From contig NZ_JMTZ01000014.1 of NCBI RefSeq assembly GCF_000731095.1, forward strand, positions 62,001 through 126,000: 64,000 bases of DNA, written 5' to 3'. How positions within the stretch are numbered: the first letter of the stretch is position 1; the number at the start of each line of letters is the position of its first letter. This stretch comes from Lysobacter antibioticus. Lineage in GTDB: Bacteria > Pseudomonadota > Gammaproteobacteria > Xanthomonadales > Xanthomonadaceae. Below are positions 1 through 64,000 of this stretch, in pieces. The notes beneath the pieces are model-generated. The model did no database searches, was not told where the DNA came from, and saw nothing but the letters and a program-made list of their open reading frames with translations. The position numbers and the translations under genes are program-made.

Positions 1-221
1 AAGACTTCGACTCCACCCGAGTTCGCCCGGCCGTGCGCGGCCGGCGGCCGGCCTTCGGCTTGCCGCGAACTGCGGTGACCACCGTGTGGCTGTTCCGCTC
101 GGCCCGTATCCCCGGCGATCGAAAGCTTCGGCCCGGATCGAATTGAGGACCGATTCTGTCCTCTATGGCGGTTATCTTGGTCCTGCCGCGCAAGACCGGT
201 ACCCATCACTCCGAGGCCCTT

Positions 222-827
222 ATGCTCACTCTGATCCACGCACCGCATTCCCGCTCGACGCGCATCATCTCGCTGCTCAAGGAACTCGACGCCCTGGCCG
301 ACGTCGAGGTCCGCACGGTCGACATCCAGCGTATGGGCCAGGCGTTCGACGGCGATGCGCGCAACCCGCATCCGGAAGGCAAGGTGCCGCTGTTGATCCA
401 CGACGGCGTGGAGATCTGGGAAAGCCCGGCGATCATCCTTTACCTCACCGACCTGTACGCGCACCGCAAGTTCGGCGCGGCCATCGGCGACAAGGACCGC
501 GGCCGTTATCTGTCGTGGCTGAGCTGGTACGGCGGCGTGGTCGAGCCGGTGCTGCTGCTGGGGGCGGCCGAGATCAGCCATCCCTATGTCCATGCCACCT
601 TCCGCGGCCCGCAGCAGCTGCATGAGCGGCTGGCCAAGGCCTTGGCCGACCAGCCGTATCTGATGGGCGACCACTACACCGCCGCCGACCTGCTGCTGCA
701 CTCGCCGTTCGCCTGGTTCCCCGACAGCGCGCCGCAAGACCCGGCGGTGCAGGCCTGGATCAAGCGCTGCGGCGAGCGTCCGTCGCTGCAATTCGCCACC
801 GAATACGACGCCGCGCTGGCGGCCTGA
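222..827 (+). CDS. glutathione S-transferase family protein
   Basis: Cytoplasmic protein of 201 residues with the two-domain glutathione transferase layout. The N-terminal thioredoxin-like half reads LTLIHAPHSRSTRI, then has the cis-proline segment EGKVPLLI and the glutathione gamma-Glu contact WESPAIILYL. The helical C-terminal half contains the N-capping-box segment DHYTAADLLL. The substrate cannot be told from sequence. The frame is open to an ATG at 165, but the ATG at 222 starts directly at the first beta strand of the fold, so I prefer it. It stands alone; the next gene begins over 200 bases downstream. Confidence 0.85.
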   Translation: MLTLIHAPHSRSTRIISLLKELDALADVEVRTVDIQRMGQAFDGDARNPHPEGKVPLLIHDGVEIWESPAIILYLTDLYAHRKFGAAIGDKDRGRYLSWLSWYGGVVEPVLLLGAAEISHPYVHATFRGPQQLHERLAKALADQPYLMGDHYTAADLLLHSPFAWFPDSAPQDPAVQAWIKRCGERPSLQFATEYDAALAA

Positions 828-1050
828 GCCGCGGCACGGATCCGGCGCGACGTATCCGCCGCGCATCCGCCGCGGCGGTGCGCAGGGCCGGACGCGCGCT
901 GCTGAACGCGCGTCCGGCGCTGCCGACCGTCGCCGGGCGATACGCACCGTTCGCGCAATGGCGTTAATCGAATGCGCAAACGACGCTTGACCTCAATCGC
1001 ACTTGAGGCCTTACCGTGGGCCGCACTTCAACGCGATCGAGGGCCACGCG

Positions 1051-1884
1051 ATGTCGCCACGCCTGCAAGACATCACCACTTATCTGCAACGCCTGGGCTA
1101 CCGCAGCGCGCCGCCGCCGACCCTGGACAGCCTGCGCGAGTTGCAGCGGCGGCATACCGCCGAATTTCCGTTCGAGACCCTGGCGACCTTGCTGCGCATG
1201 CCGGTGCCGATCGACCTGACCTCGCTGGAGCGCAAGCTGCTGCACGAAGGCCGCGGCGGCTATTGCTTCGAACTCAACCGGATGTTCCTGGCCCTGCTGC
1301 AGCAACTGGGTTTCGACGCGCGTGGCCTGACCGGCCGGGTGCTGATGGGCGGCCCCGAGGACGCCCTGCCGGCGCGCACGCATCTGCTGGTGCTGGTGAC
1401 GATCGACGGCGTGCGCTACATCGCCGACGTCGGCTTCGGCGGCATGGTGCCGACCGCGCCGCTGCGCCTGGACACGGACGAAGCGCAGGCGACGCCGCAC
1501 GAGTTCTATCGTGTGCAACCGCGCGACGGGCAGTACGTGTTGCGCGCCCAGGTCGGCGAGGAATGGCGGGCCATGTACGTGTTCGATCTGCAGCAGCAGG
1601 TCGACATCGATTTCGTAGTCGGCAATTGGTACGTCTCGGCGCATCCCGAATCGCCCTTCCTCGGCCAGTTGTTCGTCGCCCGCACCGGCGAGGGGTTACG
1701 CAAGACCTTCAACAACGGCAGCTTCGCCGTGCACCGGCTCGGGCAAGACAGCGTGCGCCGCGAACTGCCCGATGCCGACAGCGTGATCGAGGTGCTGCGC
1801 GAGGAGTTCGATATCCGCGTGCCGGCGCATCCGCAGTTGCATGAGGCGATCGAGCGCCTGCTGGCCAAGCCGGCGGCGGCGTGA
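1051..1884 (+). CDS. nat: arylamine N-acetyltransferase
   Basis: Transfers an acetyl group from acetyl-CoA to arylamines or hydrazines in the cytoplasm. The product is 277 residues, the usual length. The cysteine-protease-like triad is complete: Cys72 in RGGYCFELN, His111 in ARTHLLVLV and Asp126 in YIADVGFGG. The frame runs upstream to a TTG at 1003, but the ATG at 1051 begins exactly where the family normally does. The stop is followed by a 13-bp-stem hairpin, so the gene is probably transcribed alone. Confidence 0.93.
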   Translation: MSPRLQDITTYLQRLGYRSAPPPTLDSLRELQRRHTAEFPFETLATLLRMPVPIDLTSLERKLLHEGRGGYCFELNRMFLALLQQLGFDARGLTGRVLMGGPEDALPARTHLLVLVTIDGVRYIADVGFGGMVPTAPLRLDTDEAQATPHEFYRVQPRDGQYVLRAQVGEEWRAMYVFDLQQQVDIDFVVGNWYVSAHPESPFLGQLFVARTGEGLRKTFNNGSFAVHRLGQDSVRRELPDADSVIEVLREEFDIRVPAHPQLHEAIERLLAKPAAA

Positions 1885-1914
1885 ATCGGGGCGGAGCGAT
1901 GTCCGCCCCGATTC
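1883..1914. terminator. hairpin after the N-acetyltransferase gene
   Basis: A 13-bp perfect stem (GAATCGGGGCGGA at 1883-1895 pairing with 1902-1914) encloses a 6-base loop. It overlaps the last two bases of the nat stop codon. It has no T tract, so it is terminator-like rather than a classical intrinsic terminator. Confidence 0.5.
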
Positions 1915-1943
1915 GACGGCCACCCGGCCGTGCAAGACCGCGA

Positions 1944-1974
1944 CGCAGCGCGCCGGACGAGCCGGCGCGCTGCG
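1944..1974. terminator. hairpin between convergent genes
   Basis: A second very stable hairpin: 13-bp stem CGCAGCGCGCCGG (1944-1956) pairing with 1962-1974 around a 5-base loop. It lies 12 bases beyond the stop of the minus-strand metalloprotease gene and probably ends that transcript. No T run follows. Confidence 0.45.
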
Positions 1975-1986
1975 CGACACGATCGG

Positions 1987-3330
1987 TCAGGGCGTCATGT
2001 CGCTGTAGGCCGCGACAGTCGGGAACATCGCCGCCACCGCCGCCTTCATGTTGGTGTTGGACGCGCCGAGGACGTAACCATTGTAGTGACCGTTGGGGCT
2101 GGACCAGCGATTGATGCGTGAGCACAGGGCGGTCGTGCAGACGCTGCTGCCGAGCGGGCCGACCGCCATGAGCGTGCGGAACGGCGCGCTGGAGTTGATG
2201 AAACCCTGGGCGTGATTGAGCGGCGGCAGGGCATTGGGAGGGGCCTCGCCTTCGTGGTGGCCGCCGAAGACATGGCCGAGTTCATGGGTGAAGGTGCGGT
2301 CGCCGATAGCGCAGCGGACGTTGACGATGACCACCGAGTCGCGCCAGTTGGCGCTGTTCTGGTCGGGCGGAATGCTGGCCACGCCGCAGGTGGCCGGCAT
2401 GCGCGCGCCATCGACGAGCAGCACGATCACATCGGCGTTATAGGTCTGCCGCAGCGAGTCGAGATCGGCGAACGGCGCCACGCTGGCGTGCATTTGGCCG
2501 AGGGTGTCGGACCAGATGTCGAAGGTCGGGTTGGCGGGAACCGGCTCGTGGAAGGACTCGGCCCGCACGCGGCCGACGATGTTGAGCGAGCCGCCGGCTT
2601 GCGCGGCCGCGAACGAGGCATTGGCGTCGTCGACCAGGCTCTGCATCGCCGCGACCAGTTCCGGCGAAGGCGGCCCGCCGAGCTTGCCGTGGTGCAGCCA
2701 GTTGACGCGGTCGGTGTAGACGAACAGCAGGTCGACTCTGCTGTTGGCGAGCGCTTGGCCGTCGGCCGTCGCATCGGTCCGTTTCGCCGCAGCCGCGGGG
2801 CGCGCGCGGCTCAGGCTCAGCGCGTCCTCGTGCCGCAGCTTGCCGGCGAACGAACCCGGGTCGATCTGGGTCACCAAGGCTTTGCCTTGCAGCGGGCCTT
2901 CGAGCACGAACTGGTCGGTGCCCAGGTCGATGCGGCCGTGGACATGGCCGTCATAGACGCTCAACACCACTTGTGCATCGTCCCGGCCGACCACCCGGCC
3001 GGTCCAAGTCGCGGTGCCGTCGGCGCGTTCGACGTACGACAGCGGTTCGGCTTCGAAACTGACATCGGGAAACAGGGAAAAGCCCAGGCGCGCATCGGGC
3101 GATGCGGGCCGGCCCGCGGAGACGCCCGCGGCCGCGGACAAGCGCTGCGAGAGCCGCTGGTCGACGCGGGCAATGCGACGGGCGTGCGGACTCGATGCGG
3201 TTTGCGGTGCGCTGGCCTTGGCCAATTGGGTTTCATAGCGGACGGCCTGGCCGGCACCGGCGGCCAGGGCCGGCAGAGCGCAGCTCAGGATCAGGGACGT
3301 CAGGCACAGCGATAGCGACGTTCGGTTCAT
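1987..3330 (-). CDS. secreted zinc metalloprotease (peptidyl-Asp / M72-like metzincin)
   Basis: 447-residue exported protease. The N-terminus MNRTSLSLCLTSLILSCALP with a following ALA site is a Sec signal peptide. A long propeptide-like region follows, then a metzincin zinc site HELGHVFGGHH and a downstream Met-turn RTLMAV. The HExxHxxGxxH motif, overall size and Cys-containing C-terminus (VCTTALCSRINRW) match peptidyl-Asp metalloendopeptidases known from Lysobacter and Pseudomonas; the exact M72 assignment is inference. The start is the ATG at 3330, preceded by AAGGAG. An upstream extension to 3492 has no signal-peptide character and is rejected. Confidence 0.85.
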   Translation of the reverse strand: MNRTSLSLCLTSLILSCALPALAAGAGQAVRYETQLAKASAPQTASSPHARRIARVDQRLSQRLSAAAGVSAGRPASPDARLGFSLFPDVSFEAEPLSYVERADGTATWTGRVVGRDDAQVVLSVYDGHVHGRIDLGTDQFVLEGPLQGKALVTQIDPGSFAGKLRHEDALSLSRARPAAAAKRTDATADGQALANSRVDLLFVYTDRVNWLHHGKLGGPPSPELVAAMQSLVDDANASFAAAQAGGSLNIVGRVRAESFHEPVPANPTFDIWSDTLGQMHASVAPFADLDSLRQTYNADVIVLLVDGARMPATCGVASIPPDQNSANWRDSVVIVNVRCAIGDRTFTHELGHVFGGHHEGEAPPNALPPLNHAQGFINSSAPFRTLMAVGPLGSSVCTTALCSRINRWSSPNGHYNGYVLGASNTNMKAAVAAMFPTVAAYSDMTP

Positions 3331-3732
3331 ACCGCTCCTTGGTAGTTTCGGGTTGCCCGCGTGCGGAAGCCGCCCACGCCCTGACGCGACCGCGCAGAGC
3401 GCGGGCGATTTCGATGCCGGGGCAGCCGGCATTTTAGCGGGGAGGCGTCGCACAGCCCGATACTGCAATCCGCGATCATCGCGTTGATACACAGGGTGGG
3501 ACCTGAGCGACGCGAGTCGCGACCGCGAATCCGCCTGTTCGCTTCGTCTGTCGCGTCGTCGTTAGGTCCGGGTGACGAACGCATGAGCGCTTCCTGAAAT
3601 CGCACCCGTGCGAGAAAAGATTCAGCTAAAGCCTTCCTTGCATCGGCGATGACCGCATGAACACGCGAATGTTCATGCCGCGTTTGCGCGGCCTGTCGAA
3701 AATCGAGACTCCCCCACGCACAGGAGTACGCC

Positions 3733-4164
3733 ATGAAGCCGCTCATGCTCGCGCTCGCCTTGGCCGCCTGCATTCCCGCCGCCGTTGCGCAGTCTCCGCA
3801 AGGCAGCGAAGCCCTGACCGAACACCAGATCCGCACGCGTCTGGCCGAACAGGGCTATACCAAGGTCAACGACCTCAAGTTCGGCGATGGCGTATGGCAT
3901 GCCGATGCGCGCAGCGGCGACGGCAACCGCGTACAAGTACGTCTCGACCCGCGCACCGGCACGATCTATCCCAACGAGCAGGTCGCGCGCATGAGCGAAC
4001 GCGACGTGCGCGCGGCGCTGGCTGCGGCCGGCTACACCAACGTTCACGACGTCGACTACGAGGACGGTATCTGGAACGCCGAAGCCGACAGCCCGAGCGG
4101 TAAGGACGTGGAGGTCAAGATCGATCCGAACACCGGCAAGGTCGTCGGCACCGAAAAGGATTGA
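3733..4164 (+). CDS. exported protein with two PepSY-like repeats
   Basis: 143 residues with a cleavable signal peptide (MKPLMLALALAACIPAAVAQ). Two similar halves follow: about residues 30-75 (LTEHQIRTRLAEQGYTKVND... VQVRLDPRTGTIYP) and 80-143 (MSERDVRAALAAAGYTNVHD... VEVKIDPNTGKVVG). Each has the PepSY pattern of an alpha helix, a GYxxV turn and a paired strand ending in DPxTGxI/V. Such domains are usually periplasmic and often inhibit proteases, but no substrate is identifiable. The next gene upstream is the divergent secreted metalloprotease, about 400 bases away, so a protease-inhibitor role is only a suggestion. Confidence 0.8.
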   Translation: MKPLMLALALAACIPAAVAQSPQGSEALTEHQIRTRLAEQGYTKVNDLKFGDGVWHADARSGDGNRVQVRLDPRTGTIYPNEQVARMSERDVRAALAAAGYTNVHDVDYEDGIWNAEADSPSGKDVEVKIDPNTGKVVGTEKD

Positions 4165-4286
4165 TGCTGCTTGATGCGATGATGCGGCCGCTCCTGGTTG
4201 GGGCGGCCGCGTCAACGGACGGAAGCTTTAGCTCTTGATGTTGCTTCACCGATTTGCGGCCAGACACGCTGCCACGGCAAGCTGCG

Positions 4287-4311
4287 CGGTCGCGGCTCGC
4301 GCCGCTCCTAC
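4287..4311 (-). repeat. GTAG-type REP copy
   Basis: 25-base element that on the minus strand begins GTAGGAGCGG and ends GCCGCGACCG, forming a short GC-rich hairpin. The same element recurs at 4372, 6355, 25299, 51982, 52029 and 61450. Confidence 0.75.
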
Positions 4312-4371
4312 CCTGCGGCAGTCCCCCAGCTTCGATCAGTGACGACGGCTATGCGGTCTCTGCGCGTCCCG

Positions 4372-4396
4372 TGGTCGCGGCTCACGCCGCTCCTAC
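4372..4396 (-). repeat. GTAG-type REP copy
   Basis: Second copy 61 bases after the one at 4311, same orientation. It differs from the commonest form at two bases (GCGTGAGCC instead of GCGCGAGCC, and the last base). Confidence 0.75.
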
Positions 4397-4576
4397 AGGA
4401 GGAAGGCTAGGGGCGAGCCCGAGGGCCTAGGGTAGGGGGTGACGAAGGGCGCGAAAAAATAATTTCGCGACCGTGTCGATTGCGCCGATCTTGGTTCGTC
4501 GTTGTCATAAGCAGGCAGGAAACGGATCCTATCCCCCCGCCCGCCGAACCTCCCTCCAACCGACCAAGGATTCGCC

Positions 4577-4999
4577 ATGTCCGAGCAGCCCATGATCTTC
4601 GTCAACCTCGCCGTCAAGAACCTCGACCGCGCGGTCGCCTTCTATACCCAGTTGGGTTACACCTTCAATGCCAAGTTCACCGATGAAAACGCCACCTGCA
4701 TGATCGTCGGCGAGAATATCTTCGTGATGCTGCTGGTCGAGCCGTTCTTCCAGTCCTTCACCAAGAAGTCGATCTGCGACACCTCCAAGAGCGTCGAGGC
4801 CTTGCTCGGCCTGTCGGCCGCGAGTCGCGAGAAGGTCGACGAACTGGTCGAAAAGGCTATCGCCGCCGGCGCGGTCATCCCGAAGGACCCGGTGGACTAC
4901 GGTTTCATGTACCAGCGCAGCTACGAAGACCTCGACGGCCACACCTGGGAAGTGTTCTACATGGACCCGAATGCGGAACCGCACGCCGCCCAGCAGTAA
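4577..4999 (+). CDS. VOC (glyoxalase/bleomycin-resistance fold) family protein
   Basis: 140-residue cytoplasmic protein resembling predicted lactoylglutathione lyases. It opens with FVNLAVKNLDRAVAFYTQLGY, the usual first beta-alpha unit, and closes with YEDLDGHTWEVFYMDP, the second metal/substrate half. The full-length lyase's metal-ligand set cannot be confirmed by eye, so the reaction is unassigned. The start is clear and the gene is followed by a hairpin shared with the convergent DUF3016 gene. Confidence 0.85.
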   Translation: MSEQPMIFVNLAVKNLDRAVAFYTQLGYTFNAKFTDENATCMIVGENIFVMLLVEPFFQSFTKKSICDTSKSVEALLGLSAASREKVDELVEKAIAAGAVIPKDPVDYGFMYQRSYEDLDGHTWEVFYMDPNAEPHAAQQ

Positions 5000-5090
5000 G
5001 TCCCTGCGCCGGGCATCGCCATAATCGGGCGATGCCCATCTGCGGGGCGCCATCGAGGCTGTTGGCAGTGGCCGGCATCGACAGTGGCTA

Positions 5091-5130
5091 AAAAAAATCG
5101 CCCCGGATGTCATGCATCCGGGGCGATCGT
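5091..5130 (-). terminator. intrinsic terminator of the DUF3016 gene
   Basis: A 13-bp perfect stem (5097-5109 with 5115-5127, ATCGCCCCGGATG and its complement) with a 5-base loop. On the minus strand it is followed by a run of seven or eight T, a classical intrinsic terminator. It probably also helps end the convergent VOC transcript. Confidence 0.85.
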
Positions 5131-5165
5131 CGTTTCAGGGGATGCCGCGCTCAAGGCGCGAGCGC

Positions 5166-5726
5166 TCAGACGCCCGGCGCCTTCAATTCCTGTGACAGCC
5201 AGTCGTCGATCAGACGCTTCTCGTAGCGCAAGGGGTCGCTGTCGCTGACGCTGCGCGCGCCCATCATGAAGCCCATGTCGCGCAGGGTGCGCTGGCCTTC
5301 CTCGACGACCTGGCCGTTGGCGTCCAGGCGCTTGAAATTCAGGACGATGCGCGGCGGATAGATCTCGCGGATGAAGCGGGTGTCGTCGAACTGCGGGCCG
5401 TGCCAGGGCTCGAAGTCGCCGGCGCGCTTGATGTCGGCGATGTCGACTTCCAGCCGCTGCCCTTCCGGCAGCCGCTTCTGCGCGCGGGTGCGCAAGTGCT
5501 GCGCCAGTTGCTCGACCCAATTGCCGCGCACGGCCTCGAAGCGGTTGCGGCTGTAGCGGATTTCGGTGAACTGTGCCGGGTCTTCCCAGCGCACGGCGAC
5601 CGGGCCCTGTTCGGGCAGGGCGCGTGGCGCGTCGGGATCGGTGACGCTGCGGGACTTCGCGCCGGCGTCCCCGGCCATCAGCGCGGCGGCCGAGAGCAGG
5701 ACGGCGAAGGCGATGCGGAGGTTCAT
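5166..5726 (-). CDS. DUF3016 domain-containing exported protein
   Basis: 186 residues with a signal peptide (MNLRIAFAVLLSAAALMAGDAGA). The mature part carries the VRWEDPAQFTEIRYSR segment and the later PPRIVLNFKRLDANGQVVEEG and LRYEKRLIDDWLSQEL segments typical of DUF3016 proteins in gamma-proteobacteria. The function of the family is unknown; a periplasmic location is inferred from the signal. The start is the ATG at 5726; an upstream Met at 5774 would place 16 polar residues before the signal and is unlikely. Confidence 0.8.
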   Translation of the reverse strand: MNLRIAFAVLLSAAALMAGDAGAKSRSVTDPDAPRALPEQGPVAVRWEDPAQFTEIRYSRNRFEAVRGNWVEQLAQHLRTRAQKRLPEGQRLEVDIADIKRAGDFEPWHGPQFDDTRFIREIYPPRIVLNFKRLDANGQVVEEGQRTLRDMGFMMGARSVSDSDPLRYEKRLIDDWLSQELKAPGV

Positions 5727-5865
5727 GACGGGCTCCGATGCGGTGGGGATACGGTCCGATTCTCCGCCTGCCACCGCATCGCCGCCAGCGACAAGGCGTT
5801 AAACCCGCGTATGCGGGAGATTCCGTTGCCGCCAATTCACGATCTTCGCCGCGTTCGCGGGTGCT

Positions 5866-6222
5866 TCATTCGCAGGCGACGCCGTCGCCGTCGCGATCCA
5901 GATGCCGGCCGTAGCCGGGATCGCCACGTCGTACCGGTGCGGCGCCGGCAGCGCGCGCGGCGCTGCAGTTGGCGTAAGTGCCGCCGTCGTCGGCTGCCGA
6001 GCCCGTGTTGTCGGCGGCCCACGACGAGGCGCGGTTGGGCGCGCGCGGCGATGCCGGTCGCAAGCCGCCACCGCCCGCGGCGGGGCCGCGATGGCAGTGG
6101 TAGCCGCCGTGCTTGCGATCGTTATGGCAGCCCTCGGCATTGAGGCCGCCGCCGTGAGCCCAGGCGGGCGAAGCGACGCTCAGTGCCAGTGCGGCGCCGA
6201 GCGCGATGGAATGAGCGCGCAT
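5866..6222 (-). CDS. small exported protein with excalibur calcium-binding domain
   Basis: 118 residues. The signal peptide (MRAHSIALGAALALSVASPAWA) is followed by a His-rich YHYH-like segment (HGGGLNAEGCHNDRKHGGYHCHRG), a low-complexity Ala/Arg/Gly linker, and a C-terminal excalibur domain (YANCSAARAAG... DRDGDGVACE). The DRDGDGVACE loop resembles an EF-hand calcium loop and the two Cys probably form a disulfide. The role is unknown; such domains are often in extracellular nucleases or wall proteins. The start is the ATG at 6222, chosen because the signal peptide begins there. Confidence 0.82.
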   Translation of the reverse strand: MRAHSIALGAALALSVASPAWAHGGGLNAEGCHNDRKHGGYHCHRGPAAGGGGLRPASPRAPNRASSWAADNTGSAADDGGTYANCSAARAAGAAPVRRGDPGYGRHLDRDGDGVACE

Positions 6223-6316
6223 GATGAGTCCCCCGTCTCGAACCCAACGGGTCCGGGACGGGAAAGCGGTCATCGCCTCAACGTATGGATTGCCTGAATC
6301 GGTTTGGAATCGATCC

Positions 6317-6379
6317 GAGCGCCGCTCCTACCCCTTGGGTGCCGCCGCTCCAGGGTGGGAGCGGCGCGAGCCGCGACCG
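6317..6379. repeat. inverted pair of REP-like elements
   Basis: A partial minus copy (6317-6331) and a nearly full plus copy (6355-6379, beginning GTGGGAGCGG) face each other and can form a hairpin between the excalibur gene and the YciI-like gene. The left arm is truncated. Confidence 0.65.
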
Positions 6380-6495
6380 GGTGGCCCTCAGTTCGCAGAG
6401 CGACTGGCATGGGGCGGTATCGCCGTCATTGATGTCGGTTCGTGTTCGCACAGACAATCAAACGCAGGTGATACCAAAGTCAGATCAGCTGTCCC

Positions 6496-6870
6496 TCAGG
6501 ACGCGAACTCGCGCCGCACGTCGTCGAAATCCATGACCGGGCGCACTTCGAGCCGGCCGGTGCGGCTCCACGGGAACGATTCGGCGATGCGCACGGCCTC
6601 GTCCATGTCGGCCGCTTCGATCAGGTTGAAGCCGCCCAGGTACTCCTTGGCTTCGGCGAAGGGGCCGTCCATGAAGGTGGTGCGGCCGTTGCGCGTGCGC
6701 AGCGTGGTCGCCTGCGCCGGCGGCGCGAGCATCTGCGAATCCAGCAGCACGCCGGCGTCGCGCATCGCATCGGCGTGGGCGAGGCAGCCGCGCATCATCG
6801 TGCCGAACTCGCCCTCGGGCAGGGCTTCGATCAGGCTGTCGTCGTTGTAGATCATGACCAGATATTTCAT
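6496..6870 (-). CDS. YciI-like (YCII-related) protein
   Basis: 124-residue cytoplasmic protein beginning MKYLVMIYNDDSLIEALPEG. It holds the family signature DGPFAEAKEYLGGFNLIEA followed by DMDEAVRIAESFPW and ends in a V/RPVMDF strand. Such proteins often accompany ECF sigma factors, but none is adjacent here. The frame stays open to 7677 on the minus strand; the ATG at 6870 is preceded by AGAGGA and gives the normal family N-terminus. Confidence 0.88.
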   Translation of the reverse strand: MKYLVMIYNDDSLIEALPEGEFGTMMRGCLAHADAMRDAGVLLDSQMLAPPAQATTLRTRNGRTTFMDGPFAEAKEYLGGFNLIEAADMDEAVRIAESFPWSRTGRLEVRPVMDFDDVRREFAS

Positions 6871-7194
6871 GGCGTCCTCTGGGGCAGGCAGGAAGGCGTT
6901 CGTCGGTGGGTCCGTAGCGGCGAGGGCTGGGGAGCGCGCCGCGAGGACTGCGGCGCCGAGCATAACGCCGTGGCCGCGCGATGCATCAGTGACGAAACTC
7001 ATGCATCGCATCCGCTCGTGGCGTTCGCCGGATGAATGCGCAGGGCACCACTGCATCGGTGCGGCAATCTGCCGGGCGGCCATCGCAGGGCCTGCGATCC
7101 CGGCTGCAGCGACGACGCCTATCTCTGCGGTGATCGACGTGCGGCGAGGGCTGCGGCGACAATGCGGACGATCCGCAATGCCTGGCCACGCCCG
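6871..7194. other. 324-base divergent intergenic region
   Basis: Lies between the minus-strand YciI-like gene and the plus-strand TrmO-like gene. Both must be transcribed from here. I find no additional coding sequence with a convincing start, and no obvious operator. Confidence 0.5.
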
Positions 7195-7731
7195 ATGTCC
7201 GAAGTCTTCTCCTGCCGCCCCATCGCCTACCTGCGCTCGCCGTATGCGCAGCGCATCGATGCGCCGCACCAATCGACGGTAGTGCAGGGCACGCAGAGCG
7301 GCGAGGTGGTCGAGGCGCGGCTGGAATTCGTCGACGACCTGGCGCCGGAGGCCTATGCCGACCTGGCCGGGTTCGAACGCATCTGGCTGATCTTCGCGTT
7401 TCATCGCAGCCAGGGCTGGAAGGCGCAGGTGAAGCCGCCGCGCGGTGGGCCCAAGCGCGGCGTGCTGGCGACGCGCTCGCCGCACCGGCCCAATCCGCTG
7501 GGGCTGTCGGCGGTGGAACTGGTCGCGGTCGAACCCGGCGCGTTGATCCTGCGCGGCGTCGACCTGCTCGACGGCACCCCGGTGCTCGACATCAAACCCT
7601 ACGTGCCCTATGCCGATGCCTTCGCCGGATCGCGCGCCGGCTGGATCGACGAGATCGACGCCGCGCAGGGCCGGCAATCGGCGCCGGGGCCCAAGCGCCC
7701 GCGCAAGCCCCCGGGCGGCCAGGCTGGCTGA
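7195..7731 (+). CDS. trmO: TrmO-like tRNA (N6-threonylcarbamoyladenosine37-N6)-methyltransferase
   Basis: 178 residues of the TsaA/UPF0066 fold. Seen: PIAYLRSPYAQRIDAPHQS at the N-terminus, the ERIWLIFAFH strand, and the hallmark ATRSPHRPNPLGLSAVELV followed by DGTPVLDIKPYVPYADAF. In E. coli TrmO uses SAM to methylate t6A37 of some tRNAs; this protein has the domain but lacks the long C-terminal extension of the E. coli enzyme. It ends in a Lys/Arg/Pro-rich tail. An in-frame ATG at 7162 is a possible alternative start. Confidence 0.85.
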   Translation: MSEVFSCRPIAYLRSPYAQRIDAPHQSTVVQGTQSGEVVEARLEFVDDLAPEAYADLAGFERIWLIFAFHRSQGWKAQVKPPRGGPKRGVLATRSPHRPNPLGLSAVELVAVEPGALILRGVDLLDGTPVLDIKPYVPYADAFAGSRAGWIDEIDAAQGRQSAPGPKRPRKPPGGQAG

Positions 7732-7781
7732 GGCCCGGCGGCTCGCCCGGTCACGGCCCCGAATCGATCGAAACGAAGGGC

Positions 7782-7808
7782 TTGACCGCGTCGGTTTGTC
7801 GCTATACT
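7782..7808 (+). promoter_or_regulatory. candidate promoter of the AHSA1-type gene
   Basis: TTGACC (7782-7787) and TATACT (7803-7808) resemble sigma-70 boxes, but the 15-base spacing is short. They sit at the edge of an A+T-rich patch in otherwise very G+C-rich DNA. An imperfect palindrome AATTAGCTGATT lies just downstream at 7822-7833. Confidence 0.4.
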
Positions 7809-7907
7809 TTCCTTTTAGGTTAATTAGCTGATTGGTTTAGATGTAGGCCCTGCAAGGCCCGGCGCCAACCGAGGCGCGCGGCTTCCCCTTTCGCCCGAGG
7901 AATTCCT

Positions 7908-8420
7908 ATGACGTTCGATGGCTCCAGCACCGCCGAAACCGCTTCCGCCGACCGCACCACCCACAGCGTCGACGACCACCGCATCACCTTGCAGCGCGTC
8001 CTCAACGCTCCGCGCGAACTGGTGTTCGCGGCCTGGACCGACCCCGTGCAGGTGGCGAAGTGGTGGGGGCCGCACGGCTTCAACAGCGAAGTGCGGCAGA
8101 TGGACGTCGCGGTCGGCCGCATGTTCCGCATCTGCATGGTCGCGTCCGACGGCGCCGAGTACCCGATCAAGGGCACCTATCAGGAGATCGTCGCGCCCGA
8201 GCGCCTGGTCTACATCGACGATTGGGACGACGACAGCAAGCCTTCGCAGCAGTCGCGCGTCACCGTGACCTTCGCCGAACACGGTGCCGGCAAGACCTTG
8301 CTGACCCTTGAGATGCGCTTCGGTTCGATCGCCGAGCGCGTCGAGGCGGAAGAACAGCAGGTCATCCCGGGTTGGGGCGAATGCTTCGAACGCCTGGACG
8401 CGCTGGTGTCCGCGCACTGA
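7908..8420 (+). CDS. SRPBCC / AHSA1-family protein
   Basis: 170 residues of the START-like AHSA1 fold. The segment [31 protein letters not shown] is the usual family opening and [16 protein letters not shown] is the usual last helix. These proteins bind hydrophobic ligands or are regulated together with ArsR repressors; no ArsR gene is next to it here. The first 25 residues are polar and poorly conserved-looking, so the start could be slightly internal. Confidence 0.82.
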
Positions 8421-8550
8421 CGCTCGAAGCGTGCACGCAGTCGCGCGCCGGCCTGCACCGCCGGCGCGCGGCGGTCGTACACTGGGCGACCGCACGCGCC
8501 CGGCGCGACTCTCGCGCCGTCGTCCGCGTCATCGCCTCCGCGGAGTGTCC

Positions 8551-9548
<998 letters not shown>

Positions 9549-9552
<4 letters not shown>

Positions 9553-10310
9553 ACCGGCACGCGATCAAGGCGATTTATTTCTTCGAGATGCACCGCACCT
9601 TCCGCACCCTGATGCAGTCCATCGCCACGCCGGTGCTGTCGACCTCGCTGTACTTCATCGTGTTCGGCTCGGCGATCGGCTCGCGCATGGTCGAGATCGG
9701 CGGGGTCAGCTACGGCGCCTTCATCGTGCCGGGCCTGATCATGATGGCCTTGCTGACCGAGAGCATTTCCAACGCCTCCTTCGGCATCTACCTGCCGAAA
9801 TGGTCGGGCACGATCTACGAGCTGCTGTCGGCGCCGGTGTCGTTCCTGGAGGTGATCGCCGGCTACGTCGGCGCGGCGGCGACCAAGTCGGTGATGCTGG
9901 GCATCCTGATGCTGATCACCGCGCGCTTCTTCGTCGATTTCGAGATCGTGCACCCGGTCTGGATGGCGGTGTTCCTGGTCCTGACCGCTGTCACCTTCAG
10001 TCTGTTCGGCTTCATTATCGGGGTGTGGGCCGACGGCTTCGAGAAGCTGCAGATGATCCCGATGATGATCGTGATGCCGCTGACTTTCCTCGGCGGCAGT
10101 TTCTACTCGATCGATATGTTGCCGCCGTTCTGGCGCAGCGTCTCGCTGTTCAACCCGGTGGTCTACCTGGTCAACGGCTTCCGCTGGAGCTTCTACGGCA
10201 AGTCCGATGTCGACATCGTCCTCAGCGTCGGCATGACCACGGGTTTCATGCTGCTGTGCCTGGTCGCGGTGTGGTGGATCTTCCGGACCGGGTACAAGTT
10301 GAAGAGTTGA
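9549..10310 (+). CDS. ABC-2 type transporter permease
   Basis: 253-residue inner-membrane protein with about six membrane segments, e.g. [39 protein letters not shown] and [13 protein letters not shown]. It has the ABC-2 family loop [20 protein letters not shown] before the last segments, as in YadH-type permeases. Its ATG at 9549 overlaps the stop of the ATPase gene. Together they form a two-gene exporter; the substrate is unknown. Confidence 0.92.
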
Positions 10311-10755
10311 GGTGTGCGCGGGATGAGGCGGGCTTGCCCTTCTCCCGCGAGCCATTCCTTCTCGCGCAAGCGGGAGGTTTCCTCACTTTCCTTCTCCCGC
10401 AAGCGGGGATTTGCCTTTCCCTTCTCCCGCAAGCGGGCATTTGCCTTTCCCTTCTCCCGCAAGCGGGAGAAGGTGGCCCGAAGGGACGGATGAAGGCTGG
10501 CGTGTTGCCATAATTGCCTCGCGTGCCCTCACCCCAACCCCTCTCAGCCTTGCACTCCCTGCGGTCGCCGCAAGCGAGAGAGGGGCTTCAATCGAAAGGG
10601 AGAAGGGGAATCGAGGCGGCTTGGGGTTTCGGCCGGGAGTCGCTTCAGCCCGCCTGCCGCACCGCCTCACCCCAGGGTATGCTTCGCCGATTCCGGTCCG
10701 GCCGCGTTGAGCGCAGCGCGGGCGTCGTGCCGGACCGATTCCGGGAGCCTCGCCG
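10311..10755. other. 445-base intergenic region with a repeat array
   Basis: No gene seen. The first half is a degenerate tandem hairpin array (separate entry); the rest carries a related hairpin near 10570 and a short leader for the permease gene. Confidence 0.6.
10339..10473. repeat. degenerate tandem array of CTTCTCCCGC hairpin units
   Basis: Five units each begin CTTCTCCCGC (or CTTCTCGCGC) and most continue AAGCGGG. Three consecutive units at 10391, 10421 and 10451 have an exact 30-base period and differ only after AAGCGGG. The last unit closes into a perfect palindrome with GAGAAGG. Related palindromes occur at 12258 and 22690. Confidence 0.75.
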
Positions 10756-12138
10756 ATGCAGACGAACCAGCAGGAACTTCATCGCGGTCTGAGCGAACGC
10801 CATATCCGCCTGATGGCGCTCGGCGCCGCGATCGGCGTCGGCCTGTTCCTCGGCTCGGCCAATGCCATCAAGTTGGCCGGCCCCGGCATCCTGCTGGCCT
10901 ATCTGCTCGGCGGCGCGGCGATCTTCATCATCATGCGCGCGCTCGGCGAGATGGCCGTGCACAACCCGGTCGCCGGCTCCTTCAGCCGCTACGCCCGCGA
11001 CTACCTCGGGCCGCTCGCCGGTTATCTGACCGGCTGGAACTACTGGTTCCTGTGGTTGGTGACCTGCGTGGCCGAGATCACCGCGGTCGGCATCTACATG
11101 CAGGTCTGGTTCCCGGATACGCCGCAGTGGATCTGGGCGCTGGCCGCGCTGATCGCGATGGGCTCGGTCAACCTGATCACGGTCAAGGCCTACGGCGAGT
11201 TCGAATTCTGGTTCGCGATGATCAAGGTCGTGACCATCGTGGTGATGATCCTCGCCGGCCTGGCGATGATCGTGTTCGGCTTCGGCAACAACGGTGTGGC
11301 CATCGGCATCAGCAACCTGTGGGCGCACGGCGGCTTCTTCCCGAACGGTGCGCAGGGCGTGCTGATGTCGCTGCAGATGGTGATGTTCGCCTACCTCGGC
11401 GTGGAAATGATCGGCCTGACCGCCGGCGAGGCCGCCAACCCCGGCAAGTCGATTCCCGATGCGATCAACTCGGTGTTCTGGCGCATCGTGATTTTCTACG
11501 TCGGCGCGCTGTTCGTGATCCTGTCGCTGTACCCCTGGAACGAGCTCGGCACCACCGGCAGCCCGTTCGTGATGACCTTCGAGCGCCTGGGCATCCGCGA
11601 GGCCGCCGGCATCATCAACTTCGTGGTCCTGACCGCGGCGCTGTCCTCGTGCAACGGCGGCATCTTCAGCACCGGCCGCATGCTCTACAACCTGGCCCAG
11701 CAGAAGCAGGCGCCGGCGTTCTTCGCCAACACTTCGCGCGGCGGCGTGCCGCGCGCGGCGATCCTGGTGTCGGTGGTGGCGCTGCTGTTCGGCGTGCTGC
11801 TGAACTACCTGGCGCCGAAGGAAGTGTTCGTCTGGGTGACCTCGATTTCGACCTTCGGCGCGATCTGGACCTGGGCGGTGATCCTGGTTTCGCACATGCG
11901 CTTCCGTAAGGCGCTCAGCGCCGAGGAACGCGCGCGCCTGGCCTTCAAGATGCCGATGTATCCGGTGGCTTCGTGGGTCGCGCTGGCCTTCCTGGTGCTG
12001 GTGGTCGGCCTGATGGCCTACTTCCCCGACACCCGCGTCGCGCTGTACGTCGGCCCCGCGTTCCTGATCCTGCTGGTAGTGCTGTACTACGCAGTCGGCT
12101 TCCACAAGCGCGACACCGCGGTGGCGCAGCGCGCCTGA
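10756..12138 (+). CDS. APC-family amino acid permease
   Basis: 460 residues and about twelve membrane segments. The N-terminus RGLSERHIRLMALGAAIGVGLFLGSANAI is the amino-acid/polyamine/organocation signature, and RALGEMAVHNPVAGSFSRYA follows the second segment, as in the AnsP/CycA/ProY branch. It should be a proton-coupled importer of one or more amino acids across the inner membrane; the substrate cannot be fixed by eye. The gene stands alone and is convergent with the VWA lipoprotein gene. Confidence 0.9.
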   Translation: MQTNQQELHRGLSERHIRLMALGAAIGVGLFLGSANAIKLAGPGILLAYLLGGAAIFIIMRALGEMAVHNPVAGSFSRYARDYLGPLAGYLTGWNYWFLWLVTCVAEITAVGIYMQVWFPDTPQWIWALAALIAMGSVNLITVKAYGEFEFWFAMIKVVTIVVMILAGLAMIVFGFGNNGVAIGISNLWAHGGFFPNGAQGVLMSLQMVMFAYLGVEMIGLTAGEAANPGKSIPDAINSVFWRIVIFYVGALFVILSLYPWNELGTTGSPFVMTFERLGIREAAGIINFVVLTAALSSCNGGIFSTGRMLYNLAQQKQAPAFFANTSRGGVPRAAILVSVVALLFGVLLNYLAPKEVFVWVTSISTFGAIWTWAVILVSHMRFRKALSAEERARLAFKMPMYPVASWVALAFLVLVVGLMAYFPDTRVALYVGPAFLILLVVLYYAVGFHKRDTAVAQRA

Positions 12139-12257
12139 TCGCTGCCGCTCGAAGCCCCTCTCACGCGTGCGGGAGAGGGGGTGGATGAGGGGCGCGTAAC
12201 GCTGGTGCGGCCGTAGCTAGTTATTCAGGGCAAAGCTAAAAAGCGCCCTCACCCTAG

Positions 12258-12301
12258 CCCTCTCCCGCAAGCGGGAGAGGGAGAGGGAGAGGGAGAGGGA
12301 A
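12258..12301. repeat. palindrome with GAGAGG microsatellite
   Basis: CCCTCTCCCGC pairs with GCGGGAGAGGG (12258-12281) and runs into about four copies of a six-base GGGAGA unit. It lies between convergent genes and could act as a transcription terminator; the six-base repeat number is likely to vary between strains. Confidence 0.6.
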
Positions 12302-12311
12302 TGCCCGCAGT

Positions 12312-13970
12312 TCATTCCCCGACGACCGCCGCACCGCGCGCCGGCGCCGAGGCCTGCAGCCCGCGCGCCGTTTCCGCCAGCCGCAGGAATTCGCCGCGAT
12401 AACCGTTGCGGTCGTCGCCGCGCGCATCCGCCGCGAGTTTGATCACCCCGTCCCAGCCGAAGTTCGCGTCGACGTGGGTGCCGCCGCGCAGCAGGTCGCC
12501 GAAACCGGCCACCGAGGCGGCGAAGCGCAGGCGTTCGCTCGCTTGCGCGGCGATGTCCTGGCGCCGCAACGGGGTCTCGATCAGGCGGCTGTCGTTTTCG
12601 CCGGGACGCTTGTAGCGCAGGCGCAGCAGAGCGAGTTCGTCCTTGCGCACGCCGTCGCCGGCCTTGGCCTCGCCGGCCGGCTTGGCCGCCGCGTAACGCA
12701 GCGGATCGACCGACTCGCCGCCGGACCCGACCAGGGCCACTTCGTACAAAGCCGTGACGTCGTGGCCGGCGCCGATCTCGCCGGCGTCGACGCGGTCGTT
12801 GTTGAAGTCTTCGCGCCGCAGCAGGCGGTTTTCGTAGCCGATCAAACGGTACTCGGCGACCACCGCCGGGTTGAACTCGACCTGGATCTTGACGTCGCCG
12901 GCGATGGTCAGCAGGGTCGAGCCGAGTTCTTCGCCGAGCACTTTCTGTGCTTCCAGGGCGCTGTCGATATAGGCGTGGTTACCGTTGCCGACGTCGGCCA
13001 ACTGCTCGGCCATGGAGTCGTTGTAGTTGCCGCTGCCGAAACCGAGCGTGCTCAGGGCGATGCCCGACTTGCGCTGGTCGGCGACCAGGGTCTCCAGCGC
13101 CTTCTGGTCGACCGTGCCGACGTTGAAGTCGCCGTCGGTGGCGAGCAGGACGCGATTGATGCCGTCGGGGATGAAGGCCTGGCGCGCGGTGGCGTAGGCC
13201 AACTGGATGCCGTCGCCGCCGTTGGTCGAGCCGCCGGCCTGCAGGCGTTCGAGTGCGTCGAGGATTTCGCCGCCGCGGTCGCCTGGCGTCGGCGGCAGCA
13301 CCAGGCCGGCCGAGCCGGCATAGACCACGATCGAGATCCGGTCCTGCGGGCGCAGTTGTTTGACCAACTGGGCGAAGGCTTTCTTCAGCAGCGGCAGCTT
13401 GTCGGGCTCGTCCATCGAGCCGGAGGTGTCGATCAACAGCACCAGGTTGGCCGGCGGCAGTTCGCTGCGGTCGACATCGTAGCCCTGGATGCCGATCTGC
13501 ATCAGCACGTGCTTGGCGTTCCACGGTGCCGGCGCGAGCTCGGTGCTGACCTTGAACGGCGTGTCCTTCGAGTCCGGCGCCGGGTAGCCGTAGTCGAAAT
13601 AGTTGATGAGCTCCTCGACCCGCACCGCGTCCTTCGGCGGCAGTTCGCCGGCGGCGAGCATGCGGCGGACGTTGGCGTAGCTGCCGGTGTCGACGTCGAT
13701 GGAAAAGGTCGAGACCGGTTGCTCGGCGGCGCGGTGGATCGGGTTGGGTTCGATCTCGGCGTATTTCTCGGTGTTGGCGGGGGCCGACTGGTCGGGCTCG
13801 GCCATCATGACTTTCGCGGGCATCGGCATCGACATCGCTTCGGCCGAAGCCGGCGCGTCGGCGCGTTCGACTTTCTTGCCGCAGGCGCCCAGCAGCAGGG
13901 CGAAGGCGATGCCGCAGGCGAGGGCGGCAGCCGGGAAGCGGGTGGGGGTGGGGCGGTTGCGCAGCAACAT
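12312..13970 (-). CDS. YfbK-like von Willebrand factor A lipoprotein
   Basis: 552 residues. A lipoprotein signal ends in LLLGAC (lipid Cys30). Then come a Met/Ala/Pro-rich linker, the YfbK N-terminal segment STFSIDVDTGSYANVRRML (88-106), a VWA domain with the complete metal-ion-dependent adhesion motif DTSGSM (181-186), and a C-terminal DUF3520-like region including the LLRREDFNND and LRYAAA segments. VWA proteins bind protein ligands through a divalent metal; the partner is unknown. The start at 13970 follows GGAGG; the frame opens further upstream without a signal. Confidence 0.9.
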   Translation of the reverse strand: MLLRNRPTPTRFPAAALACGIAFALLLGACGKKVERADAPASAEAMSMPMPAKVMMAEPDQSAPANTEKYAEIEPNPIHRAAEQPVSTFSIDVDTGSYANVRRMLAAGELPPKDAVRVEELINYFDYGYPAPDSKDTPFKVSTELAPAPWNAKHVLMQIGIQGYDVDRSELPPANLVLLIDTSGSMDEPDKLPLLKKAFAQLVKQLRPQDRISIVVYAGSAGLVLPPTPGDRGGEILDALERLQAGGSTNGGDGIQLAYATARQAFIPDGINRVLLATDGDFNVGTVDQKALETLVADQRKSGIALSTLGFGSGNYNDSMAEQLADVGNGNHAYIDSALEAQKVLGEELGSTLLTIAGDVKIQVEFNPAVVAEYRLIGYENRLLRREDFNNDRVDAGEIGAGHDVTALYEVALVGSGGESVDPLRYAAAKPAGEAKAGDGVRKDELALLRLRYKRPGENDSRLIETPLRRQDIAAQASERLRFAASVAGFGDLLRGGTHVDANFGWDGVIKLAADARGDDRNGYRGEFLRLAETARGLQASAPARGAAVVGE

Positions 13971-14167
13971 GGTGATCCTCCGTTGATCGGGTTGTGCGTC
14001 TTGGGAACGTCGGCCGGCGAGCGATGGGGTCGAGGCGACGGCGATGGCCACACTAGGCAAGTGCGTCTTCGCTTTTCGTTATGACCGCCGTCGTTTTCCG
14101 TTGGCCCGGCTTGGTCCACAATCTGCGTTCATTACGAATGCCGGCGCCGGGGAGGCGCCAGGCCCCG

Positions 14168-14653
14168 ATGACCCCCGACCGGCTCGCCACCGCCGACCTG
14201 CTGCGGCTTGCGCTCGACGCCATTCACCAGGCGCGCGACGTCGAGGCCGTGCGCCTGCTGCAGCGCGTGCTCGAACGCGAACCGGACAATCTGCACGTGC
14301 AGTACCTGCTGGCGATCCAACACGCCCAGCTCGGCTTGTTCGATCGCGCCGAGGAACGCTTGCGCGCGGTGCTGGCGGTGTTGCCGGAATTCGTCGTCGC
14401 CCGTTTCCAGTTGGCGCAGTTGCTGTTGATGCGCGGCACCGCCAAGGACGCGTGCGAATGGCTGGCGCCGGTGCTGGCCCAGGCCGATCCGCTCGGCGCT
14501 TATGCGCGCGGCCTGTCGGCCGCGGCCGAAGGCGACCGCGACCGCGCCTGCGCCGTGCTCGAAGCGGCGCTGCGCTTGCCGCAACCGGTGCCGGCCCTGG
14601 CCGGCGACATGCGCCGGCTGTGCGAGCAATGGCGCGAGACCGCCACCGCCTGA
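14168..14653 (+). CDS. tetratricopeptide-repeat protein
   Basis: 161 residues, almost all helical. The repeats read DAIHQARDVEAVRLLQRVLE..EPDN, YLLAIQHAQLGLFDRAEERLRAVLAVLPE and FQLAQLLLMRGTAKDACEWLAPVLAQ, each with the TPR spacing of small and large residues. It is a likely protein-interaction scaffold with no visible catalytic motif and no signal peptide. I prefer the ATG at 14168; ATGs at 14081 and 14138 are in frame upstream but add Arg/Pro-rich residues. Confidence 0.7.
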   Translation: MTPDRLATADLLRLALDAIHQARDVEAVRLLQRVLEREPDNLHVQYLLAIQHAQLGLFDRAEERLRAVLAVLPEFVVARFQLAQLLLMRGTAKDACEWLAPVLAQADPLGAYARGLSAAAEGDRDRACAVLEAALRLPQPVPALAGDMRRLCEQWRETATA

Positions 14654-14672
14654 GCAGGCCCGGGCGCTGCGC

Positions 14673-15155
14673 TCAGGGGCGCAGATTGACCGCGAGCAGG
14701 CCGAGCACGGCCACCGCGACCAGGACGAAGTGGATCAGTTGCAGGTTGTCCTGGCGGATGTAATAGGCGAACCAGCTGCCGCCGACCGCCATCAGGAAGC
14801 TGGTCGCCATCAGCGCGGTCAGCGCCAGGTTGGCCAGGATGATCGCGTCGGCGGAGGTGGCGAGGCCGGCCAGCGCGGCGACCGTCGCCCACAACAGCAC
14901 CACCGTGACCATCTCGGCGCCGAGCACGATCGAGAATGCGGCGCGGTGCCAGGAAGTTTGCTCGATCCTGCGCGACAGCAGGGGCGATTGGATCGCCGGG
15001 GCTTGTTCGAACGGCGCCATGCGCATGATCGAACCGAGCGCGAACACGCCGTTGCGGAAGGCGATGAGGTTGTTGAACGCGACGACGGTGAGCCACAACG
15101 CCAGACCGGCGATGAAGACGAGCTTGAACAACAACAGGCTGGCAGCGAGGGACAT
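14673..15155 (-). CDS. DUF2165 family small integral membrane protein
   Basis: 160 residues with four hydrophobic segments: ASLLLFKLVFIAGLALWLTVVA, AFSIVLGAEMVTVVLLWATVA, IILANLALTALMATSFLMAV and LIHFVLVAVAVLGLLAV. The conserved spacer after segment 1 (AFNNLIAFRNGVFALGSIMRM) and the RQDNLQLIHF loop are typical of DUF2165. Function is unknown. The start is preceded by CCGGAGA. It converges with the TPR gene, 19 bases away. Confidence 0.8.
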   Translation of the reverse strand: MSLAASLLLFKLVFIAGLALWLTVVAFNNLIAFRNGVFALGSIMRMAPFEQAPAIQSPLLSRRIEQTSWHRAAFSIVLGAEMVTVVLLWATVAALAGLATSADAIILANLALTALMATSFLMAVGGSWFAYYIRQDNLQLIHFVLVAVAVLGLLAVNLRP

Positions 15156-15333
15156 GCGGATCTCCGGAAGGTCGTAGCGGTGCGCCCCGCCGCGGGCGCG
15201 GCATTCGGGGGCTGTTGCTGTATCGACGATCCAGGAGGCGGGTTTAAGACATCGCCCGCGAAAAAAATGTCAGCAAACAACATCGCGACGCGCCGTGCCC
15301 CGGTGGGCAACGGCGCGGCGCGGGCAGGCGGAC

Positions 15334-15588
15334 TCAGTCGGCCTGCGGTGCTTCGGTCAGGTAATAGGGCTCGACCTGGCCCTTGACCTTCATCGTCATC
15401 GGGTTGCCGCGGCGGTCGAGCGACTTGCCGACCGGCAGGCGCACCCAGCCTTCGCTGACGCAGTATTCCTCGACGTTGTTCTTCTCCACGCCGTTGAAGC
15501 GCAGGCCGATCCCGCGTTCGAGCACGGCCGGGTCGTAATAGGGGCTGCGCGTGTCGTTGGAGAGGCGGTCGGGCGGGGTGTCGGTCAT
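15334..15588 (-). CDS. DUF3297 family protein
   Basis: 84-residue cytoplasmic protein with the DUF3297 pattern: TPPDRLSNDTRSPYYDPAVL, then GIGLRFNGVEKNNVEEYCVS and a final MTMKVKGQVEPYYL strand. The family is common in proteobacteria and unstudied. The single Cys is in the conserved EEYCVSEGWV segment. It is a single gene, facing away from the lactonase gene. Confidence 0.85.
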   Translation of the reverse strand: MTDTPPDRLSNDTRSPYYDPAVLERGIGLRFNGVEKNNVEEYCVSEGWVRLPVGKSLDRRGNPMTMKVKGQVEPYYLTEAPQAD

Positions 15589-15943
15589 GCTGGCGCTCTT
15601 TCGGTAGTGAACTGACGTGGTACGAGGCCGACCCGGCGCGGGGCGACCGGGGCGTTGGAGATTCGGCGCTCAGGATACGCGCACCGTCGTGCCCGGCCCA
15701 GTCCGCGCGGCGGCGGGTTTTGGCGCGGTGCCTGCGCGGCCGCGTCGATGCCGGCGGTGAGCCCGGGGCGCCGTGAAAGTCCGGCGTCCGGACAAACGCG
15801 GGAAACCGCGGGCGAATTCGCCCCACTGCCGGCCGCGACGGCTGCGGTGAAATTACAGGGTAAGCGCCGCGACCGCCCAGGCTTGGCCATCGCCGCGCGC
15901 TGGTGCAGGATCGGGCGTCGCGCCGCCGGCGCCGGAGAGCCCG
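15589..15943. other. 355-base divergent intergenic region
   Basis: Sits between the DUF3297 and lactonase genes. Long open frames cross it in several phases, but none has a start, signal or family similarity I would accept. I see no repeat or clear promoter box. Confidence 0.45.
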
Positions 15944-17122
15944 ATGATCCTGCGATCCCCCCTGCTTGCCTGGAGCCTGTCGATGACGCTTGTTACCGCA
16001 CCCGCCACCGCTGCCGAACAGCGCGCGCAACCCGAGTTGTTGGTGGGCTGCTACACCGGTGCGGTCTGCAAGGGCATCGGCCGCTATCGTTTCGACCCCG
16101 CCCAGGGGCGCATCGAGCCGCAGCCGCTGGAAGTGATCGAGACCGACAACCCCTCGTGGTTCGCCTTTTCCGCCGATGGCCGCCGCTTGTTCGCGGTCAA
16201 CGAGAACGGCCCCGAGTCGGACGACCCGGTCGGCCGCGCCAGCAGCTTCGCCCTCGCGCGCGGAGGCGAACGCTCGCGGCCGCTGTCGCAGGCCAACTGT
16301 CTCGGCGACGAGCCCGCGCATGCGGCGCTGAGCCTGGACGGGCGCTATTTGTTCGTCGCCAACTATTCGGTCAACGCCGATCCCGGCGGCACGCTCGCGG
16401 TGATGCCGGTCGACGGCGACGGCCGCTTGCAGTCGGCGGTGCAGGTGCTGACCCATCGCGCCAGCCAGGCCGATCGCGAACGCCAGCTGTCGACCCATGT
16501 GCATGCCGCGGTGCCGTCGCCGGACGGCAGGCATGTGTTCGCCGCCGACCTCGGCGCCGACAAGGTCTATGCCTATCGCTACGACCCGGCGCGCAGCGGC
16601 GAACGTCCGCTGCGCGCGGCGGCGACGCCGTTCCTGGAACTGCCGCCCGGCAGCGGCCCGCGTCATCTGCTGTTCGATGCCTCCGGACGGCATGCGTATC
16701 TGACGCTGGAGATGAGCGGCGAGGTGGTGGTGCTCGACTACGCCGATGGCCGCCTGCAACCGGTGCAGACGCTGGCGATGGACCCGGGCCGGAGCACCGG
16801 CAATGCCGGCGCGGCGCTGCATCTGTCCGCCGACGGCCGCTTTTTGTATGCGAGCAACCGCGGCGAGGACAACCACATCGCCGTGTACGCGGTCGATGCG
16901 GACAGCGGGCGTTTGTCGGCGCTGCAGCGCCGCAGCAGCGAAGGCCGCGGGCCGCGCGAATTCGCGCTCTCGCCCGATGGCCGCCATCTGATCGTCGCCA
17001 ACCAACACAGCGGCAACCTGGTGGTGATCGAGCGCGATCCCGCCGACGGCAGGCTCGGCAAGACCGTGCAAACGCTGGAAGCCGTGGCGCCGTCGGACAT
17101 CAAGTTCGCGCCGGCTAACTGA
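15944..17122 (+). CDS. lactonase-family seven-bladed beta-propeller protein
   Basis: 392 residues. A signal peptide (ILRSPLLAWSLSMTLVTAPATAA) is followed by repeated blade signatures such as NPSWFAFSADGRRLFAVNE, SLDGRYLFVANYSV, HVHAAVPSPDGRHVFAADLG and LSADGRFLYASNRG. This is the 6-phosphogluconolactonase (Pgl) / 3-carboxy-cis,cis-muconate lactonizing type. The export signal argues against a role in the cytoplasmic pentose phosphate pathway, so the substrate is open. Confidence 0.85.
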   Translation: MILRSPLLAWSLSMTLVTAPATAAEQRAQPELLVGCYTGAVCKGIGRYRFDPAQGRIEPQPLEVIETDNPSWFAFSADGRRLFAVNENGPESDDPVGRASSFALARGGERSRPLSQANCLGDEPAHAALSLDGRYLFVANYSVNADPGGTLAVMPVDGDGRLQSAVQVLTHRASQADRERQLSTHVHAAVPSPDGRHVFAADLGADKVYAYRYDPARSGERPLRAAATPFLELPPGSGPRHLLFDASGRHAYLTLEMSGEVVVLDYADGRLQPVQTLAMDPGRSTGNAGAALHLSADGRFLYASNRGEDNHIAVYAVDADSGRLSALQRRSSEGRGPREFALSPDGRHLIVANQHSGNLVVIERDPADGRLGKTVQTLEAVAPSDIKFAPAN

Positions 17123-17517
17123 GTTCGCTGGCCGTTCGCGGCGACACGCCGCCGCACCCGCACTTGGTTTCGCCCTCGCAAGGCCCGGCATGTCCGGGCC
17201 TCGTACGTTTCCGGGCCGCGGCGGGGCGGTCGGGCTGAGCAGGCGCGGAGCCGGGAGACCCCACTGGGGTCAGCCCGAGGATGAAGGCCGCCGGCCGCCG
17301 GAGGAAGATGACGCGGTGCAGCGCAGCGTGCTTCCTGCAGCGGGAGAGGCCGGATCGGCGCTCGTGAGACCGGGCGCCAACCGGCGCAGTTCAGGGGTGA
17401 TGGAAGTCGCGAATCGCGATTTTGCTACGCAAAACCGCCTCGAACAGCACTTGCCAGTCTGGCAAATGCAGTACAAGGACCCCGCGGGGAATTTTTAATT
17501 CTCATGGGGAAACAAAA
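17123..17517. other. 395-base leader region with several hairpins upstream of the amidase gene
   Basis: No gene accepted. A 9-bp stem TCGGGCTGA (17230-17238) pairs with 17270-17278 and encloses a smaller CCCC-act-GGGG hairpin. Nearer the gene are TTTTGC-tac-GCAAAA (17420-17434) and TTGCCA-gtc-TGGCAA (17451-17465). The last 60 bases are A+T-rich. It may be a structured 5' leader or contain operators; no known riboswitch fits. Confidence 0.45.
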
Positions 17518-19428
17518 ATGAACAAATATTCCGAACGCCGGTTCGCCGCCTGCCTGCCGTCGTCGCTGTCGCTCGCCGTGGTCGGCCTGTTGGCCCTCGC
17601 CGCGCCCTGGCTCGCCATCGCCGGACCGGCGCCCGAGGACCGGGGCCTGGCCCAGCGTCTGCAGGTCGAGGAATCGCTGGCGCGGGTCGACCGCGCCGTC
17701 TACGCCGACTACTTCCGCCAGGCCTATGCGCGCTATCCGGCGATCCCGGCCGGCACGCTCGAATCGGTCGCCTACGTCATGAGCCGTTGGCAGCACCTGC
17801 AGCCGAGCACAGCCCAATACGGCGAGCAGCACCAACACATGCCGCGCTCCTACGGCGTCATGGGCCTGTACCGCGGCGAAGGCTTCGCCGACCAGGTCGG
17901 CGAGGGCGCCCGGCTGCTCGGCGTGCCGGCGGCGCGGGTGCAGCGCGATCCCTTGAGCAACATCCTCGCTGCCGCCGCCTTGCTCGATCGCGAGCTGCGC
18001 GCCGATGGCGTCGGTGCGAAGGCTACGCCCGAGGCCACGCGCCCGGCGCTGGAGCGTTATGCCGGCTTCGCCCGCGGCGGCAACGCGCTCGCGCGCAGCG
18101 CCATCCAGGACCACGCGCGTTCGAGCTTTGCCTTCGACGTGCTGCTGGCCCAGGACAAAGGCGTCAACGACCGCGGCATCGTCGTGCCGGAGCGTCCGGT
18201 GGCCTGGGAGCGCGCCTTCGACGCGCGCAAGCTGGTGCAACTGCGCGCACCGTTCGTGCGCCTGGACCTGGCCCGCGATCGGGTCGAGACGCAGGGCCTG
18301 AAAAGCGGCGACTACGCCATCGACCCGCTCAGCGAAACCCTGACCGCGCCGGGCCTCGACAGCGCCGACACCAAGAGCACCGACTACGGTCCGGCCTTGT
18401 GGGTGGCGTCGCCCTATCACTCCCCCCGCACCTCGTACGACTCGGTCACCATCCACACGATGCAGGGCTATTACGCCGGCAGCATTTCCTGGTTCCAGAA
18501 CAACCCCAAGAGTGTCAGCGCGCACTATCTGATCCGCAGCTCGGACGGCCAGATCACCCAGATGGTGCGCGAGGACCGCGCCTCGCATCACGTCGGCATC
18601 CACAACAAGACCACGCTCGGTATCGAGCACGAAGGCTTCATCAACAACGCCAGCTGGTACACCAGCGCGATGTACAACGCCTCGGCGGCGCTCACCCGGC
18701 ACTTCTGCGCCCGCTACAGCGCGATCAGCTGCGCCAGCGCGTTCCGCGGCCCGGGCGGCAGCGGCGTCAACGTGTTGCCGACCAGCGTCAAGGTCAAGGG
18801 CCACCAGCATTACAGCGGCCAGGACCACACCGACCCCGGCATCAACTGGGACTGGGCGCGCTACTACAACCTGCTCAACCCGGGCAGCGGCACCGGCACG
18901 GTGATCGACAGCTTCGAGAGCACGGTGGGCCACTTCGACACCGGCCCGGCCTATTCGGGCAGCACCACCGGTATCGCCGCGACTTCGCTCGGCGAGCGCA
19001 ACTGCGCCACCCGCAAGAACGGCGAATGCTCCCTGCGCGTGCTGCTCAAGGACGACACCGCCAGCGCCAGCGATTGGGCGGTGCGCTTGTTGTCGGCCAG
19101 CGGCACGCCGGCCAGCAACGCCACGCTGACGCGCGCCAACGGCAAGGTCGGGTTCTGGGTCTACACCGGCGCGACCGGCATGAGCGCCGCGCTCGGCGTC
19201 GACGACAGCGACGGCACCGAGCGTTCGATCAGCCGTGCGATCCCGGCCGGCACCTGGACCTACCTGGAGTGGCGCCTGGACGACGCCGCCCAGTGGGACG
19301 CCTGGGTCGGCAACGCCAACGGCGCGATCACCGCCAGCACGGTCAAGCTCGACGCGATCTGGCTGTACCGCGACCAGACCAGCTACGACGTCAACCTCTA
19401 TCTCGACGACGTCCAGGTCAAGTACTGA
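17518..19428 (+). CDS. secreted SLT-like / N-acetylmuramoyl-L-alanine amidase with C-terminal adhesion-like domain
   Basis: 636 residues. Signal peptide (about 1-36). Residues 60-215 resemble a lytic transglycosylase fold (IPAGTLESVAYVMSRW, MPRSYGVMGL). Residues about 305-455 are an Amidase_2 (T7-lysozyme/AmpD-type) zinc domain with His313 (TIHTMQG), Glu370 (LGIEHEG), His429 and Asp439 (HTDPG), so cleavage of the MurNAc-L-Ala bond is likely. Residues 463-636 form a beta-rich domain shared with the next gene. The usual SLT catalytic Glu position is Met88; the paralogue at 27876-29474 has Glu there. The ATG at 17518 is preceded by a GGGGA site. Confidence 0.88.
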   Translation: MNKYSERRFAACLPSSLSLAVVGLLALAAPWLAIAGPAPEDRGLAQRLQVEESLARVDRAVYADYFRQAYARYPAIPAGTLESVAYVMSRWQHLQPSTAQYGEQHQHMPRSYGVMGLYRGEGFADQVGEGARLLGVPAARVQRDPLSNILAAAALLDRELRADGVGAKATPEATRPALERYAGFARGGNALARSAIQDHARSSFAFDVLLAQDKGVNDRGIVVPERPVAWERAFDARKLVQLRAPFVRLDLARDRVETQGLKSGDYAIDPLSETLTAPGLDSADTKSTDYGPALWVASPYHSPRTSYDSVTIHTMQGYYAGSISWFQNNPKSVSAHYLIRSSDGQITQMVREDRASHHVGIHNKTTLGIEHEGFINNASWYTSAMYNASAALTRHFCARYSAISCASAFRGPGGSGVNVLPTSVKVKGHQHYSGQDHTDPGINWDWARYYNLLNPGSGTGTVIDSFESTVGHFDTGPAYSGSTTGIAATSLGERNCATRKNGECSLRVLLKDDTASASDWAVRLLSASGTPASNATLTRANGKVGFWVYTGATGMSAALGVDDSDGTERSISRAIPAGTWTYLEWRLDDAAQWDAWVGNANGAITASTVKLDAIWLYRDQTSYDVNLYLDDVQVKY

Positions 19429-19473
19429 TCCGACCAAGCACTGATCCGAGAGTTTCACCACCGATCCCTCCGC

Positions 19474-19549
19474 GCGCAGGCCGGCCCCCCGCAACCGGCC
19501 TGCGCGCTTCGGCGCAGGCCGGCCCCCCGCAACCGGCCTGCGCGCTTCG
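19474..19549 (+). repeat. tandem duplication of a 38-base hairpin
   Basis: Two identical 38-base copies abut (19474-19511 and 19512-19549). Each contains an 11-bp perfect stem, GCGCAGGCCGG pairing with CCGGCCTGCGC, around a 10-base loop. They lie between the amidase and SpoIID-domain genes and probably act as terminator or mRNA-end stabiliser. There is no T tract. Confidence 0.75.
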
Positions 19550-19639
19550 GATCATCGCGGCCGCACGCGCACCACTTCGCACCGCCGATCGGCGTGAAGC
19601 GCGCCTGCGGACGGTTTCGTCACTCACAGGGGATCGTCC

Positions 19640-21796
19640 ATGTCCGAGCACCCGCAAGCGCCCGAAGCGCCGCGCCCATCGAGATCGCCGCGTCGCCTGC
19701 CAACCTGGTTGGCGGTCCTGGCCCTGCTGCTGGCCGGCGCCGTATTCGCGCAATGGCTGCGCACGCCGGGCGCGGCGCATCGCGCCAGCCGCGCCGGCTC
19801 GACCACGCCGGCATCGAACAGCGCATCCGCCAGCCGCGCGCTCGATATCCGCGTACGCGACAGCGTCAGCGGCCGCGCGCTGGATTCGCACCTGGTCGTA
19901 ATCGCACGCGGCGCCGAAGCGCGCGTGCACGACCTCGGCATCACCACCCGCGGCGGCCGCGTCGCGGCCTTGGCCGAAGGCCGCTACGAGCTGATCGTCA
20001 GCGCGCCCGGCTACGACAGCCTCAGCACCCGGGTCGAGATCGACGCCGCGCCGGTACTGCCGGTGACCGTGTGGCTGTCGCCGTCGATGCCGTCCGAAGC
20101 CCTGGATCTGTTGGCGCTGAAGGCCGCGGCTTGCGCGCAGTGCGCGGTGTTCAGCGGCCATGTCTACGATCGCAGCGGCCGTCCGGTCGCCGGCGCGCAG
20201 GTGCGCAGCAGCCAAGGCGCAGGCACGACCGCCGACGGCGAGGGTTATTTCGAGTTGTCCGCGCAACTGCCGCGGGCCCTGGCGCGCGACAACGAGGCCT
20301 TGCCGGCGACGGTGGAAATCACCGTCAGCGCCAAGGGGTATCGCAGCCAGCGCCTGACCGGCCTGCCGCTGCTCAACGACAGCCGCCACCTGATCGTCGA
20401 TCTCGAAGCCGGCGCCGGTTCGACCGTGGTGATCGATCGCAGCCACGTGCAAGTGCGCGCGCGTCAGCGCGAAGACCAGCAGCGGCCGCGCTCGGCCGCC
20501 GATGCGCTGCAGGCCGAATCCGACGCCGCCGCCGAGGCGGACGCTGCGCTGGATCCCGCGCGCCCGGCCTCGGTCACGATCGCGCAGCGCCTGATCGCGC
20601 AGGCGGTCAGCGTGCCGGTGCCGTCGAGCATCCGCGTCGGCACCAATTGTTCGGGGCGTTCCTGCAGCGGCGTGTCGGTCTACGGTTTCGAAGACTACGT
20701 CGGCCGCGGCCTCGACGAGGAGTGGATCCCGTCCTGGGACGCCGACTCGCTCGCCGCCGGCGCCGTCGCCTACCGCAGCTATGCGGCGTATTACGTCGCC
20801 CACCCGGTCAACAGCCGCTACGACATCTGCAACAGCACCTCCTGCCAGGCCTTCAACGCCGACAGCGTGTCGGCGACGGTCGCGGCCGCGGCGGCCACGC
20901 GCGGCGTGCTGTTGACCCGCGACGGCAAGACCGCGGCCTTCAGCGAGTACTCCTCGGAGAACAACGCCTGGGACAGCCCCAGCGACGGCCTGTCCTGCGT
21001 CAACAACGACCTCAGCTGCGGCAACGGCCGCAACGGTTCGCCGCGCAATAACTGGCCGTGTCTGTCCGACGAGGTCGGGCGCAATCGCGGTTGTTTCGGT
21101 CATGGCCGCGGCATGAGCCAATGGGGCACGCAGCGCTGGGCCGCCAACCACGGCCGCGCCTGGCGCTGGATCGCCAACCACTACTTCAACAACAACAACA
21201 GCCCCGGCGGCATGCGCAACGCCTTCCTCGCCAACGAGGGCGGCGGCGGTCCGGGCGGCGGCGCGATCGTGCTCGACGGCTTCGAGAGCGGCGTCGGCCG
21301 TTTCGCCAGCGCGCCGACCGCGTCCGGCAGCACGATCGGCGTGTCGACCGCATCCTTGGCCCAGCAGGACTGCGCCACGCGCAAGAACGGCAGTTGCTCG
21401 TTGCGGGTCTTGCTCAAGGACGACCCCGCCGTCGCCAGCGCCTGGGCGGTGCGCCTGTTGTCGGGCGGCGGCACGCCGGCCAACAACGTCGAGCTGGTCC
21501 GCAACGGCGGCAAGGTCGGCTTCTGGGTCTATACCGGCGCCAGCGGCCTCAGCGCGAGCCTGAGCATCGACGACAGCGACGGCACCGAGCGCGCGATCAG
21601 CCGTGCGATTCCGAGCGGGCAATGGACCTGGCTGGAATGGTCGCTCGGCGATGCCGCGCAGTGGAACGCCTGGGCCGGCGCCAGCAACGGCACGATCGAC
21701 GCCGCCAGCGTGCGCCTGGATGCGGTGTGGTTCCTGCGCGAGCAGACCAGTTACGACGTCAACCTCTATCTGGACGACGTCCAGATCCTGCACTGA
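19640..21796 (+). CDS. membrane-anchored or secreted SpoIID/LytB-domain protein
   Basis: 718 residues. A single hydrophobic segment near the N-terminus (LPTWLAVLALLLAGAVFAQWL, about 20-40) is a signal anchor. Two carboxypeptidase-regulatory-like beta domains follow (about 65-135 and 170-255, e.g. FSGHVYDRSGRPVAGAQVRS). The SpoIID domain (about 325-530) has EDYVGRGLDEEW, AGAVAYRSYAAYY and HGRGMSQWG. The last 170 residues match the end of the amidase protein upstream. SpoIID is a lytic transglycosylase acting on denuded glycan strands in spore formers, so it pairs logically with an amidase that strips stem peptides. Confidence 0.88.
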   Translation: MSEHPQAPEAPRPSRSPRRLPTWLAVLALLLAGAVFAQWLRTPGAAHRASRAGSTTPASNSASASRALDIRVRDSVSGRALDSHLVVIARGAEARVHDLGITTRGGRVAALAEGRYELIVSAPGYDSLSTRVEIDAAPVLPVTVWLSPSMPSEALDLLALKAAACAQCAVFSGHVYDRSGRPVAGAQVRSSQGAGTTADGEGYFELSAQLPRALARDNEALPATVEITVSAKGYRSQRLTGLPLLNDSRHLIVDLEAGAGSTVVIDRSHVQVRARQREDQQRPRSAADALQAESDAAAEADAALDPARPASVTIAQRLIAQAVSVPVPSSIRVGTNCSGRSCSGVSVYGFEDYVGRGLDEEWIPSWDADSLAAGAVAYRSYAAYYVAHPVNSRYDICNSTSCQAFNADSVSATVAAAAATRGVLLTRDGKTAAFSEYSSENNAWDSPSDGLSCVNNDLSCGNGRNGSPRNNWPCLSDEVGRNRGCFGHGRGMSQWGTQRWAANHGRAWRWIANHYFNNNNSPGGMRNAFLANEGGGGPGGGAIVLDGFESGVGRFASAPTASGSTIGVSTASLAQQDCATRKNGSCSLRVLLKDDPAVASAWAVRLLSGGGTPANNVELVRNGGKVGFWVYTGASGLSASLSIDDSDGTERAISRAIPSGQWTWLEWSLGDAAQWNAWAGASNGTIDAASVRLDAVWFLREQTSYDVNLYLDDVQILH

Positions 21797-21859
21797 CCCC
21801 CTTCAACCGCGTCGCGCCGCCGGCAACGGCGCGGCCATCACCGATGGAGTATCCCCGCC

Positions 21860-22651
21860 ATGAACGCAGTCAACGCAAGACGTATCCGACTTCGCGGCCT
21901 GTCCGCGCTGTTCGCCTTCGCCGCCTTGTTCGCCACCGCCGCCGAGGCCGCGCCGAACTTCCAGATGCCGTTTCCCTGCGGCCAGACCTGGGCCGGCCAG
22001 ACCCGCTCCAACCACCGCCCGCAGAACTCGGTCGACTTCAATCGCGCCAACGATGAGGGCGACACCGTGGTCGCCTCGGTCGGCGGCACCGTCAGCGTGG
22101 TGCGCAACCTCGGCGACACCAGCTACGGCAAGTACGTGGTGATCGATCACGGCGGCGGCTGGAGCACCCTGTATGCGCATCTGAATTCGTACTCGGTCTC
22201 GGTCGGCCAGAGCGTCGCCGCCGGCAAGGCGATCGGCACCGTCGGCAACACCGGCGGCTCGTTCGGCGCCCACCTGCACTTCGAAGAGCGCTTGAACGGC
22301 AGTGCCCAACGCATCCGTTTCAACGGCGCGTTGATCAAGTACTTCGACGAAAGCGGCAACAGCACCAACTACACCAGCCGCAACAGCTGCAGTGGCGGCG
22401 GCACCGGTTCGGGCACGGTCAATACCAACGGCACCCCGCTGAACGTGCGTTCCGGTCCCGGCACTTCGTACTCGATCGTCGGCAGCCTGGCCGACGGCAC
22501 CGCGGTGACGATCCAGTGCCAGACCACCGGTACCTCGGTCACCGGCACCTATGGCACCAGCAACATCTGGAACCGGATCGGCAGCGGTCGCTTCATTCCC
22601 GATGCCTACACCTACACCGGCTCGGACGGTCGCGTCGCACCGCCTTGTTGA
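21860..22651 (+). CDS. secreted M23 (lysostaphin/beta-lytic-type) metallopeptidase with SH3 domain
   Basis: 263 residues. A signal peptide (to about residue 30) is followed directly by the peptidase domain with zinc ligands His52 and Asp59 in [10 protein letters not shown] and His140 in AHLHFEE, plus His107 (TLYAHLNS) and His138. A Gly/Thr linker leads to a bacterial SH3 domain (about 190-263, [20 protein letters not shown]). It should cut peptide cross-links of peptidoglycan outside the cell. It is the third wall-active gene of the cluster, 63 bases after the SpoIID-domain gene. No propeptide is visible, unlike Lysobacter beta-lytic protease. Confidence 0.9.
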
Positions 22652-22689
22652 TGCGCCGAGGGCGGTCGTAGTCCGATTGCCCTCAGTAA

Positions 22690-22720
22690 CCCCTCTCCCG
22701 TCCACGGGAGAGGGGCTTTG
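22690..22720 (+). terminator. terminator after the M23 gene
   Basis: CCCCTCTCCCG (22690-22700) pairs perfectly with CGGGAGAGGGG (22705-22715) around TCCA, followed by CTTTGTTG. It belongs to the same palindrome class as the repeats near 10451 and 12258, here placed as a terminator. Confidence 0.7.
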
Positions 22721-22819
22721 TTGCGCTTGTGCCGGCGGATTCGTTTCGCAGGCGCGGAATGCAGCGCGGAACAAGCGCCGCGTTATCCTGCGACGAGGTT
22801 CCGCCGGTTTGAAACGCGT

Positions 22820-23725
22820 ATGAAATCCAGCCAGGTGCTGTTGGTCGCCCTTATCTCCGCCGTCCTGGGCGCCGCGCTCGGCGCCTATGTGGCGCGTCGC
22901 GAGGTAACGGCCGCACCGCCGGCGGCGGCGCCGCCCTCGATACCGGCGCCGCAGCAGCCGGCCGGGGTCGATGCGGCGACGAGTCCGGAATACCTGGTGC
23001 TCGGCAACGAGCGGATCAGCTTCGAGTCGTTGCGGCAACGCGCCAGCCGCGATCCGGCTTTCCTGCAAAGTCTGCTGCAGCGCTACCGCAACGAACGCGA
23101 CCTCGCCGCGCGCGGCGAACTGCTGTCCTTGCTCAATGCGGTGTCGGGCGAGGAGGTGCTGCGTTTCGCCTTGTCGCTCAGCGCCAGCACCCGGCCCGAG
23201 GACGAGCGCGACGGACTGGAGCTGTTGCGCGCGTACTCGATGGACCGCCCTGAAGTGCGGCAGACGTTGTTGGCCAAGCTCGAGCGCGGCGGCGACCCGC
23301 AGCGCATGGGCGAATTGGTGGCGATGCTGACCCCGGCGACGATGCCGAGCGAGGACGCCGCGCCGGTGGTCGCCGAACTGGCGGCGCTGGCGCGTCACCC
23401 CGATCCGAACCTGCGCGCACAGGCGGTGCTGCAACTTGCGCAATGGGACGACGGCGAACAGGTCGAGGACCTGTTGCACCGCGCGATCCTCGACAACTCG
23501 GCGGAGGTACGCGCGAAAGCGATCGCCGGTGTGCTCGGTTCGGGCATCCGCAGCGAGCGCCTCAAGGAAGCCTTGCTCGCCATCGCCGCCGATCCCGAGT
23601 CGAGCGCGGCCGATCGCGGCGCGGCGACGTTCGCGCTGCAGGAGTTTCGCCTCAACCGCGCCGAGTACGGGATCTGGCGTCGCGCCCAGACGCAGTCCGA
23701 CGAGGACGGCGGCGAGGGCCGATGA
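22820..23725 (+). CDS. HEAT-repeat protein with N-terminal membrane anchor
   Basis: 301 residues. The N-terminus KSSQVLLVALISAVLGAALGAYVARR is one membrane segment, then an Ala/Pro linker, then a helical region with HEAT-type repeats (LAALARHPDPNLRAQAVLQLAQWDD, AILDNSAEVRAKAIAGVLGSG, AADPESSAADRGAATFALQEFR). It is a probable periplasmic or membrane-bound scaffold with no catalytic motif. The start at 22820 is chosen because the anchor begins there. It follows the M23 terminator and is probably transcribed separately. Confidence 0.7.
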   Translation: MKSSQVLLVALISAVLGAALGAYVARREVTAAPPAAAPPSIPAPQQPAGVDAATSPEYLVLGNERISFESLRQRASRDPAFLQSLLQRYRNERDLAARGELLSLLNAVSGEEVLRFALSLSASTRPEDERDGLELLRAYSMDRPEVRQTLLAKLERGGDPQRMGELVAMLTPATMPSEDAAPVVAELAALARHPDPNLRAQAVLQLAQWDDGEQVEDLLHRAILDNSAEVRAKAIAGVLGSGIRSERLKEALLAIAADPESSAADRGAATFALQEFRLNRAEYGIWRRAQTQSDEDGGEGR

Positions 23726-24246
23726 AGCCTCGAACCGGGTGGTCGCCGGCCCGGGTCCCAGGGCGGATCGGCGCTGATCGGGGTTCCGCGGGCCGCCCGG
23801 GGCCTGGATCGCCCCCGGTTTGGTATCGGTTCGGGACGATCGAATATGAACGTCGTTCAGGTTCGATGCAGCGAATGGATTCGGTTTATCCGGCGCCCAG
23901 TCGTCCAATCGCCAGAAGTAAAATCGTAAAATTCAATGAAATCAATTGGATGAGGCTGGGGCGATAGCCTGCGGGGTGCCTTTGGCACCGCCCGGCTGCA
24001 AGCGGCATGTTCCAAACCGTGCACTGGATCGCCTAATCGAATGAACGCGGGTGCGTTTCTCCAATTGATTTTCCCATCGCGGGCCACTACGGTGTACGAG
24101 CTGAGTTCGTCAAGGGTCACCGTAGGTCGTGACCCGATGCCGTAGATCGCTGATCCACTCCATCGTTCCACCTCGCTTCCTCCTTGCAACCAGCCCCAAC
24201 GCCGTGAAAGCGGCATTCCAACACAACGTTTCAAGGAGTAAGCAAC
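23726..24246. other. 521-base region upstream of the cold-shock gene
   Basis: No convincing gene. It holds an A+T-rich patch at about 23915-23960 in high-G+C surroundings, and the long untranslated region usual for cspA-type genes ending in CAAGGAG before the ATG. A minus-strand frame across it has no start signal or recognisable domain and is rejected. Confidence 0.45.
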
Positions 24247-24456
24247 ATGTCGGATCGTGAGATCGGTACTGTCAAGTGGTTCAACGACGCCAAGGGTTTT
24301 GGTTTCATCAGCCGTGAGAGCGGCGATGACGTGTTCGTGCATTTCCGCGCGATCCAGGGCCAGGGCTTCAAGAGCCTGCAGGAAGGCCAGAAGGTCTCCT
24401 TCGTCGTGACGCAGGGCCAGAAGGGCCTGCAAGCCGACCAGGTGCAGGCGGTCTGA
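24247..24456 (+). CDS. CspA-family cold-shock protein
   Basis: 69-residue single OB-fold RNA chaperone. The RNP1-like motif KGFGFISRE and RNP2-like DVFVHFRAI are intact, and the opening [15 protein letters not shown] is canonical. It melts RNA secondary structure and may act as an antiterminator. A strong ribosome-binding site (AAGGAG) precedes the start and an intrinsic terminator follows. CspA-family genes are often controlled by a long structured 5' leader; the 521-base empty region upstream would fit. Confidence 0.96.
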
Positions 24457-24512
24457 ACCCTCGGGTTCAACGCTGACCTCGCTACCCGCGCCGCAAGGCA
24501 GGGTGGCATCGA

Positions 24513-24545
24513 GAAGCCCGGCGCAAGCCGGGCTTCTTCGTTTTG
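24513..24545 (+). terminator. intrinsic terminator of the cold-shock gene
   Basis: A 10-bp perfect stem (GAAGCCCGGC at 24513-24522 with 24527-24536) closed by the stable tetraloop GCAA, followed by TTCGTTTT. Confidence 0.9.
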
Positions 24546-24707
24546 GGGCTCGCCGCTGGCAGGCTGCTGCATTCGCGGGCCCGGCCACGCCGTGCTTTTT
24601 CGTTTTTTGGCCCAGCTACGCCGGGCCCGCCGCATCCGTCCGTCGCCCCGGCTTTCCAATCCGGCCGCCAGGTCGCACCATTTCCCTTCCCCTACGGACG
24701 CCACCCC

Positions 24708-25256
24708 ATGAGCGCACCCGACAACGAATCCGACTACGAGGGCGACGAAATCGAATTCGCCGGTGGCGACAGCGACGAGGAACTCGACGAAGAGGCCCTG
24801 GTCTGGCAGCTGATGCTGCTGATCAACCCCGGCGACGAGGACACCGCGCTGCAGCAGTTCGCGCGTTACCGCGAAACCTGCGAGGACGACGCCGACGCCG
24901 AGCCGGCCGAGACCATCCAGGAGGTGATCGACTGGACCTCCGGTTATCGCGTCGACTGGAAGGACACCGGCTCCTTCATCGATTCGATCGCGCAACTGGC
25001 CTCGCGCTGGAACCTCAGCGTGGACTGGGGCGTGGAAGACCCCACCGACGAGGACTTCCTCGACGCCACCGATGTGCCCGAGCTGATGGCCAAGGCCTTC
25101 GTGCGCCTGCGCGAACACGGCTACACCTTGTGGAACCGCGACACCGGCAGCGACATGTACGCCGGCTGGATCACCCTGCGTCGCGACGACGAGAACATGG
25201 AAGCGGTCGCCGCCGCGCTCGGCATCGACATCCGTCTGGGCAGCGACGCTTACTGA
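24708..25256 (+). CDS. acidic conserved protein, possibly DUF6630-like
   Basis: 182 residues, strongly acidic at the start (DNESDYEGDEIEFAGGDSDEELDEEA). The body is alpha/beta without a known catalytic motif: VWQLMLLINPGDEDTALQQF, then DWTSGYRVDWKDTGSFIDSI and WITLRRDDENMEAVAAALGI. It resembles proteins annotated as DUF6630 in Xanthomonadaceae, but I recall this only loosely. No signal peptide. The start is the ATG at 24708; upstream codons in frame read as terminator sequence of the cold-shock gene. Confidence 0.6.
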   Translation: MSAPDNESDYEGDEIEFAGGDSDEELDEEALVWQLMLLINPGDEDTALQQFARYRETCEDDADAEPAETIQEVIDWTSGYRVDWKDTGSFIDSIAQLASRWNLSVDWGVEDPTDEDFLDATDVPELMAKAFVRLREHGYTLWNRDTGSDMYAGWITLRRDDENMEAVAAALGIDIRLGSDAY

Positions 25257-25298
25257 TCCACGGGTGGCGGCTGAGCGTTCCTACCGCTCCGCTTCAGG

Positions 25299-25323
25299 GT
25301 AGGAGCGGCGCAAGCCGCGACCA
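25299..25323 (+). repeat. GTAG-type REP copy
   Basis: Plus-oriented copy (GTAGGAGCGGCGCAAGCC onward) between two convergent genes. About 10 bases upstream, CCTACCGCTCC may be a degraded opposite arm. Confidence 0.7.
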
Positions 25324-25376
25324 CGCCCTGGCACGACCGACGCCCGCCTCGGCCGCTCATCTGCTGCGCCCGCACT

Positions 25377-26390
25377 TCAATGCCGGCAGAACGCCGCCAG
25401 CCGCGGATGGCGTTCCTCGAACGCCCCGAGCCGGCCGAACACGCCGTCGACATAGCCGACCGCGATGGCGACGATCTTGCGCAGCTTGTGCTCCTCGCAC
25501 ACCAGCACGCACAGCACCTGGTGCAGGGTCAGCAACTCGATCAGCCAATGCACCGACCAGCGCGAGGCGTTGGAGCGCAGCGCGTGCACGGCGTTGCGCG
25601 AGGCGTAGTAGCGGCGCCAGGCCACGTGATTGCTGGTCGAAAATATCCCGCGCTTGACGAAGCGCCCGACCTGCTGGCGCATCTCGACCGCGGCGTTGAC
25701 GTAGACCGGGATGCCCTGGCGGGTCGCGCGCAGGCCGTACTCGATGTCGACGTACTCGATGAAGTAGTCCTCGCGGAACGCGCCGAGCTCGCGATAGGCC
25801 GCGGCCGAGATCGCCGAACCCGACGAAATCACGAACAGGGTCGGGATCAGGCCCTCGACGCGGTCGTCGATCCGTTCCGGTCGCGGCATCCGCCCGGCCG
25901 GCGAGAACACCGGCAGATAGCGGCCGAGGTTGGCCTCGAACACTTTCGGCCCGAGCACGAAGGCCTGGCTGCCGACCTGGGCGCAGGCCTGCATCATTCG
26001 GGCGAAGAATTCCGGGCCGAGCTGCGAATCTTGGTCGAGCAGGAACACCACCTGGCAGCCGCGCGCGAGCAGGGCCTCGACGCCGCGGTTGTAGGCGCCG
26101 GAGATGCCGCCGGCGTTGCGGTTGAACACCACCTCGATGCCGGCGCCGCGCAGGCGCTCGTGCAAGTCAGCGTCGGCCTCGGGCGAATTGTCGACGGCGA
26201 CGACGTGGCGACAAGCGGCATGCGCATCGTCGAGATGGATCAGGTGCGAGGCATCCGGATGCCACAGCACGAACACCACCCCGAAGGCGCGCGGATCGAT
26301 CGCGCGCGGGGTCCTGGCCGGTTCGACGGCGGTGTCGCCGGGCGGCGGACCGTAGGGCGCGTCCGCGCCTAGGTCGCGGTCCACCTTCAT
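25377..26390 (-). CDS. family 2 glycosyltransferase (rhamnosyltransferase-like)
   Basis: 337 residues with a GT-A fold. Seen: FGVVFVLWHP and VAVDNSPEAD at the nucleotide-binding start, NRNAGGISGAYNRGVEALL, the DQDSQLGPEF metal-binding DxD-type motif, SSGSAISAAAYRELGAFREDYFIEYVDIEYGLR near the acceptor site, and a C-terminal helical region. The NxGG...N / DxDS / EYVDIEY pattern is that of WbbL/RfbF-like rhamnosyltransferases. Its ATG overlaps the stop of the upstream acyltransferase gene (ATGA), so the two are coupled. The glycosylated product is unknown. Confidence 0.87.
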   Translation of the reverse strand: MKVDRDLGADAPYGPPPGDTAVEPARTPRAIDPRAFGVVFVLWHPDASHLIHLDDAHAACRHVVAVDNSPEADADLHERLRGAGIEVVFNRNAGGISGAYNRGVEALLARGCQVVFLLDQDSQLGPEFFARMMQACAQVGSQAFVLGPKVFEANLGRYLPVFSPAGRMPRPERIDDRVEGLIPTLFVISSGSAISAAAYRELGAFREDYFIEYVDIEYGLRATRQGIPVYVNAAVEMRQQVGRFVKRGIFSTSNHVAWRRYYASRNAVHALRSNASRWSVHWLIELLTLHQVLCVLVCEEHKLRKIVAIAVGYVDGVFGRLGAFEERHPRLAAFCRH

Positions 26391-27712
26391 GCGGCTTCCC
26401 GCACCGACAGGATGTCGGTCTCGGCCGGATTGGCGGTGCGTCCGCGCTCCCACAGCGAGGCGATGACGTGGTCGCGGATCGCTTCGGCCTGCTCGCGCGG
26501 CAACGAGTGCAGGTCGGACATGAAGCTGAAATCCAGCTCGCCGGCGAAGCCCGACATCAGCACCGAGGTGGTGGTGCGCCAGGGCAGGTGCAGGCTCGGG
26601 CTGTATACAGTTTCCAGGTGGAAGCCGTGGTAGTCGCGCGGCATCTCGATGCGGCCGACATTGGACAGGGTGACGTCGTAGGCATCGAGGTCGGAGCGGC
26701 GCTCGGCGATGAACTGGTCGAACACCGAATGCAGCAGCTCCAGGCCGATGAAGAACTCGTAGACGTTGCGGGTCAGGCGCTCGATGCGCTGGTTGAGTCG
26801 GGCCTTGAACGCGCGCGCCTGATTCCAGTAGCCGAGTTCGTCGATCTGGTCCGGCGGGGTGCGGTTGTCGAGCGCGACGATGGCGCCGGGCGCGGACGCG
26901 AACAGGCTGTCGGCGCTGAGCCGCGGCAGGAACTTGCGGATGTCGACCGGCACGAACACCTTGCCGTTGGCGCGGTCGCTGCGGATGGTGCGGAACGCCA
27001 GCGAGAACGCGACCGCGATGGCGGCGAACACCGTCACGCCTTCGGCGCGCGCGCGCTCGGCCAGGGCCTGGCTGGCTTCGCGCGGCAGTTTCCAGCGCAG
27101 CACATAAAACTCGCCCTGCGGTATCGGCGTGCGTTTGCGCCGCACCGCGAAGAACAGACGGAACGCCATCGCCTTCCAGCGCGCGTTGCGGTGGGCGCGG
27201 CGATCGTTCAGGACTTCCTCGGGCAGCAAGTCCTCCATGCCGTTGACGCTGGTATGGCGGCCGATATCGAGGTCCGGGCAGTCGCACAGGGCCAGGGTCT
27301 CGCGCAGCAGGGTCACCATCGACAAACCGTCGCAGATGCAGTGGTGGCAGGTCAGCAGCAACTCGCCGCCGTCTTCGTCGTGGATCCAGACCGCGCGCAT
27401 CAGCGGCGCGCGATCGCTGGCGAACGCGGTCTCGCGTTCGATATGCGATTCGCGCAGCCAGTCCTGGTCGCTTTCGCGCGCGACCAGGCGCAGCGGGATC
27501 GGCGCGGGATCGTCCTCGAGCACGATCTGCGGCGAGTCGCCGTCGAGCACGGCGCAACGCAGCATCGGGTGCTTGAGCTGGATGCGGTCGAGGGCGTGGC
27601 GCAACTGCTCCGGATCGAGCCGGCCGCGGATGCGCGCGGCCTGGACCAGGGTGAACGGGGTTTCGCGGTCGACGTACATGATCCGCTCGCACAGCATCAT
27701 CTTTCGTTTCAT
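26387..27712 (-). CDS. condensation-domain-like acyltransferase
   Basis: 441 residues of the CoA-dependent acyltransferase / NRPS condensation superfamily (PapA-like). The catalytic motif HHCICDG (HHxxxDG) is intact, and later segments DVTLSNVGRIEMP and SVLMSGFAGELDFSFMSD match the DFG-like and latch regions. The N-terminus (MLCERIMYVDRETPFTLVQAARIRGRLDPEQLRHAL) is also typical. It should move an acyl group to a hydroxyl or amine. It stands alone from any NRPS module and is coupled to a glycosyltransferase, pointing to an acylated glycoside or glycolipid. Confidence 0.85.
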   Translation of the reverse strand: MKRKMMLCERIMYVDRETPFTLVQAARIRGRLDPEQLRHALDRIQLKHPMLRCAVLDGDSPQIVLEDDPAPIPLRLVARESDQDWLRESHIERETAFASDRAPLMRAVWIHDEDGGELLLTCHHCICDGLSMVTLLRETLALCDCPDLDIGRHTSVNGMEDLLPEEVLNDRRAHRNARWKAMAFRLFFAVRRKRTPIPQGEFYVLRWKLPREASQALAERARAEGVTVFAAIAVAFSLAFRTIRSDRANGKVFVPVDIRKFLPRLSADSLFASAPGAIVALDNRTPPDQIDELGYWNQARAFKARLNQRIERLTRNVYEFFIGLELLHSVFDQFIAERRSDLDAYDVTLSNVGRIEMPRDYHGFHLETVYSPSLHLPWRTTTSVLMSGFAGELDFSFMSDLHSLPREQAEAIRDHVIASLWERGRTANPAETDILSVREAA

Positions 27713-27818
27713 CGTGTTCTCGCGATCGGGTGAATCGCCAGCTGGGCCGTCGAGGGCGCCGCTGGCCGGGAAAGCTCGGGTGCGGCCGTTCGCGCAGTGG
27801 CGCGGCGTTCATGCCGTT

Positions 27819-27853
27819 GCGGTGCCCTCGCCCGATCGGGACGAGGGCACCGC
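27819..27853 (-). terminator. hairpin after the second amidase gene
   Basis: A 12-bp perfect stem, GCGGTGCCCTCG (27819-27830) pairing with 27842-27853, 22 bases beyond the stop of the minus-strand amidase gene. No T run, but the position fits an end-of-transcript hairpin. Confidence 0.5.
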
Positions 27854-27875
27854 GGCGATGCGCTCGCCGGTTGGA

Positions 27876-29474
27876 TCAACAGTCCGGAATCACCGCGCCG
27901 TTGTTGTCGCGCGCCTCATCGTTGCCCCAGCGGCTCAGGTAATACGCCGACACCCAGGCCCCGGCCGGGCCGACGTCGAGATCGGTCTTGAGCCAGTAGT
28001 GGTTGTAGCTGGTGCCGACGCGCACTTCCTGGCCCCAGGCCTTGCAGTAGACGTAGTGGGTGCCCTGGTAGAGGGTGCCGACCGGGGTCAGGGTCGACGG
28101 CCACTTGTAGCCGGTGGCATTGGCGAAGGTGTCGACCCAGTACTTGCCCGGCGGGTTCGGCGTGCCGCCGCCGTTGATCAGGCCGTAATAGCTCGACCAC
28201 GGGAAGTACTTGCCGGGGTCGTAGCGGTTCTCGTTCTGGGTCAGCATGCCGTGGCCCTTGACCCGCACGCTGTCGGGGACCAGATGCCAACTGTCGTAGC
28301 CGGGGCCGTTCCAGGCCGTGCGGCAGTCGATGCCGCGGCGCGCGCAGATGCTCTTGGTCAGGCGCGCGGAGGCGTTGAGCATCGCCGCCGACCAGTTGCC
28401 GGCATCGGCGGCGCGGCCGTCGTGCTCGATGCCGACGGTGTAGTAGTTGTGGTACTTCGCATGCCAGGCCTGGCGGTTTTCCGCCACCATCTGGGTGATC
28501 TGGCCGTCGGACTTGCGGATCAGATAGTGCGCCGACACTTGCGCGCTCGGGTTCTGGAACCAGGCGATCGAGCCGGCGTAGGAGCCTTCCATCGTGTGCA
28601 GGATCACCGCGCTCATCGCGTTCGAAGCGGTGCTGTAGTTGCTCGGGCTGGCCGGGTTCCAGATCGCTTCGCCGAAATCGACGGCCTTGGCGCCGACATC
28701 GACGGCCGGCCGGGCCAACTGATCGGCGAGTGTACGGTCGACGCGGACGCTGTCGGCGCCGGCGTCGATCAACAGGGTTGGCGCGCGCAGTTTCTGCAAC
28801 TGACCGGCGCCGAAGGCGCGTTCGAGCCGCAGCGGTTGCGCCGGGATCTCGACGCCTTGGTCGCTGACGCCGCGTTCGAGCGTCTGCAGCACGCCATAAG
28901 CGAAGCTCTGTCGCGCGTAGTCGGCGATGCCGCCAGTGGAGGCGCCGTAGCCGGCGTAGCGTGCCAGCACCGGGGCCAGATCCTCGGCTTGGGCGAGGGC
29001 GCGGCTGCGCTGTTCGCCCTGGCTGGCGGCAAGCGCGCGGTCGAGCAGGGCGGCGCCGGCGAGGATGTTGCTTTGCGCATCGTCGATGACCTGCTGCGCG
29101 CTGCGCCCGATCAGGCGCGCGCCTTCGCCGACCTGATCGGCGAAACCGCCGCCGTGATAAAGGCCCATGACGCCGTAGGAACGCGGCATGTGCACATCGC
29201 GCGGGTTCTGCGCTTCGGGGGCGACGTGGTTCCAGCCGGTTTCGGCATAAGCGATCGCTTCCAGCGAGCCGGCCGGCAGGTTCGGATAACGCGCATAGGC
29301 GCGGCGGAAATACTCGGGATAGGACGCGCGCCGGGCTTGCGCCAGCACTTGCGCCTGGGTCTTGTCGAATTCGAAACGCAGAACCTCGAGGTCGGGACGG
29401 TCGGCCGCGACGGCCAGCGCCGAGGTCAGCAGCAGCGAACAGCCGAGGGCTGCGGCGAGTGAGTGCACATGCAT
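27876..29474 (-). CDS. secreted SLT-like / N-acetylmuramoyl-L-alanine amidase (paralogue)
   Basis: 532 residues, a paralogue of the protein at 17518-19428. Signal peptide (to about 24). The SLT-like domain (about 50-200) keeps the likely catalytic Glu78 in AIAYAETGW and has the GVMGLYHGGGFADQVGEGARL block. The Amidase_2 domain has His293 (ILHTMEG), Glu350, His408 and Asp419 (NRYDPG). The last 90 residues are a different domain from that of the paralogue: Trp/Tyr-rich, starting GKYWVDTFANATGY, with a Cys at 477 and ending VIPDC. The start follows GAAGGAGAT. Confidence 0.88.
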   Translation of the reverse strand: MHVHSLAAALGCSLLLTSALAVAADRPDLEVLRFEFDKTQAQVLAQARRASYPEYFRRAYARYPNLPAGSLEAIAYAETGWNHVAPEAQNPRDVHMPRSYGVMGLYHGGGFADQVGEGARLIGRSAQQVIDDAQSNILAGAALLDRALAASQGEQRSRALAQAEDLAPVLARYAGYGASTGGIADYARQSFAYGVLQTLERGVSDQGVEIPAQPLRLERAFGAGQLQKLRAPTLLIDAGADSVRVDRTLADQLARPAVDVGAKAVDFGEAIWNPASPSNYSTASNAMSAVILHTMEGSYAGSIAWFQNPSAQVSAHYLIRKSDGQITQMVAENRQAWHAKYHNYYTVGIEHDGRAADAGNWSAAMLNASARLTKSICARRGIDCRTAWNGPGYDSWHLVPDSVRVKGHGMLTQNENRYDPGKYFPWSSYYGLINGGGTPNPPGKYWVDTFANATGYKWPSTLTPVGTLYQGTHYVYCKAWGQEVRVGTSYNHYWLKTDLDVGPAGAWVSAYYLSRWGNDEARDNNGAVIPDC

Positions 29475-30089
29475 CGAACGATCTCCTTCGGAGTGTGTAG
29501 TCCGTGGAAAGCCGCGTATGGATCCCGTTCGTTCATTGTCGTGAGCAACCGCAGGGTTTACGTGACCCGTTGCCGGAAACCGGCGCGTTGCGATGCGTCG
29601 ATCTGTGCCGACGCTTCCAGTCCGGCGCTGTGGTGCGCTGTAGACGCGAATATTTCACTGCGATGAATGCGTTGCGCTGCCGGGCCCGATGCGGCGCCAT
29701 GCGTCATGCATGAGGATCACCGGCGGCGGTCGCACCCGATGGCTGGCACGGGCAGGATCGATTCACCGGAGCGCCTCGACTTCGTTGAAGCGCTTCGTTC
29801 GCTGAGGAATTCGCGTGGAAACAAGCCGCGCCCGGTGTGCGCTTCAGCCGCCGCCGGTTCAGACCGGCAGCGCCGTCTCGTTATCAAACGGCGCCGCGTT
29901 CGCTGCGCACCAATGCCATTCGTTGACGGCCAGACAGCGGCCGTCCGGCGCTCGCCGTGGGGTCGCGATGCGTGGTGCGAGTACGAAACGGAGCGCCGTC
30001 GTCAGCGCGCCTTGCGGTGCGCGCAGTGCTCGAAACAGCCCTCGCCGCGATCGAGGCCCGGCGCAGCGGCCAGAACCGCAAGGCGCGCG
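29475..30089. other. 615-base region without an accepted gene
   Basis: Lies between the start of the second amidase (minus) and the end of the MFS gene (minus). Several open frames cross it, but each is either antisense to the MFS gene or lacks start and family similarity. Base composition is slightly lower in G+C than the flanking genes from 29500 to 29760. The promoter of the amidase gene should be here. Confidence 0.45.
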
Positions 30090-31373
30090 TTACCAGCTGT
30101 CTTCGAGCATGCGCGGCTTGCATGCCAGGCGCCCGCCGATGACCAGCACCAACAGGCAGGCGCCGAGCATCGCGAACGGCCACGCCCAGCCGTGGCTGAG
30201 GTCGTGCAGCCAACCGAACAACAAGGGGCCGAGGCAGCTGAGGGTGTAGCCGAGCCCCTGCATGAAGCCCGACAGCGCGGCCGAGCCGGCCGGTGTGCGC
30301 GTGCGCAGATTGATCAGGGTCAGCGACAGCGGGAAGGTGCTCGGGCCCAGGCCGATCAGCCCGACCCAGAGGAAGGTCAGGTGCATCGGCGCCAGCAGCA
30401 GGCCGGCGAAGCCGCCCAGGTAGGCCAGCATGCAGGCGATGACGATCGGAAACGGATTGGCGATGCGCACCGCGAGCGCGGGCATGCACAGCGCGCTGAT
30501 CATGCCCAGGGTCGAGAACAGCGCGACCATGCTGCCGCCGAGCGCGGGGCTGCCGCCGGCTTCGATCAGCAGCTTCGGCAGCCAGGTGAACATCGAATAG
30601 GTGACCAGCGAGGTCATGCCGAACATCAGCGCCATGCCCCAGGCGACCGGCGAACGCCAGACCCGGCCGGGCGGGGTGGTGGCCGCGGGCGTGCCGAGTT
30701 CGGGCGCTTCGTCGCCGACGCAGACCGCATCGTCGTGGGCCCGCGCCAGCGCGCGCGCTTGCGCCGAGCGGCCGCGCGCCTCCATCCACAACACCGTGAT
30801 CCACGGCAGCGCCGCGGCCACCGCCACCAGCGACCACGAGCCCAGCGAAGTGCGCCAACCGGCGGCCTGGGCCAGCGGCACCGCCGCCAATGCCGGCAGG
30901 ATCGTGCCGAGCTGCAGCACGGTGATGTAGGCGGTGCTGACCGTGCCGACGCGATCGGCGAAATAGCGTTTGACCAGCGGCGGCAGCACGACGTTGCCGA
31001 TGCCCATGCCGGCCAAGGCGAACGCCGAGGCGATCAGCAATTGCCCGGTGCTGCCGACGAAGGCGCGCGCGAGCAGGCCGAGCGCGGCCATCGCCATCGC
31101 CAGCAGGGCGGCGCGTTCCAGGCCGATGCGGTGGGCCAGTGCCGGCGTCGCCACGCCGAACAGTGCGAACGCAGCGGTTGGCACCATCCCGAACACGCCG
31201 GTCATGGTCGAACCGAAGCCGAACTCGCGGCCGAGCGCGTCGAGCAAAGGCGTCAGCGAGGTGACCGCGGTGCGCAGGGTGAACGCCGACAGGACGATGC
31301 CGACCAGCACCCAGGCGCGTCCCTGCCACAGCGGGCGTGCGATCGGGGCGGAAACGGCGGCGGTGGCGCTCAT
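30090..31373 (-). CDS. MFS transporter, CynX/NimT type
   Basis: 427 residues and twelve membrane segments. Typical blocks: VGIVLSAFTLRTAVTSLTPLL (the RTAVTSLxPLL signature of the cyanate/nitroimidazole branch), FALAGMGIGNVVLPPLVKRYF after segment 4, and a central loop rich in Arg/Ala. It exports or imports small molecules using the proton gradient; the substrate is undetermined. The start at 31373 gives the proper first segment, although the frame stays open to 32495 antisense to the next gene. Confidence 0.9.
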   Translation of the reverse strand: MSATAAVSAPIARPLWQGRAWVLVGIVLSAFTLRTAVTSLTPLLDALGREFGFGSTMTGVFGMVPTAAFALFGVATPALAHRIGLERAALLAMAMAALGLLARAFVGSTGQLLIASAFALAGMGIGNVVLPPLVKRYFADRVGTVSTAYITVLQLGTILPALAAVPLAQAAGWRTSLGSWSLVAVAAALPWITVLWMEARGRSAQARALARAHDDAVCVGDEAPELGTPAATTPPGRVWRSPVAWGMALMFGMTSLVTYSMFTWLPKLLIEAGGSPALGGSMVALFSTLGMISALCMPALAVRIANPFPIVIACMLAYLGGFAGLLLAPMHLTFLWVGLIGLGPSTFPLSLTLINLRTRTPAGSAALSGFMQGLGYTLSCLGPLLFGWLHDLSHGWAWPFAMLGACLLVLVIGGRLACKPRMLEDSW

Positions 31374-31697
31374 GGCAAGCTTCGTCGGAGAAAACGCGCC
31401 GGCATGCGATGCATGCGGCCGCGCGGGAAACTGGAATCGTCGGCGCCGTCGTGGACGGCGCGTCCGCAGCCGCGGACAGGCGATGGTGAGCGGACAGTGT
31501 GGCCAGTCGTACCCGCCGGCGCCAGCACCGCCGTGGCAACGGTCAGTTGCGGCAAAGTCGCGCCCGCTTCGCAGCCCCGTCACGCGCGCTGCGCTGCGGC
31601 GACCATCCTGCATCGAGGCGAGGTATCGTGATCGGGCCGCCGCCCCTGCGGCGCGATCCGCGGGGCGGCGTTCAGACATTCGAGGGAGCGCGGGATC
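31374..31697. other. 324-base divergent intergenic region
   Basis: Separates the MFS gene from the M48-helicase pair. No gene or repeat is visible, only very G+C-rich sequence. Promoters for both directions should lie here. Confidence 0.45.
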
Positions 31698-32951
31698 GTG
31701 GTGGCAAGCAACGAGGTCCAGGACGGCATCGGCACAGCCGACGGCGGCAACACGCACAGTGCGACGGTGCCGCCGGCAGCGCCCGCGCTGGCGCCGCTGC
31801 CTTATCACGCGGCCCTGGTCGCGCATCTCAAGCGCGCCGAAGCCGAGGTTTGGGCCTGGGCGTCCTCGCTCAGCGTGCAGGCCCAGCACGCCCAGGAACT
31901 GCGCGCCGAACTGTTGCGCAAGACCTACCGCCTGACGCCGGAATCGCACCCGCAGGCGCATGCGATCTGCGCCACGGTCATGCAACGGCTCGGCATCGAG
32001 GCGGCGACGACCCTGTACCAAGCCAGCGACGGCGCGATGGGCGCCAGCCTGTGGTACCTGCCCGGCGAAGCGCATGTGGTTCTGCAAGGGCCGGTGCTCG
32101 AACGTCTCGACGCGACCGAACTGAGCGCCTTGCTCGGTCACGAGCTCGCGCATTACCGGCTGTGGGCGCTCGACGGCGGCGACTACTACACCGCGCAGCG
32201 CATCCTCGATCACTGTATGGCCGACCCTCAGGCCGCCGCCAGCCATGCCGAGAGCGCGCGCCTGTACAGCCTCTACACCGAGATCTACGCCGACCGCGGC
32301 GCGGCGATCGCCGCGCAGTCGGCGACGCCGGCGATCGCGATCCTGGTCAAGGTGCACACCGGCCTGGGCAGCGTCGATCCGGCGGCCTACCTGCGCCAGG
32401 CCGAGGAGCTCGAATCGACCGACGGGCGCCGCTCCGAAGGCCATTCGCATCCGGAAAGCTATCTGCGCGCGCAGGCGGTCGAACGCTGGTGGCATGGAGC
32501 CGCCGATACCGATGCCTGGCTGCGCCGGCGCCTACAAGGCCCGCTGTCGGCCGATCGTCTCGATCTGCTCGACCAACTCGCATTGAGCGCGCTGACCCGG
32601 CGCTTCATCGCCCGTCTGCTGCGGCTCGAAGCCTTGGGCGGCGAACTGGGGCAACAGCAGGCACGCGCCTATTTTCCCGATTGGGGTGCCGACGAAGCGG
32701 TCGCCAGCGACGATGAACTGAGCGCCGAACGTATCGACGACAGCGTGCGCCGTTACCTGCACTGCGTGATGCTGGATTTCGCCCTGATCGACGAAGCGCA
32801 GCGCGAAGCGGCGGTATTCGAGGCGGCGCGCCTGGCCGAAACGATGGGCGGCCGCAGCGAGTTCATTGCTGCGCTCAAGCGCGACGCGGGGTTCGGCAAA
32901 CGCGAACTCGACAAGCTCGCGCGCCGCCTCGACAAGGAACCGAGCGCATGA
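31698..32951 (+). CDS. M48-family zinc metalloprotease paired with a helicase
   Basis: 417 residues. The zinc site is HELAH at 148-152 and the third ligand is probably Glu195 in EIYADRGAA, the M48 pattern. No membrane segments or signal peptide are seen, unlike HtpX, so it should be soluble and cytoplasmic. The C-terminal half is helical with a possible tellurite-resistance-like run at the end (YLHCVMLDFALIDEAQREAAV... IAALKRDAGFGKRELDKLARRL). It begins at a GTG and its last four bases overlap the helicase start, so the two proteins are made together. The partner may be its substrate or activator. Confidence 0.82.
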   Translation: MVASNEVQDGIGTADGGNTHSATVPPAAPALAPLPYHAALVAHLKRAEAEVWAWASSLSVQAQHAQELRAELLRKTYRLTPESHPQAHAICATVMQRLGIEAATTLYQASDGAMGASLWYLPGEAHVVLQGPVLERLDATELSALLGHELAHYRLWALDGGDYYTAQRILDHCMADPQAAASHAESARLYSLYTEIYADRGAAIAAQSATPAIAILVKVHTGLGSVDPAAYLRQAEELESTDGRRSEGHSHPESYLRAQAVERWWHGAADTDAWLRRRLQGPLSADRLDLLDQLALSALTRRFIARLLRLEALGGELGQQQARAYFPDWGADEAVASDDELSAERIDDSVRRYLHCVMLDFALIDEAQREAAVFEAARLAETMGGRSEFIAALKRDAGFGKRELDKLARRLDKEPSA

Positions 32952-35900
32952 ACGAGCCCGAGAACGAGACGCTAAACGGACCGGCGAACGAGCCGGCCTT
33001 GCCGACCCAGGCGAGCAGCCTGCGTGCGGTGGTCGAAGCCCAGCGCGGTGCCGGGTTGGCCACCGACGACGTTTTGTTCCTGGCCTTGCCGCTGTTCCGT
33101 ACGGTCGCGCAGTTGCATGCGCACGGACGCGTCGCCGCGCTGGGCGCCGACGATATCGTCCAGGTCGCCGGCCAGGGCCTGAGCCTGCGCGCAGCCGACG
33201 GACGCCTGCCGCGGCTCGAACTGGACGCGATACGACGCCTGCAACCGCCGCCGGGCTCGACCTTGAACATCGTCGGCGAGTTGCGCGTCACCCAGGACGC
33301 CGCACACGGCGCACGGGTCGAGAACCTGCAGACCCAGCGCGATGCCGCGCAGCCGATCGAGCATCCGGTGTACCTGCCGGGCTATACCTCGTGGGAACTG
33401 GCGCTCGGCCATCACGACGAAATCGGCGACATCTTCCAACTCGGGCAAGTGCTCGCCAGCCTGGCTTGCGGGCTCGACTTCGACGACGGCGACGACCTGG
33501 AACTGTTCGCCGCGCAACGGCAGAACCTGTTCCGGATCAACCCGCGCCTGAACCCGGTGCTCGCCGCGATCGTGGTCGAGATGACCGCCCTGAATCGCCA
33601 CGAACGCGCTACCGACCTGGCCTCGATCGTGCGCCGCCTGGAGACTTATCGCGATCAGCCGGTGAGCCTGGATGTCGAGCGCGTCCTGTCCGGCGCCCAG
33701 GGCGAGGTCTCGCGCCGCGTCGCGGTGCTGTCGCATCTGCGCGACCGTTTGTTCGACCTGTCGCGGCGCAATCGCCTGCTGCAGTTCCGCCCGACCCAGG
33801 CCAGCGTCAACCTGACCATCGCCAGCGTGCCGATCGTGCTGCAGCTCGGCAGCATCCGTCCCGAACAGCTGTGCACCTGGAGCGGCGAGTTCGCCGACGA
33901 GGTGATCGCGGGCAAGGCGGTCAGCCTGCATCGCTGGCTGCGTTTCGAAGACCAGCCGTATCTGCCGGGCGCGCTCGACCGCATCGCCCAGGAAACCCGG
34001 CGCGACCGCGCCGAGTACGGCTTCAGCCATCTGCGCCTGGTGGTCGCGTTCCTGCGCTGGCACAACCTCAAGGAAGATCCCGAACAGCGCATGGTCTCGC
34101 CGCTGTTGTGGCTGCCGGTCGAGCTGGTGCGCAAGAAGGGCGTGCGCGATCAGTACGTCATCCAGTGCGAAGACGGCGAAGCCGAGTTCAACCCGGCACT
34201 GCGCCATTACCTGCGCCAGCTCTACGACATCCGCCTGCCCGAGACCGTCGACCTGCAGAAGGTCTCGCTGGAATCGATCCATGCCGACCTCGCCGCGCAG
34301 ATCCGCGCCTCCGAGCCCGGGGTCGAGCTGCGCTTGCAACGCAAGCCGGCGATCGAGCTGATCCGCCGCAAGGCGGTGCAACGCCTGCAACAGTATCAGC
34401 GTCGCAGCGGCGGACGCGTGCGCAGCGACGGTCAGCGCCCGGACTTCAGTTACGAACGCGACGACTACCGTCCGCTGGGTTTGGCCTTGTTCCGCCAGCA
34501 CGTCCAGCCGAGCCCCTTGCCGCTGCGCGGCGCGGTCGGTGCGGCCCCGACGCCGACTCCGCTGCACATGAGCGCGAGTGCGGACGAGGTCGAGCACACG
34601 ACTTACGCCCTGCAGGACGACAACGGCCATGCCTACGCCTGGGATTTCGACCTGACCCAGGTCACCTTGGCCAATTTCAACTACCGCAAGATGTCGCTGG
34701 TGCGCGACTACGCGCAACTGATCGAAGAAGGCGCCGCCAACCCGGCCTTCGACAAGGTGTTCTCGATCGAGCCGCGCGAGGTCGACATCGCCGCGCCGCC
34801 GCCGATCGCGCCGGCGGAGCAGTGGAACGTGATCGCCAGCGACGCCACCCAGACCGCCGCGGTGGCCTTGGCCCGCGGCGGCCGCAGTTTCATCATCCAG
34901 GGGCCGCCCGGCACCGGTAAGTCGCAGACCATCACCAACCTGATCGCCGACTATGCCGGCCGCGGCCAGCGCGTGCTGTTCGTGTGCGAGAAGCGCGCGG
35001 CGCTGGACGTGGTGTTCCATCGTCTCAAGCAGGCCGGCCTGGATGAGCTGTGTTGCCTGATCCACGATTCGCAGACCGACAAGAAGGCCTTCGTGCAGAA
35101 CCTGCGCGAGGGTTACGAACGCTGGGTCGCCCAGCCGCATCAGCACGAGCGCCTGAGTCAGTCGCGCGCCGCGAGCCTGGACGAATTGGCCGGGCAACTC
35201 GGCCGGATCGAAGGCTACGAGCGCGGCATGACGCAGATGCCGGAACGCTTGGCCTGCAGCGTGCGCAGCCTGTTGCGGCGTTCGATCGAGCTGCCGCCGA
35301 TGCAGGCCGAGATCGGTGCGGCCGAACGCGAGCGTCTGCCCGACTATGCGGTGTGGGAGCGCAATCGCGAATCCGGCGAGCGCTTGCGCGCCTTGATGCA
35401 GGAGCGCTTCGGCCTCGATCGCCTCGCCGGTCATCCGTTCGCGCGCCTGTCGGCGGGTCTGCTCGGCGACGAACGCGCCTATGCACAGACCGTGGCCTGC
35501 CTCGACGAGTGCGAGCCGCTGCTCGACCGCCTCGATGCCGCATTCGAGGACGAGAGCAGCCTGTTGAATCCTCAACGGGGTCTGGCCGACGCGGTGCAGG
35601 CGTCGTCGATGGCCCGGCGACTGCGCGATGCCCGATTGGCGGCGCATCCGGATTTGCTCGATGCCGGTTCGACCGCAAGCGCGCAACTGCGGCGCGAGCG
35701 CGACGAACTCGACGGCCTGGACCGGCGCCGCGCCGAAGCCGGGCAGGGCACCGTGCACTGGCGCGCGCCGTTCTCGGTGCAGGACACCGAGGCGGCCCTG
35801 GCGATCGCGCGCCGCGACGAAGCCTCGCTGCTGCGCTGGCTCAAGCCGTCGTGGTGGCGCCTGCGCGGCGTGCTGTCGCGCAGCTACGACTTCGCCCAGC

Positions 35901-38485
35901 ACGCGGTACATCCGAGTTATAGCCAGGTGCTGCAGGCCAAGGCCGCTCACCATCAGGCGGACGCGGCTTATGCGCAGGCCGAAGAGCGCCTGCGCGCACG
36001 CCTGGACACGCCTGCGGCCGCCGCCTGCCTGGCCACGCTCGACCAATGGACCAGCGCGTCGGCGGCCTCGCCGGTGCTGCGCGAGTTGCTCGAACGCTTA
36101 CGCGCGGCGCCGGACCCGCTCGCCCATGCCGCCCGCGAAGCCGAGTACGCCGCCCCGCTGGTGCGCCTGCAGGAGATCGTCGACGGTCGCCTCGACATGC
36201 CGAACAACGTAAGTCTCGGCGAGCTGGCGGAATGGACCCGCGACCTGCGCGAGAGCCTCGACGATTTGCCGGATTTCCTGCCGTCGCTGCGCGCGGTCCA
36301 TCAGGCCGGTCCGGCCTATGCGCACGCCATGCAGCAGGTCGATCTGCCGGCACCGCAACTCGAAGCCCTGGTCGCCGACGAGGCGCTGGCCCGCTTGTAC
36401 CGTGAGCAACCCGAACTCGCGCGCTTCGACGGCCGTACCCTGGCCGACGCAGCGCAGCGCGTCGCCCGCGCCGAGCGTCAGTTGCTCGAACGCAATGCCG
36501 CGGTGGTGCGGGCGACCCTGCACCGCAGCTTCCTCGAACACGTGCGCCAGTCCTCGCTGTCGGCCAGCCAGCTCGACAGCGACGGCAAGCTGTTCAAAAA
36601 ACGCTACGCGACCGGCCGGCGCGAGCTCGAACACGAGTTCGGCAAGAGCATGCGTTACCGCTCGATCCGCGAACTCGCCGGCGGCGATACCGGGCTGGTC
36701 GTCAACGACCTGAAACCGATCTGGCTGATGAGCCCGTTGTCGGTATCCGACACCTTGCCGCTCGCCGCCGATCTGTTCGATGTGGTGATCTTCGACGAAG
36801 CCAGCCAGATCCCGACCGAAGAAGCGGTGCCGGCGCTGAGCCGCGCGCGCCAGGCGGTGGTGGTCGGCGACGAGATGCAGTTGCCGCCGACCAGCTTCTT
36901 CTCCGCGGCCGGCGACGAGGACGACATGCAGGTCGTCGCCGAAGAGGACGGCGAGCGCATCGCGATCAATCTCGACGCCGACAGCCTGCTCAACCAGGCC
37001 GCGCGCAACCTGCCGGCGACCTTGCTGGCCTGGCATTACCGCAGCCGTCACGAGGCGCTGATCAGTTTCTCCAACGCCGCTTTCTACGATGGCCGCCTGA
37101 TCACCATCCCCGATCGCCGGCTCGATGCGCGCGTCGACGAGTCCTTGAGCGTACGCGCCGCCGAAGCGCAGGCCGCGGTGGCCGGCGTCGACGCGCTGCT
37201 GGCGCGGCCGATCAGCCACCACCGGGTCGAGGACGGCGTCTACGCCAACCGCTGCAACCTGGCCGAGGCGCGCTACATCGCCGGCCTGGTGCGCGAGCTG
37301 CTGCGCCGCGAGACCGGCCTGAGCCTGGGCGTGGTCGCCTTTTCCGAAGCGCAACAGGGCGAGATCGAATCGGCGCTGGAGGCCTTGGCGGCCGAGGACG
37401 CGGACTTCGCGATGCGCCTGGAGCGCGAGTACCTGCGCGAAGACGACGACCAGTTCTGCGGCTTGTTCGTCAAGAACCTGGAGAACGTACAGGGCGACGA
37501 ACGCGACCTGATCCTGCTGAGCATCTGCTACGCGCCCGGCGCCGACGGCCGTATGTTGATGAACTTCGGTCCGATCAACCAGCGCGGCGGCGAGAAGCGC
37601 CTCAACGTGATCTTCAGCCGTGCCAAGCACCGCATGGCGGTGGTCAGCACGATCCGCGCCGACGCGATCACCAACACCCACAACGACGGCGCCGCCGCCT
37701 TGCGCGCCTTCCTGCAGTTCGCCGAGGCCAGCGCGCGCGGCGAATCCGAACGCTCGCAGACCGTGCTGGGCGCCTTGAACCCCGGCGCCGAGCGGGCCTT
37801 CGCCAGTGCGCCGAAGCGCGACGCCTTCCGCGCCGCGCTGTTGCGCGCCCTGCGCGAACGCGGCCATGTCGTCCACGAACATGTCGGGCGCTCGCAGTTC
37901 CGCTGCGACCTGGGCATCGCCGACCCGGGCGGCGAAGGTTATGCGCTGGCGATCCTGCTCGATGCGCCCGATGTCGACGGCGAGGCGGTGCCCGTGGACG
38001 TGCGCGAACGCTATGTGTTCCGCCCCGGCATCCTGCGCGCCTTCGGTTGGCGGGTGATCGACCTGCCATCGAGCGAGTGGTTGCGCAACCCGCAGGCGAT
38101 GCTGGAACGCATCGAAGCCAGCATGCAGGCCGATCACGGTGCGGCCGAGGAAGCGCCGGCCGCTGATGCAGCCGTGGCCGACGATACCGCCAGCAAGGTC
38201 GAGACCGTTTCGATGCCGATGGACACGGCTGTGCCGGAGGCGGCCGTGTCGACGCCGACGGCCGCACCGGTCCTGCGCGAGTTCCTGCTGCAACAGGGGA
38301 GCTCGAACAAGTTCTGGCGCATCGGTCAGCACGAGGGCGAGATGACCGTGGTGTTCGGCCGGGTCGGCACGCGCGGGCAAACACTGATCAAGCAGTTCGA
38401 CACGCCGGAACGCGCCGAGCGCGAAGTCATCAAGCTGATCGAGGAAAAGCTGCGCAAGGGCTATACGGAGGCCGCGCTGGGCTGA
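32948..38485 (+). CDS. DUF4011-type SF1 helicase with nuclease-like and WGR domains
   Basis: 1845 residues. About 1-240 resemble a degenerate protein-kinase-like fold without catalytic residues. A DUF4011-like region follows (255-560, starting RDRLFDLSRRNRLLQF). The SF1 helicase core has Walker A GPPGTGKS (652-659), a long helical insertion (about 720-1220), Walker B VVIFDEAS (Asp1283, Glu1284), GDEMQLPPTSF and the late motif QGDERDLILLS. Residues about 1615-1720 match the restriction-endonuclease-like domain that ends many DUF4011 helicases (Asp1654; GILRAFGWRVIDLPSSEW). Residues 1779-1845 are a WGR domain, known from PARPs. Likely DNA or RNA processing, possibly anti-phage. Confidence 0.88.
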   Translation: MNEPENETLNGPANEPALPTQASSLRAVVEAQRGAGLATDDVLFLALPLFRTVAQLHAHGRVAALGADDIVQVAGQGLSLRAADGRLPRLELDAIRRLQPPPGSTLNIVGELRVTQDAAHGARVENLQTQRDAAQPIEHPVYLPGYTSWELALGHHDEIGDIFQLGQVLASLACGLDFDDGDDLELFAAQRQNLFRINPRLNPVLAAIVVEMTALNRHERATDLASIVRRLETYRDQPVSLDVERVLSGAQGEVSRRVAVLSHLRDRLFDLSRRNRLLQFRPTQASVNLTIASVPIVLQLGSIRPEQLCTWSGEFADEVIAGKAVSLHRWLRFEDQPYLPGALDRIAQETRRDRAEYGFSHLRLVVAFLRWHNLKEDPEQRMVSPLLWLPVELVRKKGVRDQYVIQCEDGEAEFNPALRHYLRQLYDIRLPETVDLQKVSLESIHADLAAQIRASEPGVELRLQRKPAIELIRRKAVQRLQQYQRRSGGRVRSDGQRPDFSYERDDYRPLGLALFRQHVQPSPLPLRGAVGAAPTPTPLHMSASADEVEHTTYALQDDNGHAYAWDFDLTQVTLANFNYRKMSLVRDYAQLIEEGAANPAFDKVFSIEPREVDIAAPPPIAPAEQWNVIASDATQTAAVALARGGRSFIIQGPPGTGKSQTITNLIADYAGRGQRVLFVCEKRAALDVVFHRLKQAGLDELCCLIHDSQTDKKAFVQNLREGYERWVAQPHQHERLSQSRAASLDELAGQLGRIEGYERGMTQMPERLACSVRSLLRRSIELPPMQAEIGAAERERLPDYAVWERNRESGERLRALMQERFGLDRLAGHPFARLSAGLLGDERAYAQTVACLDECEPLLDRLDAAFEDESSLLNPQRGLADAVQASSMARRLRDARLAAHPDLLDAGSTASAQLRRERDELDGLDRRRAEAGQGTVHWRAPFSVQDTEAALAIARRDEASLLRWLKPSWWRLRGVLSRSYDFAQHAVHPSYSQVLQAKAAHHQADAAYAQAEERLRARLDTPAAAACLATLDQWTSASAASPVLRELLERLRAAPDPLAHAAREAEYAAPLVRLQEIVDGRLDMPNNVSLGELAEWTRDLRESLDDLPDFLPSLRAVHQAGPAYAHAMQQVDLPAPQLEALVADEALARLYREQPELARFDGRTLADAAQRVARAERQLLERNAAVVRATLHRSFLEHVRQSSLSASQLDSDGKLFKKRYATGRRELEHEFGKSMRYRSIRELAGGDTGLVVNDLKPIWLMSPLSVSDTLPLAADLFDVVIFDEASQIPTEEAVPALSRARQAVVVGDEMQLPPTSFFSAAGDEDDMQVVAEEDGERIAINLDADSLLNQAARNLPATLLAWHYRSRHEALISFSNAAFYDGRLITIPDRRLDARVDESLSVRAAEAQAAVAGVDALLARPISHHRVEDGVYANRCNLAEARYIAGLVRELLRRETGLSLGVVAFSEAQQGEIESALEALAAEDADFAMRLEREYLREDDDQFCGLFVKNLENVQGDERDLILLSICYAPGADGRMLMNFGPINQRGGEKRLNVIFSRAKHRMAVVSTIRADAITNTHNDGAAALRAFLQFAEASARGESERSQTVLGALNPGAERAFASAPKRDAFRAALLRALRERGHVVHEHVGRSQFRCDLGIADPGGEGYALAILLDAPDVDGEAVPVDVRERYVFRPGILRAFGWRVIDLPSSEWLRNPQAMLERIEASMQADHGAAEEAPAADAAVADDTASKVETVSMPMDTAVPEAAVSTPTAAPVLREFLLQQGSSNKFWRIGQHEGEMTVVFGRVGTRGQTLIKQFDTPERAEREVIKLIEEKLRKGYTEAALG

Positions 38486-38593
38486 GCCGATGGAACGCTC
38501 CGATCCGCTGGTGCGGCACGGAGCCGGTTGAACCTCATCGGTTCAGGCCGCATCGTGAAGGTTCATTCCAACCGCCTCGTGCGCAGCCTTCCC

Positions 38594-39277
38594 ATGACCC
38601 AGCCCGCCTCCAACCCGACGCCGCGCGTCAAGATCGACTTCGTTTCCGACGTGGTCTGCCCCTGGTGCGCGGTCGGCCTGAAATCGCTGGAGCAAGCCAT
38701 CGCCCGGATCGGCGACGAGGTCGAGGTCGAACTGCATTTCCAGCCGTTCGAACTCAACCCGCAGATGGCGCCCGAAGGCGAGAGCATCGACGAGCATCTG
38801 GCGCACAAATACGGCCTGACCCCGCAGCAGCTCGCCCAGAACCGCGATGCCCTGCGCCAGCGCGGCGCCGCGGTCGGTTTCGAGTTCAACGCACGCGACC
38901 GCATCTACAACACCTTCGACGCCCACCGCCTGCTGCACTGGGCCGCCACCGAAGGCGCCGCCCAGGAACACGCGCTCAAGAACGCCCTGCTCAAGGCCTA
39001 TTTCACCGACAGCCAGGACGTGTCAGCCCACGACATCCTCGCCCGCGCTGCGGCCGAAGCCGGGCTCGACGAAGCGCGCGCCCGCGCGGTGCTGGCGTCC
39101 GACGAGTATGCCGACGACGTCCGCGAGCAAGAGCGCTTCTACCAAAGCCAGGGTATCCGCGCTGTGCCCTCGGTGATCATCAACGACCGCCATCTGATCC
39201 AGGGCGGCCAGCCGGTCGAACAGTTCGAAGCCGCGCTGCGGCAGATCGCGGGTTTGCCGGCGTCCGGCAAGGTCTGA
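38594..39277 (+). CDS. DsbA-family oxidoreductase (FrnE-like)
   Basis: 227 residues, cytoplasmic (no signal peptide). The thioredoxin-like active site is CPWC (22-25) in DFVSDVVCPWCAVGLKSLE, with a large helical insertion and the cis-Pro segment GIRAVPSVIINDRHLIQGGQP. FrnE-type proteins act as dithiol-disulfide isomerases. The start is the ATG at 38594; the frame opens at 38528 but those residues have no family match. Confidence 0.9.
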   Translation: MTQPASNPTPRVKIDFVSDVVCPWCAVGLKSLEQAIARIGDEVEVELHFQPFELNPQMAPEGESIDEHLAHKYGLTPQQLAQNRDALRQRGAAVGFEFNARDRIYNTFDAHRLLHWAATEGAAQEHALKNALLKAYFTDSQDVSAHDILARAAAEAGLDEARARAVLASDEYADDVREQERFYQSQGIRAVPSVIINDRHLIQGGQPVEQFEAALRQIAGLPASGKV

Positions 39278-39814
39278 TCGTCTCGGTGAGCAGGGGCGCG
39301 TATGCGTCTCTGTTCGTCGCATCCATCGACTGGCGCCATCCCGCTGGAATGGGATGGCGTCGTCGTTTGTCCCGTCTCGACGCCGTTTCCCGAGGCGCCA
39401 TCGACAGGGTCTGGCGAGTGACAACCATCTCGGTATCAATCATCGACCTGCCATCGGTCGTTACGCGGCCCGGACGCACGCCTTAAAGCCTTGTCTTGAT
39501 CCTGACCGATCCGTAGCATGCGCCTCGCGATCAGTACGGTCGCGACCCCTCTTTGCCAGCCCGGCTCTGCGCCTGCCAGCTTCTTTCTTGAGCCATGGCA
39601 ATCGTTGCGTAAGACTGAAACCCTGTTGCCCTTACACTAGCGGCTGTATTCGCTGCAGTAGTCGATAGAATTCCATTGCCGAATGCCAAGCTTCGGCAGG
39701 CCTCGTGCATACATGATTTCGTCTATAAGCCGATGTGGGGCTGATGCTCGACAGCGGCCGGTTAGTGGCTAACGCCTTCATCCATCCGGTCTTTTTTGAA
39801 TCTATTGGAAATTT
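39278..39814. other. 537-base region before the RHS gene
   Basis: No gene seen. It contains a hairpin just after the oxidoreductase gene and then becomes visibly less G+C-rich as it approaches the RHS gene. The RHS promoter should lie in the last 150 bases. Confidence 0.5.
39334..39366 (+). terminator. hairpin after the DsbA-like gene
   Basis: A 9-bp perfect stem CGCCATCCC (39334-39342) pairing with GGGATGGCG (39351-39359), followed by TCGTCGTTT. Probable terminator for the upstream gene. Confidence 0.55.
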
Positions 39815-42800
39815 ATGCTCAGGGATAGATTGCTCGCTGCTGTAGCCTTTTCTGCACTTGGATGGATCAGCGCGAGCGCCGAGGTATCGGCCCAGGAGAC
39901 TCAACATTATGGTCCGCCGTATCGGCATAACAGTTATGCGGATAATGGGCCTCATCCTTCGATTCCGGCGACGATAGAGGCGTGGTGGAACGATTGGAAA
40001 CGTGTTTGGCCGGGTTATGCCCATTGCGGCTACTCGTACAAACTGATGGATCCGAAAACCAATGGTGGGAAAGTCGTAAGCATGTCGCCCGGGCGGCCAT
40101 GCGGCGGTACCGCGTACGGGTTCGCGACGGCATATCCCTATAATCCAGACAAGAATCTTGGGCCCGAGAAGTGTTCTGCGCCGAAGACCCATTGCGGCAA
40201 TCCCATCAATGTCGCGATCGGCAATAAATATCAGAGGGAGGACGACCTGGATGCCGGGCCGTTGCTTTCTTTCTCACGCCACTACAACAGTCACGAATAC
40301 AGGACATTGCAGGAGATAGGCCGGAACTGGAGGCATACATATAGTTATCGTCTCCAGCACATGACCGACTCTTTGGGCCTACAGGCCGTAGTCCTTTCTC
40401 GGCCGGACGGCGCTGCCGTCGTTTTCGATTACGTGGCAGGCCAATGGCGTGCCGATGCTGACGTATTCGCAACGGTCGTTCGACGTGACGATTCCTCCGG
40501 TCAACTCGTGGGCTGGACTTACACCGCGCGCGATGGGCGTGAAGTCGAACAGTACGATCGGCTTGGGCGCCTCATTCTGATTTCGAGGGCGAATGGCATA
40601 TCTGTCGCGTTTACGTACAACGGAGGCATGGTCGTCACGAATACTCCGAGCGACTATTTGTTGACTCGTGTCCAATCTCAGGACGGCCGATCTCTCAATC
40701 TTCAGTACGACAGTAACCTTCGCGTCAGCAAGGTGCTGGACCCCGCGGGTGCCGAGTACGTTTACGCCTACGATACCTTGGGGCGCCTGGATAACGTGAC
40801 TTACCCAGGTGGCGCACAACGGCGTTACCACTACAACGAGACGGCCTATACGTCCGGGCTCAGCCTGCCGAATGCGCTGACTGGAATAACCCGCGAAGAC
40901 GGCCAGCGCTATGCGATTTTCACTTATGGCGCCGACGGGCGGGCTAAGTCTACCGAGCATGCCGGCGGTGTAGACAAGTTCTCATCGGAATACGCCGCCG
41001 ATGGCTCAGCGACCATCACCACGCCCGAGGGTAGCGTCGAGAAGCGACATTTCTCCACTTCTCTAGGCGTCAAGAAGGCATCCTCGATTCAGGAGCAATG
41101 TTCGGGTTGTGCCACTCGAACGACCAGTTACACCTACGATTCCAACGGATATGTGGATGTAAAGACCGATCCGCGCGGAGTGAAAACGGATTACGACCAT
41201 AATGTTCGCGGACTAACCGTGCAAAAAATAGAAGCCGCCAACGACGCCGCTGGTAGAAAGCGCACCGTTCAAACAGACTGGGATGCCATTTTTGCTGTTC
41301 CGACCGAGCAACGGGTCTATGATGCAAACGCTGCGTTGGTGCAGAAGACTACGTGGAGATACAACCCGCGTGGCCAGGCGATTGCGGTTGATCAAATAGC
41401 CCCGTCCTCTAATGAGGTGCGTACTACGGAGGCCGCCTATTGCGAGCAGGCCGACGTCGATGCCGGTACATGCGCCTTCATCGGCATGATCAAGTCCCAG
41501 AATGGTCCCCGAAACGACGTCTCGGATATCACCACGTACGACTACTACTCAGCTGACGCGCCGGGCTGCGCCACCGGCCCGGCAACATGTAACTATCGTA
41601 AAGGCGATCTACGCAAACTTACCAATGCCCTAGGCCAGTCGCGGGAAGTTCTGCGATACGATGCGGCCGGAAGAGTGCTTACGCTCATCGATGCCAATGG
41701 CATCGTGTCGGACTACGAGTACAACGTTCGTGGTTGGCTGGTGTCGCGCAAAGTCCGGGGCGCCAACGATGGCGTGGAAAGCGACGACGCGATTTTGCGA
41801 ATCGAGTACGAGCCTACCGGTTTGGTCAAGAAGCTTGTTCGGCCGGATGGCTCGTACCTTAGGTATGTATACGACGCCGCTCAGCGACTTACCGATGTCT
41901 ATGACGACGCGAATAACCGTATCCATTACACGCTGGATAATGCCGGAAACCGCATAAAAGAAGACACTACGGGAGTCGACGGCAGTCTCAAGCGGACGTT
42001 GTCCAGCATTTACGACCAACTGGGCCAGCTTGCGACATCGAAATCGGCTGATGGTTTCGGCACCGGCTATACCTACGATACCAATGGCAATGCCGACATC
42101 GCGACGGACGCTTTGGGGCGGAAAACCGATAACGACTACGATCCACTGAATCGGCTAGTCAAGACTCTGCAGGACGCGGGTGGCATCAACGCGAAGGTCG
42201 AGTACGGGTATGACGCCCTGGATCGGATCACGAAAGTCACAGACCCCAAGGGTCTGGACACTAGCTACAGCTACAACGAATTCGGCGATCAGACCCAGCT
42301 GTCGAGTCCCGATACCGGCGTCACGAACTACGGCTACAACGCCGCCGGTCAGGTCACCAGCAAGCAGGACGCGAACGACGCCCAGGCGCACACCTATACG
42401 TACGACGCCTTGGGTCGTGCCAAGACCGCGTCCTACGGCAGCGGTAACACGGACGTCGAGTACGACTACGACACCGTCAACTCGGTGTGCACGGCCGGCG
42501 AGACCTTCGCCATCGGGCGGGTCACCGCGATGCGCACCGAAGGCACCGAACTCAAGTACTGCTATGACCGTTTCGGTCAGGTCGTGCGCAAGGTGCAGTC
42601 GGTGGACGGTCAGAGTTTCACTTTGCGCTATGCCTACACCCTGGCTGGGCAACTGCAGACTCTGACCTATCCCGATGGCGCCGTCGCCGATTACGTTCGA
42701 GACAGCCAAGGTCGCGTGAACGCTATTGGCGTGACACCTGCTGGCGGCGTTCGGACCGTGCTGTTGAACAACGCAACTTATGAGCCCTTCGGCCCGATCG

Positions 42801-42982
42801 CGGGTTGGGCCTACGGCAACGGCCGCAGCCTGGCGCGCACCTACGACCAGGACTACCGCGCCAAGACGATTCTCGACAGCGCCGCCGGTGGCTTGTCGCT
42901 GGCTTATGGCTATAACGAAGTCGGCGAGCTGACCGAACTCAAGGACGGCCTGCAAAGCGCGTTCCTGGCCAAGTACGACTAA
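39815..42982 (+). pseudogene. RHS-repeat protein, N-terminal part, ended by a premature stop
   Basis: 1055 residues. Sec signal peptide (about 1-26), a region with paired Cys, then the DUF6531-like segment NPINVAIGNKYQREDDLDAGPLLSFSRHYNS and more than a dozen YD repeats (e.g. YDTLGRLDNVTYPGG, YDAAGRVLTLIDANG). RHS proteins form a closed beta shell that encapsulates a C-terminal toxin. The frame stops at a TAA (42980-42982), but the next codons continue the same repeat in the same frame (KYDYDTLGRLK). A 12-base duplication (AAGTACGACTA repeated, with one extra A) creates the stop. It may be a real pseudogene, recoding, or an assembly error. Confidence 0.8.
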
Positions 42983-44257
42983 AAGTACGACTACGACACC
43001 CTCGGTCGCCTCAAGATCACCCGCGACGGCCCGACCGGAACACCGTTGGAGACTTACGGTTACGACGCAACCGGCAACCGCACTAGCTTGCTGCACGCGG
43101 GCATCACTACCGACTACACCTACCCGAGCACCAGTCATCGTTTGAGCAACGTCGGCGGTGTCAGCCGCGGCTACGACGCGGTCGGCAACACCACCAGCAT
43201 CGGCGGCACGGCCAGGGAGTTCGTCTACAACGCCAACGACCGCATGAGCCAGGTCAAGCTGGCCGGCGTGGTGAAGGCTAGCTACCGTTACAACGCCAAG
43301 GGCGAGCGGGTCTCGCGGGCCGACAACGCCACCGGTGCGATCACCAGCTACACGCTGTACGACGAGGCGGGCCATTGGCTCGGCGATTACGACGCCAACG
43401 GCGCGACCAAGCAGCAAGTCATCTGGCTGGGCGACGCCCCGGTCGGCCTGATGGTCGGCGCCGGCGGCGCGCAGACCCTGCGTTACGTGCAACCCGACCA
43501 CCTGGGCACCCCGCGCGCGGTGATCGACCCGAGCCGCAACGTAGCGGTCTGGACCTGGGACGCCAAGGGCGAAGCCTTCGGCAACAACCCGCCGAACCAG
43601 GACCCGGATCAGGACGGTGCCGCGTTCGTGTTCGATATGCGGTTCCCGGGCCAACGCTTTGATGCGGCTACAGGGATGAGCTACAACTACTTCCGGGACT
43701 ACGATGCCGGTACCGGTCGGTATGTACAGAGTGATCCGATTGGCCTATTGGGTGGGCCGGGTACATATGCATATGCGAAATCAAGTTCTGCAAATCACAT
43801 CGATCCGCATGGGTTGTTGACCGTCACTGTCTACTACCGCGGTGGGGGAATGCAGGACTATCACTGGATGTATGTGCTGGATTTTAATCCACTTTCGCTG
43901 AAGGATTTGCCCGGGTGGGGAGGTCAGATCAGGAAGGCTGGAAATAGAATGGAAAGTCTTGTGGACGCTATCAAGCCAAACAGCGTTGGCCCCAAGCATC
44001 CTTGGAAAGACTATTTGGAGTGCGCGACGCTTGACTCGAAATTGAAGCGCGAATACGAAGCGGCAGGCTATTCGCGGGGGCAGGAACTTTCACGCGAAGA
44101 GGCTCTTTCACTACTGAATTCGATGTATCTCAGTCATCGTGAGATGGGCAGGCTCTACGGTCTGCCAAGCGCTATGTTAGATAGCGCTATTCAAGAGGGT
44201 AGTAGCAACTGGTTCAACTCTTCTCGGGGATGGATCTATGGATCACCAGAAAAATAG
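42983..44257 (+). pseudogene. RHS-repeat protein, C-terminal part with unrecognised tip
   Basis: In-frame continuation of the RHS core: KYDYDTLGRL and further YD repeats to the conserved core end DPIGLLGGPGTYAYAKSS...DPHGL near 43815. After it comes a tip of about 147 residues (TVTVYYRGGGMQDYHW... RGWIYGSPEK) that I do not recognise and which is lower in G+C than the core. The only start codons are weak (TTG at 43046), so this part may not be made unless the stop is bypassed. Tips of this kind are normally polymorphic toxins. The end overlaps the next gene by 20 bases. Confidence 0.75.
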
Positions 44258-44510
44258 GCGAGGCTATTTCTTTCGTATGATGTTGGCTGTTGGATTGACT
44301 TGGCTGGTGCTTACAATTCAAGGGCTGGCAATGCGAGCATTACACAGAATAGATCTGGAAATGGTCGTAACAATTGTAGTAGTTACATTTATTGCTTCAT
44401 TAGTCGCTGGTGCGATGGTTGCTATCTTCATCCGGAAGAACTTGCTGGCGATGGTCGTAATAAGTCAGTTGATTGGAATTGCACTGGTTGGATTTGTCGC
44501 CAGGGTTTGA
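44238..44510 (+). CDS. small three-segment membrane protein, candidate immunity protein
   Basis: 90 residues: a basic N-terminus (MDHQKNRRGYFFR), then three hydrophobic segments (MMLAVGLTWLVLTIQGLAM, MVVTIVVVTFIASLVAGAMVAIFI and LLAMVVISQLIGIALVGFVA). It starts inside the last 20 bases of the RHS tip, in another frame, as cognate immunity genes often do. No family recognised. A membrane location would suit protection from a toxin that acts in the periplasm or on membranes; this is inference. G+C is low for the window. Confidence 0.65.
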   Translation: MDHQKNRRGYFFRMMLAVGLTWLVLTIQGLAMRALHRIDLEMVVTIVVVTFIASLVAGAMVAIFIRKNLLAMVVISQLIGIALVGFVARV

Positions 44511-44632
44511 TTTGATTTTTTATGTGCACGGAGGCTATTAATTAAGAAGGGCAGGTGGCGCACGTATCTTTGGAATGAGTAACCTCCTTTTTTCTGGTGG
44601 GTGGGAGTGACGATCTTCATGGAGGACTTCAA

Positions 44633-45028
44633 ATGCGTGAGAGCACACGCCGCTATTGGGTGCTACTTGTGTTTGGCGTGTTCACCAGTACGCCCGTCCT
44701 ATCCATCATCAGGATGCTCTACTACTTCGCGATCGACCGGCAGCCCGAAATGTCGCCGATGATGTTCATCGTCTTTGCGCCTATCGTGGCTCTGCCTTTC
44801 ATGCTCGTCGCCGCTTTGGCCGAGCTCGTGGCAAGACGATTGCTGCCTCGGCTGAAACGACCAAGCTGGTTGTGGTCTTTGTTGATCGGCGCGTCCTACA
44901 CCTCGCCGCTGTTCGGGCTGATCGACACGCACTTGCTCGTGCTCTGTCTGTTGATCAATCCCGTCGTCATGCATGTCCTGCTCGCGCGGCGCGAGCGCGC
45001 TGACGCGCTCGACCGTTCACTCAGTTGA
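44633..45028 (+). CDS. small four-segment membrane protein
   Basis: 131 residues with four hydrophobic stretches (YWVLLVFGVFTSTPVLSIIRMLYYF, MMFIVFAPIVALPFMLVAALAELVA, WLWSLLIGASYTSPLFGLI and LLVLCLLINPVVMHVLLA). A good ribosome-binding site, GGAGG, lies at 44621. Unrecognised. It follows the candidate immunity gene by 122 bases and could be a second immunity protein, a remnant of another RHS cassette, or unrelated. Confidence 0.6.
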   Translation: MRESTRRYWVLLVFGVFTSTPVLSIIRMLYYFAIDRQPEMSPMMFIVFAPIVALPFMLVAALAELVARRLLPRLKRPSWLWSLLIGASYTSPLFGLIDTHLLVLCLLINPVVMHVLLARRERADALDRSLS

Positions 45029-45340
45029 TGGCTCGCCGCCGGTAGTCGCCCGCGGTCCCGCGTCACGGCGTCCGATGCCGGCATGGCTGCTCCGCCCGCA
45101 ATCCGGCCTTTGCCGACTCGGCCGAAAGCCCAAGCCCTCCCGATCGCTCGGCCTTGCCGAATGAGCGTTTTCGGCGCTGCTTTGCACAAAAACGCGCCGG
45201 AAGCCCGAAAAACGCATGGAAAACCCGCCTGAACGGGGTTGGGGCGGCTTGACCTGAGTCGGCTTAAAAAAGAGAATGATCGTTCATTCTTTGAAGTGGC
45301 CGCGGTCCGTCCGACCGCCACAACGTCCTGAGGCTCCCCC
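45029..45340. other. 312-base intergenic region upstream of the efflux operon
   Basis: No gene. The last 100 bases carry the promoter and palindromic operator described next; the rest shows only short G+C-rich inverted repeats. Confidence 0.6.
45249..45290 (+). promoter_or_regulatory. efflux operon promoter with TetR-type operator
   Basis: TTGACC (45249-45254) is followed after 17 bases by GAGAAT (45272-45277). The latter lies in the perfect palindrome AGAATGA-TCGT-TCATTCT (45273-45290; 7-bp arms), so a bound repressor would cover the -10 box. The TetR gene that closes this operon is the natural candidate to bind it. Confidence 0.65.
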
Positions 45341-46534
45341 ATGCCGTCGCGCAAGTCCATGTCCTATAAGGCAATTCTCACTGTCTCCGTGCTCGCTTTG
45401 GCGCTCGCCGCCTGCGGCAAGGGCGGCGATCAACAAGGCGGCCCAGGCGGTCCCGGCGGCCAGAAGGGCCAGGTCACGGTGGTGACCCTCAAGCCCGAGA
45501 CCATCACCCTGACCCGCGAGCTGCCGGGGCGCACGAGCGCTTCGCTGATCGCCGAGGTCCGGCCGCAGGTCAACGGCATCGTCGAGAAGCGTCTGTTCAC
45601 CGAAGGCGGCCTGGTCCGCGCCGGGCAGCCGCTGTACCAGCTCGACGACAAGACCTATGCCGCCGATCTCGAAACCGCGCGCGCCACTCTGGCGCGCGGC
45701 GAAGCGGCGTTGAACTCGGCGCGCCTCAATGCGCGCCGCTCCAGCGACCTGGTCAAGATCGACGCGGTCAGCAAGCAGGACGACGAAACCGCGGTCGCCA
45801 CGCTCAAGCAGAGCCAGGCCGACGTGTCGGCGGGCCGCGCTTCGGTGCAGAGCGCCAGCGTCATCTTGGGCCGTGCGCGCATCACTTCGCCGATCGGCGG
45901 CCGCATCGGCAAGTCCGCCGTGACGCAGGGCGCGCTGGTCACGGCCAACCAGGCCGAACCGCTGGCGGTGGTGCAGCAGCTCGACCCGGTCCACGTCGAC
46001 ATCAGCCAGTCCAGCGCCGAACTGCTCGCCCTGCGCAAGCAGATCGCCGCCGGCACCCTGACCGAGGCGACCACGCCGGTGACGATCCTGCTCGAAGACG
46101 GCAGCAAGTACCCGATCGAAGGCAAGCTGGCGTTCTCGGAAGTCACCGTCGACGAAGGCACCGGCAGCTTCCTGCTGCGCGTGGTGGTGCCGAACCCCGA
46201 CAACATCCTGATGCCCGGCATGTACGTGCGGGCCCTGGTCGGTACCGGCGTGCGCCAGAACGCGTTGTTGGTGCCGCAGCAGGGCATTTCGCGCGATCCC
46301 AAGGGCGCGGCGACCGCGATGGTCGTCAACGCCAAGGGTCAGGTCGAGCCGCGCGAGGTCCAGGTCAGCCAGGCCATCGGCGACAAGTGGCTGGTCGAAG
46401 GCGGCCTGAAGGCCGGCGACAAGGTCATCGTCGAAGGCCTGCAGAAAATCGGCCCCGGCATGCCGGTCGACGCGACCGAAAAGGGCGCAGCGCCGGCCAA
46501 GCCGGCCGCGGCCGCCGCCGCGCCGAAGCAGTAA
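45341..46534 (+). CDS. RND efflux periplasmic adaptor (AcrA/MexA type)
   Basis: 397 residues. The lipoprotein signal ends at ALAAC (Cys25), so it should be tethered to the periplasmic face of the inner membrane. The hairpin and lipoyl domains are visible (GRTSASLIAEVRPQVNGIVEKRLF, then VHVDISQSSAELLALRKQ), and LMPGMYVRALV precedes the membrane-proximal domain. The tail is Ala/Pro/Lys-rich. It bridges the pump and the outer-membrane factor. The upstream Met at 45341 or Met7 at 45359 could be the start; both keep the lipobox. First gene of a four-gene operon. Confidence 0.95.
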   Translation: MPSRKSMSYKAILTVSVLALALAACGKGGDQQGGPGGPGGQKGQVTVVTLKPETITLTRELPGRTSASLIAEVRPQVNGIVEKRLFTEGGLVRAGQPLYQLDDKTYAADLETARATLARGEAALNSARLNARRSSDLVKIDAVSKQDDETAVATLKQSQADVSAGRASVQSASVILGRARITSPIGGRIGKSAVTQGALVTANQAEPLAVVQQLDPVHVDISQSSAELLALRKQIAAGTLTEATTPVTILLEDGSKYPIEGKLAFSEVTVDEGTGSFLLRVVVPNPDNILMPGMYVRALVGTGVRQNALLVPQQGISRDPKGAATAMVVNAKGQVEPREVQVSQAIGDKWLVEGGLKAGDKVIVEGLQKIGPGMPVDATEKGAAPAKPAAAAAAPKQ

Positions 46535-46546
46535 TCGGAGAAATTC

Positions 46547-49500
46547 ATGGCACGGTTCTTTATCGATCGCCCGATCTTTGCCTGGGTCCTGGCGATCATC
46601 ATCATGCTCGGTGGCGCGATTGCGATCACCCAGCTGCCGATCTCGCAGTACCCCACCATCGCGCCGCCGACCGTATCGGTGAACGCGTCCTACCCCGGCG
46701 CCTCGGCTAAGGCCGTCGAAAACTCGGTGACTCAGATCATCGAGCAGAACATGAAGGGAATCGACGGCCTGATGTACATGTCGGCGACCAGTTCGTCCGA
46801 CGGCCAGTCCGGCGTCACTCTGACCTTCGAAAGCGGTACCGACCCCGACATCGCCCAGGTGCAGGTGCAGAACAAGCTGCAGCTGGCCACGCCGTTGCTG
46901 CCGCAGATCGTGCAGCAGCAGGGCGTGAGCGTGTCGAAGGCGAACTCGGCCTTCCTGCTGGTGATCGGCTTCGTGTCCGAAGACGGCAGCATGAGCGGCG
47001 CCGACATCGCCGACTACGTCGCCGCCAACCTGGTCGACCCGCTCGCCCGCGTCGACGGCGTCGGCAGCACCCAGCTGTTCGGCACCAAGTACGCGATGCG
47101 CATCTGGCTCGACCCGGACAAGCTCAACACCTACAAGCTGACCCCGACCGACGTCATCAACGCCCTGCGCGCGCAGAACGCCCAGGTCGCGGTAGGCCAG
47201 CTCGGCGGCACGCCGTCGGTGAAGGGCCAGCAGCTCAACGCCACCGTCACCGCGCAGGACCGTCTGCAGACGGCCGAACAGTTCCAGAACATCGTCGTAC
47301 GCGCCAACAGCAGCGGCGCGGTGTTGAAGCTGTCCGACGTGGCCCGGGTCGAACTCGGCCAGGAGGACTACAGCACCATCGCCCGCTTCAACGGCAAGCC
47401 GGCGACCGGTATCGCCATTTCGCTGGCGACCGGCGCCAACGCGCTGGCCACCGCGCAGGCCATCCAGGCCGAGCTCGAGCAGCTCAAGCCCTCGTTCCCG
47501 CAGGGCCTGAAGGCGGTAACGCCGTTCGACACCACGCCGTTCGTGCGCGTGGCGATCGAGGAAGTGGTCAAGACCCTGCTCGAAGCGATCCTGCTGGTGT
47601 TCCTGGTCATGTACCTGTTCCTGCAGAACTTCCGCGCCACCTTGATCCCGACGATCGCGGTGCCGGTGGTGTTGCTGGGTACGTTCGGCTTGCTCGCGCT
47701 GTTCGGTTATTCGGTCAACATGCTGACCATGTTCGCGGTGGTGCTGGCGATCGGCCTGTTGGTCGACGACGCCATCGTCGTGGTCGAGAACGTCGAACGC
47801 GTGATGAGCGAAGAAGGGCTGTCGCCCATCGAAGCCACGCGCAAATCGATGGACCAGATCACCGGCGCGCTGGTCGGCATCGGCCTGGTGCTGTCGGCGG
47901 TGTTCGTGCCGATGGCCTTCCTCGGCGGCGCGACGGGCGTGATCTATCGCCAGTTCTCGGTCACCATCGTCTCGGCGATGGCGCTGTCGGTGCTGGTCGC
48001 GATCGTGCTGACCCCGGCGCTGTGCGCGACCATGCTCAAGCAGATCGAGAAGGGGCACCACGCTTCCGACAAGGGCTTCTTCGGCTGGTTCAACGACAAG
48101 TTCGACCGCGGCAACAAGAAGTACCAGGGCGCGGTGCACGGCATCGTCACCCGCACCGGCCGCTTCATGATGGTGTTCGCGGCGATGGCGGCCTTGATGG
48201 CGGTGTTGTTCTTCCGTCTGCCGTCCTCGTTCCTGCCGCAGGAAGACCAGGGCTTCTTGTTCACCATCGTGCAGGCCCCGGTCGGCGCCACCCAGGAACG
48301 CACCGGCGAAGTGCTCAAGAAGGTCGAAGAGCAGTTCCTCGGCGACAAGGCGGTGGACTCGCTGTTCACCGTGCAGGGCTTCAGCTTCGCCGGTAACGGC
48401 CAGAATGCCGGTATGGCGTTCTCGCAGCTCAAGTCGTGGGAAGAGCGCGAAGCGACCTGGGGCGACCGCTGGCGTTGGTTGACCAGCTTCGGCAAGACGC
48501 CGATGCCGGACAACAGCGTCAACGCCGTGGTCGGCCGCGCCATGGGCAGCTTCATGCAGATCAAGGACGCGTTCGTGTTCGCGCTGGCGCCGCCGGCGGT
48601 GTTCGAACTCGGCAACTCCAACGGTTTCGTGTTCTACCTCAAGGACAACGGTGCGCTCGGCCACGATGCGTTGGTCGCCGCGCGTAACCAGTTCCTCGGC
48701 GCGGCCGGTCAAAGCGCGCTGCTGCAGAACGTGCGTCCGAACGGCATGGAAGACACGCCGCAGTTCCGCGTCGACGTCGACAACCAGAAGGCTTCGGCCC
48801 TGGGCCTGAACATCGCCGACATCAACTCGACCCTGCAGGCGGCCTGGGGCGGCCAGTACATCGACGACTTCGTCGACCGCGGCCGGGTCAAGCGCGTCTA
48901 CATCCAGGCCGATGCGCCGTTCCGCATGGCGCCGACCGACTTCAACCGTTGGTACGTGCGCAACGACAAGGGCGAGATGGTGCCGTTCTCGGCGTTCGCC
49001 ACCACCCGTTGGGAGTTCGGTTCGCCGCGTCTTGAGCGCTATAACGGCGTCTCTGCACTGGAAATCAACGGCGAAGCCAAGCCGGGCGTGAGCTCGGGCG
49101 AGGCGATGGCCGAAGTCGAGAAGCTGGTCGCGCAACTGCCGGCGGGCATCGGTCTGGAATGGACCGGCCTGTCGTACCAGGAGCGTCAGGCCGGTGCGCA
49201 GACGCCGCTGTTGTACACGTTGTCGTTGCTGATCGTGTTCCTGTGTCTGGCCGCGATGTACGAAAGCTGGGCGATCCCGACCTCGGTGCTGCTGATTGCG
49301 CCGATGGGCATCCTCGGCACCGTGCTGGCGACCTGGATGCGCGGCATGGAGCGCGACGTCTACTTCCAGGTGGCGATGCTCACGACCGTGGGCCTGTCGA
49401 GCAAGAACGCGATCCTGATCGTCGAGTTCGCCAAGGAAAACCTCGAGAAGGGCATGGACCTGATCGCGGCGACCCTGGCCGCGGTCGGCGACCGTCTGCG

Positions 49501-49762
49501 CCCGATCATCATGACCTCGCTGGCGTTCGGCCTCGGCGTGTTGCCGCTGGCCTTGGCCACCGGCGCGGGTTCCGGCGCGCAGCGCGCGATCGGCACCGGC
49601 GTGCTCGGCGGCATGGTCGTGGGTACCTTCCTCGGTATCTTCTTCGTGCCCCTGTTCTTCGTCGTGGTCGAGAAGCTGTTCGTGAGAAAGAAGAAGCATG
49701 CGGCCAAGGAGAATCCTGCGCCCTCGCAGCCTGCCGCGGAAGGAGCGCAGAGCCATGAATAA
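46547..49762 (+). CDS. RND multidrug efflux pump (AcrB/MexB type)
   Basis: 1071 residues, the usual length. It opens with the canonical [21 protein letters not shown] and contains the proton-relay residues Asp407-Asp408 in [17 protein letters not shown], plus the two porter domains and twelve membrane segments of the HAE1 subfamily. It uses the proton gradient to drive amphiphilic drugs through the adaptor to the outer-membrane factor. It begins 12 bases after the adaptor stop, and its end overlaps the next start by 8 bases. Confidence 0.96.
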
Positions 49763-51212
49763 GTTCGCCATCCATGCCCTGGCGCTCGCGGTGACGCTGG
49801 CCATGACCGGCTGCGTCAGCCTGGCGCCGAAGTTGCCCGCCGCCGATGCGGCGATCCCGGGCGAGTGGCCGTTGCCGCCGACCACCCAGGCGTTCGCCGG
49901 CACCGCGCCGGCGGCCGCCGGGTCGACGACATCGGCCGACCCCGCAACGGCTTCGGCCGTCGCGGTGGCCGACATCGGCTGGCGCGACTTCTTTGTCGAC
50001 CAGAACCTGGAAGACCTGATCGGCCGCGCCCTCGACAACAACCGCGATCTGCGCGTGGCCGTGCTCAACGTCGAGAAGGCGCGGGCGCAGTACCGCATCC
50101 AGCGCGCCGACCGCCTGCCCGCGGTCGGCGTCAGCGCCGAGCTGCAGCGCAGCGGCGGCGACAACCGCCAGGTTAGCGACGTCTACACCGCCGGTGTCGG
50201 CATCGCCAACTTCGAGCTCGACCTGTTCGGCCGCGTGCGCAGCCTCAGCCAAGCCGCCTTGCAGCGTTACTTCGCCGAAGAGGAAAACCGCCGCAGCGCC
50301 CAGCTCAGCCTGATCGCCGAAGTCGCCAACGCCTACCTGACCCTGGCCGCCGACCGCGAGCTGTTGTCGGTGTCGGAAGCGACCTTGAAGAATCAGCAGG
50401 CCGCCTACGATTTGACCGAGAAGCGCCGCGAACTCGGCGCGGTGTCGGGGCTGGAAGTCAGCCAGGCCCGCACCCAGGTCGAGACCGCGCGCGCCGATGC
50501 GGCGCGCTACGCCGGCCAGGTCGCGCAGGACATCAACGCGCTCAACCTGCTGGTCGGCGAGCCGGTCGATGCGGCCTTGTTGCCGCAGCGCCTGACCGAC
50601 GGCACCACCGGCATCGGCGCCTTGCCGGCCGGCCTGCCTTCGGAGGTGTTGCTGCGTCGCCCCGACGTGCAACAGGCCGAGCATCTGCTGCGTGCGGCCA
50701 ACGCCAATATCGGCGCCGCGCGCGCCGCGTTCTTCCCGTCGATCAGCCTGACCGGCCTGCTCGGCAGCTCCAGCAACGAGCTGTCGGGGCTGTTCGACTC
50801 GAACACGCGCATGTGGACGGTGAACCCGGTGGTCAACATCCCGATCTTCCAGGGCGGCAAGCTGCGCGCCGGGCTGGGTTCGGCGAAGGCCGACCAGGGC
50901 ATCGCCCTGGCCCAGTACGAGAAGGCGATCCAGTCCGGTTTCCGCGACGTCGCCGATGCGCTGGCGCTGACCGCGACCCTGGCCGAACAGCGCCAGGCGC
51001 AGGAAGCCCTGGTCGAAGCGGCGACCCGCGCCGACCAGTTGTCGACCGCGCGCTACAAGGCCGGCCGCGACAGCTACCTCAACCAGCTCGATGCGCAGCG
51101 CACGCTGTATGCCGCGCAACAGGGCCTGGTGTCGACGCGCCGGGCCGAACAGGCCAATCGCGTCACGCTCTACAAAGTCCTTGGAGGTGGCTGGAACGAG
51201 CGCAGCCAATGA
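49755..51212 (+). CDS. efflux outer-membrane factor (OprM/NodT family lipoprotein)
   Basis: 485 residues. The lipobox AMTGC places the lipid on Cys20. Two internally similar halves follow, with the long alpha-barrel helices and the family segment [36 protein letters not shown]. It forms the TolC-like channel. The start at 49755 follows a GGAG-type site inside the pump gene; upstream residues in frame read as antisense to no known N-terminus. It overlaps the TetR start by ATGA. Confidence 0.95.
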
Positions 51213-51823
51213 GCACCCCGGGCAAGCCCACCGCCAAGGCCGAGGCGCGCGCGCTGGCTCAGCGCGAGCGCATCCTGACCGCGGCCCAGAAATGCTTCGT
51301 CGTGCATGGTTTCCATGCGGCGAGCATGGCCAATATCGCCGATACGGCCGGCATGAGCGCCGGCCTGATCTACCGGTATTTCAAAGGCAAGAACGACATC
51401 ATCCTGGCGATCATCGAGCGTCAGCTCGAAGAGGCGCGGGCCGATATCGCCAAGCTGCACGCGACCAGCGACCTGGTGTCGGGCATCGCCGAAGTCTTCC
51501 AGCAATGGCAGGCCAACGATCCCAACATCACCAGCGCCGCCTTGTTCCTGGAGCTGACCGCCGAGGCGACGCGCGACGAGGAAATCGCCGCCGCCACCCA
51601 TGCCTCGGACCGGGTGTTCCGCTCCGATCTCGCGGCCTGGTTCGCGCGCAGCGCCAAGGACGGCGGTCTCGGCATTCCGAAGGCCGCGGTCGATACGCGG
51701 GTGTTGATTCTGCAATGCCTGATCGAAGGCCTGGCGATGCGGGCGATTTCGCAACCCGACCTCGACGTGGAACAGGTGAAGACGGCGTTGGATCAGTTTC
51801 TGCCTAGCCTGCTGACGGCATGA
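51209..51823 (+). CDS. TetR-family regulator of the efflux operon
   Basis: 204 residues. The HTH domain is clear (RERILTAAQKCFVVHGFHAASMANIADTAGMSAGLIYRYFKGKNDIIL), and the C-terminal ligand domain has TetR_C-like helices. It is the last gene of the operon and is translationally coupled to the outer-membrane factor (ATGA), so it would be made in step with the pump and repress it through the palindrome at 45273. The inducer is unknown. Confidence 0.93.
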   Translation: MSTPGKPTAKAEARALAQRERILTAAQKCFVVHGFHAASMANIADTAGMSAGLIYRYFKGKNDIILAIIERQLEEARADIAKLHATSDLVSGIAEVFQQWQANDPNITSAALFLELTAEATRDEEIAAATHASDRVFRSDLAAWFARSAKDGGLGIPKAAVDTRVLILQCLIEGLAMRAISQPDLDVEQVKTALDQFLPSLLTA

Positions 51824-51875
51824 ATCGGATTGCCGAAGATTGAGTGGTTAAACGTCGCCAGTTGGCGACGGTGCG

Positions 51876-51907
51876 AAAGGCCGCCTTCGGGCGGCCTTTT
51901 TGTTTGC
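51876..51907 (+). terminator. intrinsic terminator of the efflux operon
   Basis: A 10-bp stem AAAGGCCGCC (51876-51885) with 51890-51899 around the stable TTCG loop, followed by TTTTGTTT. A small GTCGCCA/TGGCGAC hairpin precedes it at about 51854-51869. Confidence 0.92.
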
Positions 51908-51981
51908 GATGGAGCGAATGCGCGCCGTCGCCTTTCGGCAATGGCGCCGACCATGCTGTTGCGCAGCGATCGGCTACTGCG

Positions 51982-52053
51982 CGGTCGCGGCTCGCGCCGC
52001 TCCTACCCAGCAACTGCGCAAGCAAAGGGTAGGAGCGGCGCGAGCCGCGACCG
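51982..52053. repeat. perfect inverted pair of GTAG-type REPs
   Basis: A minus copy (51982-52006) and an identical plus copy (52029-52053) face each other across 22 bases. The 25-base arms match perfectly and the pairing extends inward by two more bases, giving a long stable hairpin between two convergent genes. Confidence 0.85.
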
Positions 52054-52076
52054 CGAGCCGACCACCTTGCGTCGCC

Positions 52077-53498
52077 TCAACCCTGCAGCCCCTTCGCCAA
52101 TTCGCCGACCGTGCGTAGCGCGGTCTCGATCTTGCGGTCCCAGGGTTGCCCGCAGCTCAGGCGCATATGGTGGCTGTAGTCGCCACGGTTCGAGAACAAA
52201 TGCCCGGGCAGGGTGCCGATGCCGCGTTCCAGCGCGGCCTCGAACAAGGCTTGGCCGTCGATGTCGTCGGGCAGTTCGATCCACAAGGTCATGCCACCGG
52301 CAGGTTCGGCCACGCAGGTGCCGTCGGGCCAATGATCGAGCACCGCCTGACGATAGGCCTGGGCGTTGTCGGCCAGCGCGCGGCGCAGGCGGCGCAGGCC
52401 GCGTTCGACGTCGTGGCGGGCGAAGTGCTCGATCAGCGCCATTTGCGGCAGGGTCGCGGTGGCGACGGTGGAGAAACTCTTGGTGCGCAGCAGTTCCTGC
52501 GTGCGGCGCCCGCCGATCATCCAGCCCACGCGCAGTCCCGGCGCGAGCATCTTTGAGTACGAGCCGCAGGTGACCACGTGCTCGCCGTCGTCGTAACGGC
52601 GCAAGGGCGAGGGGCGCTCGCCGGAGTAGGCCAGTTCGCCGTACAGGTCGTCTTCGATGACCACCGTGCCGTGGGCGGCGCAGGCGGCGACGATCGCGCG
52701 CTTGTCGGCGTCGCCGGTGAGACTGCCGAGCGGGTTGTTGAAGTTGGGCACCAGCAGGGCGGCGCGCACGGCATGGCGCTCAAGCAGTTCGCCGATCTGC
52801 GCGGCGTCGATGCCCAGGCCGGGACGGTTGGGCACTTCGAGCACGCGCAGGCCTTGCGCGGCGACCGCCTGCAGCAGGCCGTGATAGGTCGGAGTCTCCA
52901 GGATCACGATGTCGCCGGGCCGGGTTACCGTGCGCAGGGTCAGGCTGATCGCTTCCATCGCGCCGGCGGTGACGACGATCTCGTCGGGGTCGATCTCGAC
53001 CCCGCATTGACCGTAGCGTTGGGCGATGCGCTCGCGTAGTTCCGGCAGGCCCTGAGGCACGGTGTAGCCGAGCGCGGTGCCGGGATCGCGGCGCATCACC
53101 CGGGTGATCGAGGCGGCCAGGGCCGCGCTCGGCAGGAAGGCCGGGGCCGGCGTCGCCGCGTGCAGCGGCACCAGGTCGCGGCGCGACTGCACGTCGAGCA
53201 CGCCGAGCAGAGCCGGGTTGCGCACCGGCATCGGCGCGCGCGACAGATGCCGGGCGCGCGGGCTGCGCGGCGCCTGCATCGGCGCCGAGCGCACGTAGTA
53301 ACCCGAGCGCGGACGCGCCTCGATCAGGCCTTCGCGTTCGAGCTGTTGATAAGCCTCGACCGCGGTGGCCAGGCTGATGCGCTGGTCGCGGCCGAGCCGG
53401 CGCAGCGAGGGCAGGCGTTCGCCGGCGCGCAGCACGCCGCGCTGGATCTGCCGGCGCATGCGGTCGGCAAGGCGTTCGTAGAGCAGGTCCTGGGCCAT
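52077..53498 (-). CDS. MocR-type transcriptional regulator (GntR HTH + aminotransferase fold)
   Basis: 473 residues. The N-terminal GntR winged helix (YERLADRMRRQIQRGVLRAGERLPSLRRLGRDQRISLATAVEAYQQLEREGLIEARPRSGYYV) is joined to an aminotransferase class I/II domain with VVIEDDLYGEL and the PLP lysine in CGSYSKMLAPGLRVGW. MocR proteins use PLP, or its adduct with an amine, as effector. It is divergent from an EamA transporter whose promoter it probably controls. The start at 53498 gives a full HTH; 19 Arg-rich codons upstream are ignored. Confidence 0.92.
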   Translation of the reverse strand: MAQDLLYERLADRMRRQIQRGVLRAGERLPSLRRLGRDQRISLATAVEAYQQLEREGLIEARPRSGYYVRSAPMQAPRSPRARHLSRAPMPVRNPALLGVLDVQSRRDLVPLHAATPAPAFLPSAALAASITRVMRRDPGTALGYTVPQGLPELRERIAQRYGQCGVEIDPDEIVVTAGAMEAISLTLRTVTRPGDIVILETPTYHGLLQAVAAQGLRVLEVPNRPGLGIDAAQIGELLERHAVRAALLVPNFNNPLGSLTGDADKRAIVAACAAHGTVVIEDDLYGELAYSGERPSPLRRYDDGEHVVTCGSYSKMLAPGLRVGWMIGGRRTQELLRTKSFSTVATATLPQMALIEHFARHDVERGLRRLRRALADNAQAYRQAVLDHWPDGTCVAEPAGGMTLWIELPDDIDGQALFEAALERGIGTLPGHLFSNRGDYSHHMRLSCGQPWDRKIETALRTVGELAKGLQG

Positions 53499-53565
53499 GC
53501 GACGACTCTCTCGGGGCAGGGGCGATCGCCGTGTTCTCGGCCGGCGGAACAGCACGGTAGCCCGG

Positions 53566-53610
53566 ATCTGTACTGGTCGAATCTGATCCTAACTGAATCT
53601 GTATCGGTCG
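53566..53610. promoter_or_regulatory. direct-repeat site between MocR and EamA genes
   Basis: ATCTGTACTGGTCG (53566-53579) and ATCTGTATCGGTCG (53597-53610) match at 12 of 14 positions, 31 bases apart, i.e. about three helical turns and so on one face of the DNA. MocR dimers commonly bind such direct repeats. It lies 67 to 112 bases from the regulator start and within 90 bases of the transporter start. Confidence 0.6.
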
Positions 53611-53653
53611 GCAGCGTCGGCCTAGGCTGTCCTTCCCCCCAGCCGTTGCCGCC

Positions 53654-54559
53654 ATGAACGCCGTCACCCCGAGCGAGTCGCGTAGCGCCCTGATCCAGTT
53701 GCTGATCGCCGAGCTGTTGATCGGTTCGGTCGGCGTGTTCGTGCACGAAAGCGGCCAGGACGCGATCACCGCGGTGTTGTTCCGCTGCGTCTTCGGCAGC
53801 GCCTTCCTGATCGCCTGGGGCGGTGCCCGCGGTCTGTTCCGCGGCCTGCTCGGCGAACGCGCGCTGATCCGCTCGGCGATCTTCAGCGGCGTGCTGCTGG
53901 TGCTGAACTGGGTCGCCCTGTTCGCCGGCATGGCGCGCTCGTCGATCGGCGTGGCGACCATGGTCTACCACTTCTTCCCGTTCGTGGTCATGGGCATGGC
54001 GGCGATGTTCTACGGCGAACGCACGCGCAGCGCCGACCTGGGCTGGACCGCGATCGCCTTCGTCGGCGTGCTGTGTTCGGCCGACCCGTTCAAGCTCTGG
54101 AACAGCGCCGGCAGCGGCTATCTGATCGGCGTCGGCCTGACCTTCGTCGCCGCGATCCTGTGCGGCGCTTCGTTGCTGCTGTCGCGCCGGATCAGCCGCG
54201 AGCGGCCGTTCGCGGTGGTGTTGATCCAATGCCTGGTCGGCATCGTCATGCTGGCGCCGTTTGCGGACTACGCCGCGGTGTGGGTGCCGGGCGATCACTG
54301 GTTCTGGCTCGCCGGCCTGGGCCTGATCCACAGCGGCGTGTGCTACGTGCTGTTCTACACCTCGTATCCGCGCCTGCAGGTGGCGACGATCGCGGTGCTG
54401 GCCTTCATCTATCCGGTGATTGCGCTGCTGCTCGATTATCTGGTCTACGGCCACAGCCTGGTGCCGGTGCAGAGCCTCGGCGTGGTGTTGATCGTGATCG
54501 GCACGCTCGGGGTGAACCTGAAATGGCAGTGGCGCCGGCCGCAGCCGGCGCGCGCCTGA
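53654..54559 (+). CDS. EamA/DMT-family transporter
   Basis: 301 residues with ten membrane segments in two EamA halves (e.g. LIQLLIAELLIGSVGVFVHES at the start, GLGLIHSGVCYVLFYTSYPRLQVATIAVLAFIYPV in half two). It is probably an exporter of amino acids or related metabolites. Divergent from a MocR regulator; such pairs usually respond to an amine or amino acid. The ATG at 53654 is the natural start. Confidence 0.9.
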   Translation: MNAVTPSESRSALIQLLIAELLIGSVGVFVHESGQDAITAVLFRCVFGSAFLIAWGGARGLFRGLLGERALIRSAIFSGVLLVLNWVALFAGMARSSIGVATMVYHFFPFVVMGMAAMFYGERTRSADLGWTAIAFVGVLCSADPFKLWNSAGSGYLIGVGLTFVAAILCGASLLLSRRISRERPFAVVLIQCLVGIVMLAPFADYAAVWVPGDHWFWLAGLGLIHSGVCYVLFYTSYPRLQVATIAVLAFIYPVIALLLDYLVYGHSLVPVQSLGVVLIVIGTLGVNLKWQWRRPQPARA

Positions 54560-54693
54560 GCCAGTCGGGGCTCATCGTTTTCTCGACCCGGGCCGCGCAC
54601 GCAATGCGGCTCAGTGGGTGCATCGCCCACTCGTCCGGTGCAGGGAGGCGCCGGCGGGGGATTTGTCCGCCGCGACGACGCCGGCGTAGGGAA

Positions 54694-54975
54694 TCAGTCG
54701 GCCAGCACCAAGCGCCAGGCGCCTTCGACGTCGCCCTCGACCTGGGTCCATGGCACGCAGTTACGGCCGCACAGGCGTTCCCAGCCGCGGGCCAGGTCGT
54801 CGCGGATATCGAGCCAATGACGTTCGCCGTGGTGCAGGCGGGCGCCGAGGCCATAGGTGATGGCGAGCTCGCGGGTTTCGTGGGACAGCGCCGCCGCGGA
54901 CGCGGCTGTCGGGGTCGGTTCGCACTCGTCGTCGGAGTGGAAAAAGGACAGCCGGTCGGAATTGCGATGCGTCAT
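54694..54975 (-). CDS. small hypothetical protein
   Basis: 93 residues. Ser/Asp-rich start (MTHRNSDRLSFFHSDDECEP), then a compact helical part: LSHETRELAITYGLGARLHHGERHWLDIRDDLARGWERL, ending in a Trp/Glu-rich segment. I recall similar small proteins in Xanthomonadaceae but no function. No signal peptide. The start could be an upstream Met at 55059; I prefer 54975 because similarity-like content begins there. It lies between the EamA gene and the RtcB operon, on the RtcB strand but beyond its terminator. Confidence 0.5.
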   Translation of the reverse strand: MTHRNSDRLSFFHSDDECEPTPTAASAAALSHETRELAITYGLGARLHHGERHWLDIRDDLARGWERLCGRNCVPWTQVEGDVEGAWRLVLAD

Positions 54976-55220
54976 AAGCTCAGTCCGTTGGCATTCCCCT
55001 TGCATCCGCACGATATCGTTTTTCGCTGCGTCGCGGGCCTGGAAAAGCTGCCAGCGCACAGACGAAACGCGAGCACAGTCGCAAAGATGCGTACAGGATG
55101 TTCAGACAAGCGCGCGGCGTTCAGCGAATGCGGAAAAGGCGTAGAGAAAGCTGAACCATGGGTGCGGCTCGCCCTGAACGCGGGAGCCGGGCGACAAGGT
55201 CTTTGATCGCCTCGCGCGGG

Positions 55221-55252
55221 CAAAAAAACGCCGCCCACGAGGGGCGGCGTCG
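55221..55252 (-). terminator. intrinsic terminator of the RtcB operon
   Basis: On the minus strand a 9-bp perfect stem ACGCCGCCC / GGGCGGCGT (55228-55236 with 55242-55250) is followed by seven T. A strong terminator 18 bases after the rtcB stop codon. Confidence 0.93.
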
Positions 55253-55269
55253 CAAGCGCAACAGGCGCT

Positions 55270-56493
55270 TCAACCCTTGATGCAGACCACCTGGCGCAAG
55301 GTGTGGACCACCTCGACCAGGTCGGACTGCGCAGCCATCACCGCTTCGATCGGCTTGTAGGCTGCCGGCGACTCGTCGATGACCGCCGCGTCCTTGCGGC
55401 ATTCCACGTGGGCCGTGGCCTCGCGGTGGTCTTTCAAGGTGATCTGCCGGCGGGCTTCGCTGCGGCTCATGACCCGGCCGGCACCGTGGCTGCAACTGTG
55501 GAAGCTGTCGGCATCGCCCTTGCCGCGCACGATGAAACTGCGCGCGCCCATGCTGCCGGGGATGATGCCGAGCTCGCCCTCGCGGGCGCTGACCGCGCCC
55601 TTGCGGGTCACCCACAACGGCTCGCCGAAGTGCTGCTCGCGCTGCACGTAGTTGTGATGGCAGTTGACCGCGGTCTTCTCCAACTGGAACTTCGGCAACT
55701 GGATCCGCATCGCGTGCAGGACCCGGTCCATCATCGCTTCGCGATTGTGGCGGGCGTAGTCCTGCGCCCACGACACCGCTTCGATGTAGTCGTCGAATAA
55801 GGGCTCGCCTTCGAGCAGGAAGGCCAGGTCCTTGTCCGGCAGATGGAAGCCGAGCACGCGCTGTTCCAGTTTCAGTCGCGCCAGTTCGATGAAGTAGCTG
55901 CCGATCAGGTTGCCGGTGCCGCGCGACCCCGAATGCAGCATCACCCACACCGCGCCGGCCTCGTCGAGGCAGACCTCGATGAAGTGGTTGCCGCCGCCGA
56001 GCGTGCCGATCTGTTTGTCGAGCTTGTCGGTGCGCAGCTTGCGGTGCTTGGCGTGGATGGCGTCGAGCCGTTGCGCCAGCCCCGACTTGGCCAGGCGCGT
56101 GGCATGGCTGTCCGGCAGGCGCCGGTGCTCGCCGCCGCGGCCGTTGCCGACCGGCACGCAGTGCTCGATCGCCGAACGCAGCTTGGCCAGGCTGTCGGGC
56201 AGGTCCTTGGCCCGCAGCGTGGTGCGCACCGCGGCCATGCCGCAGCCGATGTCGACGCCGACCGCGGCCGGGATGATCGCGCCGCGGGTCGGCACGACCG
56301 AACCGACGGTGGCACCCTTGCCGAGGTGCACGTCCGGCATCACCGCCACCCAGGGCCCGACATGGGGCAGGGCGGCGATGTTGCGCAGTTGTCGCTTCGC
56401 GCCTTCGTCGACGGGTACGCCGCGGACCCAGGCCTTGACCGGCACCGCGCCTTCGTCGGCGTGCAGCAGTTCGTAGTTCGATGTAGTAGTCAT
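55270..56493 (-). CDS. rtcB: RtcB RNA ligase
   Basis: 407 residues, the length of short bacterial RtcB proteins. It joins 2',3'-cyclic phosphate or 3'-phosphate RNA ends to 5'-hydroxyl ends using GTP and manganese. The metal and guanylylation motifs are present: PDVHLGKGATVGS, VGVDIGCGM (metal Cys), GTLGGGNHFIEV, NCHHNYV and CSHGAGRVMSR (His for the GMP adduct). It is the last gene of a minus-strand operon with a slipin and an unknown protein. Neither rtcA (cyclase) nor rtcR (sigma-54 activator) is in the window. Confidence 0.96.
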   Translation of the reverse strand: MTTTSNYELLHADEGAVPVKAWVRGVPVDEGAKRQLRNIAALPHVGPWVAVMPDVHLGKGATVGSVVPTRGAIIPAAVGVDIGCGMAAVRTTLRAKDLPDSLAKLRSAIEHCVPVGNGRGGEHRRLPDSHATRLAKSGLAQRLDAIHAKHRKLRTDKLDKQIGTLGGGNHFIEVCLDEAGAVWVMLHSGSRGTGNLIGSYFIELARLKLEQRVLGFHLPDKDLAFLLEGEPLFDDYIEAVSWAQDYARHNREAMMDRVLHAMRIQLPKFQLEKTAVNCHHNYVQREQHFGEPLWVTRKGAVSAREGELGIIPGSMGARSFIVRGKGDADSFHSCSHGAGRVMSRSEARRQITLKDHREATAHVECRKDAAVIDESPAAYKPIEAVMAAQSDLVEVVHTLRQVVCIKG

Positions 56494-57363
56494 TCAATGT
56501 TCCTTGTGGCGACCGCCGGGACGGATCGGTCCGCGGTACTTGCCCATCCGGCGCCGGCGCCGTGGGGCGGGTGCGTCGTAGGCGTCCGGCAGGTCGTTGT
56601 TTCTAAGTCCGTGTTCGAGCAGTTCGTTGCGTCCGAGTTGCCGCTTGCGCTGCGCGTAAACGCCGGCGTCTGCGTAAAGGCGCTCGCGCCGGCCCGCGCA
56701 GTCGCCGGCTGGCTGGCCGGTGACGAGGTCGTGGGCGAAGGTACGAACCGTGCCGTGCGCACCGTGACGCGGCTGGCGCTGCCAGGACGCAGGCACGGGT
56801 GCCAACTCGATCGCATACCAGATGCCATCGATGCGACGCAGCTGGGCGGTCGGCCCGAGCCTGCGCACCTCCGGTTCCAGCCCTTGCTGGCGGTGTTGCA
56901 CGTCCCGCGCATGCGCGCGCCGCCGTTCGACCCGCAAGCGGATCGCCGCTTCGTTGCGCATCAGGCAGCCGCTGTCCGGGCATACGTACAGGTCGTGCCA
57001 GGACTCGGCCAGGGTCTTGAGGCCGCCGTAACGGCGCAAGGCGTACAGCTCGCCGTCGACCCGGTGCACCCGCATCGCCACGAAATCCTCGAGGTGTTGG
57101 TGAATGTGCTGTTGCACGGTGTTGCGCCGGTCGACTTGTCCGCACAGTTCCGAGTAGACGAAATCCCAGCGCCGCCCGAGCTGCCGTTCCAGGTAGCGTT
57201 GCAGCGGTTTCAGGTTCTCGTTCAGCCATTTCGGGTCGTGGCGATGGCGGAACTTGAGGCTCTCGCGTTGGCGCTCGTCGTTCGGGTCGCGGGGCGGACG
57301 CGAAGCGTGGAATCCACCCCGCCGCGGCCGTTCGACGATCACTTTGTACATATCGTTTCGCAT
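56494..57363 (-). CDS. unrecognised protein encoded between slipin and RtcB
   Basis: 289 residues, very Arg- and His-rich. It starts with a basic segment (YKVIVERPRRGGFHASRPPRD), then FRHRHDPKWLNENLKPLQRYLERQLGRRWDFVYSELC, RNTVQQHIHQHLEDFVAMRV and DLYVCPDSGCLMR. It contains a CxxxxC pair (CPDSGC) and a strongly basic C-terminus (APRRRRRMGKYRGP). The composition suggests RNA binding. Its stop (TGA) touches the rtcB start, so the two are coupled. I know no family or function; it may be a recurrent partner of RtcB operons. Confidence 0.7.
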   Translation of the reverse strand: MRNDMYKVIVERPRRGGFHASRPPRDPNDERQRESLKFRHRHDPKWLNENLKPLQRYLERQLGRRWDFVYSELCGQVDRRNTVQQHIHQHLEDFVAMRVHRVDGELYALRRYGGLKTLAESWHDLYVCPDSGCLMRNEAAIRLRVERRRAHARDVQHRQQGLEPEVRRLGPTAQLRRIDGIWYAIELAPVPASWQRQPRHGAHGTVRTFAHDLVTGQPAGDCAGRRERLYADAGVYAQRKRQLGRNELLEHGLRNNDLPDAYDAPAPRRRRRMGKYRGPIRPGGRHKEH

Positions 57364-57498
57364 GAGGATTCTTCATCCGATAGTCCATCGCGCCCTCGGG
57401 CACGATGAGATGGCCGCTCCCGTGGGAGCGGCGTTCGCGTTTTCCTGTAGGCCGACGCGCTATCGGAACCCGGACGGAATGGCCGCCCGGCCCTGCGC

Positions 57499-58629
57499 TC
57501 AGCCCTTGCCCTTCAGGCTTACCAACTGCGTCATGACACCCTCCAGACCGCCGAACACGGTCAACTTGTCGATCTTCTCGGTGATCTTCTCCAGCGCCTC
57601 GAGCTCCTTGAGGCGCATCAGCACCGGGCTGTCCTCGATCAACTTCGCGGTGTTGAGCAGGCTGCGCGTGGCGTTGGCCTCCTCGCGGCGGCGGATCACG
57701 TTGGCTTGCGCGGTCTTTTCCGCCTGCACCACGCCGTTGAGGATCTCCTTCATCTCGCCCGGCAGGATCACGTCCTTGACGCCGACTCCCAGCACTTCGA
57801 CGCCGATGCCGGCGACCTGGCCGCGCACGTAGGCGAAGATGTCGGCGTCGAGCGAGGCCTTGTCGCCGAGCAGCTCGTCCAGCGTCTTCGACGAGACCGC
57901 CTTGCGCAGGCCGTACTGCAGCTCGCGATAGACGTGCTCGGCGTGCTTGGCGACGCGGGTGCGCGCGGCGACCGGGTCGGTCACGCGCACGCTCGCCGCC
58001 AGGTTCACGCGCAGCGATACCTTGTCGCGGGTCAGCAACTCCTGGCCCGACACTTCCATCGCCTGCATGCGCAGCTCGATCACCTCGACGCTGACGTTCT
58101 TGCGGAAATTCCAGAACGCATAGGCGCCCGGCTCGAGACGGCGCACGAACTTGCCGTCGACGAACAACAGCCCGGCCGACTCGGTCGGCACCGCGCCGGC
58201 GACCGCGATGCGGTCCAGGTAAGCGAGCTGACGCAAGCGGTTTGCGACGTCCGGCTCGATCGCCAGGCCGTCGCCGAGGACGATGGTCCGCACTTCGATC
58301 TGCGCCAGCCCCTTCCAGTACAGCTGGCGGGTGCCAGGTGCGAGCACATCGTCGATCCTGCCGTTGCGCAGCACCAGACCGATCTCCTGCATGCCCAGGT
58401 TGGCGAGCACGAAGTGTTCGTCCAGGCGCGCGCCGAGGCCGGCGATCAGCGCATCGGCGTCGCGCCCGTTGTATTGGGCGTCGACGATCGAATGCGCCGT
58501 CACTTCGAGCTGGTGCTGCCAGTTGCTGAGTCGATGCACGCCGGGGCCGAGCACGCGCTCGATCCGGCGGTTGCGGTAAACCAGGGCGCGCTCGGCATCG
58601 CCGACCACGACCTTCTTCATCCAGAACAT
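57499..58629 (-). CDS. slipin / SPFH (band 7) domain protein in the RtcB operon
   Basis: 376 residues. The start MFWMKKVVVGDAERALVYRNRRIERVLGPGVHRL is the family opening. The SPFH domain (about 140-290) includes MQAMEVSGQELLTRDKVSLRVNLAASVRV and a YRELQYGLRKAVSSKTLDELL segment. The C-terminal helical region (EMKEILNGVVQAEKTAQANVIRRREEANATRS) would form the coiled-coil oligomer interface. Slipins in RtcB operons lack a long membrane segment at the N-terminus, as here. The start at 58629 follows AAGGAGA; the frame opens to 58770 without similarity. First protein gene after the tRNA-like RNAs. Confidence 0.9.
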   Translation of the reverse strand: MFWMKKVVVGDAERALVYRNRRIERVLGPGVHRLSNWQHQLEVTAHSIVDAQYNGRDADALIAGLGARLDEHFVLANLGMQEIGLVLRNGRIDDVLAPGTRQLYWKGLAQIEVRTIVLGDGLAIEPDVANRLRQLAYLDRIAVAGAVPTESAGLLFVDGKFVRRLEPGAYAFWNFRKNVSVEVIELRMQAMEVSGQELLTRDKVSLRVNLAASVRVTDPVAARTRVAKHAEHVYRELQYGLRKAVSSKTLDELLGDKASLDADIFAYVRGQVAGIGVEVLGVGVKDVILPGEMKEILNGVVQAEKTAQANVIRRREEANATRSLLNTAKLIEDSPVLMRLKELEALEKITEKIDKLTVFGGLEGVMTQLVSLKGKG

Positions 58630-58997
58630 GGTGTTCTCCTTGTGGTTCCGGTGGGCCCGATCCGTGGTGATGGCCGCTGCGACCGAATCGGTCGTCGCAA
58701 CGGCGCGGTGATCCGTCGTGCGCGAGCGCCGACGAGAGCAATAGGTAGGAAACGCCCCTGGCATCGTCATCGCGAAACCCGCGCGCTGCCGGCGGGAGGC
58801 GATGCGGCCCGCGTTCGCGACGTTCCCTGTCGCGAGGCTTGCGCCGCACCGTCGCGCGCCACGAGGGCGCGGGTCCGGCGATGTCGCCGCTGCGTCGTTC
58901 CGTTGCGCGCCGCGCGAACGCGGCGTTTGGCGAAACGCCGCGCGGGGCGTTTCCTGGATCGGAACTTTCGTTCCTGATTAACTGCTTGGAAGGCAGT
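58630..58997. other. 368-base region between slipin and the tRNA-like RNAs
   Basis: No gene. It should hold the slipin leader on the minus strand. I looked for a sigma-54 GG-N10-GC element and found none convincing. It contains a Cys/Arg-codon-like high-G+C run and a T-rich patch near 58975. Confidence 0.5.
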
Positions 58998-59071
58998 TAG
59001 GGATAACGGGACTCGAACCCGCGACCGACAGCATCGAAAGCTGTTGCTCTACCCGACTGAGCTATATCCAA
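58998..59071 (-). ncRNA. tRNA-like RNA 1, anticodon TCG, imperfect acceptor stem
   Basis: Minus-strand sequence has a D arm (GCTC / GAGC), a full anticodon stem (ACAGC / GCTGT) with loop TTTCGAT (anticodon TCG), a 5-base variable loop and a T arm (GCGGG-TTCGAGT-CCCGT). The acceptor pairs only GGATA with TATCC; the first two pairs (T-T and T-C) cannot form, and no CCA is encoded after it. A normal tRNA would have seven pairs. So it is probably a tRNA mimic rather than a translation tRNA. It starts 3 bases after the end of tRNA-like RNA 2. Confidence 0.75.
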
Positions 59072-59073
59072 AG

Positions 59074-59144
59074 ACCGACGGATCGGATTCGAACCGATGA
59101 CCCGCGCACTACGTCGCTGCTCTACCAGGCTGAGCTACCGTCGG
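59074..59144 (-). ncRNA. tRNA-like RNA 2, perfect acceptor, shortened anticodon arm
   Basis: Minus-strand sequence has a perfect 7-bp acceptor (CCGACGG / CCGTCGG), a D arm (GCTC / GAGC) and a perfect T arm (ATCGG-TTCGAAT-CCGAT). Between the D arm and the T arm only 20 bases exist including position 26, three fewer than usual. The best anticodon stem is only GCG / CGC with a loop near ACGTAGTG, so the decoding arm is abnormal. No CCA is encoded. It is the 5' member of a tandem pair 3 bases apart, both upstream of the slipin-RtcB operon. Confidence 0.75.
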
Positions 59145-59919
59145 TTTGAGAAACATCCATCCGCGGACGTCGGCATACGCCACGGCAATGCCGCGCGCAC
59201 CGGACGGGCTGCGAGCCCGTACCGCTGTCGTTCGTTTCATCGGATGCTTCGTATTGCCGACTGTCGCCAATCGGCAATGGGTTCGGGCGCAAGCGCCCAT
59301 GTCTGCGGTTCCACGATCGGCCGCCCGTGCCGAAGCATCGGGACACAGCGCTCGAAGCGCCTCGACGGCTCATCCCCTTTCCTCTCGGATGCTTCGGGGG
59401 TATGGACTCGCGTTATTGCTTGGTTTTTCCCTTTGCGGACGCTGAAACTGAAACGCCCCCGGTGGTGAACCGAGGGCGTTCGCGTTCCTCGGGAGATCGG
59501 GGCGACCGATCTCCCGTGGTAAAGGGAGTCAGTCCGGCGTGTGCAGAACGTCGAGGCGACCGCGCTTCGTCGACGCGCGATCGAACAGGCCGTGGCACGA
59601 GGGCCGCGGTGCGTTCTGTTTGGCGATGTCGAGTGTGAAATGCACGGAAGGAGGTCGGTCGAATGCGTCGCTAGGACGAAGGCCGCGAACGATACGCCCG
59701 CGAAAAACCGGATGCAATACCGTTCGTCGCCCCGTGAGCGGTGCGGTGCGATCGAAGGGAGAGAGGTTTCTTCCAATGACGGTGCCGCTCGTTCGTCGAG
59801 TGGTTTCGATCAAGCGCGTTTTGCTTCGGCGAGGCGGCGGCTCGAATGCGCTTGCCCTCGCCCCGATCCTCTCGCGCATCGCGGGAGAGGGCGCCGATAG
59901 CTTCGCTGCGGCGGCGGTG
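59145..59919. other. 775-base region with a chain of stable hairpins
   Basis: Lies between the tRNA-like RNAs and the isochorismatase gene. Open frames occur on both strands but none has a good start or domain. Stable hairpins are at 59204-59220 (ACGGGCT-gcg-AGCCCGT), 59254-59277, 59452-59480 and 59491-59515. A copy of CGGATGCTTCG occurs at 59241 and 59386, with a near-complement at 59331. It could encode another structured RNA or hold the promoter of the RNA-repair operon. A REP-like palindrome is at about 59854-59892. Confidence 0.45.
59452..59515. other. two adjacent strong hairpins with similar loops
   Basis: Hairpin 1 (59452-59480): 12-base arms with one mismatch, loop GGTGA. Hairpin 2 (59491-59515): 10-bp perfect stem GGGAGATCGG, loop GGCGA. 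They lack T tracts in both directions. A terminator role is possible; a structured RNA element is equally possible. Confidence 0.55.
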
Positions 59920-60492
59920 TCATCTCTGTGTGCAAGCGATCCTCGCGATCAGCGCGTCGCTGTCGATCACTTCGGCGAACTCCGCGCGCAAGGTCGCCAG
60001 ATGCGCGCGGCTGACCGCTTCGGCCGGGATCACGCTGCCGTCGGCGTCGGCGAGGTCGAAGCAGAAGCAGGCGTCGGCAACGACGATGGTGCGGTAGCCC
60101 AGGTTGCTGGCAACGCGCGCGGTGGTCGATACGCACATGTCGGTGCTGATGCCGAACAGGGCGACGGTGTCGACGCCGAGCCGGCGCAGGCGCAGGTCGA
60201 GGTCGGTGCCGATGAAGGCGGCGTTGACCGACTTGCCGATCGCGGTTTCGCCCGGCCGCGGTTCGAAGCCGGGGCGAAAGGCGTTGCCGGGGTGCGAGGG
60301 ATGCAGCGTCGAGCCGGCATGGATCGAATCGTGGCGGACGTGGATCAGCGGCCATCCGCGTTCGCGCCACGCCGTGAGCAGGCGCTGGCCGTTGGCTTCC
60401 ATGTCGGGGTTGTTGCGCCGGCCCCAGGGTGGGTAGTCGAAGCCCCGTTGCACGTCGATGGGGATCAGGGCGATGCGGTTCGGCTCGGTCAT
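59920..60492 (-). CDS. cysteine hydrolase of the isochorismatase family
   Basis: 190 residues. Catalytic Asp in LIPIDVQRGFD, Lys in GKSVNAAF, and the nucleophile Cys in GISTDMCVSTTARVASNLGYRTIVVADACF, the full isochorismatase-like triad. The substrate may be an amide or isochorismate-like compound; not determinable. The start at 60492 begins the family normally. It follows the monooxygenase-like gene by 24 bases and is probably co-transcribed with it. Confidence 0.9.
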   Translation of the reverse strand: MTEPNRIALIPIDVQRGFDYPPWGRRNNPDMEANGQRLLTAWRERGWPLIHVRHDSIHAGSTLHPSHPGNAFRPGFEPRPGETAIGKSVNAAFIGTDLDLRLRRLGVDTVALFGISTDMCVSTTARVASNLGYRTIVVADACFCFDLADADGSVIPAEAVSRAHLATLRAEFAEVIDSDALIARIACTQR

Positions 60493-60516
60493 GGTCGCTC
60501 GGGTGATGAGTGGGGT

Positions 60517-60867
60517 TCAGTCGGCAGGAAGGTGGGGGCCGCCGTAGGCGCGCTGGACGATGGCGATGCGTTGCTCGAAGCGCTGGTACCAGCGGCGGTG
60601 GCCCAGGTCGCGGGCGACCGTGTGCTCGGCGTGTTCGCGCCAGGCGCGGATCGCCTGTTCGCTGTCGAAGTAGGCGACCGTGATGCCGAAACCGTCGGCG
60701 CCGCGCGTCGATTCGAAACCGAGAAAGCCCGGCTGGTCGCGCACCAGTTCGGCCATGCGCGTGGCGGTGCGGTCGTAGCCTTCGGCGTCCGCGGCGCTGC
60801 GCTGCGAGGAGAAGATCACCGCGTAGTAGGGCGGGGCGGGCAGGTCGGCGAAGCCGGAGGCGGCCAT
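60517..60867 (-). CDS. ABM-fold (antibiotic biosynthesis monooxygenase-like) protein
   Basis: 116 residues with a dimeric alpha-beta barrel layout: PPYYAVIFSSQRSAADAEGYDRTATRMAELVRDQPGFLGFES, then GFGITVAYFDSEQAIRAWREHAEHTVARDLGHRRWYQRFEQRIA. These cofactor-light domains bind small aromatics or act as stress-related dimers; an oxygenase role is not proven. The upstream 22 codons in frame are probably not translated. It is the first gene of a minus-strand pair with the isochorismatase, divergent from an Lrp regulator. Confidence 0.85.
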   Translation of the reverse strand: MAASGFADLPAPPYYAVIFSSQRSAADAEGYDRTATRMAELVRDQPGFLGFESTRGADGFGITVAYFDSEQAIRAWREHAEHTVARDLGHRRWYQRFEQRIAIVQRAYGGPHLPAD

Positions 60868-60998
60868 CGGTGCGGGTCCGGTCAGGGTGCGAGGCGATGG
60901 CTTATCGTGCGTATTCGCCTGCGCCGGTCTCAACCCGGCAGAATGCCGGTCAGGCCGGCGATAGTGCCGGCGTTCTCGCCGGATGGATGGCCCTTGCG

Positions 60999-61433
60999 AT
61001 GAAGACGCTCGACGACACCGACCGCAAGCTGATCGCGCTGCTGCAGGACAACGCGCGCTCGTCGACGGTGGCCCTGGCCAAGGCGGTGGGGTTGTCGCGC
61101 AGCACCGTGCAGGAGCGCCTGCAGCGCCTGGAGGCGGCCGGGGTCATCGCCCAATACACCGTGCGCCTGGGCAGCGGCGGCGATCCGCTGCGGGCCTGGT
61201 TGCTGCTGCGCTATGGCGAGGGCTTCAGTTGCGACGACGTGGTGCCGCCGTTGGCGCAACTGCCGCAGGTGCGCCTGATCCACAGCGTCGCCGGCGAGAT
61301 CGATCTGATGGTGCTGGTGGAAACGCATTCGCCGAGCGAGCTGGCGGACCTGCGCGAGCGGGTCGCCGCGTTGAAGGGGGTCGACGACGTGACCACCGTG
61401 CCGGTGCTGCGCACCGCCCTGGATCGGTCGTGA
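60999..61433 (+). CDS. Lrp/AsnC-family regulator
   Basis: 144 residues. The HTH is plain: LDDTDRKLIALLQDNARSSTVALAKAVGLSRSTVQERLQRLEAAGVI, followed by a RAM domain (about 70-140) with IHSVAGEIDLMVLVET. It responds to an amino acid or related ligand. It is divergent from the monooxygenase/isochorismatase pair with 131 bases between starts and probably controls it. The start at 60999 is where the HTH begins; an upstream opening at 60870 is not credible. Confidence 0.92.
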   Translation: MKTLDDTDRKLIALLQDNARSSTVALAKAVGLSRSTVQERLQRLEAAGVIAQYTVRLGSGGDPLRAWLLLRYGEGFSCDDVVPPLAQLPQVRLIHSVAGEIDLMVLVETHSPSELADLRERVAALKGVDDVTTVPVLRTALDRS

Positions 61434-61449
61434 CGGCGCACGGCTTTGG

Positions 61450-61474
61450 GTAGGGACGGCGCAAGCCGCGACCG
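61450..61474 (+). repeat. GTAG-type REP copy, variant
   Basis: Plus-oriented copy with GTAGGGACGG in place of GTAGGAGCGG, 17 bases after the Lrp stop codon and between convergent genes. Confidence 0.65.
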
Positions 61475-61531
61475 CGGCGTTGCAACGGCCGGCGCAGGTC
61501 GCCGCTTACGCCGCTCTGACACGAGCAGCGC

Positions 61532-62551
61532 TCATTCCGGTTCGACCCCGGCCAGCTTCATGACCCAGGCCGGCGTCTCCGGTTCGCCGGCAAGGACACT
61601 CGCCGGCGGGTGTTCGCCGGTGGCCCAGCGGTGCAGCCAGCTGGGGCCGAGCGGGCCGAGGTAGGCGTCGCTGCGCTCGAAGGCGGGGTCGCGCATGGCT
61701 TCGTCCAGGTCGACGAAACGGTAGCCGCGCTTGCGCATCATCGCGATCAGCTCGCCATAGGTATCGGCGTTGAGCGCGTTGGCGTGGATCAGCCAGATCT
61801 GCGGCAGGGCGTAGCCGAGCAGGGCGACCGATTGGCGTTCGTAGTAGTCGAGTTTGTCGCCCATGTGCTCGACGTAGTCGCCGCGCAGCCTGGCCTTGAG
61901 CTTGCGCGCCTCGCGCCTGGACAGATCGGGCGATTCGCCGACTCGCAGGTAGGCGGTGGCCCAGATCCAATCGGTGTTGTCGGCGGTGACCGGCGCGATG
62001 CGGTAACCGTGTCCGGCGAGGAAGCGCTGCAGATCGGCCTTGTCCTGCGCGCTGCGGCCGGCGCGCAGATAGGGATGACGGAACCAGCGCGGCGGCGCGC
62101 GGCCGGCGCGTTCCAACAAGGGCCGCAACTGCCGTTCGCCGAGCAGGATGTCGGCCTGGTAGGCCGGCAGACCGACCGCATGCAGGTCGAGGTGGCCGTG
62201 GCCGTGGTTGCCGAGCTCGGCGCCGGCGTCGAGCCAGTCGCGCAGCATCGCCAGGCGTTCGGGCTGGACCTGGCCGTCGTGTTCGAGCTTGCCCTCGTTG
62301 ACGAAACCGATCGCCGGCACGCCGGCGCGCTCGATCGCCGCGACCAGGCGGCGGTGGCCGTCGATCGCCTCGGCGCTCGGCACCGAGGGCAACTGCACCC
62401 AGGGCAGATCGTCGACGGTCATGACGATGCGGCGGTCGGGAACATGACCTCGGTCGGGAGCGTCGGTCGCGGCGCCGGCGACCGACGGCCACGAGGCGGC
62501 GACGGCGAACAGGCAGGCAAGGAACAGATGCAGCGATGTGAGCGGACGCAT
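61532..62551 (-). CDS. polysaccharide deacetylase family exported protein
   Basis: 339 residues. Signal peptide (MRPLTSLHLFLACLFAVAAS...). The NodB-type fold has TVDDLP (Asp47-Asp48), the metal pair NHGHGH (His116, His120), RHPYLRAG and, near the end, LIHANALNADTYGELIAMM. It should remove acetyl groups from a polysaccharide or peptidoglycan in the periplasm or outside. The start at 62551 begins the signal. It lies near the DUF6249-like gene and faces the Lrp gene. Confidence 0.9.
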   Translation of the reverse strand: MRPLTSLHLFLACLFAVAASWPSVAGAATDAPDRGHVPDRRIVMTVDDLPWVQLPSVPSAEAIDGHRRLVAAIERAGVPAIGFVNEGKLEHDGQVQPERLAMLRDWLDAGAELGNHGHGHLDLHAVGLPAYQADILLGERQLRPLLERAGRAPPRWFRHPYLRAGRSAQDKADLQRFLAGHGYRIAPVTADNTDWIWATAYLRVGESPDLSRREARKLKARLRGDYVEHMGDKLDYYERQSVALLGYALPQIWLIHANALNADTYGELIAMMRKRGYRFVDLDEAMRDPAFERSDAYLGPLGPSWLHRWATGEHPPASVLAGEPETPAWVMKLAGVEPE

Positions 62552-62648
62552 GCGGGGCTCCGGAGCAGAAGCGGCGATCATCGCCGCCTCCGCACCCGCA
62601 AGAAACCGCCTTCCGGCCGAGACCGGCACGGAAGGTCTACTACTTTGG

Positions 62649-62975
62649 TCAATTCAGCTTGCGCGAAATGAAGTAGTAGGCGAGATTGCCCAACCCGCAG
62701 GCGCCGAGCAGCACCGCGACCATGCCCGGGGTGGCTTCGCGCCAACCGGTGGCCTCGATGATGCCGAAGGCGAGAGCCAGCAGGACCATGACGATGCCCC
62801 AGCGCAAGGCGCCGTGGCGGCGACGGATGTCTTCGTCGCGGGCCATCGAGCGCAACAGCTCTTCGGCGCCGCCGGTCGACAGCAACTTACTGCGGAAGCG
62901 CGCGTCCACGACGATCTTGATCGCGAAGACGATGCAGATGAACAGGGTAATGGGGATAAGAAGTTCGAATTCCAT
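62649..62975 (-). CDS. DUF6249-like small membrane protein
   Basis: 108 residues. The N-terminal membrane segment (LLIPITLFICIVFAIKIVVDA) is followed by a charged cytoplasmic part (SKLLSTGGAEELLRSMARDEDIRRRHGALR) and two more segments (IVMVLLALAFGIIEATGW, GMVAVLLGACGLGNLAYYFIS). It resembles DUF6249 proteins which are found beside ECF sigma genes in Xanthomonadaceae, as is the case here. Function unknown. Confidence 0.7.
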   Translation of the reverse strand: MEFELLIPITLFICIVFAIKIVVDARFRSKLLSTGGAEELLRSMARDEDIRRRHGALRWGIVMVLLALAFGIIEATGWREATPGMVAVLLGACGLGNLAYYFISRKLN

Positions 62976-63212
62976 GTGGGCAGTCTCTTCGGGTTCGGGT
63001 CACGAGGTAATGGATACGGGTACCTGGCGATCGGTTGCAGGCCCGGGCGATGGGGCTGCGGCCGGGGCTGGGCGCGGTGAACTACGCCGGTTACAGGGTG
63101 GCCGGCGGGGTCGGCCGGTCCGGCCTGGCCATGCGGAAGTTGACCGTTGTCATATCGCGATGGATATCCTCGTCACTGCAACCGATTGCGTCCTGACCGC
63201 ATCTTGAGTGGG

Positions 63213-63794
63213 ATGACCGGCCTCCCCATCAACGACGACCGCAGTCTGGTCGCTGCCGTCCTGGCCCAGACGCCGGGCGCTTTCGAGCGTTTGGTGCGGG
63301 ACTATCAGGGGCTGTGCTGGCACATCATCCAGCGCATGGTGCGGCACCCGGACGACACCCGCGAGCTGTGCCAGGAGGCGTTCCTGCGGGTGCACCAGTG
63401 CCTGCACCAGTACCGCCACGAAAGCCCCTTGAAGTCGTGGATCGGCCAGGTCGCCTATTCGGTCGCCAAGCGCCATCTCGAACGCAAGCGCATTCCGATC
63501 CTCGAAGTCGCCGACGACGAAGACGCCTTGTCGCCGCTCGACATGGTCAGCGACGGCTTCGACCTGGAGGCGGCCTGTGCCGACGAGGAGATCGCCGCCG
63601 GGCTGCACGCCGAAATCGAAGCTTTGCCGCCGCTGCAACGCACCTTGTTGACCCTGTATCACCTCGAAGAAGTGCCCATCGGCGAAATCGCCAGCATGAC
63701 CGGCCTGGCCGAGGGCACGATCAAGAGCCATCTGTTCCGGACTCGCGCCCGCCTGCGCCAGCGCCTCGAAGCCCGGTTGGGAGAATTCGCATGA
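63213..63794 (+). CDS. ECF-type RNA polymerase sigma factor
   Basis: 193 residues. Region 2: GAFERLVRDYQGLCWHIIQRMVRHPDDTRELCQEAFLRVHQCLHQYRHESPLKSWIGQVAYSVAKRHLERKR. Region 4: LPPLQRTLLTLYHLEEVPIGEIASMTGLAEGTIKSHLFRTRARLRQRLEA. It has no extra C-terminal domain. The start is the ATG at 63213; the frame opens at 63147 but those residues are not conserved. The next gene overlaps its stop by ATGA and may be the anti-sigma factor. Divergent from the DUF6249-like gene. Confidence 0.93.
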   Translation: MTGLPINDDRSLVAAVLAQTPGAFERLVRDYQGLCWHIIQRMVRHPDDTRELCQEAFLRVHQCLHQYRHESPLKSWIGQVAYSVAKRHLERKRIPILEVADDEDALSPLDMVSDGFDLEAACADEEIAAGLHAEIEALPPLQRTLLTLYHLEEVPIGEIASMTGLAEGTIKSHLFRTRARLRQRLEARLGEFA

Positions 63795-64000
63795 ACCGTA
63801 ACGGCATTCCTTCCGATCACGAACCGCGTTTCGACGATGAACGCATCGCGCGCGAGTGGCGGCTGCAGGAGCGCGCGCTGCAGGAAGAGCGCGCCGGCAT
63901 GCCGATGAGCGCCGGCGATCCGCGCCTGGCCCAGTACCGTTTGCTCAGCCGGGCGCTGCGTGCGCCGGTGATGGAGCCGATTCCCTACGGTTTCGCCGCG
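63791..64000 (+). CDS. protein downstream of the ECF sigma factor, cut by the window edge
   Basis: Only the first 70 residues are visible. They are polar and helical (DDERIAREWRLQERALQEERAGMPMSAGDPRLAQYRLLSRALR) without a membrane segment so far. The start overlaps the sigma-factor stop by four bases, so it is translationally coupled, as anti-sigma factor genes usually are. No family can be assigned from the fragment. Confidence 0.6.
   Translation, partial: MNRNGIPSDHEPRFDDERIAREWRLQERALQEERAGMPMSAGDPRLAQYRLLSRALRAPVMEPIPYGFAA

What the first reader, a model, noticed from the sequence alone, without database searches (positions are those of the whole stretch)
58998..59144. Tandem abnormal tRNA-like RNAs head a slipin - unknown protein - RtcB operon
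Two tRNA-shaped RNAs lie 3 bases apart on the same strand as, and about 370 bases before, the slipin gene. Neither encodes CCA and neither folds as a normal tRNA. In the Rsr-YrlA-RtcBA operon of Salmonella a Y RNA mimics tRNA next to RtcB (established). Here no Ro protein is present, but a tandem pair of tRNA mimics is. I infer that they are RNA parts of the repair system: sensor, decoy or ligase substrate.
Basis: partly seen in the sequence, partly recalled or inferred. Interest (0 to 1): 0.88.

Follow-up and report, generated by a model that had tools for sequence, protein, structure and literature searches.

The report
Twin tRNA mimics heading slipin operons
Just before a membrane-scaffold-like gene that usually sits beside an RNA-repair enzyme, these bacteria carry a conserved, apparently undescribed RNA made of two tRNA look-alikes that seem unable to work as ordinary tRNAs and whose anticodon loops change unusually fast.

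Summary
Two tRNA-like RNAs (TL1, TL2) lie head to tail before slipin, without CCA. TL1 has a good acceptor but a broken anticodon arm; TL2 the reverse. They belong to a larger conserved leader RNA: a 65-nt structured block, TL1, TL2, slipin. A covariance model of the block scanned over 398 Pseudomonadota genomes hit 12, all among the 23 slipin carriers; strict filters missed the other 11. TL2-like RNAs precede slipin in 77 of 80 named loci and in 22 of 23 slipin genomes of a phylum sample (the 23rd is cut by a contig end). TL2 covaries as a cloverleaf with a 4-bp acceptor and an invariant elbow, while loop positions 33-36 diverge faster than synonymous sites. RtcB is adjacent in 76 of 80 close loci but 14 of 23 phylum-wide, so slipin is the constant partner. 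Two unrelated switches drive the unit: sigma54/RtcR, or a promoter, short ORF and terminator resembling attenuation. Best reading: a stress-induced tRNA-mimic RNA of an RNA-repair operon, like but not a member of Y RNA. Whether it is scaffold, cis element or bait is open.

The parts
59689..59717 (-). sigma70-like promoter TTGCAT-17-TATCGT
   Evidence: a pattern drawn from these leaders occurs within 120 nt before 61 of 69 distinct leader ORFs of relatives, 58 with a 17-nt spacer; 0.8% of shuffles
59529..59645 (-). short leader ORF, 38 codons, GTG start, ends 12 nt before the next hairpin
   Evidence: ORF of 34-45 codons at this place in relatives; more kinds of amino acid than shuffles
59490..59516 (-). 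hairpin between leader ORF and terminator
59445..59480 (-). terminator-like hairpin with weak T run (conditional terminator, inferred)
   Evidence: present in most Lysobacterales leaders examined, followed by the RNA and the operon
59254..59277 (-). hairpin upstream of the block
   Evidence: alignment fold
59169..59233 (-). conserved structured block (model R1)
   Evidence: 12 of 19 pairs with compensatory changes; 80.8 bits here, next best place in the genome E 0.88
59074..59145 (-). TL1, tRNA-like RNA with 7-8 bp acceptor, normal D and T arms, stunted anticodon arm, no CCA
59001..59069 (-). TL2, tRNA-like RNA with 5-bp acceptor here (4 bp in most relatives), normal anticodon arm (UCG), no CCA
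58980..58998 (-). hairpin just after TL2
58961..58974 (-). hairpin GGAAC-GAAA-GTTCC
57499..58629 (-). slipin-family SPFH protein (376 aa), AAGGAG ribosome site before it
56494..57363 (-). protein without Pfam match (289 aa), relatives in 11 of 80 named loci
55270..56493 (-). RtcB RNA ligase (407 aa)
   Evidence: PF01139, E 6e-126

Best explanation
The pair is the core of a conserved, so far unnamed RNA in the 5' leader of a slipin gene: a structured 65-nt block followed by one to three (mostly two) tRNA mimics. Shown by comparison: RNA-level selection, location, loss of decoding features. Inferred: it is switched on with the RNA-repair operon when translation or tRNAs are damaged (through RtcR/sigma54 in some lineages, through a leader-ORF attenuator in Lysobacterales). 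Once made, the L-shaped elbows engage proteins that recognise tRNA elbows, so that the RNA acts as a tRNA-mimic handle for the slipin/RtcB repair machinery, much as the Y RNA YrlA serves the Ro ring in Salmonella-type rtc operons.
For: RNA-level selection: TL2 cloverleaf 91.1% paired, 175 double-change cells against 39 in shuffles; block 12 of 19 pairs compensatory. Slipin specificity: R1, scanned without reference to slipin, hits 12 of 398 genomes, all slipin carriers. TL in 77 of 80 named loci and 22 of 23 slipin genomes; for the 23rd another contig end of the same genome carries R1 and R2. Not decoding: 4-bp acceptor, U33 in only 57 of 106 seven-base loops. Elbow residues invariant in 77 rows (residue numbering mine). 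RNA-repair context: RtcB 76 of 80, RtcR in 6 of 6 upstream proteins tested, RlaP in 2 of 2 tested. Precedent for a tRNA mimic beside RtcB: YrlA (PMC8394870 and PMC7790460, passages).
Against: No expression, processing or binding data. RtcB is not adjacent in 9 of 23 phylum-wide loci, as far as 1.5-kb flanks show. R1 missed 11 of the 23 slipin carriers in the scan (strict filters). The strictly 5' position could mean a purely cis role. Pfam shows no domain in slipin but SPFH. R2 also matches ordinary tRNAs, so it does not by itself tell mimics from tRNAs.
Confidence: 0.42

Rival explanations
1. Cis-acting leader element: the mimics serve only the mRNA that carries them, e.g. as RNase P/Z-type processing marks that cut the regulatory leader from the slipin message or protect its 5' end. 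The anticodon arm then drifts freely.
For: Upstream of slipin on the same strand wherever it was examined; R1 gave no good place away from slipin, and 30 of 30 fetched pattern hits have slipin downstream. TL1 keeps a 5-6 bp acceptor plus T arm, and CCA in 38 of 64, close to a minimal RNase P substrate (recalled). One locus keeps only the T arm (L046).
Against: TL2 has only a 4-bp acceptor, poor for RNase P (recalled). The anticodon stem of TL2 pairs in 99.2% of cells with heavy covariation, which pure drift of that arm would not give.
Confidence: 0.3
2. Bait: TL2 presents changing anticodon loops to anticodon nucleases; cut copies are resealed by RtcB or signal through RtcR. Fast loop change reflects an arms race.
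For: Loop positions 33-36 diverge 1.8 to 4.3 times faster than four-fold sites in five divergence bins (54 disjoint pairs), stems barely change; 78 distinct loops in 128 loci. RtcR senses cut tRNAs (PMC7790460, passages).
Against: Loops equal real tRNA loops no more than chance (6 of 59, expected 6.2). TL1 often has a tetraloop. In Salmonella YrlA is not cut (PMC7790460). Per pair the loop is above the UTR in 33 of 54 and below in 21, and in the two closest bins only in 7 of 18; the D loop is also fast at short distance. Relaxed constraint is not excluded.
Confidence: 0.18
3. They are spare or decayed ordinary tRNA genes of a stress operon, like the Anabaena trn array.
For: Two CCA-bearing tRNA genes lie between a terminator-like hairpin and the TL in Thiodiazotropha (L109, L110). 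In Anabaena TrcR controls rtcB, a slipin and the trn operon together (PMC10272220, passages).
Against: Decay would not keep a 91% paired, covarying cloverleaf with a 4-bp acceptor across the phylum; U33 lost in 49 of 106.
Confidence: 0.05

Closest known systems
YrlA Y RNA (Rfam RF02553) of rsr-yrlBA-rtcBA operons
   Same: tRNA-elbow mimic encoded in an RtcB operon that RtcR can control; made beside a ring-forming protein
   Different: No Ro gene; two complete, unpermuted cloverleaves with anticodon arms instead of one D/T/acceptor domain on a Ro-binding stem; Rfam score below threshold (24.8 in the window against 69; best of six relatives 41.3)
Anabaena TrcR regulon (trn operon, rtcB, slipin)
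   Same: Extra tRNA-type RNAs, RtcB and a slipin under one regulator that responds to translation stress (PMC10272220, passages)
   Different: Genes unlinked, tRNA array on a megaplasmid, repressor TrcR
PA5471.1-armZ leader of Pseudomonas aeruginosa
   Same: Leader peptide and proposed ribosome-dependent attenuation ahead of an RtcB-like gene (PMC12057347, passages)
   Different: No tRNA mimics mentioned in the passages read; here attenuation is inferred from sequence only
tmRNA and other tRNA-like structures
   Same: tRNA elbow without decoding (recalled)
   Different: No CCA on TL2; ARAGORN, which also looks for tmRNA, reports none in the window
SPFH cages (stomatin, HflK/C) and major vault protein
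   Same: Slipin model matches SPFH folds strongly; over its whole length it also aligns to vault protein (Z 11.4, 253 residues, rmsd 9.4 for 4v60_A)
   Different: The N-terminal repeats alone match SPFH N-domains weakly and vault repeats more weakly; vault membership not shown

Membership tests
Canonical tRNA | 7-bp acceptor and CCA end | tested here: not met
   TL2: the two outer of six tested acceptor pairs unpaired in 62 and 59 of 77; no CCA in the window; 20 of 20 own tRNAs have both (acceptors by eye). TL1 in relatives: seventh pair in 28 of 64, CCA near in 38 of 64
Canonical tRNA | 7-nt anticodon loop with U33 | tested here: not met
   7 nt in 106 of 128 loci, U33 in 57 of those 106; 40 of 40 own CCA-bearing tRNAs have U33
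Canonical tRNA | D and T arms with elbow contacts | tested here: met
   TL2: D stem 77 of 77, T stem all paired, elbow residues invariant
Canonical tRNA | aminoacylation and use in translation | not testable with these tools
   needs experiment
YrlA Y RNA | Rfam gathering score | tested here: not met
   24.8 bits in the window, 41.3 at best in six relatives, cut-off 69
YrlA Y RNA | Ro (TROVE) protein in the genome | tested here: not met
   no PF05731 match in the 5.5-Mb genome
YrlA Y RNA | tRNA-like elbow domain in an RtcB operon | tested here: met
YrlA Y RNA | binds PNPase or tethers a ring protein | not testable with these tools
   needs experiment
RtcB RNA-repair operon | RtcB ligase gene in the unit | tested here: met
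   PF01139 in the window; 76 of 80 named loci; 14 of 23 phylum-wide
RtcB RNA-repair operon | RtcR/sigma54 control | tested here: not met
   Not here: no sigma54 pattern with up to one mismatch before the operon. Seen in relatives: sigma54 motif in 9 of 14 loci, RtcR in 6 of 6 proteins tested
Ribosome-controlled attenuator | promoter, short ORF, alternative hairpins, terminator before the operon | tested here: inconclusive
   Promoter pattern, ORF and terminator recur. Folding gave only the terminated state in every version tried; the antiterminator is by eye
SPFH/slipin | Band_7 domain | tested here: met
   40 of 40 homologues
Vault (MVP) | MVP repeats plus shoulder | tested here: inconclusive

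The most novel reading that the evidence does not exclude
A class of trans-acting RNA in which a fixed tRNA body carries a rapidly changing anticodon loop: the RNA-repair operon makes interchangeable tRNA baits, held by a slipin cage, that occupy or report tRNA-cutting toxins and are resealed by RtcB. That would be a bacterial RNA counterpart of a variable immune receptor.
Probability: 0.15. Interest if true: 0.96.

Novelty: new variant of a known kind. Interest (0 to 1): 0.82.

Why it matters
It adds a widespread tRNA-mimic RNA to bacterial RNA repair, ties a slipin of unknown role to it, and gives an independent case beside Y RNA in which RtcB operons come with a tRNA look-alike. Why they do so is open and becomes directly testable: the same RNA is under two unrelated switches, so its own function can be separated from operon control. 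It also warns annotators: ARAGORN calls many of these tRNA-Asn, -Gln, -Met and so on, yet they are very unlikely to decode.

Tried and rejected
Ordinary tRNAs or pseudogenes: rejected by covariation with a 4-bp acceptor and missing CCA/U33. Permuted YrlA-type fold across TL1-TL2: considered because YrlA hits straddle the pair, but the canonical TL2 acceptor covaries, so the hits are read as a by-product of tandem tRNA shapes. Decoy copying particular host tRNAs: not supported. Leader peptide conserved as protein: not supported, differences by codon position 110/104/130, 57 synonymous and 175 non-synonymous codons in 21 pairs; only its amino-acid variety stands out (16.5 kinds against 15.1 shuffled, 39 representatives, 0 of 2000 shuffles). 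Antiterminator: no fold tried showed it. Vault relationship: whole-chain match but no Foldseek hit at 1e-3 or better for the N-terminal part alone; kept as a lead. Known defence family: no PADLOC match for slipin, the middle protein or RtcB. Literature: ten searches turned up no description of this RNA in the titles, abstracts or passages I saw; the library lacks most subscription journals, so absence from print is not shown. Papers were seen as passages or search listings only.

Rows dropped and limits: nearly all loci were collected through slipin; only the R1 scan and the block pattern are independent of it. The R1 scan used strict filters and scored 13 candidates in each listed genome. R1 and R2 match the sequences they were built from by construction, and many of the 80 named loci are among these. 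One search uses 128 loci left after duplicates were removed from the 166 of 179 where TL2 parsed; its parser fixes the stem at one place and misreads a few Lysobacter loops. leave out four leaders (L026, L037, L076, L128) where a wrong ORF had been picked; still holds them. A1 holds 46 of 76 distinct blocks; A2 holds 77 of 89 distinct TL2 with 7-nt loops, so other loop sizes are not in the pair counts; one search counts 64 distinct TL1. The first loop-rate runs still held duplicate loci and are superseded. Structures tested were read from, or predicted on, the same alignments they are counted on. RlaP was sought only in L164 and L177.

Full report
WHAT IS THERE. On the minus strand the unit reads: promoter 59717-59689, a 38-codon leader ORF 59645-59529, a hairpin, a terminator-like hairpin 59480-59445, a hairpin 59277-59254, a conserved block 59233-59169, TL1 59145-59074, TL2 59069-59001, two small hairpins, then slipin, an unknown protein and RtcB. 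ARAGORN and Rfam both see TL1 and TL2 as tRNA-like; only TL2 is listed by Rfam in the whole-window scan at its own cut-off. TL1 has acceptor CCGACGG/CCGTCGG and a faultless T arm but its anticodon arm is too short and the parser found no clean stem. TL2 has a clean anticodon arm (ACAGC-TTTCGAT-GCTGT) but only five acceptor pairs. Neither carries CCA. Twenty of twenty genuine tRNAs taken from the genome have CCA and U33, and seven acceptor pairs by eye. The host is a Lysobacter-like bacterium, judged from its closest named slipin relatives.

CONSERVATION. Slipin homologues were collected from related genomes, from named species (80 loci kept of 135 found), from other families of the order and from a sample of the phylum (23 of 398 genomes at E 1e-60). 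ARAGORN showed tRNA-like genes ahead of slipin in most loci, found nothing in 10 of 110 sequences, and gave many different 'anticodons'. A covariance model of TL2 (R2) finds at least one match upstream of slipin in 77 of 80 named loci; the three misses are two contig ends (L069, L078) and Arenimonas composti (L046), where only a T arm is left. R2 also matches ordinary tRNAs, as in L075, so it supports but does not alone prove a mimic. In the phylum sample R2 matches upstream of slipin in 22 of 23 loci; the 23rd slipin starts at a contig end, and the same genome has block plus TL near the end of another contig. Among twelve loci of other families (L111-L122) ten match; L117 has only 550 nt of upstream sequence and L122 has none.

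THE BLOCK. A 65-nt element with an invariant core (GGTGC or CGTGC, then GTAT) precedes the pair. In 46 sequences 12 of 19 pairs show changes on both sides, 54 double-change cells against 7.8 in shuffles. Its model R1 was scanned, without reference to slipin, over 398 genomes: 12 match, all of them among the 23 genomes in which the slipin was found in the same kind of draw. Eleven of the 12 matches lie upstream of slipin on the same contig, the twelfth across a contig break. The scan used strict filters and missed the other 11 slipin genomes; a local search at E 0.1 recovers L162, L163, L164, L165, L172, L174 and L175 among them. R1 matches 76 of 80 named loci; missing are two contig ends and L109, L110. 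In the host genome the operon copy scores E 1e-12 and the next place E 0.88. A pattern scan with up to three mismatches matched 33 of 299 genomes of the order, one place each except a second, poor place in the host; 30 places were fetched and all 30 have slipin downstream. Rfam lists nothing for the block even at E 5.

ANATOMY OF THE MIMICS. On 77 TL2 sequences the cloverleaf holds in 91.1% of cells, with 14 of 20 pairs and 175 cells changed on both sides (shuffles 39; slid controls 13-42). The acceptor is four pairs long: the next two outward are unpaired in 59 and 62 of 77. The D stem is the same in all 77, the T stem always pairs, the anticodon stem pairs in 99.2% with five of five pairs covarying. 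U8, A14, a G of the D-loop GG, U54, U55, C56 and A58 (tRNA numbering mine) are invariant. TL1 has at least five acceptor pairs in nearly all of 64 distinct sequences, the sixth in 56, the seventh in 28, and CCA within 12 nt after the T arm in 38; its anticodon arm is often a stem with a GNRA-like tetraloop, and in L160 D and anticodon arms are replaced by one hairpin (by eye). So the tRNA elbow is what is kept, and decoding is what is lost.

FAST LOOP. In 54 disjoint sister pairs the TL2 loop positions 33-36 differ by 0.19, 0.18, 0.44, 0.43 and 0.56 in five bins of increasing distance, against 0.04, 0.08, 0.13, 0.21 and 0.31 at four-fold sites of slipin, 0.07, 0.08, 0.13, 0.23 and 0.31 in the untranslated stretch before slipin, and 0 to 0.05 in the D/T stems; the D loop is at 0.12, 0.10, 0.22, 0.23 and 0.22. 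Pair by pair the loop exceeds the UTR in 33 and falls below in 21 (3 and 5, then 4 and 6, in the two closest bins), so the excess rests on the pooled rate; selection and relaxed constraint cannot be told apart. The loops match real tRNA loops no more often than column-shuffled loops do (6 of 59 against 6.2).

PARTNERS. RtcB lies downstream of slipin in 76 of 80 named loci; not found in L040, L088, L109, L110 (L088 ends 1.7 kb after slipin). Phylum-wide it is adjacent in 14 of 23, in one of them upstream; of the other nine, L164 has RlaP, another RNA-repair protein, and eight show no RtcB within the fetched 1.5 kb, where RlaP was not sought. RlaP also follows slipin in an E. coli plasmid locus, whose leader gives no R2 match and by eye keeps only a T arm. 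The host's second RtcB (contig 44) has no tRNA-family match within 26 kb. A recent paper places a P. aeruginosa SPFH gene inside the rtc locus (PMC13086221, passages). Slipin is thus the constant partner and RNA repair the usual company.

CONTROL. Nine of 14 distant loci examined have a sigma54 motif upstream of slipin at the place where the RNA begins, and six of six upstream proteins tested there are RtcR. In Lysobacterales the switch is different: a TTGC-17-TAWNRT promoter before 61 of 69 leader ORFs, an ORF of 34-45 codons, and a strong terminator hairpin before the RNA. The ORF's protein sequence is not conserved, but it uses more kinds of amino acid than shuffles, which would suit a ribosome that reports stalling at almost any codon; this and the antiterminator are inference, and folding showed only the terminated state. 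P. aeruginosa armZ, an RtcB-like gene, is thought to be controlled by a leader peptide in this way (PMC12057347, passages). That the same RNA sits under two unrelated switches suggests a function of its own.

MECHANISM. Shown: a selected RNA, tied to slipin, tRNA-shaped but very unlikely to decode. Inferred: co-induction with RNA repair under translation or tRNA stress, then binding of elbow-recognising proteins. I favour a Y-RNA-like handle for the slipin/RtcB machinery; a cis-processing element is nearly as likely; a bait with changing loops is less likely but the most striking. Slipin's predicted fold is an SPFH domain behind three beta repeats, a family that forms rings and cages (abstract of PMC12624060), which is why the Ro-ring comparison is apt. 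None of this has been tested by experiment.

Noticed in passing
window 59529-59645 (-) and leaders of 65 relatives: Leader ORFs upstream of the RNA contain more kinds of amino acid than expected (16.5 against 15.1 shuffled, 39 representatives), as if built to sample nearly all tRNAs.
   Followed up: partly
L109 4166-4327 and L110 4167-4328: In Candidatus Thiodiazotropha two tRNA genes (Lys, Leu) with CCA lie between a terminator-like hairpin and the tRNA mimic.
   Followed up: partly
L075 28-3043: A contig labelled Verrucomicrobia carries about 25 ARAGORN tRNA calls just upstream of a slipin-RtcB locus with the mimics; slipin is 69% identical to the Lysobacter one, so label or transfer is in doubt.
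   Followed up: no
L160, L113, L164, about 0.5-1.3 kb before slipin: An HNH-endonuclease gene precedes the RNA in these three loci (Pfam HNH_5); the Anabaena TrcR list also holds an HNH gene.
   Followed up: partly
L164 and L177, after slipin: RlaP (PF10127, RNA repair pathway) follows slipin where RtcB was not found.
   Followed up: partly
window 57499-58629 (-): Slipin model has three N-terminal beta repeats before the SPFH domain and aligns over its length to major vault protein, weakly supported.
   Followed up: partly
L173 1087-1301: A locus with three tandem tRNA mimics instead of two.
   Followed up: no
L027 3260-3367 (-): Sub-threshold YrlA match (41.3 bits, E 4e-6) spans parts of TL1 and TL2, hinting how a permuted Y RNA could arise from tandem mimics.
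   Followed up: partly
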